The notes beneath the pieces were generated by a model that saw only the letters and a list, made by a program, of their open reading frames with translations, was not told the DNA's origin and ran no database searches. This document shows positions 1-64,000 of a stretch of 64,000 nt of DNA, piece after piece. The translations under genes were made by a program, and so were the position numbers. Source of the DNA: Alteriqipengyuania halimionae (lineage in GTDB: Bacteria > Pseudomonadota > Alphaproteobacteria > Sphingomonadales > Sphingomonadaceae); the NCBI RefSeq assembly GCF_009827575.1, contig NZ_WTYR01000001.1:2515001-2579000 (forward strand). Direction: 5' to 3'. The stretch's first letter is position 1. Each line of letters starts with the position of its first letter.

Positions 1-1
1 G

Positions 2-367
2 CAAGTTGCGTTGCTGTTCTACTGGAAGACGCTGGGGCGCCAGGTGCGGATCGAAGGGCCGCTCGAACAGGTTTCGGACGAAGAAGCGGATGCCTATTTC
101 GCCAGCCGTCCGCGCGATTCGCAAATCGGCGCGCATGCCTCGCAGCAATCCGCCGCGCTCGACGAACGGGCAACCTTCCTCGAGCGGATCGCCGAGGTCG
201 AGGCTCGCTATGAAGGGCAGGACGTGCCGCGCCCGCCGCACTGGACGGGCTTTCGCGTCGCGCCGCGTTTCGTCGAATTGTGGTCCGATCGGGCCAATCG
301 CCTGCACGACCGGCGACTCTACACCCGCTCCGCCGAGGGGTGGACCTCCACGCTGTTGTATCCGTGA
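2..367 (+). CDS. pdxH: Pyridoxamine 5'-phosphate oxidase, 3' part (5' end outside window)
   Basis: FMN-dependent enzyme that oxidises pyridoxamine or pyridoxine 5'-phosphate to pyridoxal 5'-phosphate in cytosolic vitamin B6 synthesis and salvage. The frame is open from the window edge, so the first 80-90 residues of a normal protein of about 200 are missing. Family landmarks are visible: [14 protein letters not shown], the [11 protein letters not shown] segment (normally SQIGAWAS), and [17 protein letters not shown] near the C-terminus, where the substrate-binding arginine lies. The protein ends in the short hydrophobic tail TLLYP, typical of the family. Its stop overlaps the next start (TGATG), so it is probably co-transcribed with the cation efflux gene. 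Identification is confident although the protein is partial. Confidence 0.93.
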
Positions 368-1308
368 TGGTGGACGCCGAACGCGCCCGGCTGACCCGAT
401 CGGCGGCACTGGCCTCGATGTCGGTTGCCCTGCTGCTCGTGGGGCTCAAGGTCTGGGCCGCGTGGCGCACCGGATCGACCGCGATGCTCGGCAGCCTGGC
501 CGACACCGCGCTCGACCTCGTCGCAAGTTTTGCGACCCTCATCGGGGTCTGGTTCGCGGCCCAACCGGCCGACCACGATCATCGCTTCGGCCATGGCAAG
601 GCTGAGGCGCTGGCGGCGATGTTCCAGGTGGTGCTGATCGCGATCTCGGCGACGGCAATCATCGTGCGTTCGGCCATGCGACTGATCGCGGCCGATACCG
701 CCGTCGAAGCGCCCGGTGACGGGATCCTCGTCTCGGGAATCGCGATCGTCGCCACGATCGGGCTGCTGGCCTGGCAGCGCTATGTGATCGCGCGCACACG
801 GTCGGTCGCGATCCATGCCGATCACGTCCACTACCAGTCCGACATCCTGCTCAACTTCGCGGTGATCGTGGCGCTGCTGCTCGAATCATGGCTTGGCCTG
901 GCCGGAGCCGATCCGGTGTTCGGCTTCGCTATCGCGCTATGGCTGCTGTGGGGGGGCTTCCGCGCCGCAACCGAGGCCGTCGACCAATTGCTCGATCGCG
1001 AATGGCCGGACGAGAAGCGCCTTCGCTTCGTCGAACTCGCCGCGCGCCACCCCGAATTGTCGAACCTGCATGATCTGCGCACGCGTTCGAGTGGCTCGCA
1101 GGATTTCGTCCAGTTCCATGTCGATCTGCCGGGGAACATGACGGTCGAGCAGGCGCACGAGATCATCGAGCGGGTCGAGAGCGATCTGTGCGCGCATTTC
1201 CCCGAGATGGAATTGCTGATTCATATCGATCCGATGGGCCATGTCGATGAACCCGACAATCCGCTGGTCGAACAGGACGAGTTCGAAGCGCTGGAGGACA
1301 AGACATGA
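367..1308 (+). CDS. Cation diffusion facilitator family transporter (FieF-like)
   Basis: Predicted inner-membrane divalent metal/proton antiporter of the CDF family, exporting Zn, Fe or similar ions. The 313-residue product has hydrophobic segments at about residues 13-30, 40-60, 82-102, 117-137 and 155-200, followed by a cytoplasmic C-terminal domain of about 90 residues. The metal-site pattern is present: LADTALDLVAS (DxxxD) in TM2 and HADHVHYQSD (HxxxD) in TM5, the arrangement of E. coli FieF. The ATG at 367 overlaps the pdxH stop; an in-frame upstream start at 280 would run deep into pdxH and is rejected. The last four bases (ATGA) overlap the PhzF gene. The metal specificity cannot be read from sequence alone. 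Confidence 0.9.
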   Translation: MVDAERARLTRSAALASMSVALLLVGLKVWAAWRTGSTAMLGSLADTALDLVASFATLIGVWFAAQPADHDHRFGHGKAEALAAMFQVVLIAISATAIIVRSAMRLIAADTAVEAPGDGILVSGIAIVATIGLLAWQRYVIARTRSVAIHADHVHYQSDILLNFAVIVALLLESWLGLAGADPVFGFAIALWLLWGGFRAATEAVDQLLDREWPDEKRLRFVELAARHPELSNLHDLRTRSSGSQDFVQFHVDLPGNMTVEQAHEIIERVESDLCAHFPEMELLIHIDPMGHVDEPDNPLVEQDEFEALEDKT

Positions 1309-2102
1309 CGGCGATACCCTATTGGCACGTCGACGCCTTTGCCGATGCCCCGTTCGGCGGCAATCAGGCGGCGGTGATGGTGCTCGACAAGTGGTTGCCG
1401 GATGCGACCTTGCAGGCGATCGGGGCCGAGAATAATTTTGCCGAAACCGCCTTCCTCGTTCGCGACGACAGCGGCGTGGCCGACTGGGAGTTGCGCTGGT
1501 TCACGCCGACCAGCGAAGTGAAGATGTGCGGCCACGCGACGCTGGCGAGCGGGCACGTGGTGCTGTCGCGGGATGGAGGAGAGAAGGTCCTGTTCCGCAC
1601 GAGGAACGCCGGCGTGCTCGAAGTGCGCAGGCAAGGCGGGGCCTATGAGCTCGCCTTGCCGACGAGTCGCGTCGAGCAGCGCGCCATGCCCGACCTGTCG
1701 GGCGCGCTAGGCACTGGCGATGCCGCGGTGTTCGATACGGTCCAGGGGGCCGAGCAGACGGCAATCATATTGCTCGACGACGAATCGCAAGTGCGCGCAC
1801 TCGCGCCCGACATGCGAGCGCTCGAGCAGATCGACCGGATGGCGATCTGCACCGCGCCCGGGGATTCGACCGATGTCGTCAGCCGGGTGTTCGTGCCGGC
1901 ATGGGGTGTTCCGGAAGACAGCGTGACCGGCTCCGCCCATGCGGCGCTGGCTCCATTCTGGGCCGAGCGGCTCGGCCGCGACGAATTCACCGCTTTCCAG
2001 GCATCCGCACGCGGCGGTCACGTGCGTTGCGGTGTCGACGGCGCGCGCGTGTGGCTCGGCGGCCCCTGCGTGACGGTGGTCGAGGGAACGTTCAGACTGT
2101 AA
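1305..2102 (+). CDS. PhzF family isomerase-like protein
   Basis: The 265-residue protein belongs to the PhzF/diaminopimelate-epimerase-fold family. The N-terminal motif HVDAFADAPFGGNQAAVM and the catalytic-glutamate segment NNFAETAFL are present, as are WFTPTSEVKMCGHATLAS and the C-terminal half-repeat EDSVTGSAHAAL. The true PhzF isomerises a phenazine precursor, but no phenazine genes are nearby, so the substrate is unknown and the gene is probably a housekeeping paralogue. It starts inside the last codon of the CDF gene (ATGA) and forms the end of a three-gene run with pdxH. Its stop lies only 10 bases from the convergent stop of the beta-lactamase-like gene. Confidence 0.88.
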   Translation: MTAIPYWHVDAFADAPFGGNQAAVMVLDKWLPDATLQAIGAENNFAETAFLVRDDSGVADWELRWFTPTSEVKMCGHATLASGHVVLSRDGGEKVLFRTRNAGVLEVRRQGGAYELALPTSRVEQRAMPDLSGALGTGDAAVFDTVQGAEQTAIILLDDESQVRALAPDMRALEQIDRMAICTAPGDSTDVVSRVFVPAWGVPEDSVTGSAHAALAPFWAERLGRDEFTAFQASARGGHVRCGVDGARVWLGGPCVTVVEGTFRL

Positions 2103-2112
2103 TTTCGCCGCT

Positions 2113-3240
2113 TCAGTTCTGGAAAAGCTGCGTCAGCCGCGCGATCCGGCGTACCACGCCGTTTCGCAAATCGCCGTCCGGGGTCTTGCCCAGCCGTACC
2201 ACCGTCAATTGCTGGCTCGGTGAAACGAACACATACTGACCCAGATGGCCGATCATCGCGAAGGCGCTTTGCGGCGCGTCATCGGGGAACAGCGATTTCC
2301 GCTCGGTGCCCGATGGCCGGTTGAGCCAGATCTGCGCACCGTAATCGGGTGCGCGCGGGCTCGGCGTGATCATGAAGTCGATCCAGCGGCGCGGAACGAC
2401 CTGCACGCCGCCGACATTGCCGCCCCGGCGCAGGAATTCGCCGAACTTCGCCCAGTCGCGGGCGGTTGCGTGCATCAGACTGCCACCCACCAGCGTGCCC
2501 GAGGCATCGTATTCGGGGACCATCGAATCCATCCCCAGCGGGCCGAACAGGCGGGTGCGCAGATAGTCGTCGACCGCGCGGCGGCGCACCTCGGGCGTAT
2601 CCGCAGTCGCCAGCGTGCGCGCCGCGATGTCCGCCAGGATCACGGTGGTGTTGCTCGAATATTCGAACTTCTCGCCCGGGTCGGCCTCGAGACTCTGCGC
2701 CTCGGCATAGGCCGCCATGTCGTCGCGTCCGTCGGTAAACAGCATGCGGACCTCGTCCGATTCGTAAATCGGATCGCCCGCTTCGGTGTGGGTGAGCCCC
2801 GACCGCATCTGGAGCAATTGCCGCAGCGTGATCTCGCCGCGCGGATCGCCGGGCCGCGTCCAGGCCGGCACCGGCGCGCTTTCATCGAGGCTGAGCAGGC
2901 CATCGGTGACCAGCATGCCGATCAGGACCCCGGTGACGGTCTTGGCCATCGACCAACTGACGAAGCGGGTCTCGGCATCGTATCCCGGGGCGTATCGTTC
3001 GACGATGGTCGCCCCGTCGTGCACCACAACGACCGCGCGCGTTTCCGCAACATCCTCGGCGAACAGCGCATCGACTCGCCGCGCCAGCGCCTCACGCGAA
3101 ACGTTGGGTTCTTCCACCACACCTTCATACGCCGATTCGGCCAGGGGCGATGTTTCCGGGTCGTATTCGGGATCGCCCGAACATGCTGCGAGCAGGAAAG
3201 CGGGCAGGAGCGGCAGGGTGGCGAGCAAGCGGCTGGACAT
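2113..3240 (-). CDS. Serine hydrolase lipoprotein of the beta-lactamase/penicillin-binding fold
   Basis: A 375-residue class C beta-lactamase-like serine hydrolase (Pfam Beta-lactamase type), probably an esterase or peptidase of the cell envelope. Residues 1-19 form a lipoprotein signal with lipobox LLAAC, so it should be acylated and periplasm-facing. The nucleophile motif SxxK is seen in WSMAKTVTG. A Tyr/Ser-Asn type second motif is likely at EYSSNTTV, and the C-terminal HLGQYVFVSP replaces the usual HxG/KTG strand. The open frame continues upstream to 4866, but that part is antisense to mnmA. The ATG at 3240 gives the signal peptide and is preferred. It is divergent from the small membrane protein at 3271, with 30 bases between starts. 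The substrate is unknown. Confidence 0.85.
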   Translation of the reverse strand: MSSRLLATLPLLPAFLLAACSGDPEYDPETSPLAESAYEGVVEEPNVSREALARRVDALFAEDVAETRAVVVVHDGATIVERYAPGYDAETRFVSWSMAKTVTGVLIGMLVTDGLLSLDESAPVPAWTRPGDPRGEITLRQLLQMRSGLTHTEAGDPIYESDEVRMLFTDGRDDMAAYAEAQSLEADPGEKFEYSSNTTVILADIAARTLATADTPEVRRRAVDDYLRTRLFGPLGMDSMVPEYDASGTLVGGSLMHATARDWAKFGEFLRRGGNVGGVQVVPRRWIDFMITPSPRAPDYGAQIWLNRPSGTERKSLFPDDAPQSAFAMIGHLGQYVFVSPSQQLTVVRLGKTPDGDLRNGVVRRIARLTQLFQN

Positions 3241-3270
3241 CGCGGCGACTGATGCGCAAAGCCTCGCGCC

Positions 3271-3648
3271 ATGGCAACCGCAAACGTGCCCCCCGACCCG
3301 CCTCGCACAACGCCACGGCCCCGCCGCCGCTGGCCGAGCGTGCTCGGCTGGGTGGCGCTGCTGATCGTACTGGCGCTGGGCGCGGCCTGGGCAGTCTATG
3401 GAAAGACGGTGTCGGACTTTGCCGTGACCGGCACGTCCTACGGCGCGCGCGTCGCCTGTTCGTGCCGGTATATCGGCGGGCGCTCGCTCGGCGATTGCCG
3501 CAAGGATTTCGAAGACGGGATGGAGCTCATCCGGTTGAGCGAGGATCCCGAAGCGAAAAGCGTGACCGCGACCTTCCCGCTCGTATCGAGCCAGACCGCG
3601 ACCTATCGCAAAGGCTATGGCTGCGTGCTCGAGGAGTGGGAGAACTAG
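3271..3648 (+). CDS. Small membrane-anchored protein of unknown function
   Basis: I do not recognise the family. The 125-residue product has a basic, proline-rich cytoplasmic N-terminus (RPRRRWP), one membrane segment at about residues 23-44, and an exported domain of about 80 residues. That domain holds four cysteines ([20 protein letters not shown]), suggesting one or two disulfides. Coding potential is supported by alphaproteobacterial codon usage and by the close divergent arrangement with the serine hydrolase lipoprotein, which may share its promoter region. The TAG stop overlaps the antisense TAG stop of mnmA in a CTAG palindrome. A partner or inhibitor role for the adjacent hydrolase is possible, but this is only a guess from position. 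Confidence 0.7.
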
Positions 3649-4808
3649 GCGTCGCTGGTGGCGACAGGCTCGGTCGAAGAGATCCAGCCCCCGCCGATGA
3701 CACGGTCCCCGGCATAGATCACCGCCGCCTGTCCCGGCGCGACGCCGTATTCGGGCGTTTCGAACCGGATCGAGACCGCCGCGCCATCGCCCAGCGGCCC
3801 GTCGAGCGTGACCGGCACCGGCTTGGACAGCGAACGGACCTTGGCGGTGAGCGGCGCTTCGGGCACCGGGCCGATCCGGTTGGTTTCGATGATCCGCGCC
3901 GCGGCAACACCCAGCAGGCGTTTGGGGCCGACCACCACAGCACGCTTTTCGGCATCGATCCGGACCACGTAAAGCGGCTCGGCCTGTCCGCCGATTTCGA
4001 GCCCGCGGCGCTGGCCGACGGTGTAGTGGATCACCCCGCGATGTGTGCCCAGTTCCTCGCCGGTTTCGGCATGGACGATCGGGCCGGTATCCTCGGCATC
4101 GGGGCGCACCTTGCGCACCACGCGGGCGTAATCGCCATCGGGCACGAAGCAGATGTCCTGGCTGTCTGGCTTGTTGGCGACCACCAGGCCGGCCTCTTCG
4201 GCCAGTGCGCGCACATCCTGCTTGGGCAGGCCGCCGAGAGGAAAGCGCAGATAGTCGAGCTGTTCCTCGGTCGTGGCGTAAAGGAAATAGGACTGGTCGC
4301 GCGCCGGATCGAGCGCGCGGTGCAGTTCTGCCCCGGCAGGCCCTATCTCGCGCCGGACGTAATGGCCGGTGGCGAGACAATCCGCCCCCAGTTCCTTCGC
4401 CATGCCCAGCAAATCCTTGAACTTGGGGCCCATGTTGCAGCGGATGCAGGGGATCGGCGTGCGGCCCTGCATGTAGTCGTCTGCGAACTGGTCGATCACC
4501 TCTTCGCGAAAGCTCGAGGCATGGTCGAAGACGTAATGGGCGATGCCCAGACGATCGGCCACCAGGCGGGCATCGCGGATATCGTCGCCTGCGCAGCAGC
4601 TCTTCGCGCGGCCCACGGCCTCGCCATGATCGTAGAGCTGGAGGGTGATCCCGATCACCTCGGCCCCGGTTCGCGCGGCGAGCGCGGCAACGACCGAACT
4701 GTCGACCCCGCCCGACATGGCGACGACGATGCGCTTGTCGGCGAGGTTGCCGGCAAGCTGGAACAGCGCGGCCGGATCGGCGCTGGAAAGGCTGGCGGTG
4801 GAGGGCAT
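3645..4808 (-). CDS. mnmA: tRNA-specific 2-thiouridylase MnmA
   Basis: Catalyses 2-thiolation of U34 in tRNA-Lys, -Glu and -Gln, using ATP and a persulfide relay. The 387-residue product has the PP-loop ATPase motif [11 protein letters not shown], the first catalytic cysteine in [17 protein letters not shown] and the second in [13 protein letters not shown]. These are followed by the conserved TVGQRRGL segment and a C-terminal beta-barrel. The frame stays open upstream to 4934, but the ATG at 4808 gives the usual MnmA N-terminal length ahead of the PP-loop, so it is chosen. The gene stands alone on its strand, and its start faces the sciP region. Length and motifs are normal for alphaproteobacteria. 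Confidence 0.95.
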
Positions 4809-4926
4809 GGCGCTCACATAGGCGTTCGAGCGCGCCTCGGCAATTCCCGGGCGTGGGCAGGGGCATCGCAATCGCTTGCTCGAACGGTTTACCTTTCGTT
4901 TGCCATGTGTTGCTAGGCCGAGTCTC

Positions 4927-5289
4927 ATGACCATGGGTTTCTCACCGACGGAATGGCCTCAATTGCCGCGGGAATCGCGGGATTCCGACGAGTCGCCGGG
5001 GCCGGAATGGGAAACCCTGCGGGCCCGACTCGACGCCGCCCACAGCGTGCGGGTGACAGGCGACGAGGCTGCAAAAGCGGGTCGCAATGGCAGTTTTTCG
5101 CCCGGATCGGCGGAAAGCATCGGCTCGCTGGGAGAAGAAACGGCAGAAGATTCGCACAGCGCCCCGGGGGGTGGCGTTAACCAAGGTAAACGCGGCGTTA
5201 ACCATAGGGTTTCAACCAATGGCAAGCCGCAGGTGTCAGACGGGGCTGAGGAGGCCGGGACAGCTTTGCCCGGCCACACGAGGGATTAG
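4927..5289 (+). CDS. Putative small protein immediately upstream of sciP
   Basis: A 120-codon open frame whose TAG stop directly abuts the ATG of sciP (zero spacing), as expected for translational coupling. The predicted product starts [13 protein letters not shown] (a second start at 4933 gives MGFSPTEW). It has a helical charged stretch around [12 protein letters not shown] and is otherwise low-complexity and polar, with [10 protein letters not shown] and [11 protein letters not shown] recall loosely similar short polar proteins in this position in sphingomonads, but could not check. The alternative is a non-coding sciP leader, because the CtrA-like boxes at 5177-5205 lie inside it. No strong ribosome binding site is visible. 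Treat as tentative. Confidence 0.42.
5177..5205 (+). promoter_or_regulatory. CtrA-like boxes upstream of sciP
   Basis: Two TTAACC-containing sites lie 85-113 bases before the sciP start. TTAACCAAGGTAAAC at 5177-5191 resembles a full CtrA box (TTAA-N6/7-TTAA) with one degenerate half. TTAACCAT at 5198-5205 matches the short CtrA half-site. Each is preceded by GGCG, so the two look like a partial direct repeat. In Caulobacter, CtrA activates sciP and SciP in turn restrains CtrA, so CtrA control here would fit. This is inference from motif and position only. Confidence 0.45.
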
Positions 5290-5589
5290 ATGATCGAGAA
5301 CCAGAAGATACGACCGGAATCGGTGATCGGCCCGCTCGGAGAGCCCCTGCGGCTCGAAGACTTGCCGAAGCCCGATACGCGTCGCTGGGTCGTGCGCCGC
5401 AAGGCAGAGGTCGTCGCTGCCGTCAATGGCGGTCTGCTGACGATCGACGAGGTCTGCGAACGCTACAACCTCACGCTTGAAGAGTTCGCTTCCTGGCAAC
5501 GGGCGGTGGACCGCTCGGGCATGCAGGGCCTGCGGGTGACGCGCATCCAGCATTATCGAGACTTGTACGAACGCCAGCATAAATACTGA
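5290..5589 (+). CDS. sciP: SciP-type cell-cycle regulator (DUF1153), CtrA inhibitor
   Basis: A 99-residue homologue of Caulobacter SciP, the small protein that binds DNA and the master regulator CtrA and represses CtrA-activated transcription outside the swarmer phase. The hallmarks are an N-terminal VIGPLGEPLRLEDLP, then RWVVRRKAEVVAAVNGGLLT, the helix-turn-helix-like IDEVCERYNLTLEEFASW, and a C-terminal GMQGLRVTRIQHYR. Length and motif order match the family throughout. The ATG at 5290 abuts the stop of the putative upstream ORF. CtrA-like boxes precede it and a strong hairpin terminator follows at 5614, so it probably ends its own transcript. The product is cytoplasmic. Confidence 0.93.
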   Translation: MIENQKIRPESVIGPLGEPLRLEDLPKPDTRRWVVRRKAEVVAAVNGGLLTIDEVCERYNLTLEEFASWQRAVDRSGMQGLRVTRIQHYRDLYERQHKY

Positions 5590-5613
5590 ATTTTCCGGTA
5601 TTTGACAGCTGAC

Positions 5614-5649
5614 AGGGCGCCCACTCCCACCCGGGAGCGGGCGCCCTTT
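5614..5649 (+). terminator. Rho-independent terminator after sciP
   Basis: Stem AGGGCGCCC (5614-5622) pairs with GGGCGCCCT (5639-5647), with a further CTCCC/GGGAG inside and a short ACCC loop, followed by TT. The T run is short but the GC stem is very strong. Confidence 0.75.
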
Positions 5650-5780
5650 CGGTATTTAGGTGCCTCAACGGGAACACATCTTCCTTACCGACCGTTTGAT
5701 TGACCGGATGGGACGGGCAACAGCGCGCACCCGCCCGCAGGTCCGTTCCGAAATTAGGACGCAACAGGAGGATGCACGCA

Positions 5781-6038
5781 ATGCCAGGTTTTCTAGTAAT
5801 GATTATTGTCGGTGGTATCGCAGGCTGGCTCGCCAGCATGGTGATGGCACGCGATGCCTCGATGGGAATTCTTCTCAACATCGTCGTCGGTATTATCGGC
5901 GGCCTGATCGGTGGTTTCCTGCTCGGTGCCTACATCAATGTCGGCGCTGAGTGGATCAACTATCTCATCACCGCCTTCATCGGCGCGGTGGTACTGCTGC
6001 TAATCATCAATCTCGTTCAGCGTGGTCGCGTACGATAA
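5781..6038 (+). CDS. GlsB/YeaQ/YmgE family stress-response membrane protein
   Basis: A very hydrophobic 85-residue protein of the transglycosylase-associated (YeaQ/YmgE) family, associated with stress responses in enterobacteria; the biochemical role is not established. It has three predicted membrane helices at about residues 3-22, 29-50 and 58-78. These contain the glycine-rich family motif VVGIIGGLIGGFLLG and end with a short basic tail (VQRGRVR). The ATG at 5781 is chosen because CAGGAGG at 5765-5771 sits at a normal distance. The ATG at 5772 would touch the Shine-Dalgarno itself, and starts further upstream give a non-hydrophobic leader. The gene is flanked by terminators on both sides, so it is a monocistronic unit. 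Confidence 0.88.
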   Translation: MPGFLVMIIVGGIAGWLASMVMARDASMGILLNIVVGIIGGLIGGFLLGAYINVGAEWINYLITAFIGAVVLLLIINLVQRGRVR

Positions 6039-6077
6039 CGCTACGCCATAGGTAATCGCACTCCGGTGCGACTTTCG

Positions 6078-6108
6078 ACGGGCGGCTCCCTTGCGGGGCC
6101 GCCCGTTT
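6078..6108 (+). terminator. Rho-independent terminator after the GlsB-family gene
   Basis: Stem ACGGGCGGC (6078-6086) pairs with GCCGCCCGT (6098-6106) around an 11-base loop, followed by TTTCGTTT. It sits 40 bases after the stop codon. Confidence 0.78.
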
Positions 6109-6230
6109 CGTTTGTCCGGTGCAAGCGGGGTTTCGACAGTGGCGGGCACGCATCGCTCGCCGTCGATTATAAGCCGTTCGCAGAAGGCGGTATTGTCGTA
6201 TTTCGCGCTGCAGCGTAACCCGGACTTGAG

Positions 6231-6260
6231 ATTGGTGTGATAGAAATGTAATACACCATT
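6231..6260. promoter_or_regulatory. Operator-like imperfect palindrome before the RND pump genes
   Basis: Left arm ATTGGTGTGATA (6231-6242) and right arm TAATACACCATT (6249-6260) are inverted with a 6-base centre; 9 of 12 positions pair, including the full GGTGT/ACACC core. It ends 18 bases before the adaptor start, overlapping the region where a promoter or leader must lie. Such symmetry is typical of a TetR- or MarR-type repressor site. No regulator gene is adjacent, so a regulator would be encoded elsewhere. Confidence 0.5.
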
Positions 6261-6278
6261 TCCACCATGGGGATCGAC

Positions 6279-7475
6279 ATGAACGCCGAAATGCAAATCG
6301 AAACGCAGGACGCTGCACGGGTGGACGATCCGTTCGCGCTGGACGCCGATGAGCGCCGCAAGCGCCGCCGCCTCTGGATCGTGCTCGGCGCGATCGTCGT
6401 GCTGGTTGCCGGCGGTCTGTGGTTTCTGACCCGTGGTGGGGAAGAACAGGTTCCGGCCGCAGTGCAGGAACAGGAAGAGGCCGGCCCCGCCATCACCGTC
6501 ATGGTTCCCGGCAGCGCCACGATCGAGGGAGAGATCAACGCCACCGGCACGCTGGCCGCGCGGCGGGAAATGCCGGTCGGGGTCCAGGGCTCGGGCGGAC
6601 AGGTGTCCCGCGTGCTGGTCGATGCCGGCGATTGGGTGAATGCGGGGCAGATTCTCGCGGTGCTCGATCGCTCGGTGCAGAGCCAGCAGGTTTCGCAGCA
6701 GCGCGCGCAGGTGCGCGTCGCGGAATCGGATGCACGACTGGCGCAGGCCAATCTCGATCGCGCGCTCAAGCTGGTCGACCGTGGTTTCATCTCGACGGCC
6801 GATGTCGACCGTCTGACCGCGACCCGCGATGCGGCCGTCGCGCGGGTCGAAGTGGCCAAGGCCCAGCTCGGCGAATTGCAGGCGCGCACCGCACAGCTCA
6901 GCATCGTGGCCCCGGCAGCCGGCTTGATCCTCGAGCGCAATATCGAACCCGGTCAGGTCGTTGGCGGCGGTACCGGTGCGGTCTTCCTCATGGCGCGCGG
7001 CGGCGAAATGGAATTGATGGCGCAGCTCGGCGAAGACGATCTGGCGCGTATTTCCACCGGCGTGACGGCCCAGGTAACGCCCGTCGGTCTCGACCGCACC
7101 TTTACCGGCCAGGTATGGCAGATCGATCCCGTGATCGATTCCCAGTCCCGCCAGGGCACCGCGCGCATCGCGCTGTCCTATGCGCCGGGCCTCAAGCCGG
7201 GTGGTTTCGCCACCGCCACGATCGCGTCGGGTGCGGTGGTCGCACCGAGGCTGCCCGAAAGTGCCATTCAGGACGATGACGGCCAAAGCTACGTCTACAT
7301 CGTCGACAAGGACGACAAGATCGTCCGCCGCGACGTTACCACCGGCCTGATCACCGATGACGGGATTGCGATTGTCGACGGGCTCGACGGCACCGAGCGC
7401 GTGGTCCTGCGCGCGGCCGGGTTCCTGAAGCCGGGCGAAAAGGTTTCGCCGCAGGTCCAGAAAAGGCGGAAGTGA
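6279..7475 (+). CDS. RND efflux periplasmic adaptor subunit (membrane fusion protein)
   Basis: Periplasmic adaptor that links the inner-membrane RND permease encoded next to it to an outer-membrane channel. The 398-residue product has an N-terminal membrane anchor at about residues 32-50 after a charged cytoplasmic tail (DERRKRRRLW). The barrel-sandwich half-motifs are VDAGDWVNAGQILAVLD and IVAPAAGLILERNIEPGQVV. Between them is a helical hairpin rich in A, Q, R and D; beta-barrel and membrane-proximal domains follow. The start at 6279 is favoured over 6267 because TGGGGA precedes it at the right distance. It lies four bases upstream of the permease start, clearly one operon. No lipobox is seen, so it is a TM-anchored rather than acylated adaptor. 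No outer-membrane factor gene is in the window. Confidence 0.93.
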   Translation: MNAEMQIETQDAARVDDPFALDADERRKRRRLWIVLGAIVVLVAGGLWFLTRGGEEQVPAAVQEQEEAGPAITVMVPGSATIEGEINATGTLAARREMPVGVQGSGGQVSRVLVDAGDWVNAGQILAVLDRSVQSQQVSQQRAQVRVAESDARLAQANLDRALKLVDRGFISTADVDRLTATRDAAVARVEVAKAQLGELQARTAQLSIVAPAAGLILERNIEPGQVVGGGTGAVFLMARGGEMELMAQLGEDDLARISTGVTAQVTPVGLDRTFTGQVWQIDPVIDSQSRQGTARIALSYAPGLKPGGFATATIASGAVVAPRLPESAIQDDDGQSYVYIVDKDDKIVRRDVTTGLITDDGIAIVDGLDGTERVVLRAAGFLKPGEKVSPQVQKRRK

Positions 7476-7479
7476 CCCG

Positions 7480-10400
7480 ATGAATCTGCGCTATCTCTCT
7501 GCTTGGTCGATCAAGAACCCTGTTGTTCCGCTCGTTTTCTTCGTGGCGCTGACGCTGGCCGGCCTGGTCGCGTTCAGCCGGCTCGAAGTGCAGAACGATC
7601 CGGACATCGAATTTCCGGCGGTCGTGATCTCGATCTCGCAGCCGGGTGCGGCGCCGACCGAGCTCGATTCCCAGATCACCGAGAAGGTCGAGAATTCGCT
7701 CAGTTCGATCGAAGGCATCGAGCGGATGAACAGCTCCGTCTCGGAAGGCAACTCGACCACGTTCATCATGTTCGAGATCGGTCGCGACGTCGACGATCTC
7801 GTCAACGAGGTAAAATCGCAGGTCGACCAGATTCGCGGCGATCTGCCCGACGGGATCATCGAGCCGCGCGTGTTCAAGGCGCGCAACGAAAACACGATTG
7901 CCCGCTATGCGGTGCTTTCCGACGACATGACGATGGAACAGCTCAGCTGGTTCGTCGACGACACGGTGACCAAGCAATTGCTGGCGGTGCCCGGCATGTC
8001 GCAGGCAAGCCGTCGCGGCGGTGTCGATCGGGAGATCCGCGTAATTCTCGATCCGGCGCGGATGCAATCGCTGGGTGTCACCGCGTCGCAGGTCAATTCC
8101 GTGCTGCGGCAGAGCAATCTCGATGCCGGCGGCGGCCAAGCCGAAATCGCCGGATCGCGCCAGGCCGTGCGTGTCCTCGGCAATGCCGCAACTGCCTACG
8201 AGCTTGGCCAGCGCCAGATTTCGCTGGGGGGTGGCCGCACGGTGAAGCTCAGCGACATCGCCGAGGTGCGCGATGGCGAAAGCGAAATCCGGAGCATTTC
8301 GCGCGTCGACGGGCGTCCGGTCGTGACGTTCGGGATTGCGCGTGCTCGCGGAGAATCCGACGTCACCGTCTATGACGAGGCGCAGGTCGTCCTCGCCAAG
8401 ATTGCCGAGGAAAATCCCGGCATCGAATTCGTCGAACTGTTCAACCAGGTCGATTACACCAAGGCGCAGTACAAAAGCTCGATGGCGGCGCTGATCGAAG
8501 GCGCGATCCTGGCCGTCATCGTGGTGTTCTTCTTCCTGCGCGACTGGCGTGCGACGATCATCTCGGCGATCGCCATCCCGCTCTCGGCCATCCCGACCTT
8601 CTTCTTCCTTTACACGATGGGCTTCACGCTCAACCAGATGAGCCTGCTCGCTTTGGGGCTGGTTGCCGGTGTGCTGGTCGACGATGCCATCGTGGAGATC
8701 GAGAACATCGTCCGGCACATGCGCATGGGCAAGTCCGCCTATCAGGCTTCGATCGATGCCGCCGACGAGATCGGGCTGGCGGTCGTCGCCACCAGTTTCT
8801 CGATCGTCGCGGTGTTCCTGCCGGTCGCGATGATGCCGGGTATCGCCGGTCAGTTCTTCCAGAACTTCGGTGTGACCGTGGTCGTCTCGGTGCTGATGAG
8901 CCTCGCCGTCGCGCGCATGATCACGCCGATGCTGGCGGCCTATTTCCTCAAGGAGCACGGCACGGCCGATCACGCCAACGGGCCGTGGATCGATCGCTAT
9001 GCCCGTATCCTCGCCTGGACACTGGACCGCGATAAGGCGCGCGCGATCAAGCAGCGCAAGATCGAGCGGAAGGGGCGTATCGGATTTCTCGGCAAGCTTT
9101 GGGCGCATTTGCGCGGAGACCACCGTGCCTGGATCATGGGGATCGGTCTTCTTTCCTTCATCGTGACGCTCTTCCTGTTCGCGACGACGCCGGCGCAGTT
9201 CTTCCCCAATGTCGATCAGGACACGGCGCGCGCGGAGTTCGAGATGGTGCCGGGTACGACGCTCGAACAGACCACTGCCGTGGCCGAGCAGGTCAATGCG
9301 CTGATCGAGCAACAGCCCGAGGTCGAAAGCACGATCGTGTCGGCCAGCGAGGGCAGCGGGTCGGTATCGATTACGCTCAAGGACGATCGCGAACGCAGCA
9401 GTGAAGAATTCCAGCGTGACATGGCTGTCGCCTTCAGCAAGATTCCCGACGCGCGTATCACCTTTGCCGATTTCCAGGGCGGCGGCGGTGGCGGCAGCGG
9501 CCGTCCGATCAACGTCATGCTGTCGGGTAGCGATCCCGAATTGCTGGAATCTACCGCCCAGACGCTGGTCGAACAGATGGGCACACTCGATGAGCTCGTT
9601 TCTCCGCGGGTCGAGGCCGACCTCCAGCGTCCCGAGCTCATCATCACCCCGCGTGCAGAACTCGCGGCCTCGCTCGGCGTAACGACCTCTGCGCTCAGCC
9701 AGACGATCCGTATCGCCACTATCGGAGAAATCGACCAGAACGCCGCGCGTTTCTCGCTCGCAGGTCGCCAGATCCCGATCCGGGTGATGTTGCCGGAGGA
9801 ATCGCGCGACCGCCTTTCCACCATTCGCAACCTGCCGGTGCAGACGGCTTCGGGCGGCTCCGTGCCGCTAGAGCGGGTGGCCGATATCCGTTTCGGCGCC
9901 GGTCCGACGACGATCCAGCGCGAGGACCGCCAGCGGCGCGTGTTCGTCAGCGCCGATCTCGCGCCGGGTGCTGAAGAAGGCGTTGCAAAGCCGAAGGTGA
10001 ACGAACTGCCGATTTTGCAGAACTTGCCGACCGGTGTGTCGAACGCACCCTCCGGGCAGGATCGCTGGCAGGCAGAGTTCCTGGTGAATTTCCAGATCGC
10101 GCTGCTGACCGGCATCCTCTCGGTCTTCGCGGTGCTGGTGCTGCTCTACCAGCGCCTGATGTCGCCGCTGGTCAATATGGGCTCGCTGCTGCTGGCGCCG
10201 CTCGGCGCGGTGATCGCGATCAAGATGGTGGGGCAGCCGGTTTCGCTGCCGTTCTTCATCGGCCTGCTGCTGCTGCTGGGTATCGTTGCCAAGAACTCGA
10301 TCCTGCTGGTCGACTTCGCAATCGATTCCATGGCCGAGGGCAAGCGCAAATACGATGCCATCATGGAAGCCGGGCGCAAGCGCGCGCAACCGATCGTAAT

Positions 10401-10692
10401 GACGACCGTCGCGATGACCGCCGGCATGGTGCCGACCGCGCTCGCGCTGTCGGGCGACGGGGCCTGGCGCCAGCCGATGGGCGTGGCCGTGATCGGCGGC
10501 TTGATCGTCTCGACCTTCCTCACGCTGCTGATCGTCCCGGCCGGGTTCAGCCTGGCGGACGGCATCGAAAAGCGGGTCGGCCCTTGGCTGCGCACCCGCC
10601 TGCTGAGCTACGATCCGAAAGACGCCGAGAACGCCCGTTATCCGGGGGACCTTGACGACAGGCGGGACAAGGGCGCACTGCCCGCCGAGTGA
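7480..10692 (+). CDS. RND family efflux permease (AcrB/MexB-like superfamily)
   Basis: Proton-driven inner-membrane pump, 1070 residues, the expected size for an RND permease with 12 membrane helices and two large periplasmic loops. The first helix is at about residues 13-30. The TM4 proton-relay acidic pair is D401/D402 in AGVLVDDAIVEIENIV. A second TM4-like repeat gives GLLLLLGIVAKNSILLVDFA near residue 940. The porter-domain motifs PGAAPTELDSQITEKVE and ISLGGGRTVKLSDIAEVRDG are present. A glycine-rich loop (GGGGGSGRP) lies near residue 670. It resembles the MdtB/MuxB and uncharacterised HAE-1 groups more than classical AcrB, so the substrate is unknown. It is co-operonic with the adaptor, and its stop overlaps the DUF445 GTG start (GTGA). 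Confidence 0.94.
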   Translation: MNLRYLSAWSIKNPVVPLVFFVALTLAGLVAFSRLEVQNDPDIEFPAVVISISQPGAAPTELDSQITEKVENSLSSIEGIERMNSSVSEGNSTTFIMFEIGRDVDDLVNEVKSQVDQIRGDLPDGIIEPRVFKARNENTIARYAVLSDDMTMEQLSWFVDDTVTKQLLAVPGMSQASRRGGVDREIRVILDPARMQSLGVTASQVNSVLRQSNLDAGGGQAEIAGSRQAVRVLGNAATAYELGQRQISLGGGRTVKLSDIAEVRDGESEIRSISRVDGRPVVTFGIARARGESDVTVYDEAQVVLAKIAEENPGIEFVELFNQVDYTKAQYKSSMAALIEGAILAVIVVFFFLRDWRATIISAIAIPLSAIPTFFFLYTMGFTLNQMSLLALGLVAGVLVDDAIVEIENIVRHMRMGKSAYQASIDAADEIGLAVVATSFSIVAVFLPVAMMPGIAGQFFQNFGVTVVVSVLMSLAVARMITPMLAAYFLKEHGTADHANGPWIDRYARILAWTLDRDKARAIKQRKIERKGRIGFLGKLWAHLRGDHRAWIMGIGLLSFIVTLFLFATTPAQFFPNVDQDTARAEFEMVPGTTLEQTTAVAEQVNALIEQQPEVESTIVSASEGSGSVSITLKDDRERSSEEFQRDMAVAFSKIPDARITFADFQGGGGGGSGRPINVMLSGSDPELLESTAQTLVEQMGTLDELVSPRVEADLQRPELIITPRAELAASLGVTTSALSQTIRIATIGEIDQNAARFSLAGRQIPIRVMLPEESRDRLSTIRNLPVQTASGGSVPLERVADIRFGAGPTTIQREDRQRRVFVSADLAPGAEEGVAKPKVNELPILQNLPTGVSNAPSGQDRWQAEFLVNFQIALLTGILSVFAVLVLLYQRLMSPLVNMGSLLLAPLGAVIAIKMVGQPVSLPFFIGLLLLLGIVAKNSILLVDFAIDSMAEGKRKYDAIMEAGRKRAQPIVMTTVAMTAGMVPTALALSGDGAWRQPMGVAVIGGLIVSTFLTLLIVPAGFSLADGIEKRVGPWLRTRLLSYDPKDAENARYPGDLDDRRDKGALPAE

Positions 10693-11966
10693 GTGGCAAG
10701 CGTCTGACCCTTAGCCCGAATCCGGGAGCGCCGATCCCGCCCGATCGCGCGCGCCGGATGCGGATCGTGGCCACCGGCATGCTCGCCGTGATGGCGGCGG
10801 TGTTCGTGATCTCGGGCTTCTATCTCGATGCGCATCCCGTCTGGGGCTTCGTCCATGCCTTTGCCGAAGCCGCGATGGTCGGCGGAATTGCGGACTGGTT
10901 CGCGGTGACCGCGCTGTTCCGGCACCCGTTCGGCATCCCGATCCCGCACACCGCGATCATCCCGACAAACAAGGATCGCATCGCCGACACGATGGCGGAT
11001 TTCCTGCGCGACAATTTCCTCACTCCCGCCGTCGTCGCGCGCCGGATGATCGGCATGAACGTGGCCGGTGCGATCGGCGATTTCCTCGACAAGCCGCCCA
11101 AATCGGAAGGCTCGCGGATCGCGGCGGGTGCAGCGAGCCTGTTTGCCGACATGCTCGAATCGCTCGATCCCGAACGGATGGGCGGGCAGGTCCGCGCCGG
11201 GCTGAAGGCCACGCTGTCGCGGATCGAGGTTGCCCCGCCAGCGGGCAAGATGATCGAGGCCGCGATCGTCGACGGTCGCCATCGCCCGCTGATCGATTCG
11301 GTGATCCGCTGGGTCGCGCTCGCGCTGGAGGACAACGAGGATCTCGTGCGCGAGATGATCCATCGCCGCGCCAACACGCTGCTGCGCTTCACCGGGCTGG
11401 ACGAGCGCCTCGCCAATTCGGTGATCGACGGCCTTTACAAGCTGCTCGCCGAAACGCTGGTCGATCCCGAGCATCCGATCCGCACCAAGGTCGAGGAGAG
11501 CCTCGAAAAGCTGGGGCAGGATCTGCAGGATGACCCCGAGCTTCGCGCCAGGGTCGAAAAGGCCAAGAACGATTTGCTCGATAATCCGGCGCTCGGCGAC
11601 TGGTGGCAGGGCGTGTGGGAACGCGCGCGCAGGGCCATGCTCGACACCGCGCGCAATCCCGATCGCGCGATGCAGGGGGAGATCGGCAAGATGGTCCGCG
11701 AACTGGGCAGCGCCCTGTCCAAGGACCCGCGCCTGCAGGTGATGGTCAATCGCTTCGCCCGCCGCACCGCCGTGGGCGTGGCGACCCGCTATGGCGACAA
11801 TATCGTGCGCCTCGTTTCCGAAACCGTGCGCCGCTGGGATGCGCAGACGATCACCGATCGGGTCGAAGGCGCGGTGGGCCGCGATCTCCAGTTCATCCGC
11901 ATCAACGGCACGCTGGTGGGCGGGCTGGTGGGCCTCACGCTGCACGCATTGGGCTACCTGTTCTGA
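10689..11966 (+). CDS. DUF445 domain-containing membrane protein
   Basis: A 425-residue protein of the DUF445 family, function unknown. It has an N-terminal membrane helix at about residues 25-46. The family signature follows directly: GGIADWFAVTALFRHPFGIP then PHTAIIPTNKDRIADTM. A long amphipathic, helix-rich cytoplasmic or peripheral region follows, and a hydrophobic C-terminal segment (GLVGLTLHALGYLF) probably re-enters the membrane. The GTG at 10689 overlaps the last bases of the RND permease, so translation is likely coupled. Whether it works with the pump is unknown. The stop overlaps the upstream boundary of the acetyltransferase frame. Confidence 0.88.
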   Translation: MSGKRLTLSPNPGAPIPPDRARRMRIVATGMLAVMAAVFVISGFYLDAHPVWGFVHAFAEAAMVGGIADWFAVTALFRHPFGIPIPHTAIIPTNKDRIADTMADFLRDNFLTPAVVARRMIGMNVAGAIGDFLDKPPKSEGSRIAAGAASLFADMLESLDPERMGGQVRAGLKATLSRIEVAPPAGKMIEAAIVDGRHRPLIDSVIRWVALALEDNEDLVREMIHRRANTLLRFTGLDERLANSVIDGLYKLLAETLVDPEHPIRTKVEESLEKLGQDLQDDPELRARVEKAKNDLLDNPALGDWWQGVWERARRAMLDTARNPDRAMQGEIGKMVRELGSALSKDPRLQVMVNRFARRTAVGVATRYGDNIVRLVSETVRRWDAQTITDRVEGAVGRDLQFIRINGTLVGGLVGLTLHALGYLF

Positions 11967-11983
11967 CGGATCGGCCGCATCTC

Positions 11984-12508
11984 GTGACGGAGCGGCTCGA
12001 TCTGCGCCTGCCGACCCGCGACGACATCGCGCCAATGCACGCGATCGTCAGCCACCCCGATACACAACGCTTCCTCGGCCCGCCCGACGATTTCGCAGCC
12101 CACTATGTGCGCTCGCAGCGCAATGCCGGCAGCTGGTTCCTGTCCGGCTACGGCATTTTCATCGTGCGCGAGCGCGAGAGCGGAAACGTGATCGGCAATT
12201 GCGGCGTGTTCCACACCTATCGCGGCCTGGGCGCGGATATGGACGACGGCCCCGAAGCGGGCTGGATCATCGATGCCGCCTATGCGGGCAAGGGCTATGC
12301 CCGCGAAGCGATGGAGGCGGCGCTGGCCTGGTTCGACAAGACCCACGGCCCGCAGCGCATCACCGCCATGATCGAGCCGGGCAATGTGGCGAGCTTCGCG
12401 CTGGCTGCGCACTTGGGCTTCCACGCGTTTCGCAAGGCGGCGATGGAAGGCGTGGACCTGGTACTGCTGGAGCGGCTGCCTCAGCAACGGCGGGCAGAGA
12501 CCACCTAG
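11984..12508 (+). CDS. GNAT family N-acetyltransferase (RimJ/RimL-like)
   Basis: Transfers an acetyl group from acetyl-CoA to an amine; the substrate is unknown. About 174 residues with the typical opening VTERLDLRLPTRDDIAPMH, central strands GNVIGNCGVFH and EAGWIIDAAYAGKGYAREAM (the acetyl-CoA pyrophosphate-binding motif A, variant of Q/RxxGxG/A), and the C-terminal NVASFALAAHLGFHAFRK. The start is uncertain. The GTG at 11984 gives a normal GNAT N-terminus, while a CTG at 11963 would overlap the DUF445 stop and add seven residues. Starts further upstream would read through DUF445 in another frame. It is probably the last gene of the RND/DUF445 operon and is followed by a terminator. Confidence 0.85.
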   Translation: MTERLDLRLPTRDDIAPMHAIVSHPDTQRFLGPPDDFAAHYVRSQRNAGSWFLSGYGIFIVRERESGNVIGNCGVFHTYRGLGADMDDGPEAGWIIDAAYAGKGYAREAMEAALAWFDKTHGPQRITAMIEPGNVASFALAAHLGFHAFRKAAMEGVDLVLLERLPQQRRAETT

Positions 12509-12574
12509 TCCATCCGGTCGAGGACCCGTCGCGCGCGCGATGGCTATTCTGGAAATCGATCGCCTAGCAACCAT

Positions 12575-12618
12575 GCAAAGAGCCCCCCGGCACCCAAGAG
12601 TGTCGGAGGGCTCTTTGC
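12575..12618. terminator. Bidirectional terminator between the GNAT gene and etfA
   Basis: Long inverted repeat: GCAAAGAGCCC (12575-12585) pairs with GGGCTCTTTGC (12608-12618), with CAC/GTG nested inside. Both directions end in an A/T-rich run (CTTTGC or GCAAAG), suitable for ending the two convergent transcripts. Confidence 0.75.
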
Positions 12619-12636
12619 GTCAGCCTGAAGGCCGGA

Positions 12637-13569
12637 TCAGAGCTTTTCGGTGAGCTCCGGCACCGCGTTGAAGAGGTCCGCGACCAGGCCGATATCGGCG
12701 ACCTGGAAGATCGGCGCGTCCTCGTCCTTGTTGATCGCGACGATGGTCTTGGAATCCTTCATGCCGGCAAGGTGCTGGATCGCGCCCGAAATGCCGATCG
12801 CGATATAGACGTCCGGTGCCACGATCTTGCCGGTCTGGCCGACCTGGTAGTCGTTGGGCACATAGCCCGCATCGACCGCGGCGCGGCTCGCGCCCACGCC
12901 AGCGCCAAGCTTGTCGGCGAGGGGCATGATGTATTCCTCGAACGTCGCAGCATCCTTCAGCGCGCGGCCGCCCGATACGATGATGCTGGCGCTGGTCAGT
13001 TCGGGGCGATCGCCGCCTTCGGCGATTTCCTGGCTGACGAAGGTGGAGATACCCGCATCGCCAGGACCGGTGATCGCTTCGATCTCGCCCGAACCCCCTT
13101 CGGCGACGGCCTTGTCGAAAGCGGTGCCGCGCACGGTGATGACGAGCTTTTCGTCCGAGCTTTCGACGGTCGCGATCGCGTTGCCGGCATAGATCGGGCG
13201 GGTGAAGGTCTTGTCGCCTTCGACAGACAGGATGTCCGAAATCTGCATGACGTCGAGCCCGGCGGCAACGCGCGGGGCGATGTTCTTGCCGGTGGTGGTG
13301 GCCGGCGCGAGAAACGCGTCGTGATGGCCCATCTGGTCGACGATCAGCGGCGCGACATTCTCGGCCAGCTGGTGCTCATAGGCGGCATCGTCGGCGACAT
13401 GGACCTTGCCCACGCCTTCGATCTTGGCGGCGGCTTCTGCCACCGCGCCGCAATCCTTGCCCGCGACGAGCAGGTGCACTTCGCCCAGTTTCGAAGCTGC
13501 GGTGACGGCGGCGAGCGTGGCGTCGCCGAGTGTCTTGTTGTCGTGATCGACCAGTACGAGAGTCTTCAT
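12637..13569 (-). CDS. etfA: Electron transfer flavoprotein alpha subunit
   Basis: FAD-binding subunit of ETF, which carries electrons from acyl-CoA and other dehydrogenases to ETF:quinone oxidoreductase and hence to the bc1 complex. The 310-residue protein has the N-terminal ETF fold ([20 protein letters not shown]). The C-terminal FAD domain has [48 protein letters not shown] and [19 protein letters not shown]. Length is normal. It lies 19 bases downstream of etfB in the usual etfBA order and is closed by the bidirectional terminator at 12575. There is a clear start at 13569 with AGGACAGAGAT upstream. Confidence 0.97.
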
Positions 13570-13588
13570 ATCTCTGTCCTCGAAATTC

Positions 13589-14335
13589 TTAAGCGACGCC
13601 GAGCGCCTTCAACTTGGTGACGAGCGCATCGACATCCTCGACCTTTTCGCCAGCCTGGCGAACCGGCGGCTCGGAGACGTTGGTGGTCTTGAGCCGGGGT
13701 GCGGTGTCGACGCCGAAATCGGCCGGGCTCTTGGTGTCGAGCGGCTTCTTCTTGGCCTTCATGATGTTGGGCAGCGAGGCGTAACGCGGCTCGTTGAGGC
13801 GCAGGTCGGTGGTAACGATGGCGGGCAGGGTCAGCTTGACCGTTTCGAGACCGCCGTCGATTTCGCGCTTCACGGTCACGCTGTCGCCGTCCACCTCGAC
13901 GGTGTTGGCGAAGGTGCCCTGCGGACGGCCCATCAGGGTCGCCAGCATCTGGCCGGTCTGGTTCGAATCGTCGTCGATCGCCTGCTTGCCGAGGATCACG
14001 AGACCGGGCTCTTCCTCTTCGGCGATCGCTTTCAGGATCTTGGCCACGGCGAGCGGTTCGACCGCATCATCGGTTTCGACCAGGATCGCGCGGTCGGCAC
14101 CCATGGCGAGCGCGGTGCGCAGCGTTTCCTGCGCCTTGGCCGGGCCGATCGACACGGCCACTACTTCGTCGGCCTTGCCCGATTCCTTGATCTTGATCGC
14201 TTCTTCGACGGCGATTTCGTCGAACGGGTTCATGCTCATCTTGACGTTGGCGAGATCGACGCCGGAGCCGTCCGCCTTGACGCGGGGCTTCACGTTGTAA
14301 TCGATCACCCGTTTGACGGGGACGAGGATTTTCAT
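13589..14335 (-). CDS. etfB: Electron transfer flavoprotein beta subunit
   Basis: Partner of EtfA. The 248-residue protein binds AMP and forms the alpha-beta heterodimer. The start [20 protein letters not shown] is diagnostic of bacterial EtfB. Also seen are [35 protein letters not shown] and the ETF-beta signature region [20 protein letters not shown]. The C-terminus contains the conserved [19 protein letters not shown] recognition loop that docks onto dehydrogenases. It is transcribed with etfA (19-base gap). It lies 105 bases downstream of sucC on the same strand, separated by a weak hairpin. Confidence 0.97.
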
Positions 14336-14395
14336 GGGTTCAGGTCCTTCGTTGAAACGATGTCGCGGGGTTTAGCCGCTCGATTAAACAATGAT

Positions 14396-14425
14396 GGGCG
14401 CGCCTTCGCGTTCCGGGGCGCGCCC
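14396..14425 (-). terminator. Possible terminator between sucC and etfB
   Basis: Inverted repeat GGGCGCGCC (14396-14404) and GGCGCGCCC (14417-14425). On the minus strand it is followed by ATCATTGTTTAATC, a moderately T-rich tract. It would end the sucC transcript before etfB, or act as an attenuator. Confidence 0.45.
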
Positions 14426-14440
14426 GTCAAGAACTGCCGC

Positions 14441-15640
<1,200 letters not shown>

Positions 15641-15744
15641 GAGGAGGGTCTCTCTCTTGAAAGAGTCGGGAAAGGGTTTGCGCCGCGCCTTCGCATATGC
15701 GGCGCGGCTTGAAAAGTGCGCGGTTACGCCGCAGCGGTGTTGCG

Positions 15745-16545
15745 ATGCTCACGACAGCCGACCTGACACCGATTCTGCGCGAAGCAGGTGCCCTCGCCAT
15801 GGCGCAATGGCCGGGGGTCGGCCAGACGGTCGAATCCTGGGAAAAGGGTCCCGGCGACCGGGTGAGCGAAGCCGATCTGGCGGTCGATGCCTTCCTCAAG
15901 CAGCGCCTCGGCGCACTCGCGCCCGATGCCGGGTGGCTGTCCGAGGAAACGGTCGACGACACGGCGCGGGCCGAGAGGCGGCGGTGCTGGGTGGTCGATC
16001 CGATCGATGGAACGCGCGATTTTCTCCGCGGCCGCGCGGGCTGGTGCGTTTCGGTCGCGCTGGTCGAGGATGGCGAGCCGGTCCTGGCCGGACTCGAGGC
16101 TCCGGCGCGCGATGAGGTCTGGATTGCAGCGAAGGGCGAGGGCGCCTTCCGCAATGGCGAGCGCCTACGCTGTTCGGATTGCGCCGAGCTGGTGGGCGCG
16201 CGCGTGCCGATCCACGATCTGCCCAAGAGCGAGCGCGATCTCACCAAGGTGTTCCAGCCCAATTCGATTGCGCTGCGCCTCGCCATGGTGGCGGCGGGCG
16301 AAGCCGACATGGTGCTGACGATGCGCTGGGGAGCGGAGTGGGATCTTGCCGCTGCCGTGCTGCTGGCGCGCGAGGCGGGGGCTATCTCGACCGCCGCGAC
16401 CGGCGAGCCCTATCGCTTCAACAAGCCGGACCCGCGCATTTTCGGAACACTTACGACAACGCCGGCCCTGCACGGACCGGCGCTGGAGCGTTGGGGCGGT
16501 AGGGCGCGCGATATCGCCGAGGACACCGCGCACCCGTCCCAGTGA
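15745..16545 (+). CDS. Inositol monophosphatase-superfamily phosphatase, CysQ-like
   Basis: Mg-dependent phosphatase of the IMPase/FBPase superfamily. It most resembles 3'(2'),5'-bisphosphate nucleotidases (CysQ), which remove PAP from sulfate assimilation. The 266-residue protein carries the metal-binding Glu pair in WLSEETVDD, the superfamily motif [14 protein letters not shown], and the second motif [18 protein letters not shown] (one residue longer than the usual GAWDLA). The ATG at 15745 is chosen over 15697 because the superfamily domain begins immediately after it ([14 protein letters not shown]). It is divergent from sucC and convergent with the OmpA-family gene, stops three bases apart. 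Specificity (PAP versus inositol phosphate) is inferred. Confidence 0.85.
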
Positions 16546-16548
16546 GGC

Positions 16549-17232
16549 TTACTGCTGCGACTGCGCTTCGGAGACGTCGTCTTCGGTGATCGGGATGATC
16601 TTGATTTCGACGCGGCGATTGCGCTGCCGGCCCGCTTCGGTGCCATTGTCGGCGACTGGCTGCGTTTCGCCGAAGCCCTGCGTCATGATGCGGCGGCTGT
16701 CGACACCGCGCGCGATCAGGTAGTCGGCGACAGCTTTGGCGCGACGTTCAGAGAGGGCCTGGTTGAACGAATCCGAACCGGTCGAATCGGTATGTCCGTA
16801 GACGTCGATAAGGCTGTTGGGATATTCGATCATGCTCTGCGCAACATTGTCGAGCGTGTTGCGGAAGCTCGGCTTCAGGGTCGAACTGCCGACATCGAAG
16901 GTGACGCCGTCGGGCAGATTGACGAGGATCGATTCGCCGTCGCTGGTAACGTCGACGCCCGATCCGGCAGTCTGCTCTTTCAGTTCCTTGATCTGCTGGT
17001 CCATCTTGTAGCCGACCACACCGCCGGCAACGCCGCCGATGCCCGCGCCAACGATACGCGCGGTCTTGCCGCCGATCAGGCCGCCGAGAAGATACCCGGC
17101 GAGCGCGCCGCCGGCACCGAGGCCCGCGGTACGCGACCAGGTCTTTTCACCCGTATTGGGATCGGTGACACAGCCCACAGTGACGAGCGAAAGGCCGCAG
17201 GCGGCCGCGATTGCGAATTTGGGTGATTTCAT
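16549..17232 (-). CDS. OmpA family lipoprotein with glycine-zipper segment (YiaD-like)
   Basis: An envelope protein of 227 residues predicted to anchor the outer membrane to peptidoglycan. The N-terminal signal has a lipobox-like LVTVGCVTDP. Next comes a glycine-zipper region at about residues 36-75 (GLGAGGALAGYLLGGLIGG, then GAGIGGVAGGVVGYKMDQQ). The C-terminal OmpA domain has the peptidoglycan-binding motif YGHTDSTGSDSFNQALSERR and ends with QRNRRVEIKI. The start at 17232 gives the signal peptide and has AAAAGGATAAAAAC upstream; the longer frame to 17427 is rejected. Its position is monocistronic and convergent with the CysQ-like gene. Confidence 0.9.
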   Translation of the reverse strand: MKSPKFAIAAACGLSLVTVGCVTDPNTGEKTWSRTAGLGAGGALAGYLLGGLIGGKTARIVGAGIGGVAGGVVGYKMDQQIKELKEQTAGSGVDVTSDGESILVNLPDGVTFDVGSSTLKPSFRNTLDNVAQSMIEYPNSLIDVYGHTDSTGSDSFNQALSERRAKAVADYLIARGVDSRRIMTQGFGETQPVADNGTEAGRQRNRRVEIKIIPITEDDVSEAQSQQ

Positions 17233-17371
17233 GTTTTTATCCTTTTCCCGTGGGCGCGCCCGATACTTGCGGGGCGGACCCGTCAAATAAGGGTCGGTTG
17301 TGGAAACGCTCGCGCCGCATGGGCGTTCCAATCCTTTCCACCTCCACCAACTTTCTGCTAGCGATATCCGC

Positions 17372-18694
17372 GTGACACCCTTTCCCTGGGCAGATTTGGC
17401 AATCATCGTGGCGCTCGTCGTCCTCAATGGCCTGTTCGCGGCAAGCGAACTGGCGATCGTTTCCGCGCGGCGGGCGCGGCTGAAAGTGGCGATCGACGAG
17501 GGCCGGGCCGGCGCGAAGCAGGCGCTTCAGCTGGCCGAATCGCCGGGCAAGTTCCTTTCGACCGTCCAGATCGGCATCAGCCTGGTCGCGATCATCGCCG
17601 GTGCCTATTCGGGTTCGAGCCTTGGCGGGCCGGTCGGCGAAAGGCTCGCCGCGCTGGGCGTCCCGCTCGAATATGCCGACAATGCCGGATTCGCGCTGGT
17701 GATCCTGCTGGTGACCTATGCCAGCCTGGTGGTCGGCGAGTTGGTGCCCAAGCAGCTGGCGCTGCGCGCACCCGAAAAACTCGCGATGCTCGCCGCGCCG
17801 CCGATGTCGTTCCTCGCCCGGCTCGCCGCGCCGCTCGTCTGGTTGCTGGAGCGATCCTCGGGCCTGCTGCTGCGACTGTTCGGCGCCAAGCGCTCGGACG
17901 AGAACCAGCTGACCGATGAAGAGCTGCACATGATCTTCGCCGAGGCCACGCGCAGCGGCGTGCTCGAAGAGGAAGAGCGCGCGATCATGACCGGGATCAT
18001 GCGGCTCGCGGATCGCCCAGTCCGCGAAGTGATGACCCCGCGCACCGAGATCGACTGGATCGATGCCGATGCCTCGCTGGAGGATATCAAGGCCGCGATC
18101 GCCGATTCGCCGCATTCGCTGATGCCCGTCGCCAAGGGTTCGCCCGACGATGTGATCGGCGTGGTCAAGACGCGCGAAGTCCTCGCCCAGATCGTCGACG
18201 GCCGGGTGCCGCAACTCGCCTCGCTGATGGCGCGGGCCGAGGTCGTGCCCGACCAGCTCGATTCGATCGACGCGTTGCGGATGCTCCAGCAATCGGACGT
18301 CGCGATGGCGATGGTGCACGACGAATACGGCCACCTCGACGGGATCGTGACCCCGGCGGACCTGCTGCAGGCGCTGGTCGGTGAATTTGCCAGCGACCGC
18401 GATCTGGGCGACGGTCCGCAAGTGGTCGAGCGCGAGGACGGTTCGCTGCTCGTCTCGGGCGCGATGCCCGCCGATGCGCTGGCCGAGCGTCTGGGCATGA
18501 CCCTGCCAGACGAACGCGAATACGCAACCGCCGCTGGCTATGTCCTCGCGATGATGAAGCAGATCCCGCAAGCCGGCGAGTTCTTCGAGGACGAGGGCTG
18601 GCGGATCGAGGTCGTCGATATGGATGGCAGGAAGATCGACAAGCTGCTGGTCACGCGGGTCGAACCCGAGCCGGAGAGCGCTGTCGAGGAGTAG
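17372..18694 (+). CDS. CorC/CNNM-type hemolysin-family membrane protein with CBS pair
   Basis: A 440-residue protein of the DUF21/CNNM-CBS-CorC_HlyC architecture, implicated in Mg/Co homeostasis. The N-terminal DUF21 domain has membrane segments at about residues 8-28, 65-85 and 105-125, with the family motif NGLFAASELAIVSARRARL. The cytoplasmic part has two CBS domains (IMRLADRPVREVMTPRTEI and VRALMVHDEYGHLDGIVTPA-like segments). It ends in a transporter-associated CorC_HlyC domain (EYATAAGYVLAMMKQIPQ). The chosen GTG at 17372 gives the normal MTPFPWADLAIIV start; the GTG at 17300 adds 24 non-family residues. Stop at 18694, then the hairpin-rich intergenic repeat. Confidence 0.88.
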   Translation: MTPFPWADLAIIVALVVLNGLFAASELAIVSARRARLKVAIDEGRAGAKQALQLAESPGKFLSTVQIGISLVAIIAGAYSGSSLGGPVGERLAALGVPLEYADNAGFALVILLVTYASLVVGELVPKQLALRAPEKLAMLAAPPMSFLARLAAPLVWLLERSSGLLLRLFGAKRSDENQLTDEELHMIFAEATRSGVLEEEERAIMTGIMRLADRPVREVMTPRTEIDWIDADASLEDIKAAIADSPHSLMPVAKGSPDDVIGVVKTREVLAQIVDGRVPQLASLMARAEVVPDQLDSIDALRMLQQSDVAMAMVHDEYGHLDGIVTPADLLQALVGEFASDRDLGDGPQVVEREDGSLLVSGAMPADALAERLGMTLPDEREYATAAGYVLAMMKQIPQAGEFFEDEGWRIEVVDMDGRKIDKLLVTRVEPEPESAVEE

Positions 18695-18747
18695 GGCGCG
18701 TCGGGTGTGTTGAGTTTTGTGGTTACGCCCATGCGGCGCTTGCGCTT

Positions 18748-18945
18748 GTCGCCTGAGTCTTTGTTTTAGTCCCTCAGACGCCGGGCGGCGGACATCCGTC
18801 CGCCTTGGCTTCGCCGCATAAGCGGCGGCGTGCGGTCGCACGCGTGCACGCTACCGCGTGCAAGTTTAGGACGGATATCGCGATGGAGCGCCCAGCGGAT
18901 ACGACCAAGGCGGTCGCCTGAGCGCGACTAGCGCGAAGCGAAACC
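18748..18945. repeat. Hairpin-rich intergenic repeat-like element
   Basis: The 251-base gap between the CorC-like and DUF3035 genes (convergent) is full of inverted repeats. Four perfect hairpins stand almost end to end: GGCGGAC/GTCCGCC (18787-18804), CGCCGC/GCGGCG (18812-18827), GCGTGCG/CGCACGC (18828-18843) and TGCACGC/GCGTGCA (18845-18862). A 10-base direct repeat GTCGCCTGAG occurs at 18748-18757 and 18913-18922, and CTCAG-type ends lie near both sides. There is no T run, so simple termination does not explain it. It has the look of a dispersed palindromic unit; the copy number elsewhere is unknown. Confidence 0.6.
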
Positions 18946-19353
18946 TCAGGAAGGAATAACCGCCCGGGCCACGACGCCTTCGCTCTCGGGCGCGGCGACG
19001 ATGTCGCGGGTGATGGCACCCTTGTCGACGGTGTTGGTCTGCGGATCGCCGACTTGCGAGCGGATGCCCGCTTCGGCGGCACCGGCGCGATCGAGCGCGC
19101 TGGTTTCGACGCCGCTGCGCTGGGCGGGGCCACCGAACAGGGCCTCGAGCGCCTGCTGTGCGGCGCTGCCATCGGCGGGGCGCGGGGCGCCTTCGGCCGG
19201 GGGCACGAGGTTGAAATCGGGCGGGATCACCAGCGGCGCCTGGCGCTGCACGGCGAATTCATCGGGCCGTTCGCGGTTGAACACGCCGGTCGATCCGCAC
19301 GCGGCAAGCATGGCTGCGAGGCCGGCGACAGTGGCGATTTTGGCGAGATTCAT
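18946..19353 (-). CDS. DUF3035 domain lipoprotein
   Basis: A 135-residue lipoprotein of unknown function that follows lspA in many alphaproteobacteria. The signal peptide MNLAKIATVAGLAAMLAAC has a good lipobox (LAAC, Cys at residue 19). The mature part begins with a polar segment containing the family's RPDEFAVQRQAPLVIPPDFN (hydrophobic core APLVIPPDF) and PPAEGAPRP. It is otherwise alanine- and glutamate-rich with no enzymatic motif. Its ATG overlaps the lspA stop by four bases. This is apt: the preceding gene encodes the signal peptidase that would process it. The C-terminus is the last coding DNA before the hairpin-rich repeat and may be partly shaped by it. Confidence 0.85.
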   Translation of the reverse strand: MNLAKIATVAGLAAMLAACGSTGVFNRERPDEFAVQRQAPLVIPPDFNLVPPAEGAPRPADGSAAQQALEALFGGPAQRSGVETSALDRAGAAEAGIRSQVGDPQTNTVDKGAITRDIVAAPESEGVVARAVIPS

Positions 19354-19919
19354 GCAGTCTTCTCCGGGGCGCTTTCGCCCGTATCGTCCTTCGCATCGAG
19401 CAGCGAAGGGTCTTTCATGGGGTCCTTGTCGCTGAAGAAGAAGCTTCGCGCAAGGATGATGATGACGCCGAAAGTGATCGCGACATCGGCGAGATTGAAG
19501 ATCAGGAAAGGCCGGAAACTGCCAATATGGAGGTCGGCATAATCGACCACATAGCCGTAATTCACCCGGTCGCGGATATTGCCGAGCGCCCCGCCCAGGA
19601 TCAGCGAGAGCGCGGCGATATCCCAGCCGTTCTTCTCGCGCAGCATCCACACGAACACGATCACGGCAATCAGCCCGGTGACCCCGATCAGCATCATCTG
19701 CTGTTCCATGCTGTCGGCGCGGAACAGGCCCAGCGAGACGCCGTAATTCTCGGCCCAGGTCAGGTCGAAAAACGGGAGAACCTCGATCTGCCGCTTCTCG
19801 CGCAGCGCCAGCGGGCCGATCATCGACCATTTCACCAGCTGGTCGAGCACGAAGATGACGATCGCGAGCCCGAGACCCATCCAGCGCCGTTTCCACACCG
19901 CTTGGGACAGCACGCTCAT
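19350..19919 (-). CDS. lspA: Lipoprotein signal peptidase (signal peptidase II)
   Basis: Inner-membrane aspartic protease that cleaves prolipoprotein signal peptides after diacylglyceryl transfer. The 189-residue protein has four predicted membrane helices, near residues 14-34, 73-92, 99-118 and 139-160. The catalytic aspartates are D126 in the GNIRDRVNYGYVVDYADLH box and D145 in FNLADVAI. The early motif ENYGVSLGLF is also present, where the family usually has NxGxAFS. A charged C-terminal tail of about 25 residues extends past the last helix. It overlaps ileS upstream (four bases) and the DUF3035 gene downstream, in the widespread ileS-lspA arrangement. Confidence 0.96.
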   Translation of the reverse strand: MSVLSQAVWKRRWMGLGLAIVIFVLDQLVKWSMIGPLALREKRQIEVLPFFDLTWAENYGVSLGLFRADSMEQQMMLIGVTGLIAVIVFVWMLREKNGWDIAALSLILGGALGNIRDRVNYGYVVDYADLHIGSFRPFLIFNLADVAITFGVIIILARSFFFSDKDPMKDPSLLDAKDDTGESAPEKTA

Positions 19920-22900
19920 GCCGGGTCATCCAGCTTGGCGACGACGCTTTCGCAGCGATCGCACAGATCGCCGTCCTCGGCCACTTCGGGCAGGAGCCGC
20001 CAGCAGCGGCCGCATTTGTGGTCGTCGGTCCGGGTCACCTTGATCTCCTGCCCGCGTTTCACTGACGCGGTGATGAACAATTCGGCGAGGTCCTCGTCCG
20101 AGAACCCTGCGGGCACCGCATCGGCGGGCACCACGACATCGGCTTCGAGGCTGGACCGGATCGTCTTTTCGCGCCGCAGCGGTTCGATCGCTTCGTTCAC
20201 GTCCTCGCGCAGCTCGCGCAATGCGTCCCACCCCTTGGCGAGATCGTCATCGTGCCATTCGTCGGGCATCGCCTGCCATTCCTGCAGATGGATGCTCGCG
20301 GCCTCGGGATAGCGCGTGCCCCACACTTCCTCGGCGGTGAAGACGAGCACCGGCGCGGCATAGCGCACCAGCGCCTGGAACAGGTGATCGAGCGTGGTGC
20401 GATAGGCGCGGCGCGCGGTCCCTTCGGGATCGTCGCAATAGAGCCGGTCCTTGCGGATATCGAAGAAGAAGGCCGACAGGTCCTCGTTCGCGAATTCGAC
20501 CAGCGCGCGGGTATAGGCGTTGAAATCGAAGGCATCGACCGCGCGGCGCAGCCTGGCATCGAGCCCGGCCAGCAGGTGCAGCACGTAGCGTTCGAGCTCG
20601 GGCATCTGCGCCGGATCGACCGCTTCGCGTTCCGCATCGTAGCCATTGAGCGCGCCGAGGAGATAGCGGAACGTGTTGCGCAGGCGGCGATACTGGTCGC
20701 CCACGCCCTTGAGGATTTCGTCGCCGATTCGGTGGTCCTCGGTGTAATCGACCGACAGCGCCCACAGGCGGATAATGTCCGCGCCGTATTGCTCCATCAC
20801 CTTCAGCGGATCGACGGTGTTGCCGAGCGACTTGGACATTTTCATGCCCTTGTTGTCCATCGTGAAGCCGTGGGTCAGCACCGCCTCGTAGGGCGCGCGG
20901 CCGCGGGTGCCGCAGCTTTCGAGCAAGGAGGACTGGAACCAGCCGCGATGCTGGTCGGACCCTTCGAGATAGAGATCGGCGGGGCTGCGCAGCTCGGGCC
21001 ATTCGTCCGATTCGAGCACGAAGGCATGGGTGCAGCCACTGTCGAACCACACATCGAGGATGTCGCCGACCATTTCGTAATCGTCGGGGTTGCGATCCGG
21101 GCCGAGGAATTCGGCCGCGCGGCCTTCTTCCCAGGCATCGATCCCGTCGGTGCGGATGGCCGACTGGATGCGCGCATTGACCTCTGCATCGACCAGCAAT
21201 TCGCCAGTTTCGCGATGGACGAACAGCGCGATCGGCACGCCCCAGGCGCGCTGGCGGCTGATCAGCCAGTCGGGCCGGTCAGCCACCATCGATCCGATGC
21301 GGCGGCGGCCCTTTTCGGGCACGAAGCGCACGCGCCCGATCTCGGACATGGCGATCGAGCGCAGCGTGTTCTCCCCCTCTCCTTCAGGTGAGGGGGTCGG
21401 GGGGTGGGGGCTGGCAGGCGATGCTTCGCCCGGCTCCCCCACTCCCTCCGCGACTTCGTCGCTCCTCCCTCTCCCCTGAAGGAGAGAGGGCGTAAGATCA
21501 CCATCCATCCCGATGAACCACTGCGGGGTGCAGCGGTAGATGACCTTGGCCTTGGAGCGCCACGAATGCGGGTAGGAATGCTGGTAATCCGCGCTTGCGG
21601 AAAGCAGCGCGCCGGCCTCGCGCAGGTCCGAACAGATCGGGCCTTCGGGCGAATTGAACGGCTTGTTGATCACGCTGCGGCGACGTTCGTTGCCGTCTTC
21701 GCCCAGATCGTCGGCGCCGAGCCACAACCAGTCGTCGCGATAACGTCCGTCGCCCATGACGGCGAAGACCGGATCGATGCCGTTCGCCTTGCACAGGTCG
21801 AAATCGTCCTCGCCATGATCGGGCGCCATATGGACGATGCCAGTGCCGCTATCGGTGGTGACGAAATCGCCCGCAAGCATGGGGCGCGGCTTGGCGTAGA
21901 ACCCGCCGAGATGGTGCATCGGGTGGCGGACGATGGTGCCGGCTAGGTCTTTGCCTTTGATCGAATGAAGCATACGCTCGAATGGTGCCGAACGTTGTTC
22001 ACCAAGCCATTCGCCCGTAATCTCAAATACAGCATTCTTGGCACCGAGGTCACTTACATCGACGTTGGCAGCCAATGCATTCAATCTAGCCATGAAACTT
22101 GGCACGAGATCTTTTGCGATCAAAACCCGCCTGCCGTCAAAAGCAAGACCTGCTTCGTGCAATCGCTTCTCTGCTTCGTTCACATCGCCGGCGATCTCGC
22201 CACCAGACTTCCCGTCCGTTAACCCACTCAGGTCGACTACGAGCGAGAAAATCGCGTATTCAATCTCCGTCCCATAGGCGAGAGCCTGATTGACCGGGAT
22301 CGTCCAAGGTGTCGTCGTCCAAATCACCGCATGCGCGCCAACCAGTTCTTCGATCGGCGATTCCACGATCTCGAACGCGACGTCGATCTGCGGGCTGTCG
22401 GTCAAATCCTGGTATTCGACCTCGGCATCGGCCAGCGCGGTTTCCTCGACCGGGGACCACATCACCGGCTTGGCACCGCGATAGAGCTGGTTCGTCTCGG
22501 CGAATTTGTGGAGCTCGCGCACGATGTCGGCCTCGGCTTCGGGCCGCATGGTGAGGTAGGGCTTGTCCCACCGTCCGCCGATGCCCAGCCGCTGCAGCTG
22601 CTCGCGCTGTACGTCGACCCAGTGCTGCGCGTATTCGCGGCATTCCTGCCGGAACTCGGCCGCGGGGACTTCCTTCTTGTCCTTCTTCTTCTTGCGGTAC
22701 TTTTCCTCGACCTTCCATTCGATCGGCAGGCCGTGACAATCCCAACCGGGCACATAGGGCGCGTCCTTGCCCAGCAGCGACTGGGTGCGCACCACCGTGT
22801 CCTTGAGCACATGGTTCAGCGCATGGCCGATATGCATGTCGCCATTGGCATAAGGCGGGCCGTCATGGAGGATGAACTTCTCGCGGCCCGCGCGGGCTTC

Positions 22901-23035
22901 GCGCAAGCGTTCGTAAATCCCGATCTCTTCCCAACGCGCCAGAATGCCCGGCTCCTTCTGCGGAAGGCCGGCTTTCATCGGGAAATCGGTCTTCGGCAGG
23001 AAAACCGTATCTTTGTAATCGCGCTTTTCGGACAT
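19916..23035 (-). CDS. ileS: Isoleucyl-tRNA synthetase with in-frame repeat insertion
   Basis: Class I aminoacyl-tRNA synthetase that charges tRNA-Ile and edits valine. The 1039-residue protein has the HIGH motif in PPYANGDMHIGHALNHVLKD, a CP1 editing domain (GTGIVHMAPDHGEDDFDL), the KMSKS motif (KGMKMSKSLGNTVDP), an anticodon-binding domain, and a C-terminal zinc finger (KCGRCWRLLPE with LCDRCESVV). It is about 40 residues longer than expected because residues about 515-554 (DNA 21373-21490) are translated from a REPIN-like inverted hairpin pair. The peptide is low-complexity, with HPPTPSPEGEGE. Residues about 258-338 have much lower GC than the rest. Both lie outside the HIGH and KMSKS motifs, and the frame is intact, so the enzyme is presumably functional. 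Overlaps lspA by four bases. Confidence 0.96.
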   Translation of the reverse strand: MSEKRDYKDTVFLPKTDFPMKAGLPQKEPGILARWEEIGIYERLREARAGREKFILHDGPPYANGDMHIGHALNHVLKDTVVRTQSLLGKDAPYVPGWDCHGLPIEWKVEEKYRKKKKDKKEVPAAEFRQECREYAQHWVDVQREQLQRLGIGGRWDKPYLTMRPEAEADIVRELHKFAETNQLYRGAKPVMWSPVEETALADAEVEYQDLTDSPQIDVAFEIVESPIEELVGAHAVIWTTTPWTIPVNQALAYGTEIEYAIFSLVVDLSGLTDGKSGGEIAGDVNEAEKRLHEAGLAFDGRRVLIAKDLVPSFMARLNALAANVDVSDLGAKNAVFEITGEWLGEQRSAPFERMLHSIKGKDLAGTIVRHPMHHLGGFYAKPRPMLAGDFVTTDSGTGIVHMAPDHGEDDFDLCKANGIDPVFAVMGDGRYRDDWLWLGADDLGEDGNERRRSVINKPFNSPEGPICSDLREAGALLSASADYQHSYPHSWRSKAKVIYRCTPQWFIGMDGDLTPSLLQGRGRSDEVAEGVGEPGEASPASPHPPTPSPEGEGENTLRSIAMSEIGRVRFVPEKGRRRIGSMVADRPDWLISRQRAWGVPIALFVHRETGELLVDAEVNARIQSAIRTDGIDAWEEGRAAEFLGPDRNPDDYEMVGDILDVWFDSGCTHAFVLESDEWPELRSPADLYLEGSDQHRGWFQSSLLESCGTRGRAPYEAVLTHGFTMDNKGMKMSKSLGNTVDPLKVMEQYGADIIRLWALSVDYTEDHRIGDEILKGVGDQYRRLRNTFRYLLGALNGYDAEREAVDPAQMPELERYVLHLLAGLDARLRRAVDAFDFNAYTRALVEFANEDLSAFFFDIRKDRLYCDDPEGTARRAYRTTLDHLFQALVRYAAPVLVFTAEEVWGTRYPEAASIHLQEWQAMPDEWHDDDLAKGWDALRELREDVNEAIEPLRREKTIRSSLEADVVVPADAVPAGFSDEDLAELFITASVKRGQEIKVTRTDDHKCGRCWRLLPEVAEDGDLCDRCESVVAKLDDPA
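21373..21490. repeat. REPIN-like inverted hairpin doublet inside ileS
   Basis: Left hairpin 21373-21396: arms CCCCCTC and GAGGGGG with nested CCT/AGG. Right hairpin 21467-21490: arms CCCTCTC and GAGAGGG, again with nested CCT/AGG. The core CTCTCCTTCAGG in the left copy recurs exactly, in reverse complement, in the right copy, so the pair are inverted copies separated by 70 bases. This is the layout of REPIN elements mobilised by RAYT transposases. No RAYT gene is in the window. The element is read through in frame. Confidence 0.72.
22021..22260 (-). other. Low-GC segment within ileS
   Basis: By hand count these 240 bases are about 52% GC (29, 29, 34 and 32 G+C in successive 60-base rows), while surrounding coding sequence is visibly in the mid-60s. 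It encodes residues about 258-338 at the start of the editing domain (YAIFSLVVDLSG to AVFEITGEW). Codon choice shifts towards A/T-ending codons. This could be a recombined patch from another donor or a lineage-specific insertion. Confidence 0.55.
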
Positions 23036-23075
23036 GCCTGCGCCGTTAGAACAAAGCGGCGCGCGGATAAAGCAA

Positions 23076-24134
23076 TCAGTCGCGCGCTTTTCGTCGGCGA
23101 TCGAGCACCTCTGTCATCCGGTCGCGTTCTTCATTGCCCCAGCGATTGAGGCTGGGCCGCAGCGCCGGACCGAGGATGTAGAGATCGTCGACCAGGATGT
23201 AGCCGTTGAAGCTGTTCGGAATGTCGTGAAACTGTTCGGGCAGGTCGAGCCCGTAGGTCACGTGTTCGCCATCGTAAGGTCCCACCACCACGATCTTCGC
23301 GCCGACCTCTTCCATCCGCGAGATGGTGCGGTTGGGCCAGCCGGCGAACATCCACTGGCGGTTGATCGGCACCAGCAGCGTGCCGTTCTCGCACGCCTCG
23401 GGCACCAGGGTGAGCCAGCCGGTTTTCATGTATTCGGAGGTGCAAGCGCGTGCTCGGTCGAGATCGAGCACCCAAGCGTCTGGAAACAGCTCGATCAAGC
23501 GCTTGATTGACATGCCTTCGCCGACGAATGCGTGCTCGTTCTCGCGCACGGCGCGCGGCGCGGCCTTCAGTTTTTCCGCCAGCAGATCGGCGTCGGCAGG
23601 GTCGTCGCTCAGGAGGTGAAACAGGTATTGCGGCTGCCGCGCCTGGTCCAAAGTCTCATCGAGCGTCGGCAGTTTCCCGACGCCTTTTCCGCGCAATGGA
23701 TGCGCGCCGTCTTCGGTGACGTAACCCCATGCGATATCGAGCTTTTTCAGGTCCTCGACGCTCGTTTCGCTGACCTTGCCGTCCTTGCCGGTGCGGCATT
23801 TCAGGTCATCGTCATGGAACAGCACGAGATCGCCATCGCCGGTCGGCAAGACGTTGATTTCGACGAGATTCGCCCCCGTATAGCTCGCCTTCTGCGCGGA
23901 TTTCGGGGTGTCTTCGAAGAAGTCGTGATACGGCTCCTCGATCCGCGCGGCGAGGCACTCTTCATCCCCGGTCGCGCCATGCTGCAACAGCGGTTGGCCG
24001 AGCGCGCGATGGGCGATCAGCTTGGGCATGCCGCGCGGCGTCGGCGCGATCCAGCTCGCATGCACGAACGTCGCCACGAGAAAGATCGCCGCGAGCACGA
24101 ACAGGATTCGTTTTGGCCACACGCCTAGTTTCAT
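23076..24134 (-). CDS. Glycerophosphodiester phosphodiesterase-family protein, membrane-anchored
   Basis: A 352-residue protein of the GDPD/PLC-like phosphodiesterase TIM-barrel superfamily. An N-terminal hydrophobic segment at about residues 8-28 should act as an uncleaved anchor or signal peptide and place it in the periplasm. The catalytic landmarks are LIAHRALGQ (first His), LVEINVLPTGDGDLVLFHDD (Glu, Asp and second His), and PYDGEHVTYGLD later. The sequence lacks some of the canonical spacing (an insertion DEECLAARIEEPYHDFFED follows the first motif), so it is a divergent member and its substrate is uncertain. It lies 22 bases downstream of ribF and 40 bases upstream of ileS, within the long minus-strand run. 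Confidence 0.78.
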   Translation of the reverse strand: MKLGVWPKRILFVLAAIFLVATFVHASWIAPTPRGMPKLIAHRALGQPLLQHGATGDEECLAARIEEPYHDFFEDTPKSAQKASYTGANLVEINVLPTGDGDLVLFHDDDLKCRTGKDGKVSETSVEDLKKLDIAWGYVTEDGAHPLRGKGVGKLPTLDETLDQARQPQYLFHLLSDDPADADLLAEKLKAAPRAVRENEHAFVGEGMSIKRLIELFPDAWVLDLDRARACTSEYMKTGWLTLVPEACENGTLLVPINRQWMFAGWPNRTISRMEEVGAKIVVVGPYDGEHVTYGLDLPEQFHDIPNSFNGYILVDDLYILGPALRPSLNRWGNEERDRMTEVLDRRRKARD

Positions 24135-24156
24135 GTCATCCCCCTCAAAGCCTTGA

Positions 24157-25077
24157 TCAGCCGAGCAATTCCCGCGCGCGGTCGCAGTCCCGCTCCATCT
24201 GGTCGGTCAGCGCATCGAGCGAATCGAAAGTCGCTTCGGGCCGCAGGAAATGGTGCAGCGCGACTTCGATCTCCTGCCCGTAGAGATCGCCCGAGAAATC
24301 GAAGAAATAGGGCTCGAGCAGCTCTTCCTCGGCCCCGAATTGCGGGCGCATACCGATATTGGCGGCGCCTTTGAGGATGCGTCCATCGGGCAGACGTCCG
24401 GTCACCGCGTAGATCCCGAAGCGGGGGCGCAGATAATGCCCCAGCGCTAGATTGGCGGTGGGATAGCCGAGCTCGCGGCCACGCTTTTCGCCATGGATCA
24501 CCTCGCCGCGAATCGCGAAGGGCCGGGTCAGCAGCCGCGTCGCGGTGGCGCAATCGCCTGCTTTGAGGGCCTCGCGAATGCGGCTCGAGGAGACGACCTC
24601 GTCGCCCTCGGACACCGGCCCGATCTGTCGTGTTTCCATGCCCCGTTCGGCACCCAGTTCGCGCAAGACCTCGACATTGCCGCTGCGTCCCTTGCCGAAG
24701 GAGAAGTCTTCGCCGGTCACCACGCCTGCCGCGCCGAGCCGTTTGGCCAGCAGGTCGACGAAGCCTTCGGCGCTGGTCTGCGCGAGTTCGTCACCGAAAT
24801 CGAACACCAGCATCGCATCGGCCCCGGCATCGGCGAACAATTCCTGCCGCTGGTCGAGCGTGGTGAGCCGAAACGGCGGCGCACCGGGCCTGAAATGGCG
24901 CACCGGATGCGGATCGAACGTCGCGACGATCGCGGGGCGTCCCTCGCCATTCGCCCAGGCGATCGCTTCTCCGGCGACGCGGCGGTGGCCGATGTGAAAC
25001 CCGTCGAAATTGCCGAGCGCAATCACCGCGCCGCGCAAATGCTCGGGGATCGAATCGCGATGGTGGAGGCGGATCAT
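24157..25077 (-). CDS. ribF: Bifunctional riboflavin kinase/FAD synthetase
   Basis: Makes FMN and then FAD from riboflavin. The 306-residue protein has an N-terminal nucleotidyltransferase domain: GNFDGFHIGHRRVAGEA with the HIGH-like HIGH, then the FDPHPVRHF and VTGEDFSFGKGRSGN motifs. The C-terminal riboflavin kinase domain has HGEKRGRELGYPTANL (PTAN) and GAANIGMRPQFG, then EVALHHFLRPEATFDSLDAL. The order and length are standard. It overlaps the M19 dipeptidase by four bases (ATGA). The product supplies FAD for EtfAB and FMN for PdxH, both encoded in this window, though that is not evidence of co-regulation. Confidence 0.96.
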   Translation of the reverse strand: MIRLHHRDSIPEHLRGAVIALGNFDGFHIGHRRVAGEAIAWANGEGRPAIVATFDPHPVRHFRPGAPPFRLTTLDQRQELFADAGADAMLVFDFGDELAQTSAEGFVDLLAKRLGAAGVVTGEDFSFGKGRSGNVEVLRELGAERGMETRQIGPVSEGDEVVSSSRIREALKAGDCATATRLLTRPFAIRGEVIHGEKRGRELGYPTANLALGHYLRPRFGIYAVTGRLPDGRILKGAANIGMRPQFGAEEELLEPYFFDFSGDLYGQEIEVALHHFLRPEATFDSLDALTDQMERDCDRARELLG

Positions 25078-26288
25078 GCGGCAGGCTCTTCGCGGCTAGG
25101 CGCGGGCGATTCGGAGAGCGGCGCCAGCCCGGCGGTCAAAACCCGGATCGCATTGCCACCCATCACCGCGCGGATTTCGTCCTCGCTGAAGCCTTCGTCG
25201 AGCAGCGCCTGCGTCACCTGCACCAGTTGCGATGTATCGAACCGCACCGTGGTCGCACCATCGTAATCGCTGCCGAGCGCGACATGTTCGATGCCGACGA
25301 GGTCGCGAATATGCTTCATCGCCTTAGCCACCGCGCGCGGCGAGGTGTCGCACACCGCGCCTTCCCAATAGCCGACGCCAACGATCCCGCCCGTTTTCGC
25401 CACGCCGCGGATTTCCTCATCCGAGAGGTTGCGATTGACCGGGCAGGTTGCCTGAACGCCGCCATGGCTCGAAACCACCGGGCGCCGCGCCATGGCGATG
25501 ATGTCGGCCACGCACGCATGGCTGCAATGCGCGATATCGACCACCATGCCGAGATCCTCCATCCGCCCGATGACCTGCTTGCCCATTGGCGTGAGGCCCC
25601 CGCGCTCCAGCCCGTGCATCGAACCGGCAAGTGCGTTGTCAAAGAAATGCACGAGGCCCGCCATGCGGAAGCCTGCGGCGTAGAGCTGGTCGAGATTGGC
25701 CGGATCGCCTTCGAGATTGTGCAATCCCTCGATGCTCAGCAGGGCGCCTAGGCCGTTGCCCTTGATCCTTCTTCTGCCCAGTAGCCCGTCGATGTCGCTG
25801 CGGCTTTCGATCGGGACGATGCCGTTGCCCGATCGGGCGATCGCGGCGTCGAGCTTCTTCGCGTGATAGAGCGAGCGTTCGAGCAGCGAGAACCACGTGC
25901 GCACCGGCTGCATCTGCCCGATCACGAGCGGCGTGATGTTGTCGGTATCCGAATCGTTGCCGTCGTAATTCTGGCCGCGCGGGGTCTTGGTGACGCTGGA
26001 AAACACCTGCAGCGCGACATTGCCTTCCTCCAGTCGAGGAAGGTCCATGTGGCCGCGACCGGAGCGCTCCGAGAGATCGCGATCCCACATCAGCGTATCG
26101 GAATGCAGATCGACGATGGTGAGCGAAGCGTGAAGATCGCGGGCCTCGTCGGAAACCTCGATCAGCGCCTTGCCGTCGATCGTGTTCATCGATTCGTCCG
26201 CCCAGCGGGGCGCAAATGCGAAAAAGACGATCAGCGCTATGGCGACCAGCGCGACGAGCCCGAGGGTGACTTTCTTCAGCATCGTCAA
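25074..26288 (-). CDS. M19 family membrane dipeptidase
   Basis: Zinc metallopeptidase of the renal-dipeptidase (M19) family, 404 residues, hydrolysing dipeptides. An N-terminal hydrophobic segment at about residues 5-26 anchors or exports it, so it acts in the periplasm. The metal ligands are visible: VDLHSDTLMWD (HxD), the bridging Glu in SIEGLHNL, the two later histidines in DIAHCSHACVADI and VVSSHGGVQATCPV, and the conserved GSDYDGAT near the C-terminus. It is translationally coupled on both sides: its start overlaps the folA stop and its end overlaps the ribF start. The physiological substrate is unknown; peptidoglycan or imported dipeptides are plausible. Confidence 0.9.
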   Translation of the reverse strand: MTMLKKVTLGLVALVAIALIVFFAFAPRWADESMNTIDGKALIEVSDEARDLHASLTIVDLHSDTLMWDRDLSERSGRGHMDLPRLEEGNVALQVFSSVTKTPRGQNYDGNDSDTDNITPLVIGQMQPVRTWFSLLERSLYHAKKLDAAIARSGNGIVPIESRSDIDGLLGRRRIKGNGLGALLSIEGLHNLEGDPANLDQLYAAGFRMAGLVHFFDNALAGSMHGLERGGLTPMGKQVIGRMEDLGMVVDIAHCSHACVADIIAMARRPVVSSHGGVQATCPVNRNLSDEEIRGVAKTGGIVGVGYWEGAVCDTSPRAVAKAMKHIRDLVGIEHVALGSDYDGATTVRFDTSQLVQVTQALLDEGFSEDEIRAVMGGNAIRVLTAGLAPLSESPAPSREEPAA

Positions 26289-26806
26289 TCCGCCTTTCGG
26301 GTCAGCGTAACGAATGAAAAGGCGGGACGGTCGTCCCCACCATCACGACGTTCGCGGAAGGTCTCGCTCCAGTCGTCGCCGATCGCCGGAAAATGGGTGT
26401 CGCCCTCGATCTGTGCGTGGACTTCGGTCAATTCGAGCCGCGTCGCGCGGGGGAGGGCGGCAGTGTAAATCTGCCCGCCGCCGATGACCGCGATCTCGGG
26501 CGCGTCGGCGAGAGCGAAGGCATCGTCGAGGCTAGCGGCGATCTCCGCTCCGGCGGCCTGATACGTCGCGTCGCGAGTGAGCACGATATGGCGCCGGCCG
26601 GGCAGCAGGCCTGGCAGCGATTCGAAAGTGCGGCGCCCCATCACCATGGGTTTGCCCATCGTCAGCGCCTTGAAGCGCTTGAGATCGGCCGGGATGTGCC
26701 ACGGCAGCCCGCCATCGAGGCCGATCGTGCCATTCTCGGCAACCGCAGCAACGAGGACGATATCGGGGGAGGATGCGGCGCTAGTGGCGTTCGACACGCG
26801 TGACAT
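26285..26806 (-). CDS. folA: Dihydrofolate reductase
   Basis: NADPH-dependent reduction of dihydrofolate to tetrahydrofolate; target of trimethoprim. The product is about 173 residues: a short N-terminal extension, then VAAVAENGTIGLDGGLPWHI (the substrate-site GxLPWHIPADLKRFK), MGKPMVMGRRTFESLPGLLP, GRRHIVLTRD and the cofactor-loop AVIGGGQIYTAALPRATRLE. The ATG at 26806 overlaps purK by 26 bases; a GTG at 26797 is an alternative that shortens the overlap. The longer frame to 26893 lies entirely in purK. It ends overlapping the dipeptidase start. thyA, a frequent neighbour, is not here. Confidence 0.93.
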   Translation of the reverse strand: MSRVSNATSAASSPDIVLVAAVAENGTIGLDGGLPWHIPADLKRFKALTMGKPMVMGRRTFESLPGLLPGRRHIVLTRDATYQAAGAEIAASLDDAFALADAPEIAVIGGGQIYTAALPRATRLELTEVHAQIEGDTHFPAIGDDWSETFRERRDGGDDRPAFSFVTLTRKAD

Positions 26807-27854
26807 GTCCCATCTTGCGCCCTTCGCGCACTTCGCCCTTGCCGTAGAGATGCAGTGCGGCGTGCGGATCGGCGAGGATGTCTTCCCAGCCATTGGCCGC
26901 TTCGCCGATCAGATTGTCCATCACCACCCGGCTTCCGGTCAGCGAGGTGTCGCCCAGCGGCAGGCCGCAGATCGCGCGGATATGGTTTTCGAACTGGCTG
27001 GTGACGGCCCCTTCGATGCTCCAATGGCCCGAATTGTGGACCCGCGGGGCCATTTCGTTGAACACGGGGCCTCCCTCGGTGGCGAAGAATTCGATCGTCA
27101 GCACGCCGACATAGTCGAGCGCTTCGGCAATCCGCGCGGTGAGCGCGCGCGCTTCCTCGACCTGGCCGGTGATCGCGAGCGAGGCGGGCAGGGTCGAACG
27201 GGCGAGGATACCGCCCTCGTGATCGTTTTCGGCGCTGTCGTAGAACACGACCGTCCCGTCGAGCGCGCGGCAGGCGATGACCGAGAATTCGGATTTGAAA
27301 TCGACGAACCCTTCGAAGACGCAGCCGGTCTCGGGAAATTCGATCCCGTCGTCGGGTTCGCCGTCCGCCCCTGTGCGCCACTGGCCCTTGCCGTCATACC
27401 CTTCGCGCCGGGTCTTGAGAATGCCGGGCGTCCCGATCGATTTCATCGCCTTTTCGAGTTCCTTGCGGTCCGAAACCGCAGCGTAGGGCGCAGGGCTGCC
27501 TCCGTGATCCTCGGCGAAACGTTTTTCGGCAAGCCGGTCCTGCGCCACTTCGAGCGCGCGCAGACCCGGGCGCAGGTTCATGTCCTTGATCGCCGCCAGC
27601 GGAGCGACCGGCACATTCTCGAACTCGTAAGTCACTACCGCGCATTCGCGGGCAAAGCGTTCGAGCGCGGCGATATCGTCCCATTCTGCGGTGGTCGAAT
27701 GCAGCGCCACTTCCGCGGCGATGCTGTCTTCCTCCGGGGAATAGATCTCGACCCGGTAGCCCAGCTGCGAGGCGGCGGTGGCGAGCATCTTGCCCAGCTG
27801 GCCTCCGCCGAGAATGCCGATGGTCGATCCCGGCGGAATGATGGTCGCGCTCAT
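26781..27854 (-). CDS. purK: 5-(carboxyamino)imidazole ribonucleotide synthase
   Basis: ATP-grasp enzyme that makes N5-CAIR from AIR, bicarbonate and ATP in purine synthesis. The 357-residue protein starts with the Rossmann-like IGILGGGQLGKMLATAASQL. It then has VTYEFENVP, the ATP-grasp segment GILKTRREGYDGKGQWR, and the C-terminal signature FNEMAPRVHNSGHWSIEGAV. purE lies 11 bases upstream, giving the standard purEK pair, so the product passes directly to PurE. The end overlaps folA by 26 bases. Starts and length are normal. Confidence 0.96.
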   Translation of the reverse strand: MSATIIPPGSTIGILGGGQLGKMLATAASQLGYRVEIYSPEEDSIAAEVALHSTTAEWDDIAALERFARECAVVTYEFENVPVAPLAAIKDMNLRPGLRALEVAQDRLAEKRFAEDHGGSPAPYAAVSDRKELEKAMKSIGTPGILKTRREGYDGKGQWRTGADGEPDDGIEFPETGCVFEGFVDFKSEFSVIACRALDGTVVFYDSAENDHEGGILARSTLPASLAITGQVEEARALTARIAEALDYVGVLTIEFFATEGGPVFNEMAPRVHNSGHWSIEGAVTSQFENHIRAICGLPLGDTSLTGSRVVMDNLIGEAANGWEDILADPHAALHLYGKGEVREGRKMGHVTRVERH

Positions 27855-27865
27855 TCGGTTGGCCT

Positions 27866-28351
27866 TTATTCGGGGCGTTCGGCGACGCGCGCGGTCTGCG
27901 CGGCGCGCCAGTCCTTGAGTCGTGTGGCGAGGTCTCCATCGCCATTGGCGAGGATTGCCGCGGCGAGCAGTCCGGCATTGGTCGCGCCTGCCTCGCCGAT
28001 CGCGAGCGTGCCGACCGGGATTCCGGCGGGCATCTGGACGATCGAGAGCAAGGAATCCTGGCCGTTCAACGCGCGCGATTTCACCGGCACGCCCAGCACC
28101 GGAATATGCGTCTGCGCCGCGATCATGCCCGGCAGATGCGCAGCCCCGCCGGCACCTGCGATGATGACGTGGAACCCGCTTTCTTCGGCGCCTCTTGCGA
28201 ACTCGGCCATCCGTTCCGGGGTGCGGTGGGCGGACACGATGCGAATATCGGTCTCCACCTCGAGTTCGGCCAGGACATCGGCGGCCCGCTGCATGGTTTC
28301 CCAGTCGGACTGGCTGCCCATCACGATGGCGACTTTGGCGGAACCGCTCAT
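27866..28351 (-). CDS. purE: N5-carboxyaminoimidazole ribonucleotide mutase
   Basis: Converts N5-CAIR to CAIR in de novo purine synthesis. The 161-residue product is typical of class I PurE. The active-site region is [19 protein letters not shown], followed by [19 protein letters not shown], the [17 protein letters not shown] loop (with the catalytic His) and [20 protein letters not shown]. It begins one base after the gpmA stop and is followed closely by purK. The first residues MSGSAKVAI fit the usual start. Cytosolic octamer in characterised homologues. Confidence 0.97.
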
Positions 28352-28352
28352 C

Positions 28353-29039
28353 TCAGCGCTCCGATAGATAATAGCGTTCGGTGGCAGCGAGATTGTCGTC
28401 CAGTTCGTAGACGATCGGCTGCCCGGTGGGGATTTCCAGCCCGGTGATCTCGTCGTCCGAAATGCCCGAGAGGTGTTTCACGAGCGCGCGGAGCGAATTG
28501 CCATGGGCCGAGATGATCACGGTCTCTCCGCCGCGCAGCGTCGGTTCGATGTTCTCGGTGTAATAGGGAAGGACGCGCGCGATCGTGTCTTTCAGGCTTT
28601 CGCTCGCAGGAACCTCGACCTCCGCATAGCGCGGATCGCTCGAGAGATCGAATTCGCTGCCCGGCTCGATCGGCGGGGGCGGCGTATCGAAACTGCGCCG
28701 CCAGATATGGACCTGTTCGTCGCCATGCTTGTCGCGGGTCTGCTGCTTGTCGAGCCCGGTGAGGCCACCATAATGGCGCTCGTTGAGCCGCCAGCTCTTG
28801 CGCGTCGGGATCCACAGCCGGCCACAGCCCTCGAGCACGAGATTCAGCGTCTTGATCGCGCGCGTTTGGAAGGAAGTGAATCCGACCGTCGGCAACATGT
28901 TCTTTTCGGCGAGCAGGCGACCGGCCGCTTCGGCTTCGGCAACGCCCGTGTCGGTCAGGCCGACATCCCACCATCCGGTGAAGCGGTTGGCAAGGTTCCA
29001 TTCGCTCTGTCCGTGACGAACGAGAATGAGACGGGGCAA
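28353..29039 (-). CDS. gpmA: 2,3-bisphosphoglycerate-dependent phosphoglycerate mutase
   Basis: Interconverts 3- and 2-phosphoglycerate in glycolysis and gluconeogenesis. The 228-residue protein has the phosphohistidine motif [20 protein letters not shown], the dPGM pattern [16 protein letters not shown], then [20 protein letters not shown], and the second catalytic histidine in [17 protein letters not shown]. The length suits the dimeric or short dPGM class. It is the first gene of the long minus-strand run, so a promoter for that run probably lies in 29040-29075 or further upstream. AGGAGAGCG sits close before the start. Confidence 0.95.
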
Positions 29040-29075
29040 GGGCGCTCTCCTGTGGCGTTGCGAGAGCGCCGTGGC

Positions 29076-29219
29076 CTAGCGATCCGAATCGGTTTTGGGA
29101 AGCGCCTGGGCGCGCTCGTGGCCCGGCGCATTCGCTTCGCTGCCGATTGCACGTGCCTGCGCCTTCCGACGCCGCAGGTTTTCCCGCAGCTTGGCGGCGA
29201 GCCGTTCTTCACGCGACAT
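29076..29219 (-). CDS. Small basic hypothetical protein
   Basis: A 47-codon ORF encoding a highly charged peptide, MSREERLAAKLRENLRRRKA then QARA and a short polar tail. It is predicted to be helical and rich in Arg and Lys. I recall proteins of this type as conserved short hypothetical genes in Sphingomonadales, but no function is known. The ATG at 29219 has AAGGA seven bases upstream, which decides it. An alternative ATG at 29240 adds MSSKDDK. It is located 36 bases upstream of gpmA on the same strand, and may be the true first gene of that operon. Confidence 0.6.
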   Translation of the reverse strand: MSREERLAAKLRENLRRRKAQARAIGSEANAPGHERAQALPKTDSDR

Positions 29220-29287
29220 CTTATCGTCCTTGGAGCTCATGCGGTCGGTTTGGCGTGTCGGCGCGTACGATTCAAGCGCAGGTTCGC

Positions 29288-29316
29288 TTGACATTTGTTC
29301 GGGCGATGGCAATAGC
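29288..29316 (+). promoter_or_regulatory. Possible promoter for tRNA-Thr
   Basis: A perfect -35 hexamer TTGACA (29288-29293) is followed 17 bases later by AATAGC (29311-29316), a weak -10. It lies about 57 bases before the mature tRNA 5' end. The -10 match is poor, so this is only a candidate. Confidence 0.35.
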
Positions 29317-29372
29317 GCGCGCCGGTCGGCGCAGACATGTTCTGTCGCGCCGTTCCGATCGCAATATGGTAC

Positions 29373-29447
29373 GCCGCGGTAGCTCAGTGGTAGAGCGCAC
29401 CCTTGGTAAGGGTGAGGCCGAGAGTTCAATTCTCTCTCGTGGCACCA
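29373..29447 (+). tRNA. tRNA-Thr (anticodon GGT)
   Basis: A full cloverleaf folds by eye. The acceptor stem GCCGCGG pairs with TCGTGGC (two G-T pairs), the D arm contains AGCTCAGTGGTAGAGC, the anticodon stem CACCC/GGGTG encloses loop TTGGTAA with anticodon GGT, and the T arm is GAGAG-TTCAATT-CTCTC. The discriminator is A and CCA is encoded. It reads ACC (and ACT) threonine codons. Total 75 bases including CCA. Confidence 0.95.
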
Positions 29448-29462
29448 TTGCTTTCCCGCAGG

Positions 29463-29762
29463 TCAGGCGCGCAGATCGCTCCAACTCGGGTTCTTGCGAA
29501 ACTTCGCTTCGACATAGCTGCATTGGGGCACGATCTTGAAGCCCTGCTCGCGCGCGTCCTCCACCAGCGCATCGACCAGTGCTGCGGCAATCCCGCGTCC
29601 GCCGATCTCCGGGGGCACGAGGGTGTGATCGGCAACCCGGACCCCTTCCTCGCGCTGCTTCCAGGTCAGGCGACCGATCTTGTCGCTGTCCGGTACGGTG
29701 GCGCGATATTCGCCGCTGTCGCCGCTGTTCTCGTGGGTGATGTCTACGCCGTCTGCACTCAT
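29463..29762 (-). CDS. Small GNAT-fold acetyltransferase (YjdJ/Gcn5-related type)
   Basis: A 99-residue protein of the short GNAT-related group with a reduced acetyl-CoA-binding fold. The motif is HTLVPPEIGGRGIAAALVDA (the R/QxxGxG/A equivalent, IGGRGIA) followed by the conserved GFKIVPQCSYVEAKFRKNP, which characterises this subfamily. The ATG at 29762 begins MSADGVDITHENSG. Upstream extension to 30797 is antisense to the aldolase and is discarded. It is convergent with tRNA-Thr, ending 15 bases from it, and divergent from the threonine aldolase. The substrate is unknown; related proteins are generally uncharacterised. Confidence 0.82.
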   Translation of the reverse strand: MSADGVDITHENSGDSGEYRATVPDSDKIGRLTWKQREEGVRVADHTLVPPEIGGRGIAAALVDALVEDAREQGFKIVPQCSYVEAKFRKNPSWSDLRA

Positions 29763-29810
29763 GGGAATCTCCTTCTTCCCTCCCAACGGGCGCGCGGTTA
29801 GGAGCGTTCC

Positions 29811-30836
29811 ATGCAATTCCTCTCCGACAATGCGGCGCCGGTTCATCCCAAGCTGTGGGAAGCCATGCGCGCTGCCGACGCGACCGATGCGCCCTATGAT
29901 GGCGATGCGCTGTCCCAGCAGCTCGACGACAAGATGTCGGCGCTGTTCGGGCGGGAGTGCACCGCGATGTGGGTGGCGACCGGTACGGCAGCGAACTGCC
30001 TCGCGCTTGCCACGATGTGCCCTCCGCATGGCGGCGTGGTGTGTCATCGCGAGGCGCATATAGAGATGGACGAAGGCGGCGCGCCGGGATTCTACCTCCA
30101 TGGCGCGAAGCTTTTGCTCGGGGGAGCCAGCGACGGGAGCGATCACGCGAAACTGACGCCGGATGCCATCGCCCGCGTGATCGATCCGATTCGCGACGAT
30201 GTGCATCAGGTCCAGCCTGCCGCGATCTCGATCACCCAGGCCAGCGAATATGGCTGCAGCTATCGCCGCGACGAGATTGCCGCGATCGGCGCACTGGCGA
30301 AGGAGCGCGGTCTCAAGCTGCATATGGACGGCGCGCGATTCGGCAATGCGGCGGCGTTTCTCGGCGAAGGTGCGGCCAGCGCGGCTGGGGTGGATCATGT
30401 CGACGCGCTGAGTTTCGGCTTCATCAAGAATGGCGGAATGAGTGCCGAAGCGATCGTGTTCTTCGATCCCGAACTGGCCGATGTCGCTCGCTATCGCCGC
30501 AAGCGCGCCGGGCACCTGCAATCCAAGGGGCGCTATCTCGCCGCACAGGTGCTCGCCATGCTCGAAGGCGATCTGTGGCTCGAGAATGCCGCTGCCGCGA
30601 ACGAAGCGGCGCGCGCGATCGGGGATGCCGCCAAGGCCGCGGAAGACGACAGGCTGCTCCACCCGGTCGAGGCCAACGAGGTGTTTCTGCGCTGCTCTGC
30701 CAGCGAGCGAGAGACGCTGCGCGAAAAGGGCTTCGGCTTCTACGATTGGGGCGAGGATGCCGCGCGTTTCGTGAGTGCCTGGAATACCGACCAGCAAGCT
30801 GCGCGCCAGCTCGCCGATGCGATCGCCGATCTGTGA
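29811..30836 (+). CDS. Low-specificity threonine aldolase / beta-eliminating lyase family
   Basis: PLP enzyme of the aspartate-aminotransferase fold class I that cleaves L-threonine or related beta-hydroxy amino acids to glycine plus aldehyde. The 341-residue protein starts MQFLSDNAAPVHPKLWEAM, close to the family's opening FxSDNxxxxxP. It shows WVATGTAANCLALATMC, then AHIEMDEGGAPGF, the PLP-aspartate segment LKLHMDGARFGNAAAFLG and the Schiff-base lysine in LSFGFIKNGGMSAEAIVF. The last is a variant of the usual FGxTKNG. It is the first of two genes with the downstream DMT transporter, whose start overlaps its stop (GTGA). The exact substrate stereochemistry is not readable from sequence. Confidence 0.87.
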   Translation: MQFLSDNAAPVHPKLWEAMRAADATDAPYDGDALSQQLDDKMSALFGRECTAMWVATGTAANCLALATMCPPHGGVVCHREAHIEMDEGGAPGFYLHGAKLLLGGASDGSDHAKLTPDAIARVIDPIRDDVHQVQPAAISITQASEYGCSYRRDEIAAIGALAKERGLKLHMDGARFGNAAAFLGEGAASAAGVDHVDALSFGFIKNGGMSAEAIVFFDPELADVARYRRKRAGHLQSKGRYLAAQVLAMLEGDLWLENAAAANEAARAIGDAAKAAEDDRLLHPVEANEVFLRCSASERETLREKGFGFYDWGEDAARFVSAWNTDQQAARQLADAIADL

Positions 30837-31771
30837 GCGCCGAAACGCCGAGCCTGGCTCAGCCGCGGTATCTGCTGCCCTTCCTGCTCGTAACGCTGAT
30901 CTGGGGCGGGACCTGGATCATCATCAAGGACCAGCTTTCGAGCGTCCCGTCCTTCTGGTCGATCTGTTATCGCTTCATGGTAGCGCTGGTTGGCATGTTC
31001 CTGCTCGCGCGCTTGCGCGGTCAGCCATGGCGTTTGCCGCGGGGCGGCTGGGTCATCGCCTTCTGGATGGGCGTGCTGCAGTTCTTCGTCAATTTCGCCT
31101 TTGTCTACAATGCCGAACGATTCGTGACGTCTGGTCTGGTCGCGGTGATATTCGCCCTGCTGATCGTGCCGAACGCGATCCTGGGGCGCATCTTTCTCGG
31201 CCAGTCGATCACGCGCAATTTCGTCATTGGCTCGCTGGTCGCCGCCAGCGGTATCGCGCTGTTGTTCCTGCACGAATACCGCGAATCGCCTGCCGGGTTG
31301 TGGGATGTGATCTTCGGCGCGTCGCTGGCCATTGGCGGTATTCTCGGCGCGTCGTTCGCCAACATCCTGCAAGCGACCGAGCGGGGGAAGGCGCTGCCCT
31401 TGCTGACATTGCTGGCGTGGTCGATGACCGTCGGGATGGTGCTCAACGCCGTCGTCGCTTTCACCTTTTTCGGGCCGCCGGTGTGGGACCCGCGCCCGGG
31501 CTACGGCCTCGGCATTCTATACCTCGGCCTGCTGGGCTCGGTGGCGACGTTTCCGCTGTATTATCCCCTGGTTCGCACCGTAGGCGCGGGCAAGGCCGCG
31601 TATTCCTCGGTGCTGGTGCCGGTGGTGGCGATGGTGCTGTCGACGCTGTTCGAAGGCTTTGCATGGACTGTGCTGGCTGCCGGCGGAGCCGCGCTGGCGA
31701 TGGTCGGCATGCTGATCGCGTTGCAGGCCCGCGATCCGGGGCGGATCACCTCTCCACCCAAGGCGCCGTAG
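30833..31771 (+). CDS. EamA/DMT family transporter
   Basis: A 312-residue inner-membrane protein with ten predicted membrane segments in two EamA repeats, typical of the drug/metabolite transporter superfamily. The first repeat begins LVTLIWGGTWIIIKDQLSSV. The second centres on LYLGLLGSVATFPLYYPLVR and the conserved end VLVPVVAMVLSTLFEGFAW. The GTG at 30833 overlaps the aldolase stop, so coupled expression is likely; the transported substrate could relate to the aldolase's amino acid, but this is inference. The much longer open frame from 29957 is antisense-independent but overlaps the aldolase, and is rejected. Confidence 0.9.
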   Translation: MSAETPSLAQPRYLLPFLLVTLIWGGTWIIIKDQLSSVPSFWSICYRFMVALVGMFLLARLRGQPWRLPRGGWVIAFWMGVLQFFVNFAFVYNAERFVTSGLVAVIFALLIVPNAILGRIFLGQSITRNFVIGSLVAASGIALLFLHEYRESPAGLWDVIFGASLAIGGILGASFANILQATERGKALPLLTLLAWSMTVGMVLNAVVAFTFFGPPVWDPRPGYGLGILYLGLLGSVATFPLYYPLVRTVGAGKAAYSSVLVPVVAMVLSTLFEGFAWTVLAAGGAALAMVGMLIALQARDPGRITSPPKAP

Positions 31772-31839
31772 CGTTGCGCGATTGAACGATCGCGGCCCAC
31801 GCGCGTTGTGGCCACAAAACCCGAGTTTGAAGGATTACC

Positions 31840-34497
31840 ATGGACGTAGCACGCACTCCCTCGACCGCCGACGGCAACCCGATGATGGCCGATGCGCCGC
31901 CCGAGCCGCACGTTCCGGCGACGATCCGGCGCGAGGATTACACCCCGCCCGCCTGGCTGGTCCCCGAAGTCGCCCTCCATTTCGATCTCGGGATCGAGAA
32001 AACGGTGGTCCGTTCCGAGCTCAAAATAGTACGCAATCATACGTCTGATCGGGCGCCGAACATCCGCCTGAACGGCGACGAAATCGAGCCCCGAACGGTG
32101 CTCTGCAACGGCAAGCCGTGCGAAAGCTGGACGATGGACGGCAACGACCTGCTCGTCAGCATCGAAGGCGACGAAGCGCTGCTTTCGATCACCACCGAAC
32201 TCACGCCCGACCAGAACAGCAAGCTGATGGGTCTCTACGCCTCCAACGGCATGCTCTGCACCCAGTGCGAGGCCGAGGGATTCCGGCGCATCACCTTCTT
32301 CCCCGACCGGCCCGACGTGCTGTCGACCTACACCGTGCGGATGGAAGCGCCGAAGGACGTGCTGCCGGTGCTGCTGTGCAATGGCAACAAGACCGGCGAG
32401 GGCGATCTCGATGGCGGGCGCCACTGGGCCGAATGGCATGATCCGTGGCCCAAGCCGTCCTACCTGTTCGCGCTGGTGGCGGGCGACCTTGTCGCACTGG
32501 AGGACAGCTTCACGACCATGGGTGGGCGCGAGGTCGATCTCGCGATCTGGGTGCGCGAGGCCGATCTCGGCCGCACGCAGCACGCCATGGATTCGCTCAA
32601 GAAATCGATGAAGTGGGACGAGGAAACCTTTGGCCGCGAATACGATCTCGACGTGTTCAACATCGTCGCGGTCGGCGATTTCAACATGGGTGCGATGGAG
32701 AACAAGGGCCTCAACATCTTCAACACGAAGTATGTGCTGGCCGACCCCGAAACCGCGACCGATGGCGATTACGACGGCGTCGAAGGCGTGATCGCGCACG
32801 AATATTTCCACAATTGGTCGGGCAATCGCGTGACCTGCCGCGACTGGTTCCAGCTCTCGCTGAAAGAGGGCTTCACCGTGTTGCGCGACCAGCTCTTCAG
32901 CCAGGACATGCAGGGCGAAGCGGTCAAGCGGATCGAGGATGTCCGCGTGCTGCGCGCGGTGCAATTCCCCGAGGACAGCGGCCCGCTGTCGCACCCGATC
33001 CGGCCCGACAGTTACCAGGAGATTTCCAACTTCTACACCTCGACGGTCTACAACAAGGGCGCCGAAGTCATCCGCATGATGCGATCGATGGCGGGTGAAG
33101 AGGCGTTTCGCAAAGGCTCCGACCTTTATTTCGAACGGCACGACGGCGAAGCGGCGACCTGCGAGGATTTCATCACCGCGATCGAGGACGGGGCCGGTCT
33201 GGACCTCAAGCAATTCCGCCGCTGGTACGAACAGGCGGGCACGCCGCGCGTCTCGGCCGCGTTCAAAGATGGACAATTGCAGTTAACGCAGGAGGTCCCC
33301 GCGACCCCCGGCCAGCCCGACAAGCAACCCGCCGTGATCCCGCTGCGGGTGGCCCTGTTCGACCGTTCCACGGGGAAAAGTGCGGGCGAGCGACTCGTCG
33401 TCCTCGACCAAAGTGAAGCGAGCTTCAGCTTTGAAGATTCGCCTGCCGATGCCGTGCTTTCGATCAATCGCGGGTTTACCGCGCCGGTCGCGCTCGATGT
33501 CGAACGGGGCGAGGGCGATCTCGTCTTCCTTGCCGCCAATGACGACGATCCGTTCGCGCGGTACGAGGCTTTGCAGGAGCTCGTAATCGGCCATCTTCTC
33601 GCCGAAGCGGGTGCCGATGGCGCGGCGCGCAGCGATGATACGAGTCGCGCGGCGCTGGGCGAAGCCTTCGCTGCCATTCTCGACGACGGGGTGGTCGATG
33701 ATGGGGCGCTCGACGACCAGATGCGCGGCGAGATGCTGCTGCTGCCGCCGGTGGCCTATCTGTGCGAGCAGGTGCTGGTCGCCGATCCGGTCGCGCTGCA
33801 CCAAGCGCGCGAGGGATTGAAGGCCTGGCTCGGCAGCGAATTGCGCGATCGCTTCGAAGCGATGCACGACCGCGCGAGCGCGGTACCGTATTCGCTCGAC
33901 CGCAAGGCGCGTGGCGCGCGCAAGGTCAAGACGCAGGCGCTGGTCTATCTCGCAGCAGCCGACGGCGCTGCCGCAGCGTCGCGCGCGAAGGCGCAGTATG
34001 ATCGCGCCGGCAATATGACCGATCGGCAGGGCGCGCTGATGGTGCTGGCCGGGCTCGAACAGCCCGAGCGCGACGCGGCGCTGGAGGATTTCCACGCGCG
34101 TTTCGACGGCAACGACCTGGCGATCGACAAATGGTTCGCGCTGCAGGCGGGGTCGCTCCATCCCGATGTGATTTCGCAGGTGAAGGCGTTGGCCGATCAC
34201 CCCGATTTCCGCCTCAACAACCCCAATCGCGTGCGCTCGCTCTACATGGCCTTCGCTGCCAACAAGGCCGGCTTCCACGATCCCTCGGGCGAGGGCTATC
34301 GCCTGATCGCCGACCTGATCCTTGCTCTCGATCCGATCAATCCGCAGACCGCGGCGCGTTTCGTGCCGCCATTCGGGCGCTGGAAGCGGATGGCCGAACC
34401 GCATGGCACGATGATGCGGGAGCAGCTCGAAAGGATTGCCGCCGCCGACGGGCTGTCGCGCGACACCTACGAGCAAGTGAACCGCAGCCTTGGCTGA
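31840..34497 (+). CDS. pepN: Aminopeptidase N (M1 family)
   Basis: Zinc exopeptidase that removes N-terminal residues from peptides in the cytosol. At 885 residues it matches the gamma/alphaproteobacterial PepN size. The substrate-anchoring motif GAMENKGLNIF lies around residue 284. The zinc site HEYFH has ligands H320 and H324, and the third ligand is E343 in RDWFQLSLKEG, the exact 18-residue spacing of M1 enzymes. The catalytic tyrosine is likely in NFYTSTVYNKGAEVIRMM. The C-terminal ERAP-like helical domain runs to the end. ATG at 31840 with GAAGGATTACC upstream. The stop overlaps the start of pgeF by eight bases, suggesting a two-gene unit. Confidence 0.95.
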   Translation: MDVARTPSTADGNPMMADAPPEPHVPATIRREDYTPPAWLVPEVALHFDLGIEKTVVRSELKIVRNHTSDRAPNIRLNGDEIEPRTVLCNGKPCESWTMDGNDLLVSIEGDEALLSITTELTPDQNSKLMGLYASNGMLCTQCEAEGFRRITFFPDRPDVLSTYTVRMEAPKDVLPVLLCNGNKTGEGDLDGGRHWAEWHDPWPKPSYLFALVAGDLVALEDSFTTMGGREVDLAIWVREADLGRTQHAMDSLKKSMKWDEETFGREYDLDVFNIVAVGDFNMGAMENKGLNIFNTKYVLADPETATDGDYDGVEGVIAHEYFHNWSGNRVTCRDWFQLSLKEGFTVLRDQLFSQDMQGEAVKRIEDVRVLRAVQFPEDSGPLSHPIRPDSYQEISNFYTSTVYNKGAEVIRMMRSMAGEEAFRKGSDLYFERHDGEAATCEDFITAIEDGAGLDLKQFRRWYEQAGTPRVSAAFKDGQLQLTQEVPATPGQPDKQPAVIPLRVALFDRSTGKSAGERLVVLDQSEASFSFEDSPADAVLSINRGFTAPVALDVERGEGDLVFLAANDDDPFARYEALQELVIGHLLAEAGADGAARSDDTSRAALGEAFAAILDDGVVDDGALDDQMRGEMLLLPPVAYLCEQVLVADPVALHQAREGLKAWLGSELRDRFEAMHDRASAVPYSLDRKARGARKVKTQALVYLAAADGAAAASRAKAQYDRAGNMTDRQGALMVLAGLEQPERDAALEDFHARFDGNDLAIDKWFALQAGSLHPDVISQVKALADHPDFRLNNPNRVRSLYMAFAANKAGFHDPSGEGYRLIADLILALDPINPQTAARFVPPFGRWKRMAEPHGTMMREQLERIAAADGLSRDTYEQVNRSLG

Positions 34498-35206
34498 CCT
34501 GTTTTCGCCCCTTCGCGCCGAGGCGCTGCGCGGCATTCCGCACGGTTTCTTCGGCCGCGAAAGCGATTCGGAAGCGGACAGGCCTTTCGAGGCCGAGCGC
34601 GAGGCCGTTCTGCCCGGCGCAGACTTCGCCATGTTGCGGCAGACGCATTCGCCGCAGGCGATCATCGTCGAGCGAGCCTGGAATCATGAAGAGCGCCCCG
34701 AAGGCGATGCGCTGGCGACCAAGGTGCCGGGCCTGTTGCTCGGCATCGTCACCGCCGATTGCGCCCCGGTCCTGCTCGCCGATGCCGAAAACGGCGTCAT
34801 TGGCGCAGCCCATGCCGGGTGGAAGGGCGCTCTTTATGGCGTGACCGATGCGGCGATCGTCGCGATGGAACGCCTCGGCGCCAATCGTGCGAAAATCCGC
34901 GCCGCGATCGGGCCGTGCATCGCGCAGGCGAATTACGAAGTGGGCGACGATTTCGGCAACGCGTTCCTCACCGCCGATCGCCGCAATGCGCGCTTTTTCC
35001 GCCAGGGCAAGCCGGGCAAGGTGCACTTCGATCTCGAAGGCTATCTCATGGCACGGCTGGTCCAGGCCGGGATCGCGATCGTCGAGGCCTCCCATACCGA
35101 TACCTATGCCGACGAGGCGCGGTTTTATTCCTACCGCCGCGATACCCACCGCGATGTGGTGTGCCACGGGCGGCAGGTCTCGCTGATCGGCCTTTCGCCG
35201 GACTGA
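34490..35206 (+). CDS. pgeF: Purine nucleoside phosphorylase/laccase-domain protein, PgeF family
   Basis: Cu-oxidase_4 (YfiH/PgeF) protein, 238 residues. In E. coli it removes wrongly incorporated L-serine from peptidoglycan precursors; other members act as purine nucleoside phosphorylases. Metal-binding residues are present: the first His in MLRQTHSPQAIIVE, the Cys in TADCAPVLLAD, the His in IGAAHAGWKGALYGV and the later TDTYADEARFYSYRRDTH region. TTG at 34490 is the chosen start and gives MADLFSPLRAEALRGIPHGF with an eight-base overlap with pepN; the standard ATG options are too far downstream. No signal peptide, so it is cytosolic. A hairpin-containing gap follows. Confidence 0.88.
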   Translation: MADLFSPLRAEALRGIPHGFFGRESDSEADRPFEAEREAVLPGADFAMLRQTHSPQAIIVERAWNHEERPEGDALATKVPGLLLGIVTADCAPVLLADAENGVIGAAHAGWKGALYGVTDAAIVAMERLGANRAKIRAAIGPCIAQANYEVGDDFGNAFLTADRRNARFFRQGKPGKVHFDLEGYLMARLVQAGIAIVEASHTDTYADEARFYSYRRDTHRDVVCHGRQVSLIGLSPD

Positions 35207-35283
35207 CACTTGGCTTCGCCCAGGCGACCCTTGCACGGTTGCGGACAAAGGGTGCCGAAATTGCGGTTGATGGTGCGGGGTTT

Positions 35284-35300
35284 CGCGGCTATCAGCCGCG
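35284..35300 (+). other. Perfect hairpin in the pgeF-petA gap
   Basis: CGCGGCT, loop ATC, AGCCGCG: a seven-base perfect stem. It is not followed by a T run, so it is more likely an mRNA 5'-leader structure or transcript 3'-end stabiliser than a Rho-independent terminator. Located 78 bases after pgeF and 126 before petA. Confidence 0.45.
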
Positions 35301-35385
35301 CCAAAGTCGAGCCCGCAAAGCGCAAACGCGTGTCGGGACGATCCCCGTTCCGGGGGCCACCATCGGGTATCGGCTGGACTGCATG

Positions 35386-35401
35386 CTCCCGGATCCGGGA
35401 G
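35386..35401. promoter_or_regulatory. 16-base perfect palindrome before petA
   Basis: CTCCCGGATCCGGGAG is a perfect palindrome 24 bases upstream of the petA start. In RNA it can fold as CTCCCG/CGGGAG with a GATC loop, close enough to influence ribosome access. As DNA it could be a dimeric regulator site. Nearby at about 35344 is another small stem CCCCG-TTC-CGGGG. Confidence 0.4.
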
Positions 35402-35425
35402 AATAAAGAGGGCAAGGCGAAGCAC

Positions 35426-36016
35426 ATGGCAGATCAGGCGATTGCCGGTAACGATAGTGCGGCGACGGTCGTCACCAAAGGTGACGGAACCGACGCCGGC
35501 GTCCGTCGGCGCGATTTCATCAATATCGCGGCGATTTCGGCGGCGGGTGTCGGCGGAGTGGCCGTGATCGTGCCGCTGGTGAGCCAGATGTCGGCGTCGA
35601 AGGACGTGCTGGCCGAAAGCAGCACCGAGGTCGATGTGTCGGCGCTCGAGGAAGGCCAGGCGATCAAGGCGGTTTTCCGCAAGCAGCCGCTGTTCGTGCG
35701 CAAGCTGACGCCGCAGGAGATCGCGCAAGCCAACGGTGTTTCCCTGTCGGCCCTGCGTGATCCCGAAACGCTGGCCGAGCGGACGCTCGAAGGCCACACC
35801 AACATGCTCGTTACCATGGGCGTCTGCACCCATCTGGGCTGCGTTCCTCTGGGCGCGGGCGAAGGCGAGAACCGCGGCGAATATGGCGGCTATTTCTGCC
35901 CCTGCCACGGCTCGCACTACGACACTGCCGGCCGCATCCGCAAAGGTCCGGCGCCTACCAATCTGGTCGTTCCGGAATACACGTTCCCGTCCGACACCCT
36001 GATCCGCATCGGCTGA
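35426..36016 (+). CDS. petA: Ubiquinol-cytochrome c reductase Rieske iron-sulfur subunit
   Basis: The [2Fe-2S] subunit of the bc1 complex, which passes electrons from quinol to cytochrome c1. The 196-residue protein has a twin-arginine-like N-terminal signal/anchor ([19 protein letters not shown]) with a membrane helix at about residues 33-52. The two cluster-binding motifs are [10 protein letters not shown] and CPCHGSHYD; both conserved Cys and His ligands and the disulfide cysteines are visible. ATG at 35426 with AAGGCGA upstream; the open frame continues further upstream to 35210 in the leader region, which is not credible. First gene of petABC; petB follows after 10 bases. Confidence 0.97.
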
Positions 36017-36026
36017 GGTAGATACG

Positions 36027-37319
36027 ATGAGCTTTCCCTGGGCCAAGCACTACGAGCCGACCAACGGCGTGATGAAGTTCTTCGACGAGAAGCTGCCTTT
36101 GCCGCGCCTCGTCTACAACGCCGTCGGCGCCGGTTACCCCGTGCCGCGCAACCTTTCCTATTTCTGGAATTTCGGCGTGCTGGCAGGCTTCTGCCTGATG
36201 CTGCAGATCGTCACCGGCGTGGTGCTCGCGATGCATTATGCGCCCAACACGCTGGTTGCCTTCGATTCGACCGAGCACATCATGCGCGACGTCAATTGGG
36301 GCTGGCTGATGCGCTATGCCCACGCGAACGGCGCGAGCGCGTTCTTCGTGGTGGTCTACATCCACATTTTCCGCGGCCTCTATTACAGTTCGTACAAGGC
36401 CCCGCGCGAAATGATCTGGCTGCTCGGCGTGGTCATCTTCCTGCTCATGATGGCGACCGCTTTCATGGGTTACGTGCTGCCCTGGGGCCAGATGAGCTTT
36501 TGGGGTGCCAAGGTGATCACCGGCCTGTTCGGTGCCATTCCTCTGGTCGGCGAAGGCCTGCAGAACTGGCTGCTCGGCGGCTTCGCCCCCGATAACGCTG
36601 CCCTGAACCGCTTCTTCAGCCTCCACTTCCTGCTGCCCTTCGTGATCGCGGGCGTCGTGATCCTGCACATCTGGGCGCTGCACATCCCGGGTTCGTCGAA
36701 CCCGACCGGTGTGGAAGTGAAGAAGGAAAGCGACACGCTGCCCTTCCACCCGTATTACACGGCCAAGGACGGTTTCGGTCTCGGCGTCTTCCTGATCATC
36801 TATTTCGCATTCGTGTTCTTCATGCCGAATGCGCTTGGCCACCCGGACAACTACATCCCGGCCAACCCGCTCTCGACCCCGGCGAACATCGTTCCCGAAT
36901 GGTATTTCTGGCCGTTCTACGCGATCCTGCGCAGCTTCACCGCGGACTTCTTCTTCGTCCCGGCCAAGCTCATGGGCGTGCTCGCGATGTTCGCCTCGAT
37001 CCTGGTGTGGTTCTTCCTCCCCTGGCTCGACAAGTCGCCGGTCCGCAGCGGCCATTATCGCCCGCTGTTCCGCAAGTTCTTCTGGTTCGGCCTGCTGCCC
37101 TGCATCGTGGTGCTCGGCTATTGCGGCGGCGCGCACCTGACCTTCTGGACCGTGTTCCTCGGCCAGCTGGCGACCGCTTACTACTTCCTGCACTTCCTCG
37201 TGATCCTGCCGATCGTCTCGCTGGTCGAACGCCCCGAGCCGATGCCCTATTCGATCACCGAGGCCGTTCTGGGACACGATCCGGACAGTCCGATCGGCAA
37301 CAAGCCGGCCACAGCCTGA
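36027..37319 (+). CDS. petB: Cytochrome b of the bc1 complex
   Basis: Membrane subunit with both heme b groups and the Qo and Qi sites. The 430-residue length and sequence match alphaproteobacterial cytochrome b. Visible features are the Qi/heme segment [20 protein letters not shown], the heme ligands in helix B ([20 protein letters not shown]) and helix D ([20 protein letters not shown]), the Qo-site region [20 protein letters not shown], the [14 protein letters not shown] motif (PEWY), and the C-terminal helices. It lies 10 bases after petA and 34 bases before petC. Confidence 0.98.
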
Positions 37320-37353
37320 ACCCGGGCCTGAGATTTAGCGAAAGACGAGTATC

Positions 37354-38232
37354 ATGATCCGCATCTTCGGCATCCTGACCGGCCTATTCTTCACCATCGC
37401 AGTCCTGTGGTCGTGGGGGAACGACACCTATTCCGGCTTCGTCGAGCCCGCGCCCGAAACGGCCGAGCATATCTATCACGAAGAGGCCGAGGGCCCCGAA
37501 GGCGGCTTTGCCCACGAAGGCCTGTTCGCCAAATGGGATTATGCGCAGCTGCAGCGCGGCTACCAGGTCTACAAGGAAGTCTGCTCGGCCTGTCACGGGC
37601 TCAAGCAGGTGGCGTTCCGCAACCTCGAAGAGATCGGCTACACCGAAGGCCAGGTGAAGGCGGAAGCCGCTGCCTGGCAGGTGCCGGGTATCGATGGAGA
37701 GACCGGTGAAGCCACGCTCGTCGACGGCACGCCGACCGATTACTTCCCGTCGCCCTATGCTAACGACATTGCGGCCCGCGCAGCCAACAACAATGCGATC
37801 CCGCCGGATCTTTCGCTGATCACCAAGAGCCGTCATGGCGGGGCGGACTATGTCTACGCGCTGCTGACCGGCTATCGCGAACAGCCGGCCGCACTGGTCG
37901 AAGAATTCCCCGGCACGAAGACCGCGGCCGGCCAGTATTACAACCCGGTGTTCCATTCGCTGAACATCTCGATGGCGCCGCCGCTGACCAGCGAAGGTCA
38001 GGTGACCTTCGGCCCCGGCAATCCGGATCCGACCATCGACCAGATGGCCGAAGACGTGTCCGCCTTTCTCACCTGGACGGCCGAACCGACCCTGGTGAAG
38101 CGTCGCCAGACGGGCTGGGCCTTCCTCGCCTTCCTGCTGTTCGCCACGCTGCTTGCCTACTTCTCGAAGAAGCAGGTTTGGTCGCGGGTGAAGGGTGGCG
38201 ATGTGGGCGAAAAGACCGCACTCGACGATTGA
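37354..38232 (+). CDS. petC: Cytochrome c1 of the bc1 complex
   Basis: Membrane-anchored c-type cytochrome that accepts electrons from the Rieske protein and reduces soluble cytochrome c. The 292-residue protein has an N-terminal signal at about residues 1-20, the heme motif VCSACHGLKQ (CxxCH), the axial Met near NISMAPPL, the YANDIAARAANNNAIPPDLS segment typical of c1, and a C-terminal membrane anchor at about residues 252-272 (GWAFLAFLLFATLLAYF). It ends the petABC operon and is followed after 17 bases by apt. Well-matched family length. Confidence 0.97.
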   Translation: MIRIFGILTGLFFTIAVLWSWGNDTYSGFVEPAPETAEHIYHEEAEGPEGGFAHEGLFAKWDYAQLQRGYQVYKEVCSACHGLKQVAFRNLEEIGYTEGQVKAEAAAWQVPGIDGETGEATLVDGTPTDYFPSPYANDIAARAANNNAIPPDLSLITKSRHGGADYVYALLTGYREQPAALVEEFPGTKTAAGQYYNPVFHSLNISMAPPLTSEGQVTFGPGNPDPTIDQMAEDVSAFLTWTAEPTLVKRRQTGWAFLAFLLFATLLAYFSKKQVWSRVKGGDVGEKTALDD

Positions 38233-38249
38233 AAGCCGGGGGCAGCCCG

Positions 38250-38804
38250 ATGACGGACGCCCCCGCGCTCTCCTGCGCTGAACTCAAAGCACTCGTGCGC
38301 ACGGTGCCGGACTTTCCGGCACCGGGTATTCAGTTCCGCGATATCACCACGCTGATTGCCGATGGCCCGGGCCTTGCGGCCACGATCGCGCACCTTGCCG
38401 GGCGTGTCGAAGCAAGCGGCGCCGATATGGTCGCCGGCATGGAAGCGCGCGGCTTCATCTTTGGTGCAGCGGTCGCCGCACGGCTCGGCATCGGCTTCCT
38501 GCCGGTCCGCAAGCCGGGCAAGCTCCCGGTCGAAACCATGGGCGTGGATTACGCGCTGGAATACGGCGCAGACCGGCTCGAGATCGATCCCGGCGCGGTG
38601 AGAGACGGCGCGCGCATCGCGCTGGTCGACGATCTGATCGCCACCGGCGGCACGGCCTGTGCCTCTGCCGCGTTGTTGCGCAAGGCCGGTGCGGTGGTCG
38701 ACCATGCATTTTTCGTCATCGATCTGCCCGATCTGGGCGGCGCCCAGCGCCTTCGCGCCGAGGATATCGGCGTCGATGCGCTGATGGACTTCGAAGGCGA
38801 TTGA
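38250..38804 (+). CDS. apt: Adenine phosphoribosyltransferase
   Basis: Salvages adenine with PRPP to form AMP. The 184-residue protein shows VRTVPDFPAPGIQFRDITTL, the AGMEARGFIFGAAVAARL adenine-binding stretch, FLPVRKPGKLPVET and the PRPP-binding loop ARIALVDDLIATGGTACAS. ATG at 38250 is selected because it gives the usual MTDAPALSCAELKALVR start; the earlier start at 38178 would overlap petC. Downstream of petC by 17 bases, so likely partly co-transcribed with the bc1 operon; there is no metabolic link, apparently simple gene packing. Confidence 0.95.
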   Translation: MTDAPALSCAELKALVRTVPDFPAPGIQFRDITTLIADGPGLAATIAHLAGRVEASGADMVAGMEARGFIFGAAVAARLGIGFLPVRKPGKLPVETMGVDYALEYGADRLEIDPGAVRDGARIALVDDLIATGGTACASAALLRKAGAVVDHAFFVIDLPDLGGAQRLRAEDIGVDALMDFEGD

Positions 38805-38841
38805 TTTTTTCGATTTCCCGCGCCACATGGGCGTCGAGCGG

Positions 38842-38915
38842 GCGGGTATAGCATAGTGGTAATGCTCCAGCCTTCCAAGCTGGCTAGAGGGGTTCGATTC
38901 CCCTTACCCGCTCCA
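38842..38915 (+). tRNA. tRNA-Gly (anticodon TCC)
   Basis: The acceptor stem GCGGGTA pairs perfectly with TACCCGC. The D arm contains GCATAGTGGTAATGC, the anticodon stem CCAGC/GCTGG encloses loop CTTCCAA with anticodon TCC, and the T arm is AGGGG-TTCGATT-CCCCT. The discriminator is T and CCA is encoded. It reads GGA and GGG glycine codons. 74 bases, 37 bases after the apt stop; a hexanucleotide shift of the 5' end (GCGGGCG) was rejected because it breaks the acceptor stem. Confidence 0.95.
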
Positions 38916-39007
38916 GCCACTTTCCGCACCATTTCCCATTGCGCGTGAAACCTTCGGTGATGTCGTGCCATGTGCGCATGCGCACAGGCCTTGGCTTCGT
39001 CTGTCGA

Positions 39008-40228
39008 TCAGCTTAGTTCGCGCGTCCTTCGGGCTCGACCAGGTTCAAAAAGTGATTCCGTGGATCGCGGAAGTTCCGTACCTGTCTCGGTCGCTATTCG
39101 ATTCCGGCCCGCAGTCTTCGCAGCGTAGAGGCACTTGTCGGCGCGGTTGAATACGGTTTCCCAAGCTTCGCCTGGTGAAAGCGCGGTGACCCCGAAACTT
39201 GCCGTGATCGTCTTGTTATCGGCGATCCCTCCAAAGCGGTGATTGGCCAATGCAAGTGCCAAGCGCTCCGCGCACGATCTGGCCGCATCGACATCGCCGT
39301 CAGCGATCAGGATCATGAACTCCTCTCCGCCGAATCGACCCAGAATGTCCTGTGTGTGGGTGTTCCGACGGATAAGCTGCCCGACGTCCCTTAGAACGTG
39401 GTCGCCGACATGATGGCCATAGGCATCGTTGATACGCTTGAAATGATCGAGGTCGAGCAGCACCAACGCTCCCTGCCCCCCCGACCTTTTCAATAGGCCC
39501 GTAGCCGCTTCCTCGAAGCCTCTTCGGTTCAGGGTTCCGGTAAGAGCATCGGTGTTGCGCTCCGTCCGCATGTCTTCGAGAAGATCGGAGAAGGCGGCAT
39601 TGAAGATGGCCAATGCCAGACTTACGCCCAGGATCGAAAGCGAGAGTTGCAAGGTCTGCCAGAACGCGGAATTGGCAAAGGCTTTCTCCCCGACTGGCGC
39701 GGTGAAACCTATCGTTAGAAGCGTTCTAGGAAAGAAATGGAGAGCGAAAACCAGCAAGGTCCAGAACAGGATACGATCGGCAGTCCGCTCCAGCCGCGCG
39801 GTTTTCAGGCGCAGCGCTGCGGCCAGCAGCACAAGCCCGTAGCCGAAATTCTGGATGTACACCCGCGCCAGCAAATTGCGTTCGATATAGAAATAATAGG
39901 CGGTGAGGATGAGGAATCCTGCAAGTACCACGGGAAACCAGATCCAGGGAAACGGGCGTCGCGAGCGCAACAGGATCGCCTGCGCACCGAGTAAGACCGC
40001 GCACGTATAGAACGCACCGGAGACAAGTGCATTCAAGCCGGTCGAATTGGGCCAGTACACGATCTGGGAAATAGCGCCGACCGCAAACAGGGCGCATGTC
40101 AGAGCGAGCAGGAGGAGATAGGGCCGCCGACGATCGACCAACCAGGCGCCGACGAAGGCCAGGCCGAATACTATCATGATACCCGGCCCGATCAGCGATA
40201 ACGTAAGTCTGACGACCACCGCGTCCAT
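39008..40228 (-). CDS. Diguanylate cyclase with N-terminal membrane region
   Basis: Makes cyclic di-GMP from two GTP. The 406-residue protein has about seven predicted membrane helices in residues 1-205 with no recognised sensor fold, then a GGDEF domain. The active site is LGRFGGEEFMILIADGD, with GGEEF being a normal catalytic variant, and the conserved DLDHFKRINDAYGHHVGDHVL is intact. The allosteric product-inhibition site (RxxD, five residues before GGEEF) is not conserved: the corresponding residues are HTQD. No EAL or HD-GYP domain follows. It is monocistronic and divergent from nothing close; panC lies 113 bases upstream on the same strand. Confidence 0.92.
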   Translation of the reverse strand: MDAVVVRLTLSLIGPGIMIVFGLAFVGAWLVDRRRPYLLLLALTCALFAVGAISQIVYWPNSTGLNALVSGAFYTCAVLLGAQAILLRSRRPFPWIWFPVVLAGFLILTAYYFYIERNLLARVYIQNFGYGLVLLAAALRLKTARLERTADRILFWTLLVFALHFFPRTLLTIGFTAPVGEKAFANSAFWQTLQLSLSILGVSLALAIFNAAFSDLLEDMRTERNTDALTGTLNRRGFEEAATGLLKRSGGQGALVLLDLDHFKRINDAYGHHVGDHVLRDVGQLIRRNTHTQDILGRFGGEEFMILIADGDVDAARSCAERLALALANHRFGGIADNKTITASFGVTALSPGEAWETVFNRADKCLYAAKTAGRNRIATETGTELPRSTESLFEPGRARRTRELS

Positions 40229-40341
40229 TGGGTCCCATTCCTGTCGTGAAGAAGTCGCAACGTCTATCTACGGAGGGATTTAAGTTCTCGTAAAGTGGGC
40301 AAGCCAGTCCACCACAAGATTCGGACCGCCCGTCATCGGAA

Positions 40342-41190
40342 TCACACCGCCATATTGTCGATCAGCCGCGCCGGGCCGATCCGCGCCGCGACCAGCAGGC
40401 GCGCGGGCCGGGCACCCACATGCGTCATCGGCTCGAGCGATACCGGATCGCGCAATTCGGCATAATCGACCGAACTGAACCCGCTGTCGAGCAGCGCTTC
40501 CCTCAGTCCCGCCAGCACGTTGGCCGGATCGCCGCCCTGCTTCATCACCGCAATCGACGCCTGCATCGCACGGGGCAGCGCTGCGGCCTGGGCGCGCTCT
40601 TCGGCGGAGAGATACGCATTGCGCGAACTCATCGCGAGCCCGTCCGCCTCGCGCACGATGGGCACGCCGTGGATCGCATCCGCCTTCGGACGAACCAGAT
40701 CGAGATCGCGCGCCATCCGCCGGATCACCGCCAATTGCTGCCAGTCCTTCTCGCCGAAGAACGCCATGTCGGGACGAACCTGGTTGAACAGCTTGCACAC
40801 TACCGTTGCCACGCCGTCGAAATGACCGGGGCGATCGCCGCCGCACAAGCCCTCGCTGACGCCCGAGACCGAGATATTGGTGGCATAGCCGTTGGGATAC
40901 ATCGCCTCGGGCGTCGGTGCCCACAGCAGCGCGACACCCTCTTTCTCGAGCAATGCCGAATCCTTCGCCAATTGCCGCGGATAGGCGTCGAGATCCTCTC
41001 CCTCGCCGAATTGGCGCGGATTGACGAAGATCGACACCGCCACGTGATCGGCGAGACGTTTTGCCTCGCGCACCAGCGTCAGATGCCCCTCGTGCAGCGC
41101 GCCCATCGTCGGCACCAGCGCGAGCGTGCCGCTGTCGCGCAAGGTGTCGACTGCGATGCGCAGTGGACCGAGGCGGTCGATGGTTTGCAC
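40342..41190 (-). CDS. panC: Pantothenate synthetase
   Basis: Joins pantoate and beta-alanine with ATP to make pantothenate, the precursor of CoA. The 282-residue protein contains the HIGH-like motif VPTMGALHEGHLTLVREA, SIFVNPRQFGEGEDLDAYPR, GHFDGVATVVCKLFNQVRPD, AFFGEKDWQQLAVIRRM and the KMSKS-like DGLAMSSRNAYLS. Length and motif order are standard. panB and panD are not adjacent. Start ATG 41190, 67 bases from the divergent mipZ start at 41258; the shared region should contain both promoters. Confidence 0.97.
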   Translation of the reverse strand: MQTIDRLGPLRIAVDTLRDSGTLALVPTMGALHEGHLTLVREAKRLADHVAVSIFVNPRQFGEGEDLDAYPRQLAKDSALLEKEGVALLWAPTPEAMYPNGYATNISVSGVSEGLCGGDRPGHFDGVATVVCKLFNQVRPDMAFFGEKDWQQLAVIRRMARDLDLVRPKADAIHGVPIVREADGLAMSSRNAYLSAEERAQAAALPRAMQASIAVMKQGGDPANVLAGLREALLDSGFSSVDYAELRDPVSLEPMTHVGARPARLLVAARIGPARLIDNMAV

Positions 41191-41257
41191 GGGCTATTCC
41201 CCTCCGATATTGGCGTTGCGACGGCCTAACGGGCCGCTTGCAGGATAGAAAGAGATT

Positions 41258-42064
41258 ATGCCCGCCGCCGCTCCCCACCGGATTGTCTTCGCCAACGAGA
41301 AGGGTGGCACCGGAAAATCGACCACCGCCGTGCATGTCGCGGTCGCGTTGGCCTATCGCGGGGCAAAGGTTGTGGCGATCGACCTCGATCCGCGCCAGCG
41401 CACGCTGCACCGCTATTTCGAAAATCGCGCCGAAACCGCCCAGCGCCGGGGGATCGACCTGCCCACTGCCACTTTCGGGGTGCATGACGGTGAGGATCCG
41501 GTCGAACTCGAAGCGCGGGTTGCCGAGCTTGCCGCGGGGCACGATTTCGTCATCTTCGATACGCCGGGCCGCGACGATCCGCTGGCGCGCCATGTCGCGA
41601 CCCAGGCCGATACGCTGGTCACGCCGCTCAATGACAGCTTCGTTGATTTCGACCTCATCGGCCAGGTCGATGCGGAGACCTTCAAGGTCCGCCGCCTGTC
41701 CTTCTATGCCGAACTGATCTGGGAAGCCCGCATCGCGCGCAGCCGCGCCACGATCGAGGAACAGCGGCGCGAGATGGACTGGATCGTGGTCCGCAACCGC
41801 ACCGGCTACACCGAAGCGCGCAACCGCCAGCGCATCGAACGCGCGCTGGGCGAGCTGTCAAAACGGGTCGGCTTCCGTATCGCCCAGGGCCTGTCCGAAC
41901 GCGTAATCTATCGCGAACTGTTCCCCAGTGGCCTGACCCTGCTCGACAAGGGGCACTTGGGCGAGCTGGGTACCAGCCACTTGGTCGCGCGGCAGGAACT
42001 GCGCGAGCTGCTGATGGCGCTGCGGCTTCCCATCGGTGACGCGAGCGGCCACAAGGGCGCATGA
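41258..42064 (+). CDS. mipZ: Division-plane positioning ATPase MipZ (ParA family)
   Basis: In Caulobacter MipZ forms a ParB-dependent gradient that restricts FtsZ to midcell. The 268-residue product is a ParA/MinD-type ATPase with the deviant Walker A FANEKGGTGKSTTAVHVAVA (residues 11-30, signature Lys at 15 and P-loop Lys at 20) and the conserved Walker B region HDFVIFDTPGRDD. MipZ-specific signatures are IDLDPRQRTLHRYFENR, DTLVTPLNDSFVDFDLIG, MDWIVVRNR and KRVGFRIAQGLSERVIYREL. Cytoplasmic and nucleoid-associated. It is followed by a DnaJ-domain gene with a four-base overlap and is divergent from panC. Confidence 0.95.
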   Translation: MPAAAPHRIVFANEKGGTGKSTTAVHVAVALAYRGAKVVAIDLDPRQRTLHRYFENRAETAQRRGIDLPTATFGVHDGEDPVELEARVAELAAGHDFVIFDTPGRDDPLARHVATQADTLVTPLNDSFVDFDLIGQVDAETFKVRRLSFYAELIWEARIARSRATIEEQRREMDWIVVRNRTGYTEARNRQRIERALGELSKRVGFRIAQGLSERVIYRELFPSGLTLLDKGHLGELGTSHLVARQELRELLMALRLPIGDASGHKGA

Positions 42065-42360
42065 TCAAATTCGCCATCCTGGTCCTTGCGCTGAGCGTGC
42101 TGTGTCGCTGGGCCCTGGGCAAGTGGCCGTGGGACTATATGCAATCCCCCCCGCGCCGGTCCGATCGCTTGCGCGATGCGCGCCGCGTGCTGGGGCTCGA
42201 CGCCGACGCGACCCGCACCGAGATCCGCGAGGCCTATCGCCGGATCGCGTCCGACATCCATCCCGATCGTGGCGGCGACCATGCGCGCCTTGCCGAAATC
42301 ACCGCGGCGCGCGATACGTTGCTGGCGAACCATCCCGATGACAAAGGCGATTCACGATGA
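42061..42360 (+). CDS. Membrane-anchored DnaJ-domain protein
   Basis: A 99-residue protein: one hydrophobic segment at residues 2-20 (FAILVLALSVLCRWALG), a short linker with PPRRSDRLRDARRVLGLD, and a J domain with the hallmark HPD motif in YRRIASDIHPDRGGDHARLA. The J domain is about 60 residues and C-terminal, so this looks like a minimal DjlA-like membrane co-chaperone that recruits DnaK to the inner membrane. Overlaps both neighbours (mipZ upstream and the phosphohexomutase downstream) by four bases, meaning tight operon coupling. The link with MipZ is only positional. Confidence 0.87.
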   Translation: MIKFAILVLALSVLCRWALGKWPWDYMQSPPRRSDRLRDARRVLGLDADATRTEIREAYRRIASDIHPDRGGDHARLAEITAARDTLLANHPDDKGDSR

Positions 42361-43760
42361 GCCACGACTTCGACCCCACCGTTCTGCGCGAATACGATAT
42401 TCGCGGAATCGTCGGCGAAACGCTCGGTCCCGACGATGCGCGTGCAATCGGCCGTGGCTTCGCGACGCTGATCGGCCGCGCGGGCGGATCGAAGGTCGCG
42501 GTCGGCTATGATGGTCGCACCAGCTCGCCGATCCTCGAACACGCCTTGGTCGAAGGGCTGACCGCGAGTGGTTGCGACGTCGTGCAGATCGGCATGGGGC
42601 CGACCCCGATGCTCTATTATGCCGAGGCGTCAGCCGAAGACGTGGACGGCGGCATTCAGATAACCGGCAGCCATAATCCCGCCAATTACAACGGCTTCAA
42701 GATGGTCTTCCAGGGACGCCCGTTCTTCGGGGAAGACATCGCCCGCCTCGGTGAAATGGCCGCAGCCGGCGACTGGGACGACGGGGTTGGCTCGGTCGAG
42801 GACCGCGCGGTGATGGACGCCTATATCGACCGCCTGCTCACCGGGCTCGACGAGGTAGACGAGCAGGCCCTCGCGAACCTCAAGGTCGGCTGGGACGCAG
42901 GCAATGGCGCTGCCGGCCCTGCGCTCGAAGCGCTTGCGGCGCGCATGCCGGGCGAGCATCACCTGCTCTACACCGATGTCGATGGCGAATTTCCCAATCA
43001 TCATCCCGATCCTACGGTCGAGGAGAATCTGGCCGACCTGCGCGCGCTCGTCGCCGAGAAGAACCTCGATTTCGGCGTGGCATTCGATGGCGACGGCGAC
43101 CGGATCGGCGCGATCGACGGCGAAGGCCGGGTCATCTGGGGCGACCAGTTGCTGATGATCTATGCCGAAGACCTGCTCGCGCGCGCGCCCGGGGCGACGA
43201 TCATCGCCGATGTGAAGGCCAGTCGCGCGCTGTTCGACCATGTGGCCGAACACGGCGGGAAGCCGATGATGTGGAAGACCGGCCACTCGCTGATCAAGTC
43301 CAAAATGAAGGAAACTTCGAGCCCGCTTGCGGGTGAGATGAGCGGCCATGTGTTCTTCGCCGACACTTATTACGGCTATGACGATGCGCTTTATGCGGGC
43401 GTCCGGCTGATTGCCGCAGCGGCCCGGCTGGGCCGCTCGGTCACCGAACTGCGCGGCGCGATGCCCGCCATGATCAACACGCCCGAGATGCGTTTCCAGG
43501 TCGATGAGAGCCGGAAATTCGCCGCTATCCGCGAAGTCGAGGAACGGCTCGCCAACAGCGATTCGGATGTCGACGGCACCGATGGCGTGCGCGTGAGCAC
43601 CCCCGATGGCTGGTGGCTGCTGCGCGCTTCGAACACGCAGGACGTGCTGGTCGCGCGGGCCGAAAGCGACAGCGAGGAAGGCCTCGCCCGCCTGATGGCG
43701 CAGATCGACGAACAGCTCGCCCTCAGCGGCCTCGCACGCGGGCCACAGGCGGGGCACTGA
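42357..43760 (+). CDS. Phosphomannomutase/phosphoglucomutase
   Basis: Alpha-D-phosphohexomutase family enzyme (AlgC/ManB-like) that interconverts hexose 1- and 6-phosphates for exopolysaccharide, LPS or glycogen metabolism. The 467-residue protein shows the phosphoserine loop ITGSHNPANYNGFKMVFQ, the metal-binding loop VAFDGDGDRIGAIDGE, the sugar-binding loop ETSSPLAGEMSGHVFFADTYY (EMSGH) and the phosphate-binding end ASNTQDVLVARAES. Domain order is normal. Co-operonic with mipZ and the DnaJ protein. Which sugar is preferred cannot be told from sequence, although GEMSGH is typical of dual PMM/PGM enzymes. Confidence 0.93.
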   Translation: MSHDFDPTVLREYDIRGIVGETLGPDDARAIGRGFATLIGRAGGSKVAVGYDGRTSSPILEHALVEGLTASGCDVVQIGMGPTPMLYYAEASAEDVDGGIQITGSHNPANYNGFKMVFQGRPFFGEDIARLGEMAAAGDWDDGVGSVEDRAVMDAYIDRLLTGLDEVDEQALANLKVGWDAGNGAAGPALEALAARMPGEHHLLYTDVDGEFPNHHPDPTVEENLADLRALVAEKNLDFGVAFDGDGDRIGAIDGEGRVIWGDQLLMIYAEDLLARAPGATIIADVKASRALFDHVAEHGGKPMMWKTGHSLIKSKMKETSSPLAGEMSGHVFFADTYYGYDDALYAGVRLIAAAARLGRSVTELRGAMPAMINTPEMRFQVDESRKFAAIREVEERLANSDSDVDGTDGVRVSTPDGWWLLRASNTQDVLVARAESDSEEGLARLMAQIDEQLALSGLARGPQAGH

Positions 43761-43841
43761 AACCCGCATCTCCCTCGCTTGACAGCCTCGTTCCTTAGTG
43801 GTCCTTTGATCGCAGGGGTCGCGAAGCAAGAGGGGAATTAC

Positions 43842-44171
43842 ATGGCAAAGCAGAGTTTTTCGCCGGGCGACCTGTTCCAGTTCGAACGGATGGTCGCACC
43901 GACGGTCTTGAAGATCGTCTACTGGATCGGGCTCGCCGGCATCGTGATCTACATGCTGGTCGCGTTCGCGGGGGCGCTGAGCATCATGGACTACGCCCCG
44001 GGGCAGGGGATTGGCATGCTGCTCGTGGCGATTCTGGGCGCGGCCTTCGCGTTCCTGTTTTGGCGAATCATGGTCGAGGTCTACATGGTGCTGTTCGGGA
44101 TCTTCGAGCGGCTTGGCGAGGTGCGCGATCACCTGCGCGGAACCAGCAGCGACGACACGACAATCGAATAG
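43842..44171 (+). CDS. DUF4282 domain membrane protein
   Basis: A 109-residue protein with two strong membrane helices at about residues 23-45 and 55-80, flanked by a basic aromatic motif FFxF-like LFQFERMVAPTVLK and a polar C-terminus (VRDHLRGTSSDD). This matches the DUF4282 family of unknown function. The ATG at 43842 has AGAGGGGAATTAC immediately upstream; the start at 43779 is not supported. A terminator at 44179 separates it from the DUF2059 gene, so it is probably its own transcript or the end of the mipZ unit. Confidence 0.82.
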   Translation: MAKQSFSPGDLFQFERMVAPTVLKIVYWIGLAGIVIYMLVAFAGALSIMDYAPGQGIGMLLVAILGAAFAFLFWRIMVEVYMVLFGIFERLGEVRDHLRGTSSDDTTIE

Positions 44172-44178
44172 CACGCAG

Positions 44179-44210
44179 GAGGGGCGGCGCGGTGCCGCCC
44201 CTCGCATTTT
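44179..44210 (+). terminator. Rho-independent terminator after the DUF4282 gene
   Basis: GAGGGGCGGC (44179-44188) pairs with GCCGCCCCTC (44194-44203), loop GCGGT, then GCATTTT. Strong ten-base stem immediately after the stop codon. Read-through would feed the DUF2059 gene 15 bases further on. Confidence 0.82.
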
Positions 44211-44224
44211 CAGGAGATTTCGAG

Positions 44225-45118
44225 ATGAAGATCTGGGCAGCGGGACTTTCGGCATTGGCGCTGGCCGTCGCGACGCCGGCTTTGGCGCAGGACGAAGAAC
44301 AGAACGAAGAACTCGGCATGGAAGCGCTGGGGGAAGCGATCACTTCCGATCCGGACTTCCAGAAATTCCTCGAAGCGTTCAAGCCCGAGCCGCTGACGCC
44401 CGAACAGGAAGCGCTGGTCCCGCTGGCGAGCGACGTCGTTGGCGCGATGATCCCGCAAGGCGCGATGGGCGAGATGTTTTCCGCCATGTTCCAGGATCTG
44501 ACCGAACCTTTCGCCCTACTCGGTGGCGACAGCCAGACCGGCACCGCCAGCGAATTGCTGGGATGGTATGTCGATGGCGACGATCTGGGCGAAGACACAT
44601 CGGCCGAAGTGGTCGCGATTATCGATCCGGCGCGCGAACAGCGCAAGGAAGCCGAGACGCAGGCGATCGAGGACGGGATCATCGACGTTATGACCGCGCT
44701 CGAGCCCGCGATGCGCGAAGCCATGGCCAAGGCCTACGCTGCCAATTTCACCCGCACCGAGCTGACCGATATCGGCGCGTTCTTCTCGACCCCGTCGGGC
44801 GCATCCTTCGCCAGCAAGAGCTACAAGCTCGCCAGCGATCCGCGGATCTGGGTGGGGATGCTCGATAATCTACCCGAATTGATCGGACCGATCATGGGCG
44901 CAGTGATGGAAGGCCAGGCAAAGATCGAGTCCTTGCCGCAGGCCAAGACCTACGCCGAACTCACGCCCGGCGAACGCAGCCGGCTCACCGCGCTGACCGG
45001 CCTGACCGCAACCGAGCTCCAAGAAGCGATGTCGCTGGCGGACGAAGTTACCATGGAAGAGGCCGAAGACGCGATGGAAGACGAAGCCGGCGCGATGGAG
45101 GACGATTACGACAGCTGA
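44225..45118 (+). CDS. Secreted protein with DUF2059-like domain
   Basis: A 297-residue periplasmic protein of unknown function. A clean Sec signal peptide MKIWAAGLSALALAVATPAL ends in an AQ-type cleavage site (ALAQ-DEEQ). The middle contains the DUF2059 signature region FTRTELTDIGAFFSTPSGAS. The C-terminus ends in an unusual run rich in Glu, Asp and Met (VTMEEAEDAMEDEAGAMEDD). Two partial DUF2059-like copies may be present. The start at 44225 gives the signal peptide, with AGGAG seven bases before it. Located between the terminator and the helicase gene. The function is not inferable from context. Confidence 0.82.
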   Translation: MKIWAAGLSALALAVATPALAQDEEQNEELGMEALGEAITSDPDFQKFLEAFKPEPLTPEQEALVPLASDVVGAMIPQGAMGEMFSAMFQDLTEPFALLGGDSQTGTASELLGWYVDGDDLGEDTSAEVVAIIDPAREQRKEAETQAIEDGIIDVMTALEPAMREAMAKAYAANFTRTELTDIGAFFSTPSGASFASKSYKLASDPRIWVGMLDNLPELIGPIMGAVMEGQAKIESLPQAKTYAELTPGERSRLTALTGLTATELQEAMSLADEVTMEEAEDAMEDEAGAMEDDYDS

Positions 45119-45158
45119 CCAGCAAGGAACGCCTGCGCTGTCCGATCGCTGACAGGGG

Positions 45159-47639
45159 GTGAGTACAAGCACCGTCCCGCCTGAAATCGCCGAATGGTTC
45201 GACGCGCGTGAGTGGCGGGTGCGGCGGCACCAGTCGGACATGCTCGAGGCGGACGATGCGGGCCGCCACGCGCTGCTGGTGGCCGATACGGGCGCGGGCA
45301 AGACGTTGGCGGGTTTCCTCCCGACGCTGGCCGATTTCGCCCCTTCGCGGCTCGATGGCGACGTGGCGCCCGAAGGCCTTCACACGCTTTACGTCTCGCC
45401 GTTGAAGGCGCTGGCGCACGATGTGCAGCGCAATTTGCTGACCCCGATCGAGGAGATCGGCCTGCCGATCCGGGTCGAGACTCGCAGCGGCGACACCCCG
45501 TCCGATCGCAAGAAGCGCCAGCGCACCAAACCGCCGCATGTCCTGCTGACCACGCCGGAGAGCCTGTCGCTGTTGCTGTCCTATCCGGAGAGCTTCGAGC
45601 TGTTTGCCGGGCTGAAGCGCGTGGTCATCGACGAGGTCCACGCTTTTGCCACCGGCAAGCGCGGCGATCTGCTCGCGCTCGCGCTGTCGCGGCTGCAAGC
45701 GATCGCACCCGATATGCGGCGCGCGGCGCTGTCGGCCACTGTGGCCGATCCCGAGGGCTTTCGCGCCTGGCTCGCGCCGTGGGGCGCGATCGACGAGGTT
45801 GCACTTGTCGAAGGCGAGGAGGGCGCGCCTGCCGAGGTTGAAATCCTGCTGCCGGACGAGGAGCGGGTGCCCTGGGGCGGGCATGCCGCGACCTGGGCGA
45901 TCCCGCAGCTCTACGAGCTGATCCGGCAGAACAATACGACGCTGATCTTCACCAACACCCGCTTCCTGGCCGAATACACGTTCCAGAACCTGTGGGACGT
46001 GAACGACGACAAGCTGCCGATCGGCATCCACCACGGCTCGCTCTCGAAAGAAGCGCGGCGCAAGGTCGAGGGAGCGATGGCGCGCGGCGAATTGCGCGCG
46101 CTGGTCGCCACCGCCAGCCTCGACCTCGGCGTCGACTGGGGCGACATCGATCTGGTCGTCCAGATGGGCGCGCCGAAAGGCTCCTCGCGGCTGTTGCAGC
46201 GGATCGGACGCGCCAATCACCGGCTCGACCAGCCGAGCCGCGCAATGCTGGTGCCCGGCAACCGGTTCGAATTCCTGGAGGCGACCGCGGCAAAGGAAGC
46301 GGTCGACGAAGGACAGCGCGATGGCGAGGATTTCCGTCCCGGCGGGCTCGACGTGCTGGCCCAGCATGTCATGGCCTGCGCTTGCGCCGCGCCGTTCCGC
46401 GAGGACGCGCTGCTTGCCGAAGTCCGCTCAGCGCTGCCCTACGCCTGGGTCGATGCGGACATCTGGGACCGGGTGCTGCATTTCGTCGCCACGGGGGGCT
46501 ACGCGCTCAAGGCCTATGACCGGTTTCGCCGGATCGTGCGCGACAAGGTTGGCGAGTGGCGGCTGACCCATCCCGAACACGCGGCGCGCCATCGCCTCAA
46601 TGCAGGCATCATCATCGATTCGGAGATGCTCGATGTGCGGTTCCGCAACGGGCGCTCGCTGGGGCGCGTTGAGGAGCGCTTTGCCGCCTCGCTCTCGCCC
46701 GGGGATACATTCGCCTTTGCCGGGATGAGCCTCGAGGTCGAGCGGATCAAGGACATGGAGTTGACGGTCAAGGCATCGACCAAGGCCGCGATGATCCCCT
46801 CCTATGGCGGGCAGCGCCTGCCGCTGACGACCCATCTCGCGGGGCGGGTGAAGGAGATGCTGTTCGATCCGGGCGGATGGGCACGTTTCCCCGACGATGT
46901 GCGCGAATGGCTCGAAGTGCAGGATTGGCGTAGCCAGATGCCGTCGCCCGATCGGCTTCTGGTGGAGAGCTTCCCCCACGGGAAACGCGAATACTCGGTC
47001 TATTACACCTTCGCCGGGTGGAACGCGAACCAGTCGCTGGGCATGCTGATCACCCAGCGGATGGAAGCGCGCGGTCTGGCGCCGATGGGCTTCGTCGCCA
47101 ATGATTATTGCCTCGCTGTGTGGGGCCTGAGACCGGTCGCCGACCCGGCCGCCCTGCTATCGCCCGATATCCTCGACGAGGAATTCGTCGACTGGGTGCA
47201 GAACTCGCACCTGCTGCGCCGCGCGTTTCGCGAAGTGGCGGTGATCTCGGGCCTCGTCGAGCGCCAGCACCCGGGCAAACGCAAGAGTGGCAAGCAGGTC
47301 ACCTTCTCGACCGACCTGATCTACGATGTGCTTCGGAAATACGAGCCCGACCATGTGCTGATCGAAGCTGCCTGGGCCGATGCCAAGGCGCGGATGACCG
47401 ATATCGGAAGGCTCGCCGACGTGCTCGAGACCGCCGCCGATCGGCTGTGCCATGTCGAGCTGGACCGGGTCAGCCCACTGGCGGTGCCCGTCATGGTCAT
47501 GATCGGGCGCGAACATACCCCACAGGGCTCGGCCGACGATGAATTGCTGCTCGAGGCCGAAAGCCTCGCAGGACAGGCGATGACGCCGGAGAAAGGCGAG
47601 GAGGGCCGGCGCAAGAAGCCACGCAGACTGTCCGATTGA
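45159..47639 (+). CDS. Ligase-associated DNA damage response DEXH-box helicase (Lhr-like)
   Basis: A superfamily II DNA helicase of 826 residues. Walker A is VADTGAGKTLAGFLPTLADF and Walker B DEVH is in VVIDEVHAFATGKRGD. Helicase motif VI is in LQRIGRANHRLDQPSRAML, and the C-terminal Lhr core and winged-helix regions are present. Homologues are usually encoded next to an ATP-dependent DNA ligase, an exonuclease and the PdeM phosphoesterase; none of these is in this window, so here the helicase stands alone. GTG start at 45159, preceded by CAGGGG. It ends in a bidirectional terminator shared with the tonB-exb region. Confidence 0.9.
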   Translation: MSTSTVPPEIAEWFDAREWRVRRHQSDMLEADDAGRHALLVADTGAGKTLAGFLPTLADFAPSRLDGDVAPEGLHTLYVSPLKALAHDVQRNLLTPIEEIGLPIRVETRSGDTPSDRKKRQRTKPPHVLLTTPESLSLLLSYPESFELFAGLKRVVIDEVHAFATGKRGDLLALALSRLQAIAPDMRRAALSATVADPEGFRAWLAPWGAIDEVALVEGEEGAPAEVEILLPDEERVPWGGHAATWAIPQLYELIRQNNTTLIFTNTRFLAEYTFQNLWDVNDDKLPIGIHHGSLSKEARRKVEGAMARGELRALVATASLDLGVDWGDIDLVVQMGAPKGSSRLLQRIGRANHRLDQPSRAMLVPGNRFEFLEATAAKEAVDEGQRDGEDFRPGGLDVLAQHVMACACAAPFREDALLAEVRSALPYAWVDADIWDRVLHFVATGGYALKAYDRFRRIVRDKVGEWRLTHPEHAARHRLNAGIIIDSEMLDVRFRNGRSLGRVEERFAASLSPGDTFAFAGMSLEVERIKDMELTVKASTKAAMIPSYGGQRLPLTTHLAGRVKEMLFDPGGWARFPDDVREWLEVQDWRSQMPSPDRLLVESFPHGKREYSVYYTFAGWNANQSLGMLITQRMEARGLAPMGFVANDYCLAVWGLRPVADPAALLSPDILDEEFVDWVQNSHLLRRAFREVAVISGLVERQHPGKRKSGKQVTFSTDLIYDVLRKYEPDHVLIEAAWADAKARMTDIGRLADVLETAADRLCHVELDRVSPLAVPVMVMIGREHTPQGSADDELLLEAESLAGQAMTPEKGEEGRRKKPRRLSD

Positions 47640-47652
47640 GTCGACCGGAAAC

Positions 47653-47684
47653 AAAGAAGGGGCGGATCGCTCCGCCCCTTCTTT
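47653..47684. terminator. Bidirectional terminator between the helicase and exbD
   Basis: AAAGAAGGGGCGGA (47653-47666) and TCCGCCCCTTCTTT (47671-47684) pair with loop TCGC. T-rich on both strands (CTTCTTT/AAAGAAG), suitable for both convergent transcripts. Confidence 0.82.
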
Positions 47685-47705
47685 CATGTCGTTGGATGAA
47701 ACCGC

Positions 47706-48170
47706 CTAGTTGCTGGCATTCACATCGAAAGGCTGGATGTCGGTCTTACCGAACCCGGCATATTGTTCGTTGCCGACGAAACCGAACTTCGTGACGCCCG
47801 ACCCTTTGATGATGTCGAGCACCTTGGCCGAAAGGTCGTAGGACGCATTCGCCATCGGTTCGAACTGCAGTTCCGGCTCGACCTGGTAATCGAGCGAGGC
47901 CTGCAACAGGCCGAGCAGTTCGCCGTCGGTTTTCTGTTCGCCGTTCCACATGATCCGGCCGTCTTCGGTGAGGACGACCTTGTTCTTGATCGGATCGACA
48001 TCGGTCGGATCCGCGTCGGACGGGACCGGAAGGTCGATATTGACCGCGTGGGTGGCCACCGGGATGGTGATGATGAACATGATGAGCAACACGAGCATGA
48101 CGTCGATCAGCGGCGTCGTGTTCATTTCCATCATGGGGGAGCCGTCGTCTTTGCCGCCGGACATTGCCAT
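47706..48170 (-). CDS. exbD: ExbD/TolR-type biopolymer transport protein, second copy
   Basis: Part of the TonB energy-transducing complex. The 154-residue protein has one N-terminal membrane helix at about residues 18-40 carrying the functional aspartate in NTTPLIDVMLVLLIMFIIT and a periplasmic domain of about 110 residues. The start MAMSGGKDDGSPMMEMNT resembles a glycine-rich ExbD. It is the last gene of a tonB-exbB-exbD-exbD run, 48 bases downstream of the first exbD. The duplication of ExbD is common in Sphingomonadales and may allow two variants of stoichiometry or receptor coupling. The same DxxLV-type motif as in the first copy. Confidence 0.9.
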   Translation of the reverse strand: MAMSGGKDDGSPMMEMNTTPLIDVMLVLLIMFIITIPVATHAVNIDLPVPSDADPTDVDPIKNKVVLTEDGRIMWNGEQKTDGELLGLLQASLDYQVEPELQFEPMANASYDLSAKVLDIIKGSGVTKFGFVGNEQYAGFGKTDIQPFDVNASN

Positions 48171-48218
48171 GAGGTGTTCTCCTTGGTTTTCCCGATCCCC
48201 TTGGGATCAGGAGGGGGC

Positions 48219-48752
48219 TCAGATGCCCGGTTCGACCGGGTTCGAGATGAAAGCGACGATCGGGTAGCCGGAAACCTGCACACCGTAGATCGCACCGGCG
48301 ACGCAGCGCCACGGGGCTTCCTGGTCGGCGCGGATGTGGACCTGCGGAATCATGTCCGGGTTTTCCATCAGCACGTCTTCACCACCGGCTCGCTCGATGA
48401 GATTGAGCAGATAGTCGCTCGCCCGCTGCTGCAGTTCGGTGGAATCGACCGGCGTGACGTTGTTGAAATAGATCCGGCACTCGCCGCCCCTGCTCGCGCC
48501 GCCATAGCCCGGTTGGCCCGCGCTCAGCCCGTTCTGGTCGGTCGTCGTGACCGTGAGCAGCAGGTTCTCCACCTTGTCATCCGATTCGGTGGTTTCGATG
48601 ATCGGAATGCGGAGGTTCTCGATCTGCTGGATCGCCACTGGAACGGCGATAAGGAAGATGATGAGGAGCACCAGCATCACGTCCACGAGGGGCGTGGTGT
48701 TGATGTCCGACATCGGCGTTTCTGCGCCGCCTCCGCCCGAAGAAATTGCCAT
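48219..48752 (-). CDS. exbD: ExbD/TolR-type biopolymer transport protein, first copy
   Basis: Periplasmic-facing partner of ExbB and TonB, 177 residues. The N-terminal membrane helix has the conserved acidic residue in MSDINTTPLVDVMLVLLIIFLIA. The periplasmic part has an unusual insertion at VTTTDQNGLSAGQPGYGGASRGG, glycine-rich, before the usual core RIYFNNVTPVDSTELQQRAS. Compared with the second copy it is about 23 residues longer because of that insertion. ATG at 48752. It lies 82 bases downstream of exbB and 48 upstream of the second exbD. Confidence 0.9.
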   Translation of the reverse strand: MAISSGGGGAETPMSDINTTPLVDVMLVLLIIFLIAVPVAIQQIENLRIPIIETTESDDKVENLLLTVTTTDQNGLSAGQPGYGGASRGGECRIYFNNVTPVDSTELQQRASDYLLNLIERAGGEDVLMENPDMIPQVHIRADQEAPWRCVAGAIYGVQVSGYPIVAFISNPVEPGI

Positions 48753-48834
48753 GACCTAAATCCTGTCTAGCGTGTTGGTCGTTGCGGTTGGGAAGGGGCG
48801 GTGCACGGTATCGTGCGCCGCCCCGTAATCCCGA

Positions 48835-49647
48835 TTACTTCTTGGTCGGCGGGGTGGTGGTGCTGGTGCCCGGGGCACCGACCTTCGCCGGGGCGGGCTT
48901 GGCCGCCGTCGTCGTGGTCTTGGCGGGCGCCGCGGTGGCGACGACCGGCTTCACCTTGCCGTCCGACGAGATGTAGGCAAGCACGTCGGTCGAGAAGCCA
49001 TGCAGCGTCTCGGCGATCCGCTTGTTGCGCGCCTGCAGGTAGTTGTAGGCGAGCACCGCCGGAACGGCGACGAGCAGGCCGAGCGCGGTCATGATCAGGG
49101 CTTCACCGACCGGGCCGGCGACCTTGTCGATCGAGGCCGAACCGGCGATGCCGATGTTGATCAGGGCGCGGTAGATACCGACAACCGTACCGAACAGACC
49201 GATGAACGGTGCGGTCGCACCGACGGTGGCCAGGAACGACAGACCCGAAGCGAGCTTGGCGTTGATCGTGTCTTCCGAACGCGCGAGCGAGCCGTGCAGC
49301 CAGTCATGCGCTTCGAGGCTGTCGCCCATCTTGGCGTGCTGCTCTTCGGCGACGATGCCGTCGTCGACGATCTGGCGCCAGGCCGAGTCTTTCTCGAGCT
49401 TGGTGGCGCCTTCCTTGAGGCTGTTCGCACGCCAGAAATTGCCGCGCATCTTCTTGTGCTGGCTCATGATCTTGCGCTGTTCGAACCACTTGGTGAACAG
49501 GATGAAGAACGAGCCGAAGCTCATGATGGCCAGGATGATGACGGTAGCATAGGCGACGGCGCCGCCCTGTTCGAGCGCTTCCCAGAAACCGAAAGCGTTC
49601 TTCTTGGCTTCGGCATCCGCCGCGACGGTCAGGATTTCAAACAACAT
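48835..49647 (-). CDS. exbB: MotA/TolQ/ExbB proton channel protein
   Basis: Proton-conducting component that energises TonB, 270 residues. Three membrane segments are seen at about residues 30-52, 130-152 and 160-185, with LFGTVVGIYRALINIG and VGEALIMTALGLLVAVPAVL conserved in the family. The N-terminus is short. After the last helix comes a long cytoplasmic tail and then a low-complexity Thr/Ala/Pro/Lys stretch of about 45 residues (PAKTTTTAAKPAPAKVGAPG), unusual for ExbB. It lies 66 bases downstream of tonB and 82 upstream of the first exbD, all co-directional. Confidence 0.93.
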   Translation of the reverse strand: MLFEILTVAADAEAKKNAFGFWEALEQGGAVAYATVIILAIMSFGSFFILFTKWFEQRKIMSQHKKMRGNFWRANSLKEGATKLEKDSAWRQIVDDGIVAEEQHAKMGDSLEAHDWLHGSLARSEDTINAKLASGLSFLATVGATAPFIGLFGTVVGIYRALINIGIAGSASIDKVAGPVGEALIMTALGLLVAVPAVLAYNYLQARNKRIAETLHGFSTDVLAYISSDGKVKPVVATAAPAKTTTTAAKPAPAKVGAPGTSTTTPPTKK

Positions 49648-49713
49648 GGGTTAGGTCCTCTTCGAAAGTTCATTCATAGCTGTGTTGGCAGATAACCGCC
49701 TATTTTAAATACG

Positions 49714-50397
49714 TTAACGCAAAACGTACTCGAAGGAGTAGCTCATCGTATCGGTAACGGGATTGCCGGCATCGTTGAGAGCCGGGTTGAACCTGGCGTA
49801 CCGTTCCATCCCGCTGCAAGCAGCGCTGTCGAGATCGCTGCTTCCGCTCGAGCGGGTGACCGAGCAATTGCTGACTCGCCCGTTCGTACCGATCGTGATG
49901 CGCATACCGACGACGCCTTCACGTTCTTCGCGGATCGCACGGCTGGGATAACGATCCTGAATCTGGCGAGCCCAACGTCCCTGGTTCTGGGCCGACGCCG
50001 AACGAGCCTGCGAAGGCGGGGGCGGCGGTGCCGGAGGCGGGGGCGGTGCCACGGTCGGCGCGGGCGGCGGAATCTTGAACACCGTCGGCGACTGGGGGGG
50101 CGGAATCCGCGTGGTGGGGATCGGCGGAGGATTCGGGTTGACGTTGACCGGCGCCGGCGGAACGTAAGCCGGCGGCGGAGACACTTCCTGCTGCGGCTCG
50201 GGCGGCGGCGGAGGAGGAGTCTCTTCCGGCTCGGGCGGTTCTTCAATGTCCACGGTCGTAACGCGTTCAGCCACCTTCTCGAACGCTTCCGCGGCGAGAC
50301 CCGAAATCAGCCCGTAGCCGATGATCAGGTGGATGATCGCAACGATGATGAAAGCGGTCACCTTGTTACCGCTCATCTGTTGATCAGCGTAAGCCAT
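49714..50397 (-). CDS. tonB: TonB energy transducer
   Basis: Links the proton-motive force to TonB-dependent outer-membrane receptors. The 227-residue protein has a membrane anchor at about residues 13-35 (TAFIIVAIIHLIIGYGLISG), a long Pro-rich periplasmic spacer at about residues 50-135 (PPPPPPEPQQ, PPPPPPAPPPPP) and a C-terminal globular domain with GVVGMRITIGTNGRVSNCSV and the end YSFEYVLR. The start MAYADQQMSGNKV is typical. Proline content makes it rigid and long enough to span the periplasm. Heads the tonB-exbB-exbD-exbD operon; a cognate receptor fragment is at 62515. Confidence 0.95.
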   Translation of the reverse strand: MAYADQQMSGNKVTAFIIVAIIHLIIGYGLISGLAAEAFEKVAERVTTVDIEEPPEPEETPPPPPPEPQQEVSPPPAYVPPAPVNVNPNPPPIPTTRIPPPQSPTVFKIPPPAPTVAPPPPPAPPPPPSQARSASAQNQGRWARQIQDRYPSRAIREEREGVVGMRITIGTNGRVSNCSVTRSSGSSDLDSAACSGMERYARFNPALNDAGNPVTDTMSYSFEYVLR

Positions 50398-50741
50398 TCA
50401 GCCGCATCACTCCTAACGTCTGGCCCGGCGGGGGAGCCGGGTCGGGGGCACCGATATCCCGAGTGGGAAGGCGGTGCTCCTTGGTTAATTTTCGACCACT
50501 CTGGAAAAACGAACGCATCGAGTCCCCCAAAAGGTTCCCGGCGAGCTCCCGTCCCCACGAGCGGCACTGCTGTGCCACGACCGCTCCCACGGCCTGCATA
50601 TACGGGCCTCTAGCTGTTGGATGGTGGCGGCGCAACGCTTTCGTGTTAACTCGCGATTCACACGCGCAACGTTCTATCCTGTCTTGCATCGGCAGGGTCG
50701 CGTAACGATTATTGCGCATCCAAAAAGGACGGTCAAACACC
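50398..50741. other. Intergenic region between tonB and the unknown secreted protein
   Basis: 344 bases without a credible gene, between divergent genes. It holds two hairpins: CCCGGC/GCCGGG (50424-50441), in the tonB leader, and GGCAC/GTGCC (50563-50576). A weak promoter-like pair TTGCAT (50684-50689) and GATTAT (50707-50712), 17 bases apart, precedes the secreted protein gene. No open frame here has a family resemblance. Confidence 0.4.
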
Positions 50742-51584
50742 ATGAAACACGCGCTTATCCCTGGTTTTCTGCTGCTCGCTTCGGCGTGTTCGGGGGTGCC
50801 CTTCGCAGCCGCGGCGCCGGCGCAGGAAGCGCCCGCTCGCACCGGGCTGACCTACCCCGACCTCGTTGGGCTCGCCGAATCGTCGCCGATCGTGATCGAG
50901 GTGCAGCCCACCCGTGCGATCGCGCTCGAACCCGAGCGCGCTCCGGGCGTCGCACCGGGAATGGTCCGCCTCTATGTCGAGGCGGATACGGTCCGCCTGC
51001 TCGGCTCGCGCGCCCCGATCGGGGCGCAGGTGAAGTATCTCGTCGATCTGCCGCGCGATGCCAAAGGCAAGCCTCCGCGGCTCGAGAAGACCAGCCAATT
51101 GCTGTTCGCACGTCCCGTTCCGCAGCGGCCGGGCGAGTTGCAGCTCGTCGCGCCCGACGCGCAATTCCCCGCGGCCGACCCGATGCTGGTCCCGGCAGTA
51201 ATTGCCGTATTGCAGGAACTCGCTTCCGAAAACGCTCCGCCTGGGATCACGGGCGTGCGCGAATCGATCCATGTCCCTGGCAATCTGGCAGGCGAGGGCG
51301 AGACGCAGATATTCCTCGAAGCGGGAGGCGCTCCGGCGGCCATCACCGTGCGGCGCAGGCCGGGCCAGCCGACCCGCTGGGGCGTGTCGTTCAACGAGTT
51401 GGTGGCGGATGTGAACAACCCGCCGCGGCGCGACACGCTCGCCTGGTATCGCCTCGCTTGCGCGCTTCCCGCCAGCCTTCCGCGCGGGGCGGACCTGTCG
51501 GGCAATCGCGAGGCTTCGCAAAAGGCGGCGGAGGACTATCGCTTCGTCATCGACGAGCTGGGCCCGTGCAATCGTACGCGCTGA
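50742..51584 (+). CDS. Secreted protein of unknown function
   Basis: A 280-residue protein with a signal peptide (MKHALIPGFLLLASACSG; alternatively a lipobox with Cys at residue 16). The mature protein is acidic and proline-rich, with PDLVGLAESSPIVIEVQPTR, PRDAKGKPPRLEKTSQLLFA and EDYRFVIDELGPCNRT near the end. I recognise no catalytic motif. It looks like a conserved hypothetical of this bacterial group, but I could not verify. ATG at 50742, with AAAAAGGACGG upstream; MRIQKGRSNT before it is an unlikely extension. Convergent with the next gene, stops 12 bases apart. Confidence 0.72.
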   Translation: MKHALIPGFLLLASACSGVPFAAAAPAQEAPARTGLTYPDLVGLAESSPIVIEVQPTRAIALEPERAPGVAPGMVRLYVEADTVRLLGSRAPIGAQVKYLVDLPRDAKGKPPRLEKTSQLLFARPVPQRPGELQLVAPDAQFPAADPMLVPAVIAVLQELASENAPPGITGVRESIHVPGNLAGEGETQIFLEAGGAPAAITVRRRPGQPTRWGVSFNELVADVNNPPRRDTLAWYRLACALPASLPRGADLSGNREASQKAAEDYRFVIDELGPCNRTR

Positions 51585-51596
51585 CGCGCACCGACC

Positions 51597-52133
51597 TTAC
51601 TCGTCCGGCGGTGCGTCTTCGATCGGCTCGGGATCGGGCATGCCGCTGCCGCCGTCATACCCGCGCGGGGCCAGCCCTCGCGCAACGCGATCGGCATCCG
51701 AGCCTGGGGGCGCTTCGGGAATCGCATCGAGATCGATGATGATCGGCTGTTCGGGCGGACACGGCGGGATGAAACACCCCCGGGCGACAACCATGCCGTG
51801 ATTGGGAATGCCGAACGTGTCCGGGGCCCGGGGGGTGTCGCCCTTCATGTCCACCGTCCGCCAGTCGGGGCCGTCCTGAATCCGGAACTTCGCATTGTCG
51901 CGCGGAGCGCAGATGACGACCCTGTTCTGCAGTGGATCGGGTTCGCATTCGGGCGGAAGCGGTGGGCCGACCACAGGCTCGCTGTCGTCGATGATGGTGT
52001 CGGCAGTAACGGGCTCAGCCTGCGGCTCCTCCGAGGGCGCCGTTTCATCGACGTCCCCATCCGTGCCCTGGGCAAGAGCCGGCGACGCGAATGGGAGGAC
52101 CGTTGCGGCAAGCAGCACGGCTAATCTCGACAA
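51597..52133 (-). CDS. Secreted proline-rich protein of unknown function
   Basis: A 178-residue protein with a Sec signal MSRLAVLLAATVLPFASPAL followed by AQG (cleavage after ALA). The mature part is strongly acidic and rich in Pro, Glu and Asp (PSEEPQAEPVTADTIIDD). It contains two Cys-bearing segments, PPECEPDPLQNRVVICAPR and ARGCFIPPCPPEQPIIIDL, suggesting disulfides. No enzymatic motif seen. Start ATG 52133 gives the signal peptide. Convergent with the previous secreted protein and divergent from glpX, starts 77 bases apart. Confidence 0.72.
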   Translation of the reverse strand: MSRLAVLLAATVLPFASPALAQGTDGDVDETAPSEEPQAEPVTADTIIDDSEPVVGPPLPPECEPDPLQNRVVICAPRDNAKFRIQDGPDWRTVDMKGDTPRAPDTFGIPNHGMVVARGCFIPPCPPEQPIIIDLDAIPEAPPGSDADRVARGLAPRGYDGGSGMPDPEPIEDAPPDE

Positions 52134-52210
52134 ATTGTGTGCCCCTCTCTAAGCGCGCGGGCTAACAGCCCCGGCCTTTTGGATGTTTTCGGGCTGAATA
52201 GGGAGTGAAC

Positions 52211-53221
52211 ATGTCTGCCCAACCCCAAGCCCTGACGCCGAGCAAGGTGCTCGACCGCGTGCTGGTTCTCGAAATGGTGCGCGTGACCGAAGCTGCCGCC
52301 GTCGCCGCCTCGAAACTGGTCGGCCGCGGTGACGAGAAGGCCGCCGATGCAGCCGCCGTAGAAGCGATGCGGCAGGCATTCGACGAGCTCTACATGGATG
52401 GCACCGTGGTAATCGGCGAAGGCGAGCGCGACGAGGCCCCGATGCTGTATATCGGCGAGAAGGTCGGCGGAGCTCCCGAAGATGGAAATGGCAAGGGGGG
52501 CCCCAAGATCGACATCGCGCTCGATCCGCTCGAAGGCACCACGATCACCGCAAAGGCCGGACCCAATGCGCTGGCCGTTCTGGCGGCGGCGGAAAAGGGC
52601 TGCCTGCTGAACGCGCCCGACACCTATATGGACAAGCTCGCGGTCGGCCCCGGCTATCCCGACGGCGTCATCGACCTCGCCAAGTCGCCGACCGAAAACG
52701 TCAAGGCGGTGGCCGAGGCCAAGGGAGTCGATCCGTCCGAGATCGTGGTCTGCGTGCTCGATCGCGACCGCCATGCCGAGATCATTTCCGAATTGCGCAG
52801 CCTCGGCTGCGGCGTGGTCCTGATCGGCGACGGCGATGTAGCGGGCGTGATCGCGGTGACCGATCCCGACACCACGATCGATCTCTACATGGGACAGGGC
52901 GGGGCACCCGAAGGCGTGCTCGCCGCGGCCGCACTGCGCTGCGTCGGCGGCCAGTTCAACGGTCGTCTCGTGTTCCGCAACGACGACGAGAAGTCGCGCG
53001 CGCGCAAATGGGGCATCGCCGACGAGGATTTCGACAAGATCTACAAGCTCGAAGACCTCGCCAAGGGCGATTGCATCTTCGCCGCCACCGGCGTCACCGA
53101 CGGATCGCTGCTCGACGGCGTGAAGCGCCTGCGCGGCGGCAAGATGACGACCGAAAGCGTCGTCATGCGCGCCAGCAGCGGCACGGTCCGCTGGATTCGC
53201 GGCGAACACCGTACGGGGTAA
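52211..53221 (+). CDS. glpX: Class II fructose-1,6-bisphosphatase
   Basis: Gluconeogenic Mg/Mn-dependent phosphatase, 336 residues, GlpX family. The signature is seen in [80 protein letters not shown] and [20 protein letters not shown]. It has no relation to the IMPase-type class I enzyme by motif. Start ATG 52211 with TAGGGAG upstream; the GTG at 52205 adds two residues and is less likely. In organisms lacking class I FBPase this is the sole enzyme. Followed 86 bases later by prs. Confidence 0.95.
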
Positions 53222-53307
53222 AAGGGGGCGGAGCGCGTTGTCCGCTCACGACCCTCTCGGCTAGAGCGCGTTGCACGAATCGCGGCGCAAATACGGGAAC
53301 AGCATCC

Positions 53308-54243
53308 ATGAAAATCATGTCGGCCAATTCGAACCTGCCGCTGGCGCGGGCGATTGCGGGCTATCTCGAAATGCCGCTGACCGATGCGTCAGTCCGCCGT
53401 TTTGCCGACGAGGAAATCTTCGTCGAGATCCACGAGAACGTGCGCGGCGAAGACGTGTTCGTGCTGCAATCGACCAGCTATCCGGCGAACGACAACCTCA
53501 TGGAATTGCTGATCTGCATCGACGCGCTGCGCCGCGCATCGGCGCGCCGGATCACCGCCGTGATCCCCTATTTCGGCTATGCCCGGCAGGATCGCAAACC
53601 GGGGCCGCGCACGCCGATCTCGGCCAAATTGGTGGCAAACCTGATCACCGAAGCGGGCGCCGATCGTGTGCTGTCGGTCGATCTTCACGCCGGCCAGATC
53701 CAGGGCTTCTTCGATATCCCGACCGACAACCTCTACGCTGCGCCGGTGATGGCAGCGGACATCCAAGCCCGCTACGGCGACCAGGACCTGATGGTGGTCT
53801 CGCCCGATGTGGGCGGCGTGGTTCGCGCGCGCGCCCTGGCCAAGCGGCTCGACAACGCTCCGCTGGCAATCGTCGACAAGCGCCGCGACCGCCCGGGTGA
53901 AAGCGAAGTGATGAACATCATTGGCGACGTGAAGGATCGCCACTGCATCCTGATCGACGACATCATCGATTCGGGTGGCACGCTGTGCAACGCCGCCGAA
54001 GCGCTGCTCGAAAAGGGCGCGAAGTCGGTCGCCGCCTACATCACCCACGGCGTGCTCTCGGGCGGCGCGGTAGCGCGAGTCGACAAGAGCTCGCTCACCG
54101 AACTGGTCGTCACCGACACCATCCGCGCGACCGATCCGGCCAATGACAGCAAGCGCATCCGCTACCTGACCATCGCCCCGCTGATTGGCGAAGCCGTCCG
54201 CCGCATCGCCGACGAAAGCTCGGTCTCGAGCCTGTTCGACTGA
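53308..54243 (+). CDS. prs: Ribose-phosphate pyrophosphokinase
   Basis: Makes PRPP from ribose 5-phosphate and ATP, the donor used by Apt and purine, pyrimidine, His and NAD synthesis. The 311-residue protein shows [58 protein letters not shown] and the PRPP-loop [21 protein letters not shown] at 53308; the longer frame beginning 53008 overlaps glpX. 86 bases after glpX, and the next gene (HisN-like) begins one base after its stop, suggesting the prs-phosphatase pair is a short operon. Confidence 0.96.
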
Positions 54244-54244
54244 C

Positions 54245-55048
54245 GTGTCGCCCGCCGATGACCTGAAACTGGCGCACGGTCTTGCCGATGCTGCGGGTGA
54301 AGCCATCCGCCCACTGTTTCGCGGCGATTGGTCGAGCGAGCGCAAAGCCGACAAATCGCCCGTCACCGAGGCCGACAAGGCCGCCGAAGCCGCGATTCGG
54401 TCCATTCTGGAGGCCGAGCGGCCTGATGACGGGATCCATGGTGAGGAGTACGGGCTTTCGAACGAGAGTGCCGGGCGGCGCTGGGTGCTCGATCCGATCG
54501 ACGGGACGATCAGCTTCATGGCCGGGCGGCCGATCTTCGGTACGCTGATCGCGCTGTTGCAGGATGGTTGGCCGGTGCTCGGCATCATCGACCAGCCGAT
54601 CGCCAGGGAGCGCTGGGCGGCACGAATCGGCGAGGCGACGACCTTCAACGGCGCGCCAGTGCGCACGCGCGCCTGCAAATCGCTTGACGACGCGGTGCTC
54701 GCCACCAGCAGCCCGCATTACTTCACCCCCGACACCGCCGAAGCCTACATGCAGCTCGCCGCCGCGGTTGGCGGCAACGAGCGGCAGGGCACGATCGTCT
54801 ATGGCGGCGATTGCTACAATTACGGCCTGCTCGCCAGCGGCCACATCGACGTGGTCTGCGAGGCCGGGCTGGCGGTTTACGATTACGCCGCGCTGGTGCC
54901 GGTGGTCGAAGGCGCGGGCGGCACGGTCAGCGACTGGCAGGGCAATCCGCTTGATGCCGATAGCGATGGCACCATGCTCGCGCTCGGCGACCCGGCGCGG
55001 CTCGAAGACGTGCTGGAAAAGATGGCACCGCACGCGCACGACCATTGA
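54245..55048 (+). CDS. Inositol monophosphatase-superfamily phosphatase, HisN-like
   Basis: A 267-residue IMPase-superfamily enzyme resembling the histidinol-phosphate phosphatases (HisN) of actinobacteria and alphaproteobacteria. The metal motif is VLDPIDGTISFMAGRPIFGT. The preceding acidic GIHGEEYGLSNES supplies the first Glu pair, and the C-terminal DVVCEAGLAVYDYAALVPVV replaces the usual GxWDxA motif by VYDYAA. GTG at 54245 starts it one base after prs; the open frame upstream lies inside prs. A second, CysQ-like superfamily member sits at 15745. Substrate is inferred only. Confidence 0.82.
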   Translation: MSPADDLKLAHGLADAAGEAIRPLFRGDWSSERKADKSPVTEADKAAEAAIRSILEAERPDDGIHGEEYGLSNESAGRRWVLDPIDGTISFMAGRPIFGTLIALLQDGWPVLGIIDQPIARERWAARIGEATTFNGAPVRTRACKSLDDAVLATSSPHYFTPDTAEAYMQLAAAVGGNERQGTIVYGGDCYNYGLLASGHIDVVCEAGLAVYDYAALVPVVEGAGGTVSDWQGNPLDADSDGTMLALGDPARLEDVLEKMAPHAHDH

Positions 55049-55147
55049 GGCGATACGTTCCTCGATCTCATATCTGTTTCGTTCAGATTTCTCGCCCTAA
55101 AGCTTTCAAGTCCGCTTATCGGCGGTCTTGGAACAGAGGGTAAGCTC

Positions 55148-55777
55148 ATGAAGAAATTGCTGCTGGCGGCGACCGGTGTCGCCTTGCTTCCGCTCCCCGC
55201 GCACGCGCAGGATGCCGACGAATATTACGACGACGAACCGGTCGTCACCGCGCGCGATGGCCTACGCATCGAAGGCCGCGTCCTGTGGGAACGCATCAAC
55301 GATCCGGATGAAGCGGCGCTGATCAATTACGAACTCGGCTCGGGCGTCGGCTTCGGCGGCGAGATCGGCTACGACGTTGCGGTCAGCGACAGCGTCGTGG
55401 TCGGTCCGTTCGTCAGCTACGAAGCGTCGAGCGTGGAGGAATGCGATTTCGACCTGTGCGTATCGAGCGACGGCTATCTCGCGGCGGGCTTGCATGCCGG
55501 CTTTGCGCTTGGGCCCACCAGCCAGGTCTATGGGAAGCTCGCCTATTCGCAGCAGACGATCGACGTCGAAGGGATAATCGACGATCCGGTGCTCGGAGCG
55601 ATTGCCGTGAACGAAAGCGAGAGCGGCGGCGGCTTCCAGATCGCGGTCGGCTATGAACAGGGCTTCGGCCGCAACATGTACGGCCGGATCGAAATCGGCT
55701 CGGGCGAGAACCAGGACATTTACGGCTTCGATTTCCAGCGCACCCATATCGGAGCGGCATTCGGCGTCCGGTTCTGA
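55148..55777 (+). CDS. Outer-membrane beta-barrel protein
   Basis: A 209-residue secreted protein with signal MKKLLLAATGVALLPLPAHA followed by QD. The mature part alternates short polar/aromatic strands and ends in Phe (THIGAAFGVRF), the C-terminal aromatic that directs BamA insertion, so an eight-stranded barrel of the OmpW/OmpA-like or opacity type is likely. Two cysteines (ECDFDLCVS) could form a loop disulfide. The start ATG 55148 has AGAGGGTAAGCTC upstream. Ends with a clear terminator. Function unknown. Confidence 0.82.
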   Translation: MKKLLLAATGVALLPLPAHAQDADEYYDDEPVVTARDGLRIEGRVLWERINDPDEAALINYELGSGVGFGGEIGYDVAVSDSVVVGPFVSYEASSVEECDFDLCVSSDGYLAAGLHAGFALGPTSQVYGKLAYSQQTIDVEGIIDDPVLGAIAVNESESGGGFQIAVGYEQGFGRNMYGRIEIGSGENQDIYGFDFQRTHIGAAFGVRF

Positions 55778-55804
55778 TCCCGCATCTGATTTTTCAGACC
55801 ACGT

Positions 55805-55841
55805 AGGGGCGCCTTTTCCCAAGGGCGCCCCTTTCTTTTTG
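55805..55841 (+). terminator. Rho-independent terminator after the outer-membrane protein gene
   Basis: AGGGGCGCC (55805-55813) pairs with GGCGCCCCT (55824-55832) and is followed by TTCTTTTTG. Strong stem with a T-rich tail. Confidence 0.85.
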
Positions 55842-55876
55842 CGAAACCGCTGAGCCACGTGCCGCGTTGGTTCGGA

Positions 55877-56641
55877 ATGAGCGAACACAAGACCATTCTC
55901 GTCACCGGAGCAGGCAACGGCATTGGCCGCGCCACCGTCATGCATTTTCATGGGAAGGGCTGGCGCGTTGCCGGGTTCGATACGGATGGAGAGGCGCTCG
56001 GAGAATTGCGCGGCGCGCTGCGCGAAGGCGAAGCGCTGTTGGTCGAGGCCGATGTCGGTAACGAGACGGCGGTTTGCGACGCGTTCGACGAACTGAGCGA
56101 TTGGCTGGGCGACGATCCGCTCGACCTGCTGGTCAACAATGCGGCCATCGCCGATCCCTATTGCGGTCCACTGGAAGACCTCGCGCTCGCCGATTGGCAG
56201 CGCTGGATCGATGCGAGCCTGACCGCCGCTTTCCTCGTCAGCCGCTCCGCCGTCCCGCTGCTGCGGCGTGGCGAGAGCGCGAGCATCGTCAATATCTCTT
56301 CCACCCGCGCGGTGATGAGCGAACCCGATACCTTTGCCTATGCGGCGTCCAAAGGCGGGATCGACGCGCTGACCCATGCGATGGCGGTCTCGCTCGGCCC
56401 CGATATCCGCGTCAACGCGATTCGGCCCGGATGGATCGAAACCGGACCGTGGCAGAAGCAGGCCGAGCGCACCGAGCCCGATCACCGCGCAAAGGATAAC
56501 GAGCAACACCCTGCGGGACGCGTGGGGCGGACCGCGGATATCGCCGAAGCGGTCGAATATCTCCACGGCGCGGGCTTCGTGACCGGCCAGCATCTCAACG
56601 TCGATGGTGGCATGACGGTGAAGATGATCTACGAAGACTGA
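55877..56641 (+). CDS. SDR family oxidoreductase
   Basis: A 254-residue short-chain dehydrogenase. The Rossmann cofactor motif is ILVTGAGNGIGRATVMHFHG (TGxxxGIG). LLVNNAAIA stabilises the fold, and the catalytic triad is Ser in IVNISSTRAV and Tyr/Lys in FAYAASKGGIDALTH (YxxxK). FDTDGEALGELR in the cofactor loop has an Asp (FDTD) that favours NAD over NADP. The start at 55877 gives MSEHKTILVTG; the GTG at 55859 adds six residues. The next SDR gene begins two bases after its stop. Confidence 0.88.
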   Translation: MSEHKTILVTGAGNGIGRATVMHFHGKGWRVAGFDTDGEALGELRGALREGEALLVEADVGNETAVCDAFDELSDWLGDDPLDLLVNNAAIADPYCGPLEDLALADWQRWIDASLTAAFLVSRSAVPLLRRGESASIVNISSTRAVMSEPDTFAYAASKGGIDALTHAMAVSLGPDIRVNAIRPGWIETGPWQKQAERTEPDHRAKDNEQHPAGRVGRTADIAEAVEYLHGAGFVTGQHLNVDGGMTVKMIYED

Positions 56642-56642
56642 G

Positions 56643-57386
56643 ATGAGCAGCGAACTGGACGGGAAAATCGCGCTGGTAACCGGCGCGGCGCGTGGGCTGG
56701 GCTACGAGATCGCGGCGCGCCTCGCGCAGGCTGGGGCGAGCGTGTGGATCAACGGGCGCGATGCGGACGCCTTGCGCGATGCCGCTTCGCGAATCGGCAG
56801 CCGGGCCACGCCGCTGCCCTTCGACATTTCGGATGACGATGCCACGCGCGATGCCTTTGCGCGGCTCGCCGATGAAGGCGGGCTCGATATCCTCGTCAAC
56901 AATGTCGGCATGCGCGATCGCCGTCCGCTCGCCGAGCTGGAGCGTGGCGACATGTCGGCTCTGCTGGCGGTCAATCTCGTCGCACCGTTCGATCTCGCGC
57001 GGCGTGCGGTGCCGCTGATGGAACGTCGCGGATACGGACGGATCGTCAACATCACCTCGATCGCCGCCGACATCGCGCGCGGCGATGTGCTCTACACCGC
57101 GAGCAAGGGCGGGCTCGCTGCGCTGACCCGCGCACTGGCCGCCGAACTGGGGGGCAGCGCGATCACCGCCAATGCGGTCGCACCTGGCTATTTCGCCACC
57201 GACGCCAATGAGGAGATGGTCGCCGATCCGGAGATCGCCGCGCATCTGGCCCGCCGGACTTCGCTGGGCCGCTGGGGCGAGCCGCACGAGATCGCTGGCG
57301 CGGTCGCCTTCCTCGCGTCGCCGCAAGCGAGCTACATCACCGGTCAGACGCTGGCGGTCGACGGGGGCTATCTCAGCCACTTCTGA
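56643..57386 (+). CDS. SDR family oxidoreductase (FabG/gluconate dehydrogenase-like)
   Basis: A 247-residue classical SDR. The motifs are IALVTGAARGLGYEIAARLA (cofactor loop), ILVNNVGMRD, IVNITSIAADIARG (Ser) and LYTASKGGLAALTRALAAEL (Tyr-Lys). The ending PQASYITGQTLAVDGGYLSHF is standard. A basic residue in INGRDADAL suggests NADP use, in contrast with the upstream SDR. It is co-transcribed with the previous gene (two-base gap) and lies 119 bases ahead of rpmI. The substrate is unknown. Gluconate 5-dehydrogenase-like enzymes are the closest recognisable group. Confidence 0.88.
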   Translation: MSSELDGKIALVTGAARGLGYEIAARLAQAGASVWINGRDADALRDAASRIGSRATPLPFDISDDDATRDAFARLADEGGLDILVNNVGMRDRRPLAELERGDMSALLAVNLVAPFDLARRAVPLMERRGYGRIVNITSIAADIARGDVLYTASKGGLAALTRALAAELGGSAITANAVAPGYFATDANEEMVADPEIAAHLARRTSLGRWGEPHEIAGAVAFLASPQASYITGQTLAVDGGYLSHF

Positions 57387-57505
57387 CTTGCATTTCGCGC
57401 CCGAAACGCTATCTGCGCGGCCTTCACCGACACGTGAATCGGATGCCGGCCTGGCCGTTAGGGCTGCCAGGGCTGGTGTGAACGTGTCTCTGACAGGAGA
57501 TGAAA

Positions 57506-57709
57506 ATGCCCAAGCTGAAGACCAAGAGCGGCGTCAAAAAGCGCTTCAAGCTCACCGCTTCCGGCAAGGTCAAGCACGGTGTCGCCGGTAAGCGCCACCG
57601 CCTGACCAGCCATAACGCGAAGTATATCCGCCAGCAGCGCGGGACCAAGGTTCTTGCCAAGGCCGATTGGGCCGCGGTGAAGAAATGGGCCCCCTACGGA
57701 CTCGATTGA
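57506..57709 (+). CDS. rpmI: 50S ribosomal protein L35
   Basis: Small basic ribosomal protein of 67 residues, MPKLKTKSGVKKRFKLTASG with HGVAGKRHRLTSHNAKYIRQ, diagnostic for L35. The ATG at 57506 is chosen over 57500 because the AGGAG Shine-Dalgarno is directly adjacent to 57500 but at proper distance from 57506, and L35 usually begins MPKLKT. It lies 53 bases before rplT in the universal rpmI-rplT order. infC, which often precedes, is not upstream; the gene before is an SDR. Confidence 0.98.
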   Translation: MPKLKTKSGVKKRFKLTASGKVKHGVAGKRHRLTSHNAKYIRQQRGTKVLAKADWAAVKKWAPYGLD

Positions 57710-57762
57710 TTCAGCCGGGTCGGGCGAGTGCCTGACCGCGCTTTTTTAGAGAAGGATATACT

Positions 57763-58122
57763 ATGCCTCGCATCAAACGTGGCGTTACCACGCGCCAGAA
57801 GCACAAGCGGCTGCTCGACCAGGCCAAGGGCTATCGCGGTCGTCGCAAGAACACCATCCGCGTTGCGCGCCAGGCCGTCGAAAAGGCCGGCCAGTACGCC
57901 TATCGCGACCGTAAGGTTAAGAAGCGCAGCTTCCGCGCTCTGTGGATCCAGCGCATCAACGCTGCGGTCCGCGCCGAAGGTCTCACCTATTCGCAGTTCA
58001 TGCACGGCGTGAAGCTCGCCGGCATCGAGCTCGACCGCAAGGTGATGGCCGACCTCGCCATGAACGAGGGCGCCGCCTTTACGCACATCATCAAGCAGGC
58101 CAAGGATGCGCTTCCGGCCTGA
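57763..58122 (+). CDS. rplT: 50S ribosomal protein L20
   Basis: Ribosome assembly protein of 119 residues, starting [20 protein letters not shown] with [40 protein letters not shown] and [20 protein letters not shown]. Highly basic and N-terminally extended, as in L20. In many bacteria L20 represses its own operon by binding the leader, though no matching pseudoknot was checked here. Ends in a terminator at 58149 before pheS. Confidence 0.98.
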
Positions 58123-58148
58123 TTGATCGATGTCTTGAAATCGAAGGA

Positions 58149-58178
58149 AGCGCTGCCCCGCCGGGGTGGCGCTTTTTT
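58149..58178 (+). terminator. Rho-independent terminator after rplT
   Basis: AGCGC and GCGCT with a nested CCCC/GGGG stem (58149-58172) followed by TTTTTT. Separates the ribosomal protein genes from pheST, or acts as an attenuator. Confidence 0.8.
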
Positions 58179-58201
58179 CTTGTCCCGCTAAGAGGCCCGC
58201 C

Positions 58202-59299
58202 ATGAGCGACGATACCCAATTGAACGAAACGCTGGCGTCGATCGACGCCGCCGCCGATGCCGATGCGCTGGAGGCGATCCGTGTGTCTGCCCTGGGCAAG
58301 AAGGGCTGGGTTTCGGCCCTGCTCAAGACGCTGGGCGGGATGAGCCCTGACGAGCGCAAGGTCGAAGGCCCCAAGATCCAGGGCACCCGTGCGGCGGTGG
58401 CCGATGCGATCGCGGCGAAGAAACAGGCATTGGACGATGCCGAGCTCGAAGCTCGGCTGGCCGCCGAAACGCTCGATTTGTCGCTCCCCGCACCGGTCGC
58501 GCCCAAGGGCTCGATCCACCCGGTCAGCCGGGTGATGGAAGAGCTGGCGGAGATCTTCGCCGATCTCGGCTTCACGGTGGCGACCGGGCCGGAGATCGAG
58601 GACGACTGGCACAATTTCACCGCGCTCAACATGGCGGAGACGCACCCTGCGCGCGCCATGCACGATACGTTCTATTTCCCGGACAAGGATGCTGAAGAGC
58701 GCGCGATGCTGCTGCGCACGCATACCTCGCCGGTGCAGATCCGCTCGATGGTCGAAGGCGGCGCGCCGGTGCGGCTGATCGCGCCGGGCCGCGTCTATCG
58801 CAGCGACAGCGACGCCACGCACACGCCGATGTTCCACCAGATCGAAGGCCTGGTGATCGATAAGGACATCCATCTCGGCCATCTCAAATGGACCCTCGAG
58901 ACCTTCCTCAAGGCGTTCTTCGAAACCGAGGATATCGTGCTGCGCCTGCGCCCGTCCTATTTCCCCTTCACCGAGCCTTCGGTGGAGGTCGATGTCGGCT
59001 ATCGCAACGAGAAGGGGCGCCGTGTGGTCGGCGGCAATGGCGACGACGACGGGCATGACTGGATGGAATTGCTGGGCAGCGGCATGGTGAATGCGCGCGT
59101 GCTCCAATTCGCCGGGCTCGACGCATCCGAATGGCAGGGCTTCGCCTTCGGCGTCGGCGTCGATCGCCTCGCCATGCTCAAATACGGGATGGACGATCTG
59201 CGCGCCTTCTTCGACGGCGATGTGCGCTGGCTCGACCATTACGGGTTCGATCCGCTGGCCGTGCCAACCCTTTCCGCCGGTGTGGGAGAACAGGCATGA
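58202..59299 (+). CDS. pheS: Phenylalanyl-tRNA synthetase alpha subunit
   Basis: Catalytic subunit of the (alpha-beta)2 PheRS. The 365-residue protein has an N-terminal coiled coil ([20 protein letters not shown]), then the class II motif 1 region [19 protein letters not shown], motif 2 [20 protein letters not shown] and motif 3 [23 protein letters not shown] at 58202 is chosen; the longer start at 58166 adds [12 protein letters not shown] before the family N-terminus. The stop overlaps the pheT ATG (ATGA). Confidence 0.97.
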
Positions 59300-61695
59300 A
59301 ATTCTCGCTCGAATGGCTGAAATACTACCTCGACACCGAGACGAGTGCCGCCGAAATCGCCGACACGCTCAACGCCATCGGCCTTGAAGTCGAAGGGGTG
59401 GAAGACCCCGCCGAACGGCTCGCGGGCTTCCGCGTGGCCGAGGTGCTGACGGCCGAGAAACACCCCGATGCCGACAAGCTGCAGGTCCTCACCGTCGATA
59501 CCGGTGAAGGCGATCCGTTGCAGGTGGTCTGCGGCGCACCCAATGCGCGTGCGGGGATGAAAGGCGTGCTCGGCCTGCCCGGTGCGGTCGTGCCCGCCAA
59601 CGGGATGGAATTGCGCAAGAGCGCGATCCGCGGGGTCGAATCGAACGGCATGATGTGTTCGGTGCGCGAACTCGAACTCGGCGACGAGCATGACGGGATC
59701 ATCGAGCTTCCCGGCGATGCGCCGGTGGGTGAGAGCTTCGCCGATTACAGCGACTCGTCTCCGATCTTCGATGTCGCGATCACGCCAAACCGCCCCGATT
59801 GCATGGGCGTGATGGGCATCGCGCGCGATCTCGCCGCGGCGGGCATCGGCACGTTCAAACCGGTCGAGGTGCCAGCGATCGAGGGTGAAGGCGCGTGCCC
59901 GGTCGAGGTGCGGATCGAGGATAGCGAGGGTTGTCCCGCCTTCCACGCCCGCGTCATCCGCGGCGTGACCGATGGGGCCTCGCCCGAATGGATGCAGAAG
60001 CGGCTGATCGATGCGGGCCAGCGCCCGATTTCGGCGCTGGTTGATTGCACCAATTACCTGATGCTCGCCTGCGGGCGTCCGGCGCATGTCTACGATCTCG
60101 CCAAGCTCTCGGGCCCGGTGGTGGCCCGCAGGGCCAACGACGGCGAAACCGTCGAGGCGCTCAAAGGCAAGACCTACACGCTCGACGACAGCATGACCGT
60201 GATCGCCGACGATGAGGGCGTGCACGATATCGGCGGGATCATGGGCGGCGAGCACAGCTCGGTGAGTGATGGGACCACTGACGTGCTGCTCGAAATCGCC
60301 TATTTCGAACCCGAAGCGATCGGGGTGACCGGGCGCAAGCTCGGCCTCGCCACCGATGCCCGCACCCGGTTCGAGCGCGGAGTCGATCCCGAATTCCTCG
60401 ACGACGGCCTGGCCCTGTTGACCGACCTGATCGTGAAGTCTTGCGGCGGCGAGCCGAGCGAGGCGGTTCGCGTGGGCGAGACCGATACCGAATGGCAGGT
60501 GCTCGGCTTCGATCCCGATCTCACCCGCACGTTGGGCGGTATCGATATCGCCGAGGACGAGCAGCGCCGTATCCTCGAAGCGCTCGATTTTCGGGTCGGC
60601 ACCAACAAGCGTGCATGGGACGTATGGGTGCCGCCGCGTCGACACGACATCGACAACCTGCCGGACCTGGTCGAGGAAGTCATCCGCATCCATGGGCTCG
60701 ACAAGGTCGAGAGTGTGGCGCTCCCGCGCGCCGATGGCGTTGCCCGACCAACTGCAATCGCCGAGCAGAAGCTCGAGCGCAAGGTGCGCCGCGCCGCTGC
60801 CGCGCGAGGGCTGCACGAGGCGGTCACCTGGTCGTTCCTGCCGACCGACGTGGCCGAGCGTTTCGCCGAAGATTCGACGCAGCTCTGGTCGCTCGCCAAT
60901 CCGATTTCGGAAGACATGAAGACGATGCGGCCGTCGCTGTTGCCCGGGCTGCTGATGGCGGTGCAGCGCAATCTCGATCGCGGTGCGAGCGCGCTGCGCC
61001 TGTTCGAGCTGGGCCGCCGCTATGGCCGGGGTAAGAACGGCGCGAGCGACGAGCGGCTGACGCTGGGCGCGGTGCTGGCAGGCGACAAGACGCCGCGCGG
61101 CTGGGCCACCGGCAAGGCGCAGGGCTTCGATGCCTACGATGCCAAGGCCGAAGCAATGGCGCTGCTCGCGGCGGCTGGCGCGCCGGTCGACAATCTGATG
61201 GTGATGGGCGAGGCTGGGGGGCAATGGCATCCCGGCCAGTCGGGCACGCTGCGGCTGGGGCCGAAGAATGTCCTCGCGCGCTTCGGCATGCTCCATCCGC
61301 GACTGACCGATAGCTTCGATATCGATCGTCCGGTCGCGGCGGTGGAGATCTATCTCGATGCGCTGCCCAAGGGTCGGAAATCCGATTTCGCGCGCCCGGC
61401 CTATACGCCGCCCGCGCTCCAGGCGGTCACTCGCGATTTCGCCTTCCTGTTCGATGCCGACAAGCCCGCGTCCGACCTGCTGCGGGCGGTGAAAGGCGCA
61501 GACAAGAAGCACATCGTCGATGCGCAGATTTTCGACGACTTCCGCGGTGCGGGCGTGCCCGAAGGAAAGCGCTCGCTGGCGATCGAAGTCACGCTGCAGC
61601 CCGGTGAGAAGAGCTTCACCGAGGACGAACTCAAGGCGATGTCGGACGCGATCACCGCTGCGGCCGCCAAGCAGGGCGGGGAGCTGAGAGCATGA
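59296..61695 (+). CDS. pheT: Phenylalanyl-tRNA synthetase beta subunit
   Basis: Editing and tRNA-binding subunit, 799 residues. [20 protein letters not shown] begins the tRNA-binding EMAP-like domain with [20 protein letters not shown]. The B3/B4 editing domain follows, with [19 protein letters not shown] and [20 protein letters not shown]. Then come the B5 region ([20 protein letters not shown]), a catalytic-like core, and the C-terminal ferredoxin-fold anticodon-binding domain ([20 protein letters not shown]). The overlapping starts and ends on both sides keep it in the pheS-pheT-SDR unit. Confidence 0.97.
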
Positions 61696-62441
61696 AGACC
61701 GCATTCGTCACCGGCGCGACCGCCGGCATCGGCAAGGCCACGGTAGAGGCGCTGGTCGAGGCCGGCTGGCGCTGCGTTGCCACCGGTCGCCGCCAGGAAC
61801 GCCTCGATACGCTGGTCGAGCAGCTCGGGTCGGACAAGGTCCACCCTTGCGTGTTCGACGTGCGCGACGAGGCGGCGATGGATGCTGCGATCGCGGCGCT
61901 GCCCGATGACTTCGCGGGCATCGACCTGCTGGTGAACAATGCCGGGCTCGCGCAGGGCCTCGCACCCGCGCAGGAAGCCGATCTCGACGATTGGCAGACG
62001 ATGATCGATACCAATGTCTCTGCCATGGTCCGGCTGACGCGCAAGCTTCTGCCCGGGCTGGTGGAGCACAAGGGCGCGATCGTCACGATCGGCTCGGTGG
62101 CGGGCAGCTACGTCTATCCGGGCGGCAATGTCTATGCCGGGTCGAAGGCGTTCGCTAACCACTTCACCCTGGCGCTGCGCGCCGATCTGCACGGCACAGG
62201 GGTGCGCGTGACCTCGATCGAGCCGGGCATGGTCGAAACCGAATTCACTACCGTTCGCACGGGTAGCAAGCAAAAGTCCGACGAGTTCTACGCCGGCACG
62301 AATCCGATGACGGGCGAGGATATCGCGGCAACGATCCGCTGGATCGCCGAATTGCCGCCGCACCTCAATATCAACCGGCTGGAGATCATGCCGGTAACGC
62401 AGGATTTCGCAGGCTTCCGCGTCGCCCGCGACGAAGGCTGA
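61692..62441 (+). CDS. SDR family NAD(P)-dependent oxidoreductase (YdfG-like)
   Basis: A 249-residue SDR of the 3-hydroxy acid dehydrogenase/YdfG subgroup. The cofactor loop is TAFVTGATAGIGKATVEALV with TGRRQERLDTL (Arg after the strand suggests NADP). The other motifs are LLVNNAGLAQG, IVTIGSVAGSYVYPGGNVYA with Ser and Tyr, SKAFANHFTLALRADL, and the group-specific end INRLEIMPVTQDFAG. In E. coli YdfG acts on L-allo-threonine, serine and 3-hydroxy acids. It overlaps pheT by four bases and ends in a terminator. Confidence 0.9.
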   Translation: MKTAFVTGATAGIGKATVEALVEAGWRCVATGRRQERLDTLVEQLGSDKVHPCVFDVRDEAAMDAAIAALPDDFAGIDLLVNNAGLAQGLAPAQEADLDDWQTMIDTNVSAMVRLTRKLLPGLVEHKGAIVTIGSVAGSYVYPGGNVYAGSKAFANHFTLALRADLHGTGVRVTSIEPGMVETEFTTVRTGSKQKSDEFYAGTNPMTGEDIAATIRWIAELPPHLNINRLEIMPVTQDFAGFRVARDEG

Positions 62442-62461
62442 CAACAAACCGGACTGATACG

Positions 62462-62497
62462 AAAAGGGGCGACGCATCGCTGCGCCGCCCCTTTTTT
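62462..62497. terminator. Bidirectional terminator between the SDR and TonB receptor genes
   Basis: AAAAGGGGCG (62462-62471) pairs with CGCCCCTTTT (62486-62495), with CGCA/TGCG nested inside (one mismatch), followed by TT. The A/T tracts on both sides suit both convergent transcripts. Confidence 0.82.
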
Positions 62498-62514
62498 GTG
62501 CGTGTGTCTGTCGA

Positions 62515-64000
62515 TCAGTAGTCGAAGGTCAACGTCACGAATACCTGGCGCGGGGCGCCATAGAATGCCGTGAGCGTGCCTTCCGGTCCAAGCGTGGGCA
62601 CGGGGTAGCCGTTCGGGCCCAGCGGGATCTCGCCAGTGACCGGATCGGCCGCCACGAAGGTATAGCCCGAGGTCTTGTAGCGCTTGTCGGTCAGGTTCTT
62701 CCCGTAGACGCCGATCGACCAGCGATTGCCTTCACCGCGATAGACGATGCTGGCATCCATCAGCGTATAGCCGTCCTGGTCGAGATAGGGGTTGGGAATC
62801 TCGAACTGGTAGGTCTTGCTGCGATAGCTGACGGTGACGCCCGCATAGAGATCGCCCGACCCGACCGGCGCCTCTGCCGCCAGCGTGCCGCTCGCGGTCC
62901 ATTCGGGCGTGTTCTGCACTTCGCGGAACTCGGCAACGTCGGTCGGCACGCCGCCGATATCGGTGATGTATTCGAGATATTCGGCATCGATATAGCCGAC
63001 CGACCCCGATGCGATCATGCGGCTTCCATCGTTGAACCAGCCTTGCCCGAAATTGGCGTTGAACTCGCCTTCGAAGCCCTGGAAGCGTGCCTTGCCTGCG
63101 TTGGAGACGATGCCGCAGAAATTCGGCAGTCCGCCGACGGTACAAGCGACCGAACCAGGGATCTGGACGTCGGTATAGTCGGCGCGGAAAGCGGCGACGG
63201 CGAGGTTAAGATTGCCGTCCATCAGCGCGGCCTTGTAGCCGATCTCGTAGCTGTCGACGCTTTCGGGCGCGAAGCTCAGGAAGTCGGCGACTTCGCTCTC
63301 CTCGACCGTGCCGTTCTCATCGAGATCGGGCGCGTTGCTGCCGGCACCGCGCGGATCGAACCCGCCACCCTTGAAGCCCTTCGAATAGGACGCGTAGAGC
63401 GTCATGTCCGGGGTCGGCTGGTAGGCAATATTGGCGCGCGGCGTGAATTTCTCGAAAGTCGAGCTGCCGCGGAAATCGGTCCCCGGAGCGCCGAAGGGGA
63501 TGCCCGCCCCGCCGAAATCGGGGGAGCCGCCGCCAAGATAGTTCTGCCGAAGGATCTGCGCCGTGCGCTTGTCCCAGGTGTAGCGACCGCCGACCGACAG
63601 GCTGAGCTGTTCGGTCAGATCGTAGGTCAGGTCGACGAAGCCGGCGAAGGTTTCGGTGTCGATATTCGCATTGGTGAATGCGGTCAGCCCGGCGAAGGTC
63701 GTAAAGATGCGCGTGTCGAACGTGGTGACGGCATTTGCATCGAGGAAATAGAACCCGCCCAGCGCGGTCAGGCGATCGCCTTCGTACAGCAGCTGGATTT
63801 CCTGGCTGATCTGGTCGTTGGTGTAGATCGCCGGTACGTCGAGGTCGACCGCGGGCAGTGCGTCGAAATCGATCGGCGAATCGCTGTCGTCCTTGCGATA
63901 GGAGCTGATCGACCGCAGCGTGAGTGTGTCGTTGAGATAGCCTTCCATCGACAGCGACACGCCGAGCGAGGAGACTTCCTGTTCGGGGTCGGTCAGCCCG
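62515..64000 (-). CDS. TonB-dependent receptor, C-terminal part (N-terminus outside window)
   Basis: Outer-membrane active transporter energised by TonB. The frame is open through the window edge, so about 495 residues of the beta-barrel are visible and the signal peptide, TonB box and plug lie outside. Barrel features include alternating strands such as TLTLRSISSYRKDDSDSPID, QLSLSVGGRYTWDKRTAQIL and PDMTLYASYSKGFKGGGFDP (the YASYSKGFKGGGF motif is typical of sphingomonad receptors), NRWSIGVYGKNLTDKRYKTS near the end, and the terminal aromatic FVTLTFDY. A Cys pair (SVACTVGGLPNFCGIV) is present in one loop. The substrate is unknown. Confidence 0.93.
   Translation of the reverse strand, partial: GLTDPEQEVSSLGVSLSMEGYLNDTLTLRSISSYRKDDSDSPIDFDALPAVDLDVPAIYTNDQISQEIQLLYEGDRLTALGGFYFLDANAVTTFDTRIFTTFAGLTAFTNANIDTETFAGFVDLTYDLTEQLSLSVGGRYTWDKRTAQILRQNYLGGGSPDFGGAGIPFGAPGTDFRGSSTFEKFTPRANIAYQPTPDMTLYASYSKGFKGGGFDPRGAGSNAPDLDENGTVEESEVADFLSFAPESVDSYEIGYKAALMDGNLNLAVAAFRADYTDVQIPGSVACTVGGLPNFCGIVSNAGKARFQGFEGEFNANFGQGWFNDGSRMIASGSVGYIDAEYLEYITDIGGVPTDVAEFREVQNTPEWTASGTLAAEAPVGSGDLYAGVTVSYRSKTYQFEIPNPYLDQDGYTLMDASIVYRGEGNRWSIGVYGKNLTDKRYKTSGYTFVAADPVTGEIPLGPNGYPVPTLGPEGTLTAFYGAPRQVFVTLTFDY

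Follow-up and report, generated by a model that had tools for sequence, protein, structure and literature searches.

The ileS gene of Alteriqipengyuania halimionae, which codes for isoleucyl-tRNA synthetase, contains an in-frame palindromic insert. We consider this insert to be a non-autonomous copy of a mobile element, small and palindromic, the larger relative of which carries a DUF559 gene between inverted hairpins of the same kind (probability about 0.6). Strong DUF559 genes proved to be bracketed by this hairpin type across the Pseudomonadota, the presence of DUF559 tracks the number of hairpins in the genomes of the Alphaproteobacteria, and one loop of ileS is a recurrent target of similar repeats, with many entries in related species.

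The host gene lies at positions 19916-23035, on the minus strand, of the 64,000-nucleotide stretch of DNA that was analysed (the window). Its product of 1039 aa matches PF00133 with an E value of 2.5e-129 and scores above the cut-off of TIGR00392. An earlier note had described a pair of inverted hairpins of 24 bases each, with 70 bases between them, inside this gene, and both the coordinates and the arms could be confirmed by inverted-repeat analysis. The arm at 21373-21396, which is the 3' one in gene direction, reads CCCCCTCACCTGAAGGAGAGGGGG; the 5' arm at 21467-21490, also compared with the arm of a DUF559 element, reads CCCTCTCTCCTTCAGGGGAGAGGG. The two are 88% complementary over their 24 nt, and each of them is itself a hairpin, in which two half-arms of 11 nt, 91% complementary, are separated by 2 nt. 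The common core CTCTCCTTCAGG is indeed present in both arms on opposite strands, on the plus strand in the first and on the minus strand in the second. Inverted-repeat searches and folds revealed further inverted arms (21400-21410 and 21436-21446) in the 70-nt spacer (21397-21466). The geometry is therefore, as was claimed, that of a REPIN-like doublet, two close inverted repeats able to form a long hairpin. All these elements lie on the minus strand together with the whole insert (21373-21490), through which the ileS reading frame stays open, adding residues of about 515-554.

The DNA fold of the insert has a z value of -5.5 and the RNA fold one of -7.2, and in both cases equal stability was reached in 0 of 200 shuffled sequences. 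The fold is strong because the insert consists of palindromes, and RNA structure as the whole explanation was rejected. No Rfam family was detected at the insert at gathering thresholds, the two tRNAs found being elsewhere in the window. A target-site duplication of the kind left by MITE-type elements could not be read at the insert, and the loops of sibling ileS genes are too diverged for comparison. The stretch of ileS at 21950-22270 is a second variable region: its G+C content is 51.1%, compared with 64.4% for the window, and alignments with many relatives break there.

The loop harbouring the insert was examined in 108 distinct IleS proteins, nearly all from the Sphingomonadales. The peptide encoded by the insert occurs in none of the other 107, and in G001, the same-genus genome represented by a Blastomonas marina contig, the loop is short at this position, in line with the proposal of an insertion that has no counterpart in the nearest relative and is not general in IleS. 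Seven proteins (L025, L026, L055, L093, L099, L101 and L112), the hairpin carrier L099 among them, were left out of the loop count because the gene was partial or the contig a duplicate. The remaining 101 loops comprised 30 short ones, 41 long ones with no recognised palindrome and 30 with inserted palindromes, which belong to several families; the labels of five rows (L013, L032, L033, L094, L105) were changed by hand, and L090 was classed as short although it has one imperfect hairpin. Purine/pyrimidine hairpins like those of A. halimionae were present in 20 of the 101, the CTTCGACAGGCTCAG-type palindrome in seven, a CCAGC..GCTGG-type palindrome in two and one further kind, labelled by eye, in one. 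The loci with families other than the purine type are L012, L053, L059, L068, L094, L104, L105, L075, L076 and L013.

On a FastTree phylogeny of IleS computed without the loop, the state of the purine-type hairpin needs at least 12 changes, that of CTTCGACAGGCTCAG 6 and that of any palindrome 16, as parsimony minima in which gain and loss are not told apart. Hairpins are also concentrated at this site: in 72 ileS loci their density was 0.93 per kb in the loop and 0.039 per kb elsewhere, and 12 of the 72 had a hairpin in the loop. Of the 28 hairpins outside the loop, ten were no more than about 1.6 kb away from the site and lay in ileS itself or at its ends. Open frames contained 27 of these 28 by the long-open-frame mask, a count that carries no weight, stop-to-stop frames being too generous in DNA so rich in G+C.

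These data bear on the reading in which the insert is not a mobile element but a vertically kept functional extension of ileS, or a hairpin controlling its mRNA. The strong folding of the strand speaks for such a function, as do the 41 long loops with no recognised palindrome, since length itself may be useful. However, the number of changes on the tree, and close relatives that have no insert (L047 as against L010) or carry none where others have another palindrome family (L057 as against L053 and L104), make this reading very improbable.

AlphaFold2, run with 27 sequences, gave a mean pLDDT of 74.7 for IleS, with values below 50 at residues 517-554, between a strand (505-509) and a helix (558-568). 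A disordered loop at the surface is thus the most likely form of the insert in the predicted structure. Among solved structures, the IleRS that matches best has a short gap, between its chain residues 416 and 423, at the place of query residues 512-562. The supposition that it is tolerated as a surface loop held as far as the lack of structure in the model is concerned; its position at the surface is what we infer from it.

A DNA search of the genome (E <= 0.001) found two other partial matches to the insert, at 1271212 and 2603889. The expectation of other genomic copies was thus borne out in part, the pair being rare yet not unique. The hairpin pattern CCCTCTCCN{2,10}GGAGAGGG occurs once in this genome and the pattern CCCTCYCCN{2,10}GGRGAGGG four times, the ileS arms being one base off both as read by eye. 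At the first match (C1:1271212-1271700; L002/L151) a DUF559 gene is situated between trpB and trpA, with a hairpin on either side, the inverted arms scoring 31; its ORF extends across the downstream hairpin and ends just beyond it. The 5' arm of the ileS doublet together with one neighbouring base is identical to the 5' arm of this element at 24 of 25 positions. The best match of the ileS insert was the DUF559 element of its own genome in only four of six genomes, each represented by one DUF559 locus though some have several. Since the same kind of hairpin brackets DUF559 in its own genome, the ileS insert fits the DUF559-associated hairpin element. The DUF559 protein (P0001) matches PF04480 (E 5.5e-38) and the solved structure 3hrl, named 'Endonuclease-Like Protein' (E 2.9e-23). 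From these similarities it is related to a PD-(D/E)XK endonuclease-like protein and would be a putative nuclease. The second match (L003, C1:2603889) is a further hairpin doublet, the neighbours of which are ORFs resembling, by eye, a gene-transfer-agent cluster.

The trpB-trpA junction was found in several states. In A. halimionae and in G022 it contains hairpins plus DUF559, in G032 (L224) a hairpin doublet with no gene, in G030 a single hairpin, and in several relatives (e.g. L203, L204, L206, L207 and L221) no insert. In G001 (L202) about 700 bases of other sequence are present between trpB and trpA, at the position of the DUF559 unit. Similar DUF559 units were found on replicons of a Sphingomonas parapaucimobilis strain, one at the sufB-sufC junction, the other where a GatB/YqeY-domain gene meets dnaG. 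The junction states look like the trace expected of a mobile unit, the movement of which would be read from the states compared rather than from events watched. Relatives of P0001 were present in 45 plasmid records. Three of these regions were inspected, one of them from Qipengyuania, and hairpins were read by eye at the DUF559 gene in the other two, both from one Sphingomonas strain. Phages as carriers were rejected, relatives of P0001 being found in only 3 of 50,697 phage records.

In order to measure the association, purine-rich hairpins with a stem of 7 and a loop of 2-10 were scored within 250 bp of the domain match. Among the pooled strong DUF559 loci of the Pseudomonadota, 87 of 93 had such a hairpin within this distance and 48 of 93 had hairpins on both sides. 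The loci of relatives gave 25 of 26 evaluable, 18 of them on both sides, after omission of 4 of 30 DUF559 loci (and of 3 of 20 Y1_Tnp loci) lying too near to contig ends. For the class Alphaproteobacteria the values were 25 of 29 evaluable and 11 on both sides, with 1 of 30 loci left out, and the phylum search yielded hairpins at all 28 newly fetched loci (13 on both sides), including 16 of 16 outside the class. Nine of ten further hand-picked copies had a hairpin, six of them on both sides. Most loci were taken by best score, which favours the hairpin-linked kind. Ten weak DUF559 paralogues of relatives, picked by hand (L262-L271, E 1e-13 to 2e-16), had hairpins in no case (0/10), and thus the link belongs to one kind of DUF559. 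At L242 the inverted flanks of DUF559 match with a score of 98, the highest scored, making it a candidate recent copy.

The trpB and ileS genes of relatives served as a control, these pooled gene controls being drawn from relatives only. A hairpin was found at 9 of 92 of them, two of the nine being due to a neighbouring DUF559 element, and on both sides at 0 of 92. Random places in ileS loci gave 77 of 3000 on either side and 1 of 3000 on both. Off-gene places in the same loci gave 11 of 1608 on either side and none on both, and those in the class loci 0 of 1451; outside the class the background was higher, with 173 of 1415 on either side and 46 on both. The reading of the hairpins as terminators was rejected, since both-side hairpins were found at 48 of 93 DUF559 loci versus 0 of 92 trpB and ileS genes. 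The same controls weigh upon the view that DUF559 and the hairpins merely gather in operon junctions, DUF559 spreading by homologous recombination between repeats and not acting on them. The occurrence of DUF559 units at trpB-trpA, at sufB-sufC and between the GatB/YqeY-domain gene and dnaG would agree with it. Yet hairpins on both sides are absent from the trpB and ileS controls and hairpins altogether from the weak DUF559 loci and from 17 Y1_Tnp loci (0/17), and the number of hairpins across genomes is left unexplained, so that we hold this view to be improbable.

The number of hairpins was compared in 289 genomes of Alphaproteobacteria, using the pattern CCCTCYCCN{2,10}GGRGAGGG and taking as strong a DUF559 match of E 1e-20 or better. 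Of the 67 genomes with strong DUF559, 54 had at least three hairpins, compared with 22 of the other 222 (Fisher p 3e-28, odds ratio 38, kinship ignored), which means that 200 of the 222 genomes with no strong DUF559 had fewer than three. At least ten were present in 37 of 67 versus 9 of 222, and when only genomes of at least 2.5 Mb were compared, in 31 of 56 versus 7 of 91 (p 2e-10, kinship again ignored). Of the nine genomes with at least ten hairpins and no strong DUF559, two have weak matches and some belong to DUF559-carrier genera; six genomes with strong DUF559 have zero matches to the pattern. Contrasts within genera were mixed, g70, g60 and g95 speaking for the link and g81 and one member of g121 against it. 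Among 24 order-mates outside the family, at least ten CCCTCTCC hairpins were counted in six of the seven with strong DUF559 and in 0 of 17 others. In the family itself the link is a loose one: some DUF559 match was found in 35 of 35 genomes, while 13 of the 35 have no CCCTCTCC hairpin, seven of these 13 having strong DUF559. In at least three of the seven (G010, G020 and G024) other purine-rich hairpins lie beside DUF559 (L169, L162 and L155).

The earlier note had assigned the doublet to REPINs mobilised by RAYT transposases. The inverted geometry is that described for REPINs in the relevant part of PMC3116915, and one Y1_Tnp match exists in the genome. The search for PF01797 covered A. halimionae itself, 59 relatives and the 289 class members. 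None of the 17 evaluable Y1_Tnp loci of relatives, out of 20, had these hairpins, the own locus L040 standing outside this count, and at least three hairpins were present in 15 of 59 genomes with Y1_Tnp versus 61 of 230 others (p = 1). The only Y1_Tnp match of A. halimionae (L040, C1:379005-379325) has a TGA inside it, and in the sequence as read the GTAG-type tag, as defined in PMC3733652, is absent from the foot of the ileS arms. RAYT as the mobiliser was thus rejected on the bare Y1_Tnp loci and the lack of co-occurrence, and the RAYT-REPIN reading is strongly disfavoured, its chance being slight.

The co-occurrence suggests instead that DUF559 moves the repeats. As a Vsr-like PD-(D/E)XK endonuclease, it would recognise or nick the hairpin ends, which may be acted on as single-stranded DNA, perhaps during replication. 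Such an action would let the doublets copy to new sites, with or without the gene, and the ileS copy would be one of the doublets spread in this way. In-frame copies would survive in ileS, and have repeatedly come and gone there, because the loop tolerates extra residues. Somewhat short of an even chance, in our estimate, is the broader proposal built on this scheme, namely that the DUF559 nuclease mobilises palindromic repeats of one class throughout the phylum, in parallel to RAYT and REPINs but with an unrelated fold, and that copies of these repeats have made an essential tRNA synthetase longer, repeatedly and at one site.

The main rival turns the direction around: the doublets would be older and moved by another agent, and DUF559 would be a free-standing homing endonuclease landing in them. 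In its favour, Vsr-like homing endonucleases are known, the L224 doublet lies between trpB and trpA with no gene in it, and nine genomes with at least ten hairpins lack strong DUF559. However, the scarcity of hairpins where strong DUF559 is missing (200/222 with fewer than three) is accounted for better by a gene that drives hairpin number, with the caveat that a homing gene would likewise be missing where its landing sites are missing. We regard this rival as unlikely, though the most serious of those considered.

Several known systems come close to the elements described here. In the REPIN/RAYT system (REPtron), as the passages of PMC2817692 and PMC3116915 dealing with it describe, inverted doublets of short palindromes are accompanied by an enzyme gene flanked by two inverted copies. 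The ileS and DUF559 elements share both features, but the flanked gene is DUF559 and not a Y1 tyrosine transposase, and the ileS arms have no GTAG. The Rickettsia palindromic elements (RPE) are in-frame palindromic inserts inside conserved genes according to part of a review (PMC10969869), and these, like the intragenic CGTC/GTAG REPs, resemble the ileS insert in being in-frame palindromes in conserved genes. A study of 2013 (PMC3733652) reports, in its sections on REPs, that numerous genes contain intragenic copies, those for tRNA synthetases in E. litoralis and S. alaskensis among them, with the synthetase unspecified; some of the ileS loops may be instances of what was described there. The CGTC REPs described there have a stem of 8-9 bp almost always beginning with A/T pairs, a loop of 4-5 nt, a CGTC, TGTC or CCTC tag and mostly a CCA tail, a form which the ileS arms do not fit. 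Those sections mention neither a DUF559 partner nor recurrence at one ileS site. The Caulobacter intergenic repeats (CIR) are likewise repeats of Alphaproteobacteria, and strictly intergenic in the review's account of them (PMC10969869).

On the side of the protein, VsrA of Caulobacter has the same DUF559 domain as P0001. The passages of PMC12907096 on it present a Vsr-like endonuclease of the PD-(D/E)XK superfamily, a putative mismatch-repair nuclease functionally linked with a methyltransferase; their description differs from the present case in that it contains no flanking hairpin repeats. A link between DUF559 and repeats was not found in the open-licence literature, which was searched for DUF559 with inverted repeat and for Vsr with repetitive extragenic palindromic and leaves subscription papers mostly uncovered. 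Thus in-frame palindromic repeats are already known, and the association with DUF559 appears to be new, as far as we found no paper on it.

The CGTC class of REPs is common in Alphaproteobacteria and, according to PMC3733652, apparently has no dedicated transposase. The strong and specific link between a single hairpin class and a single nuclease family provides a candidate mobiliser open to bench tests, and if it is true that DUF559 moves the repeats, the reading would be a categorically new one. The association with hairpins might also explain why the spread of DUF559 is patchy. With different repeats inserted into one essential protein, the ileS loop amounts to a natural insertion series, which may be useful for the question of how new protein segments originate.
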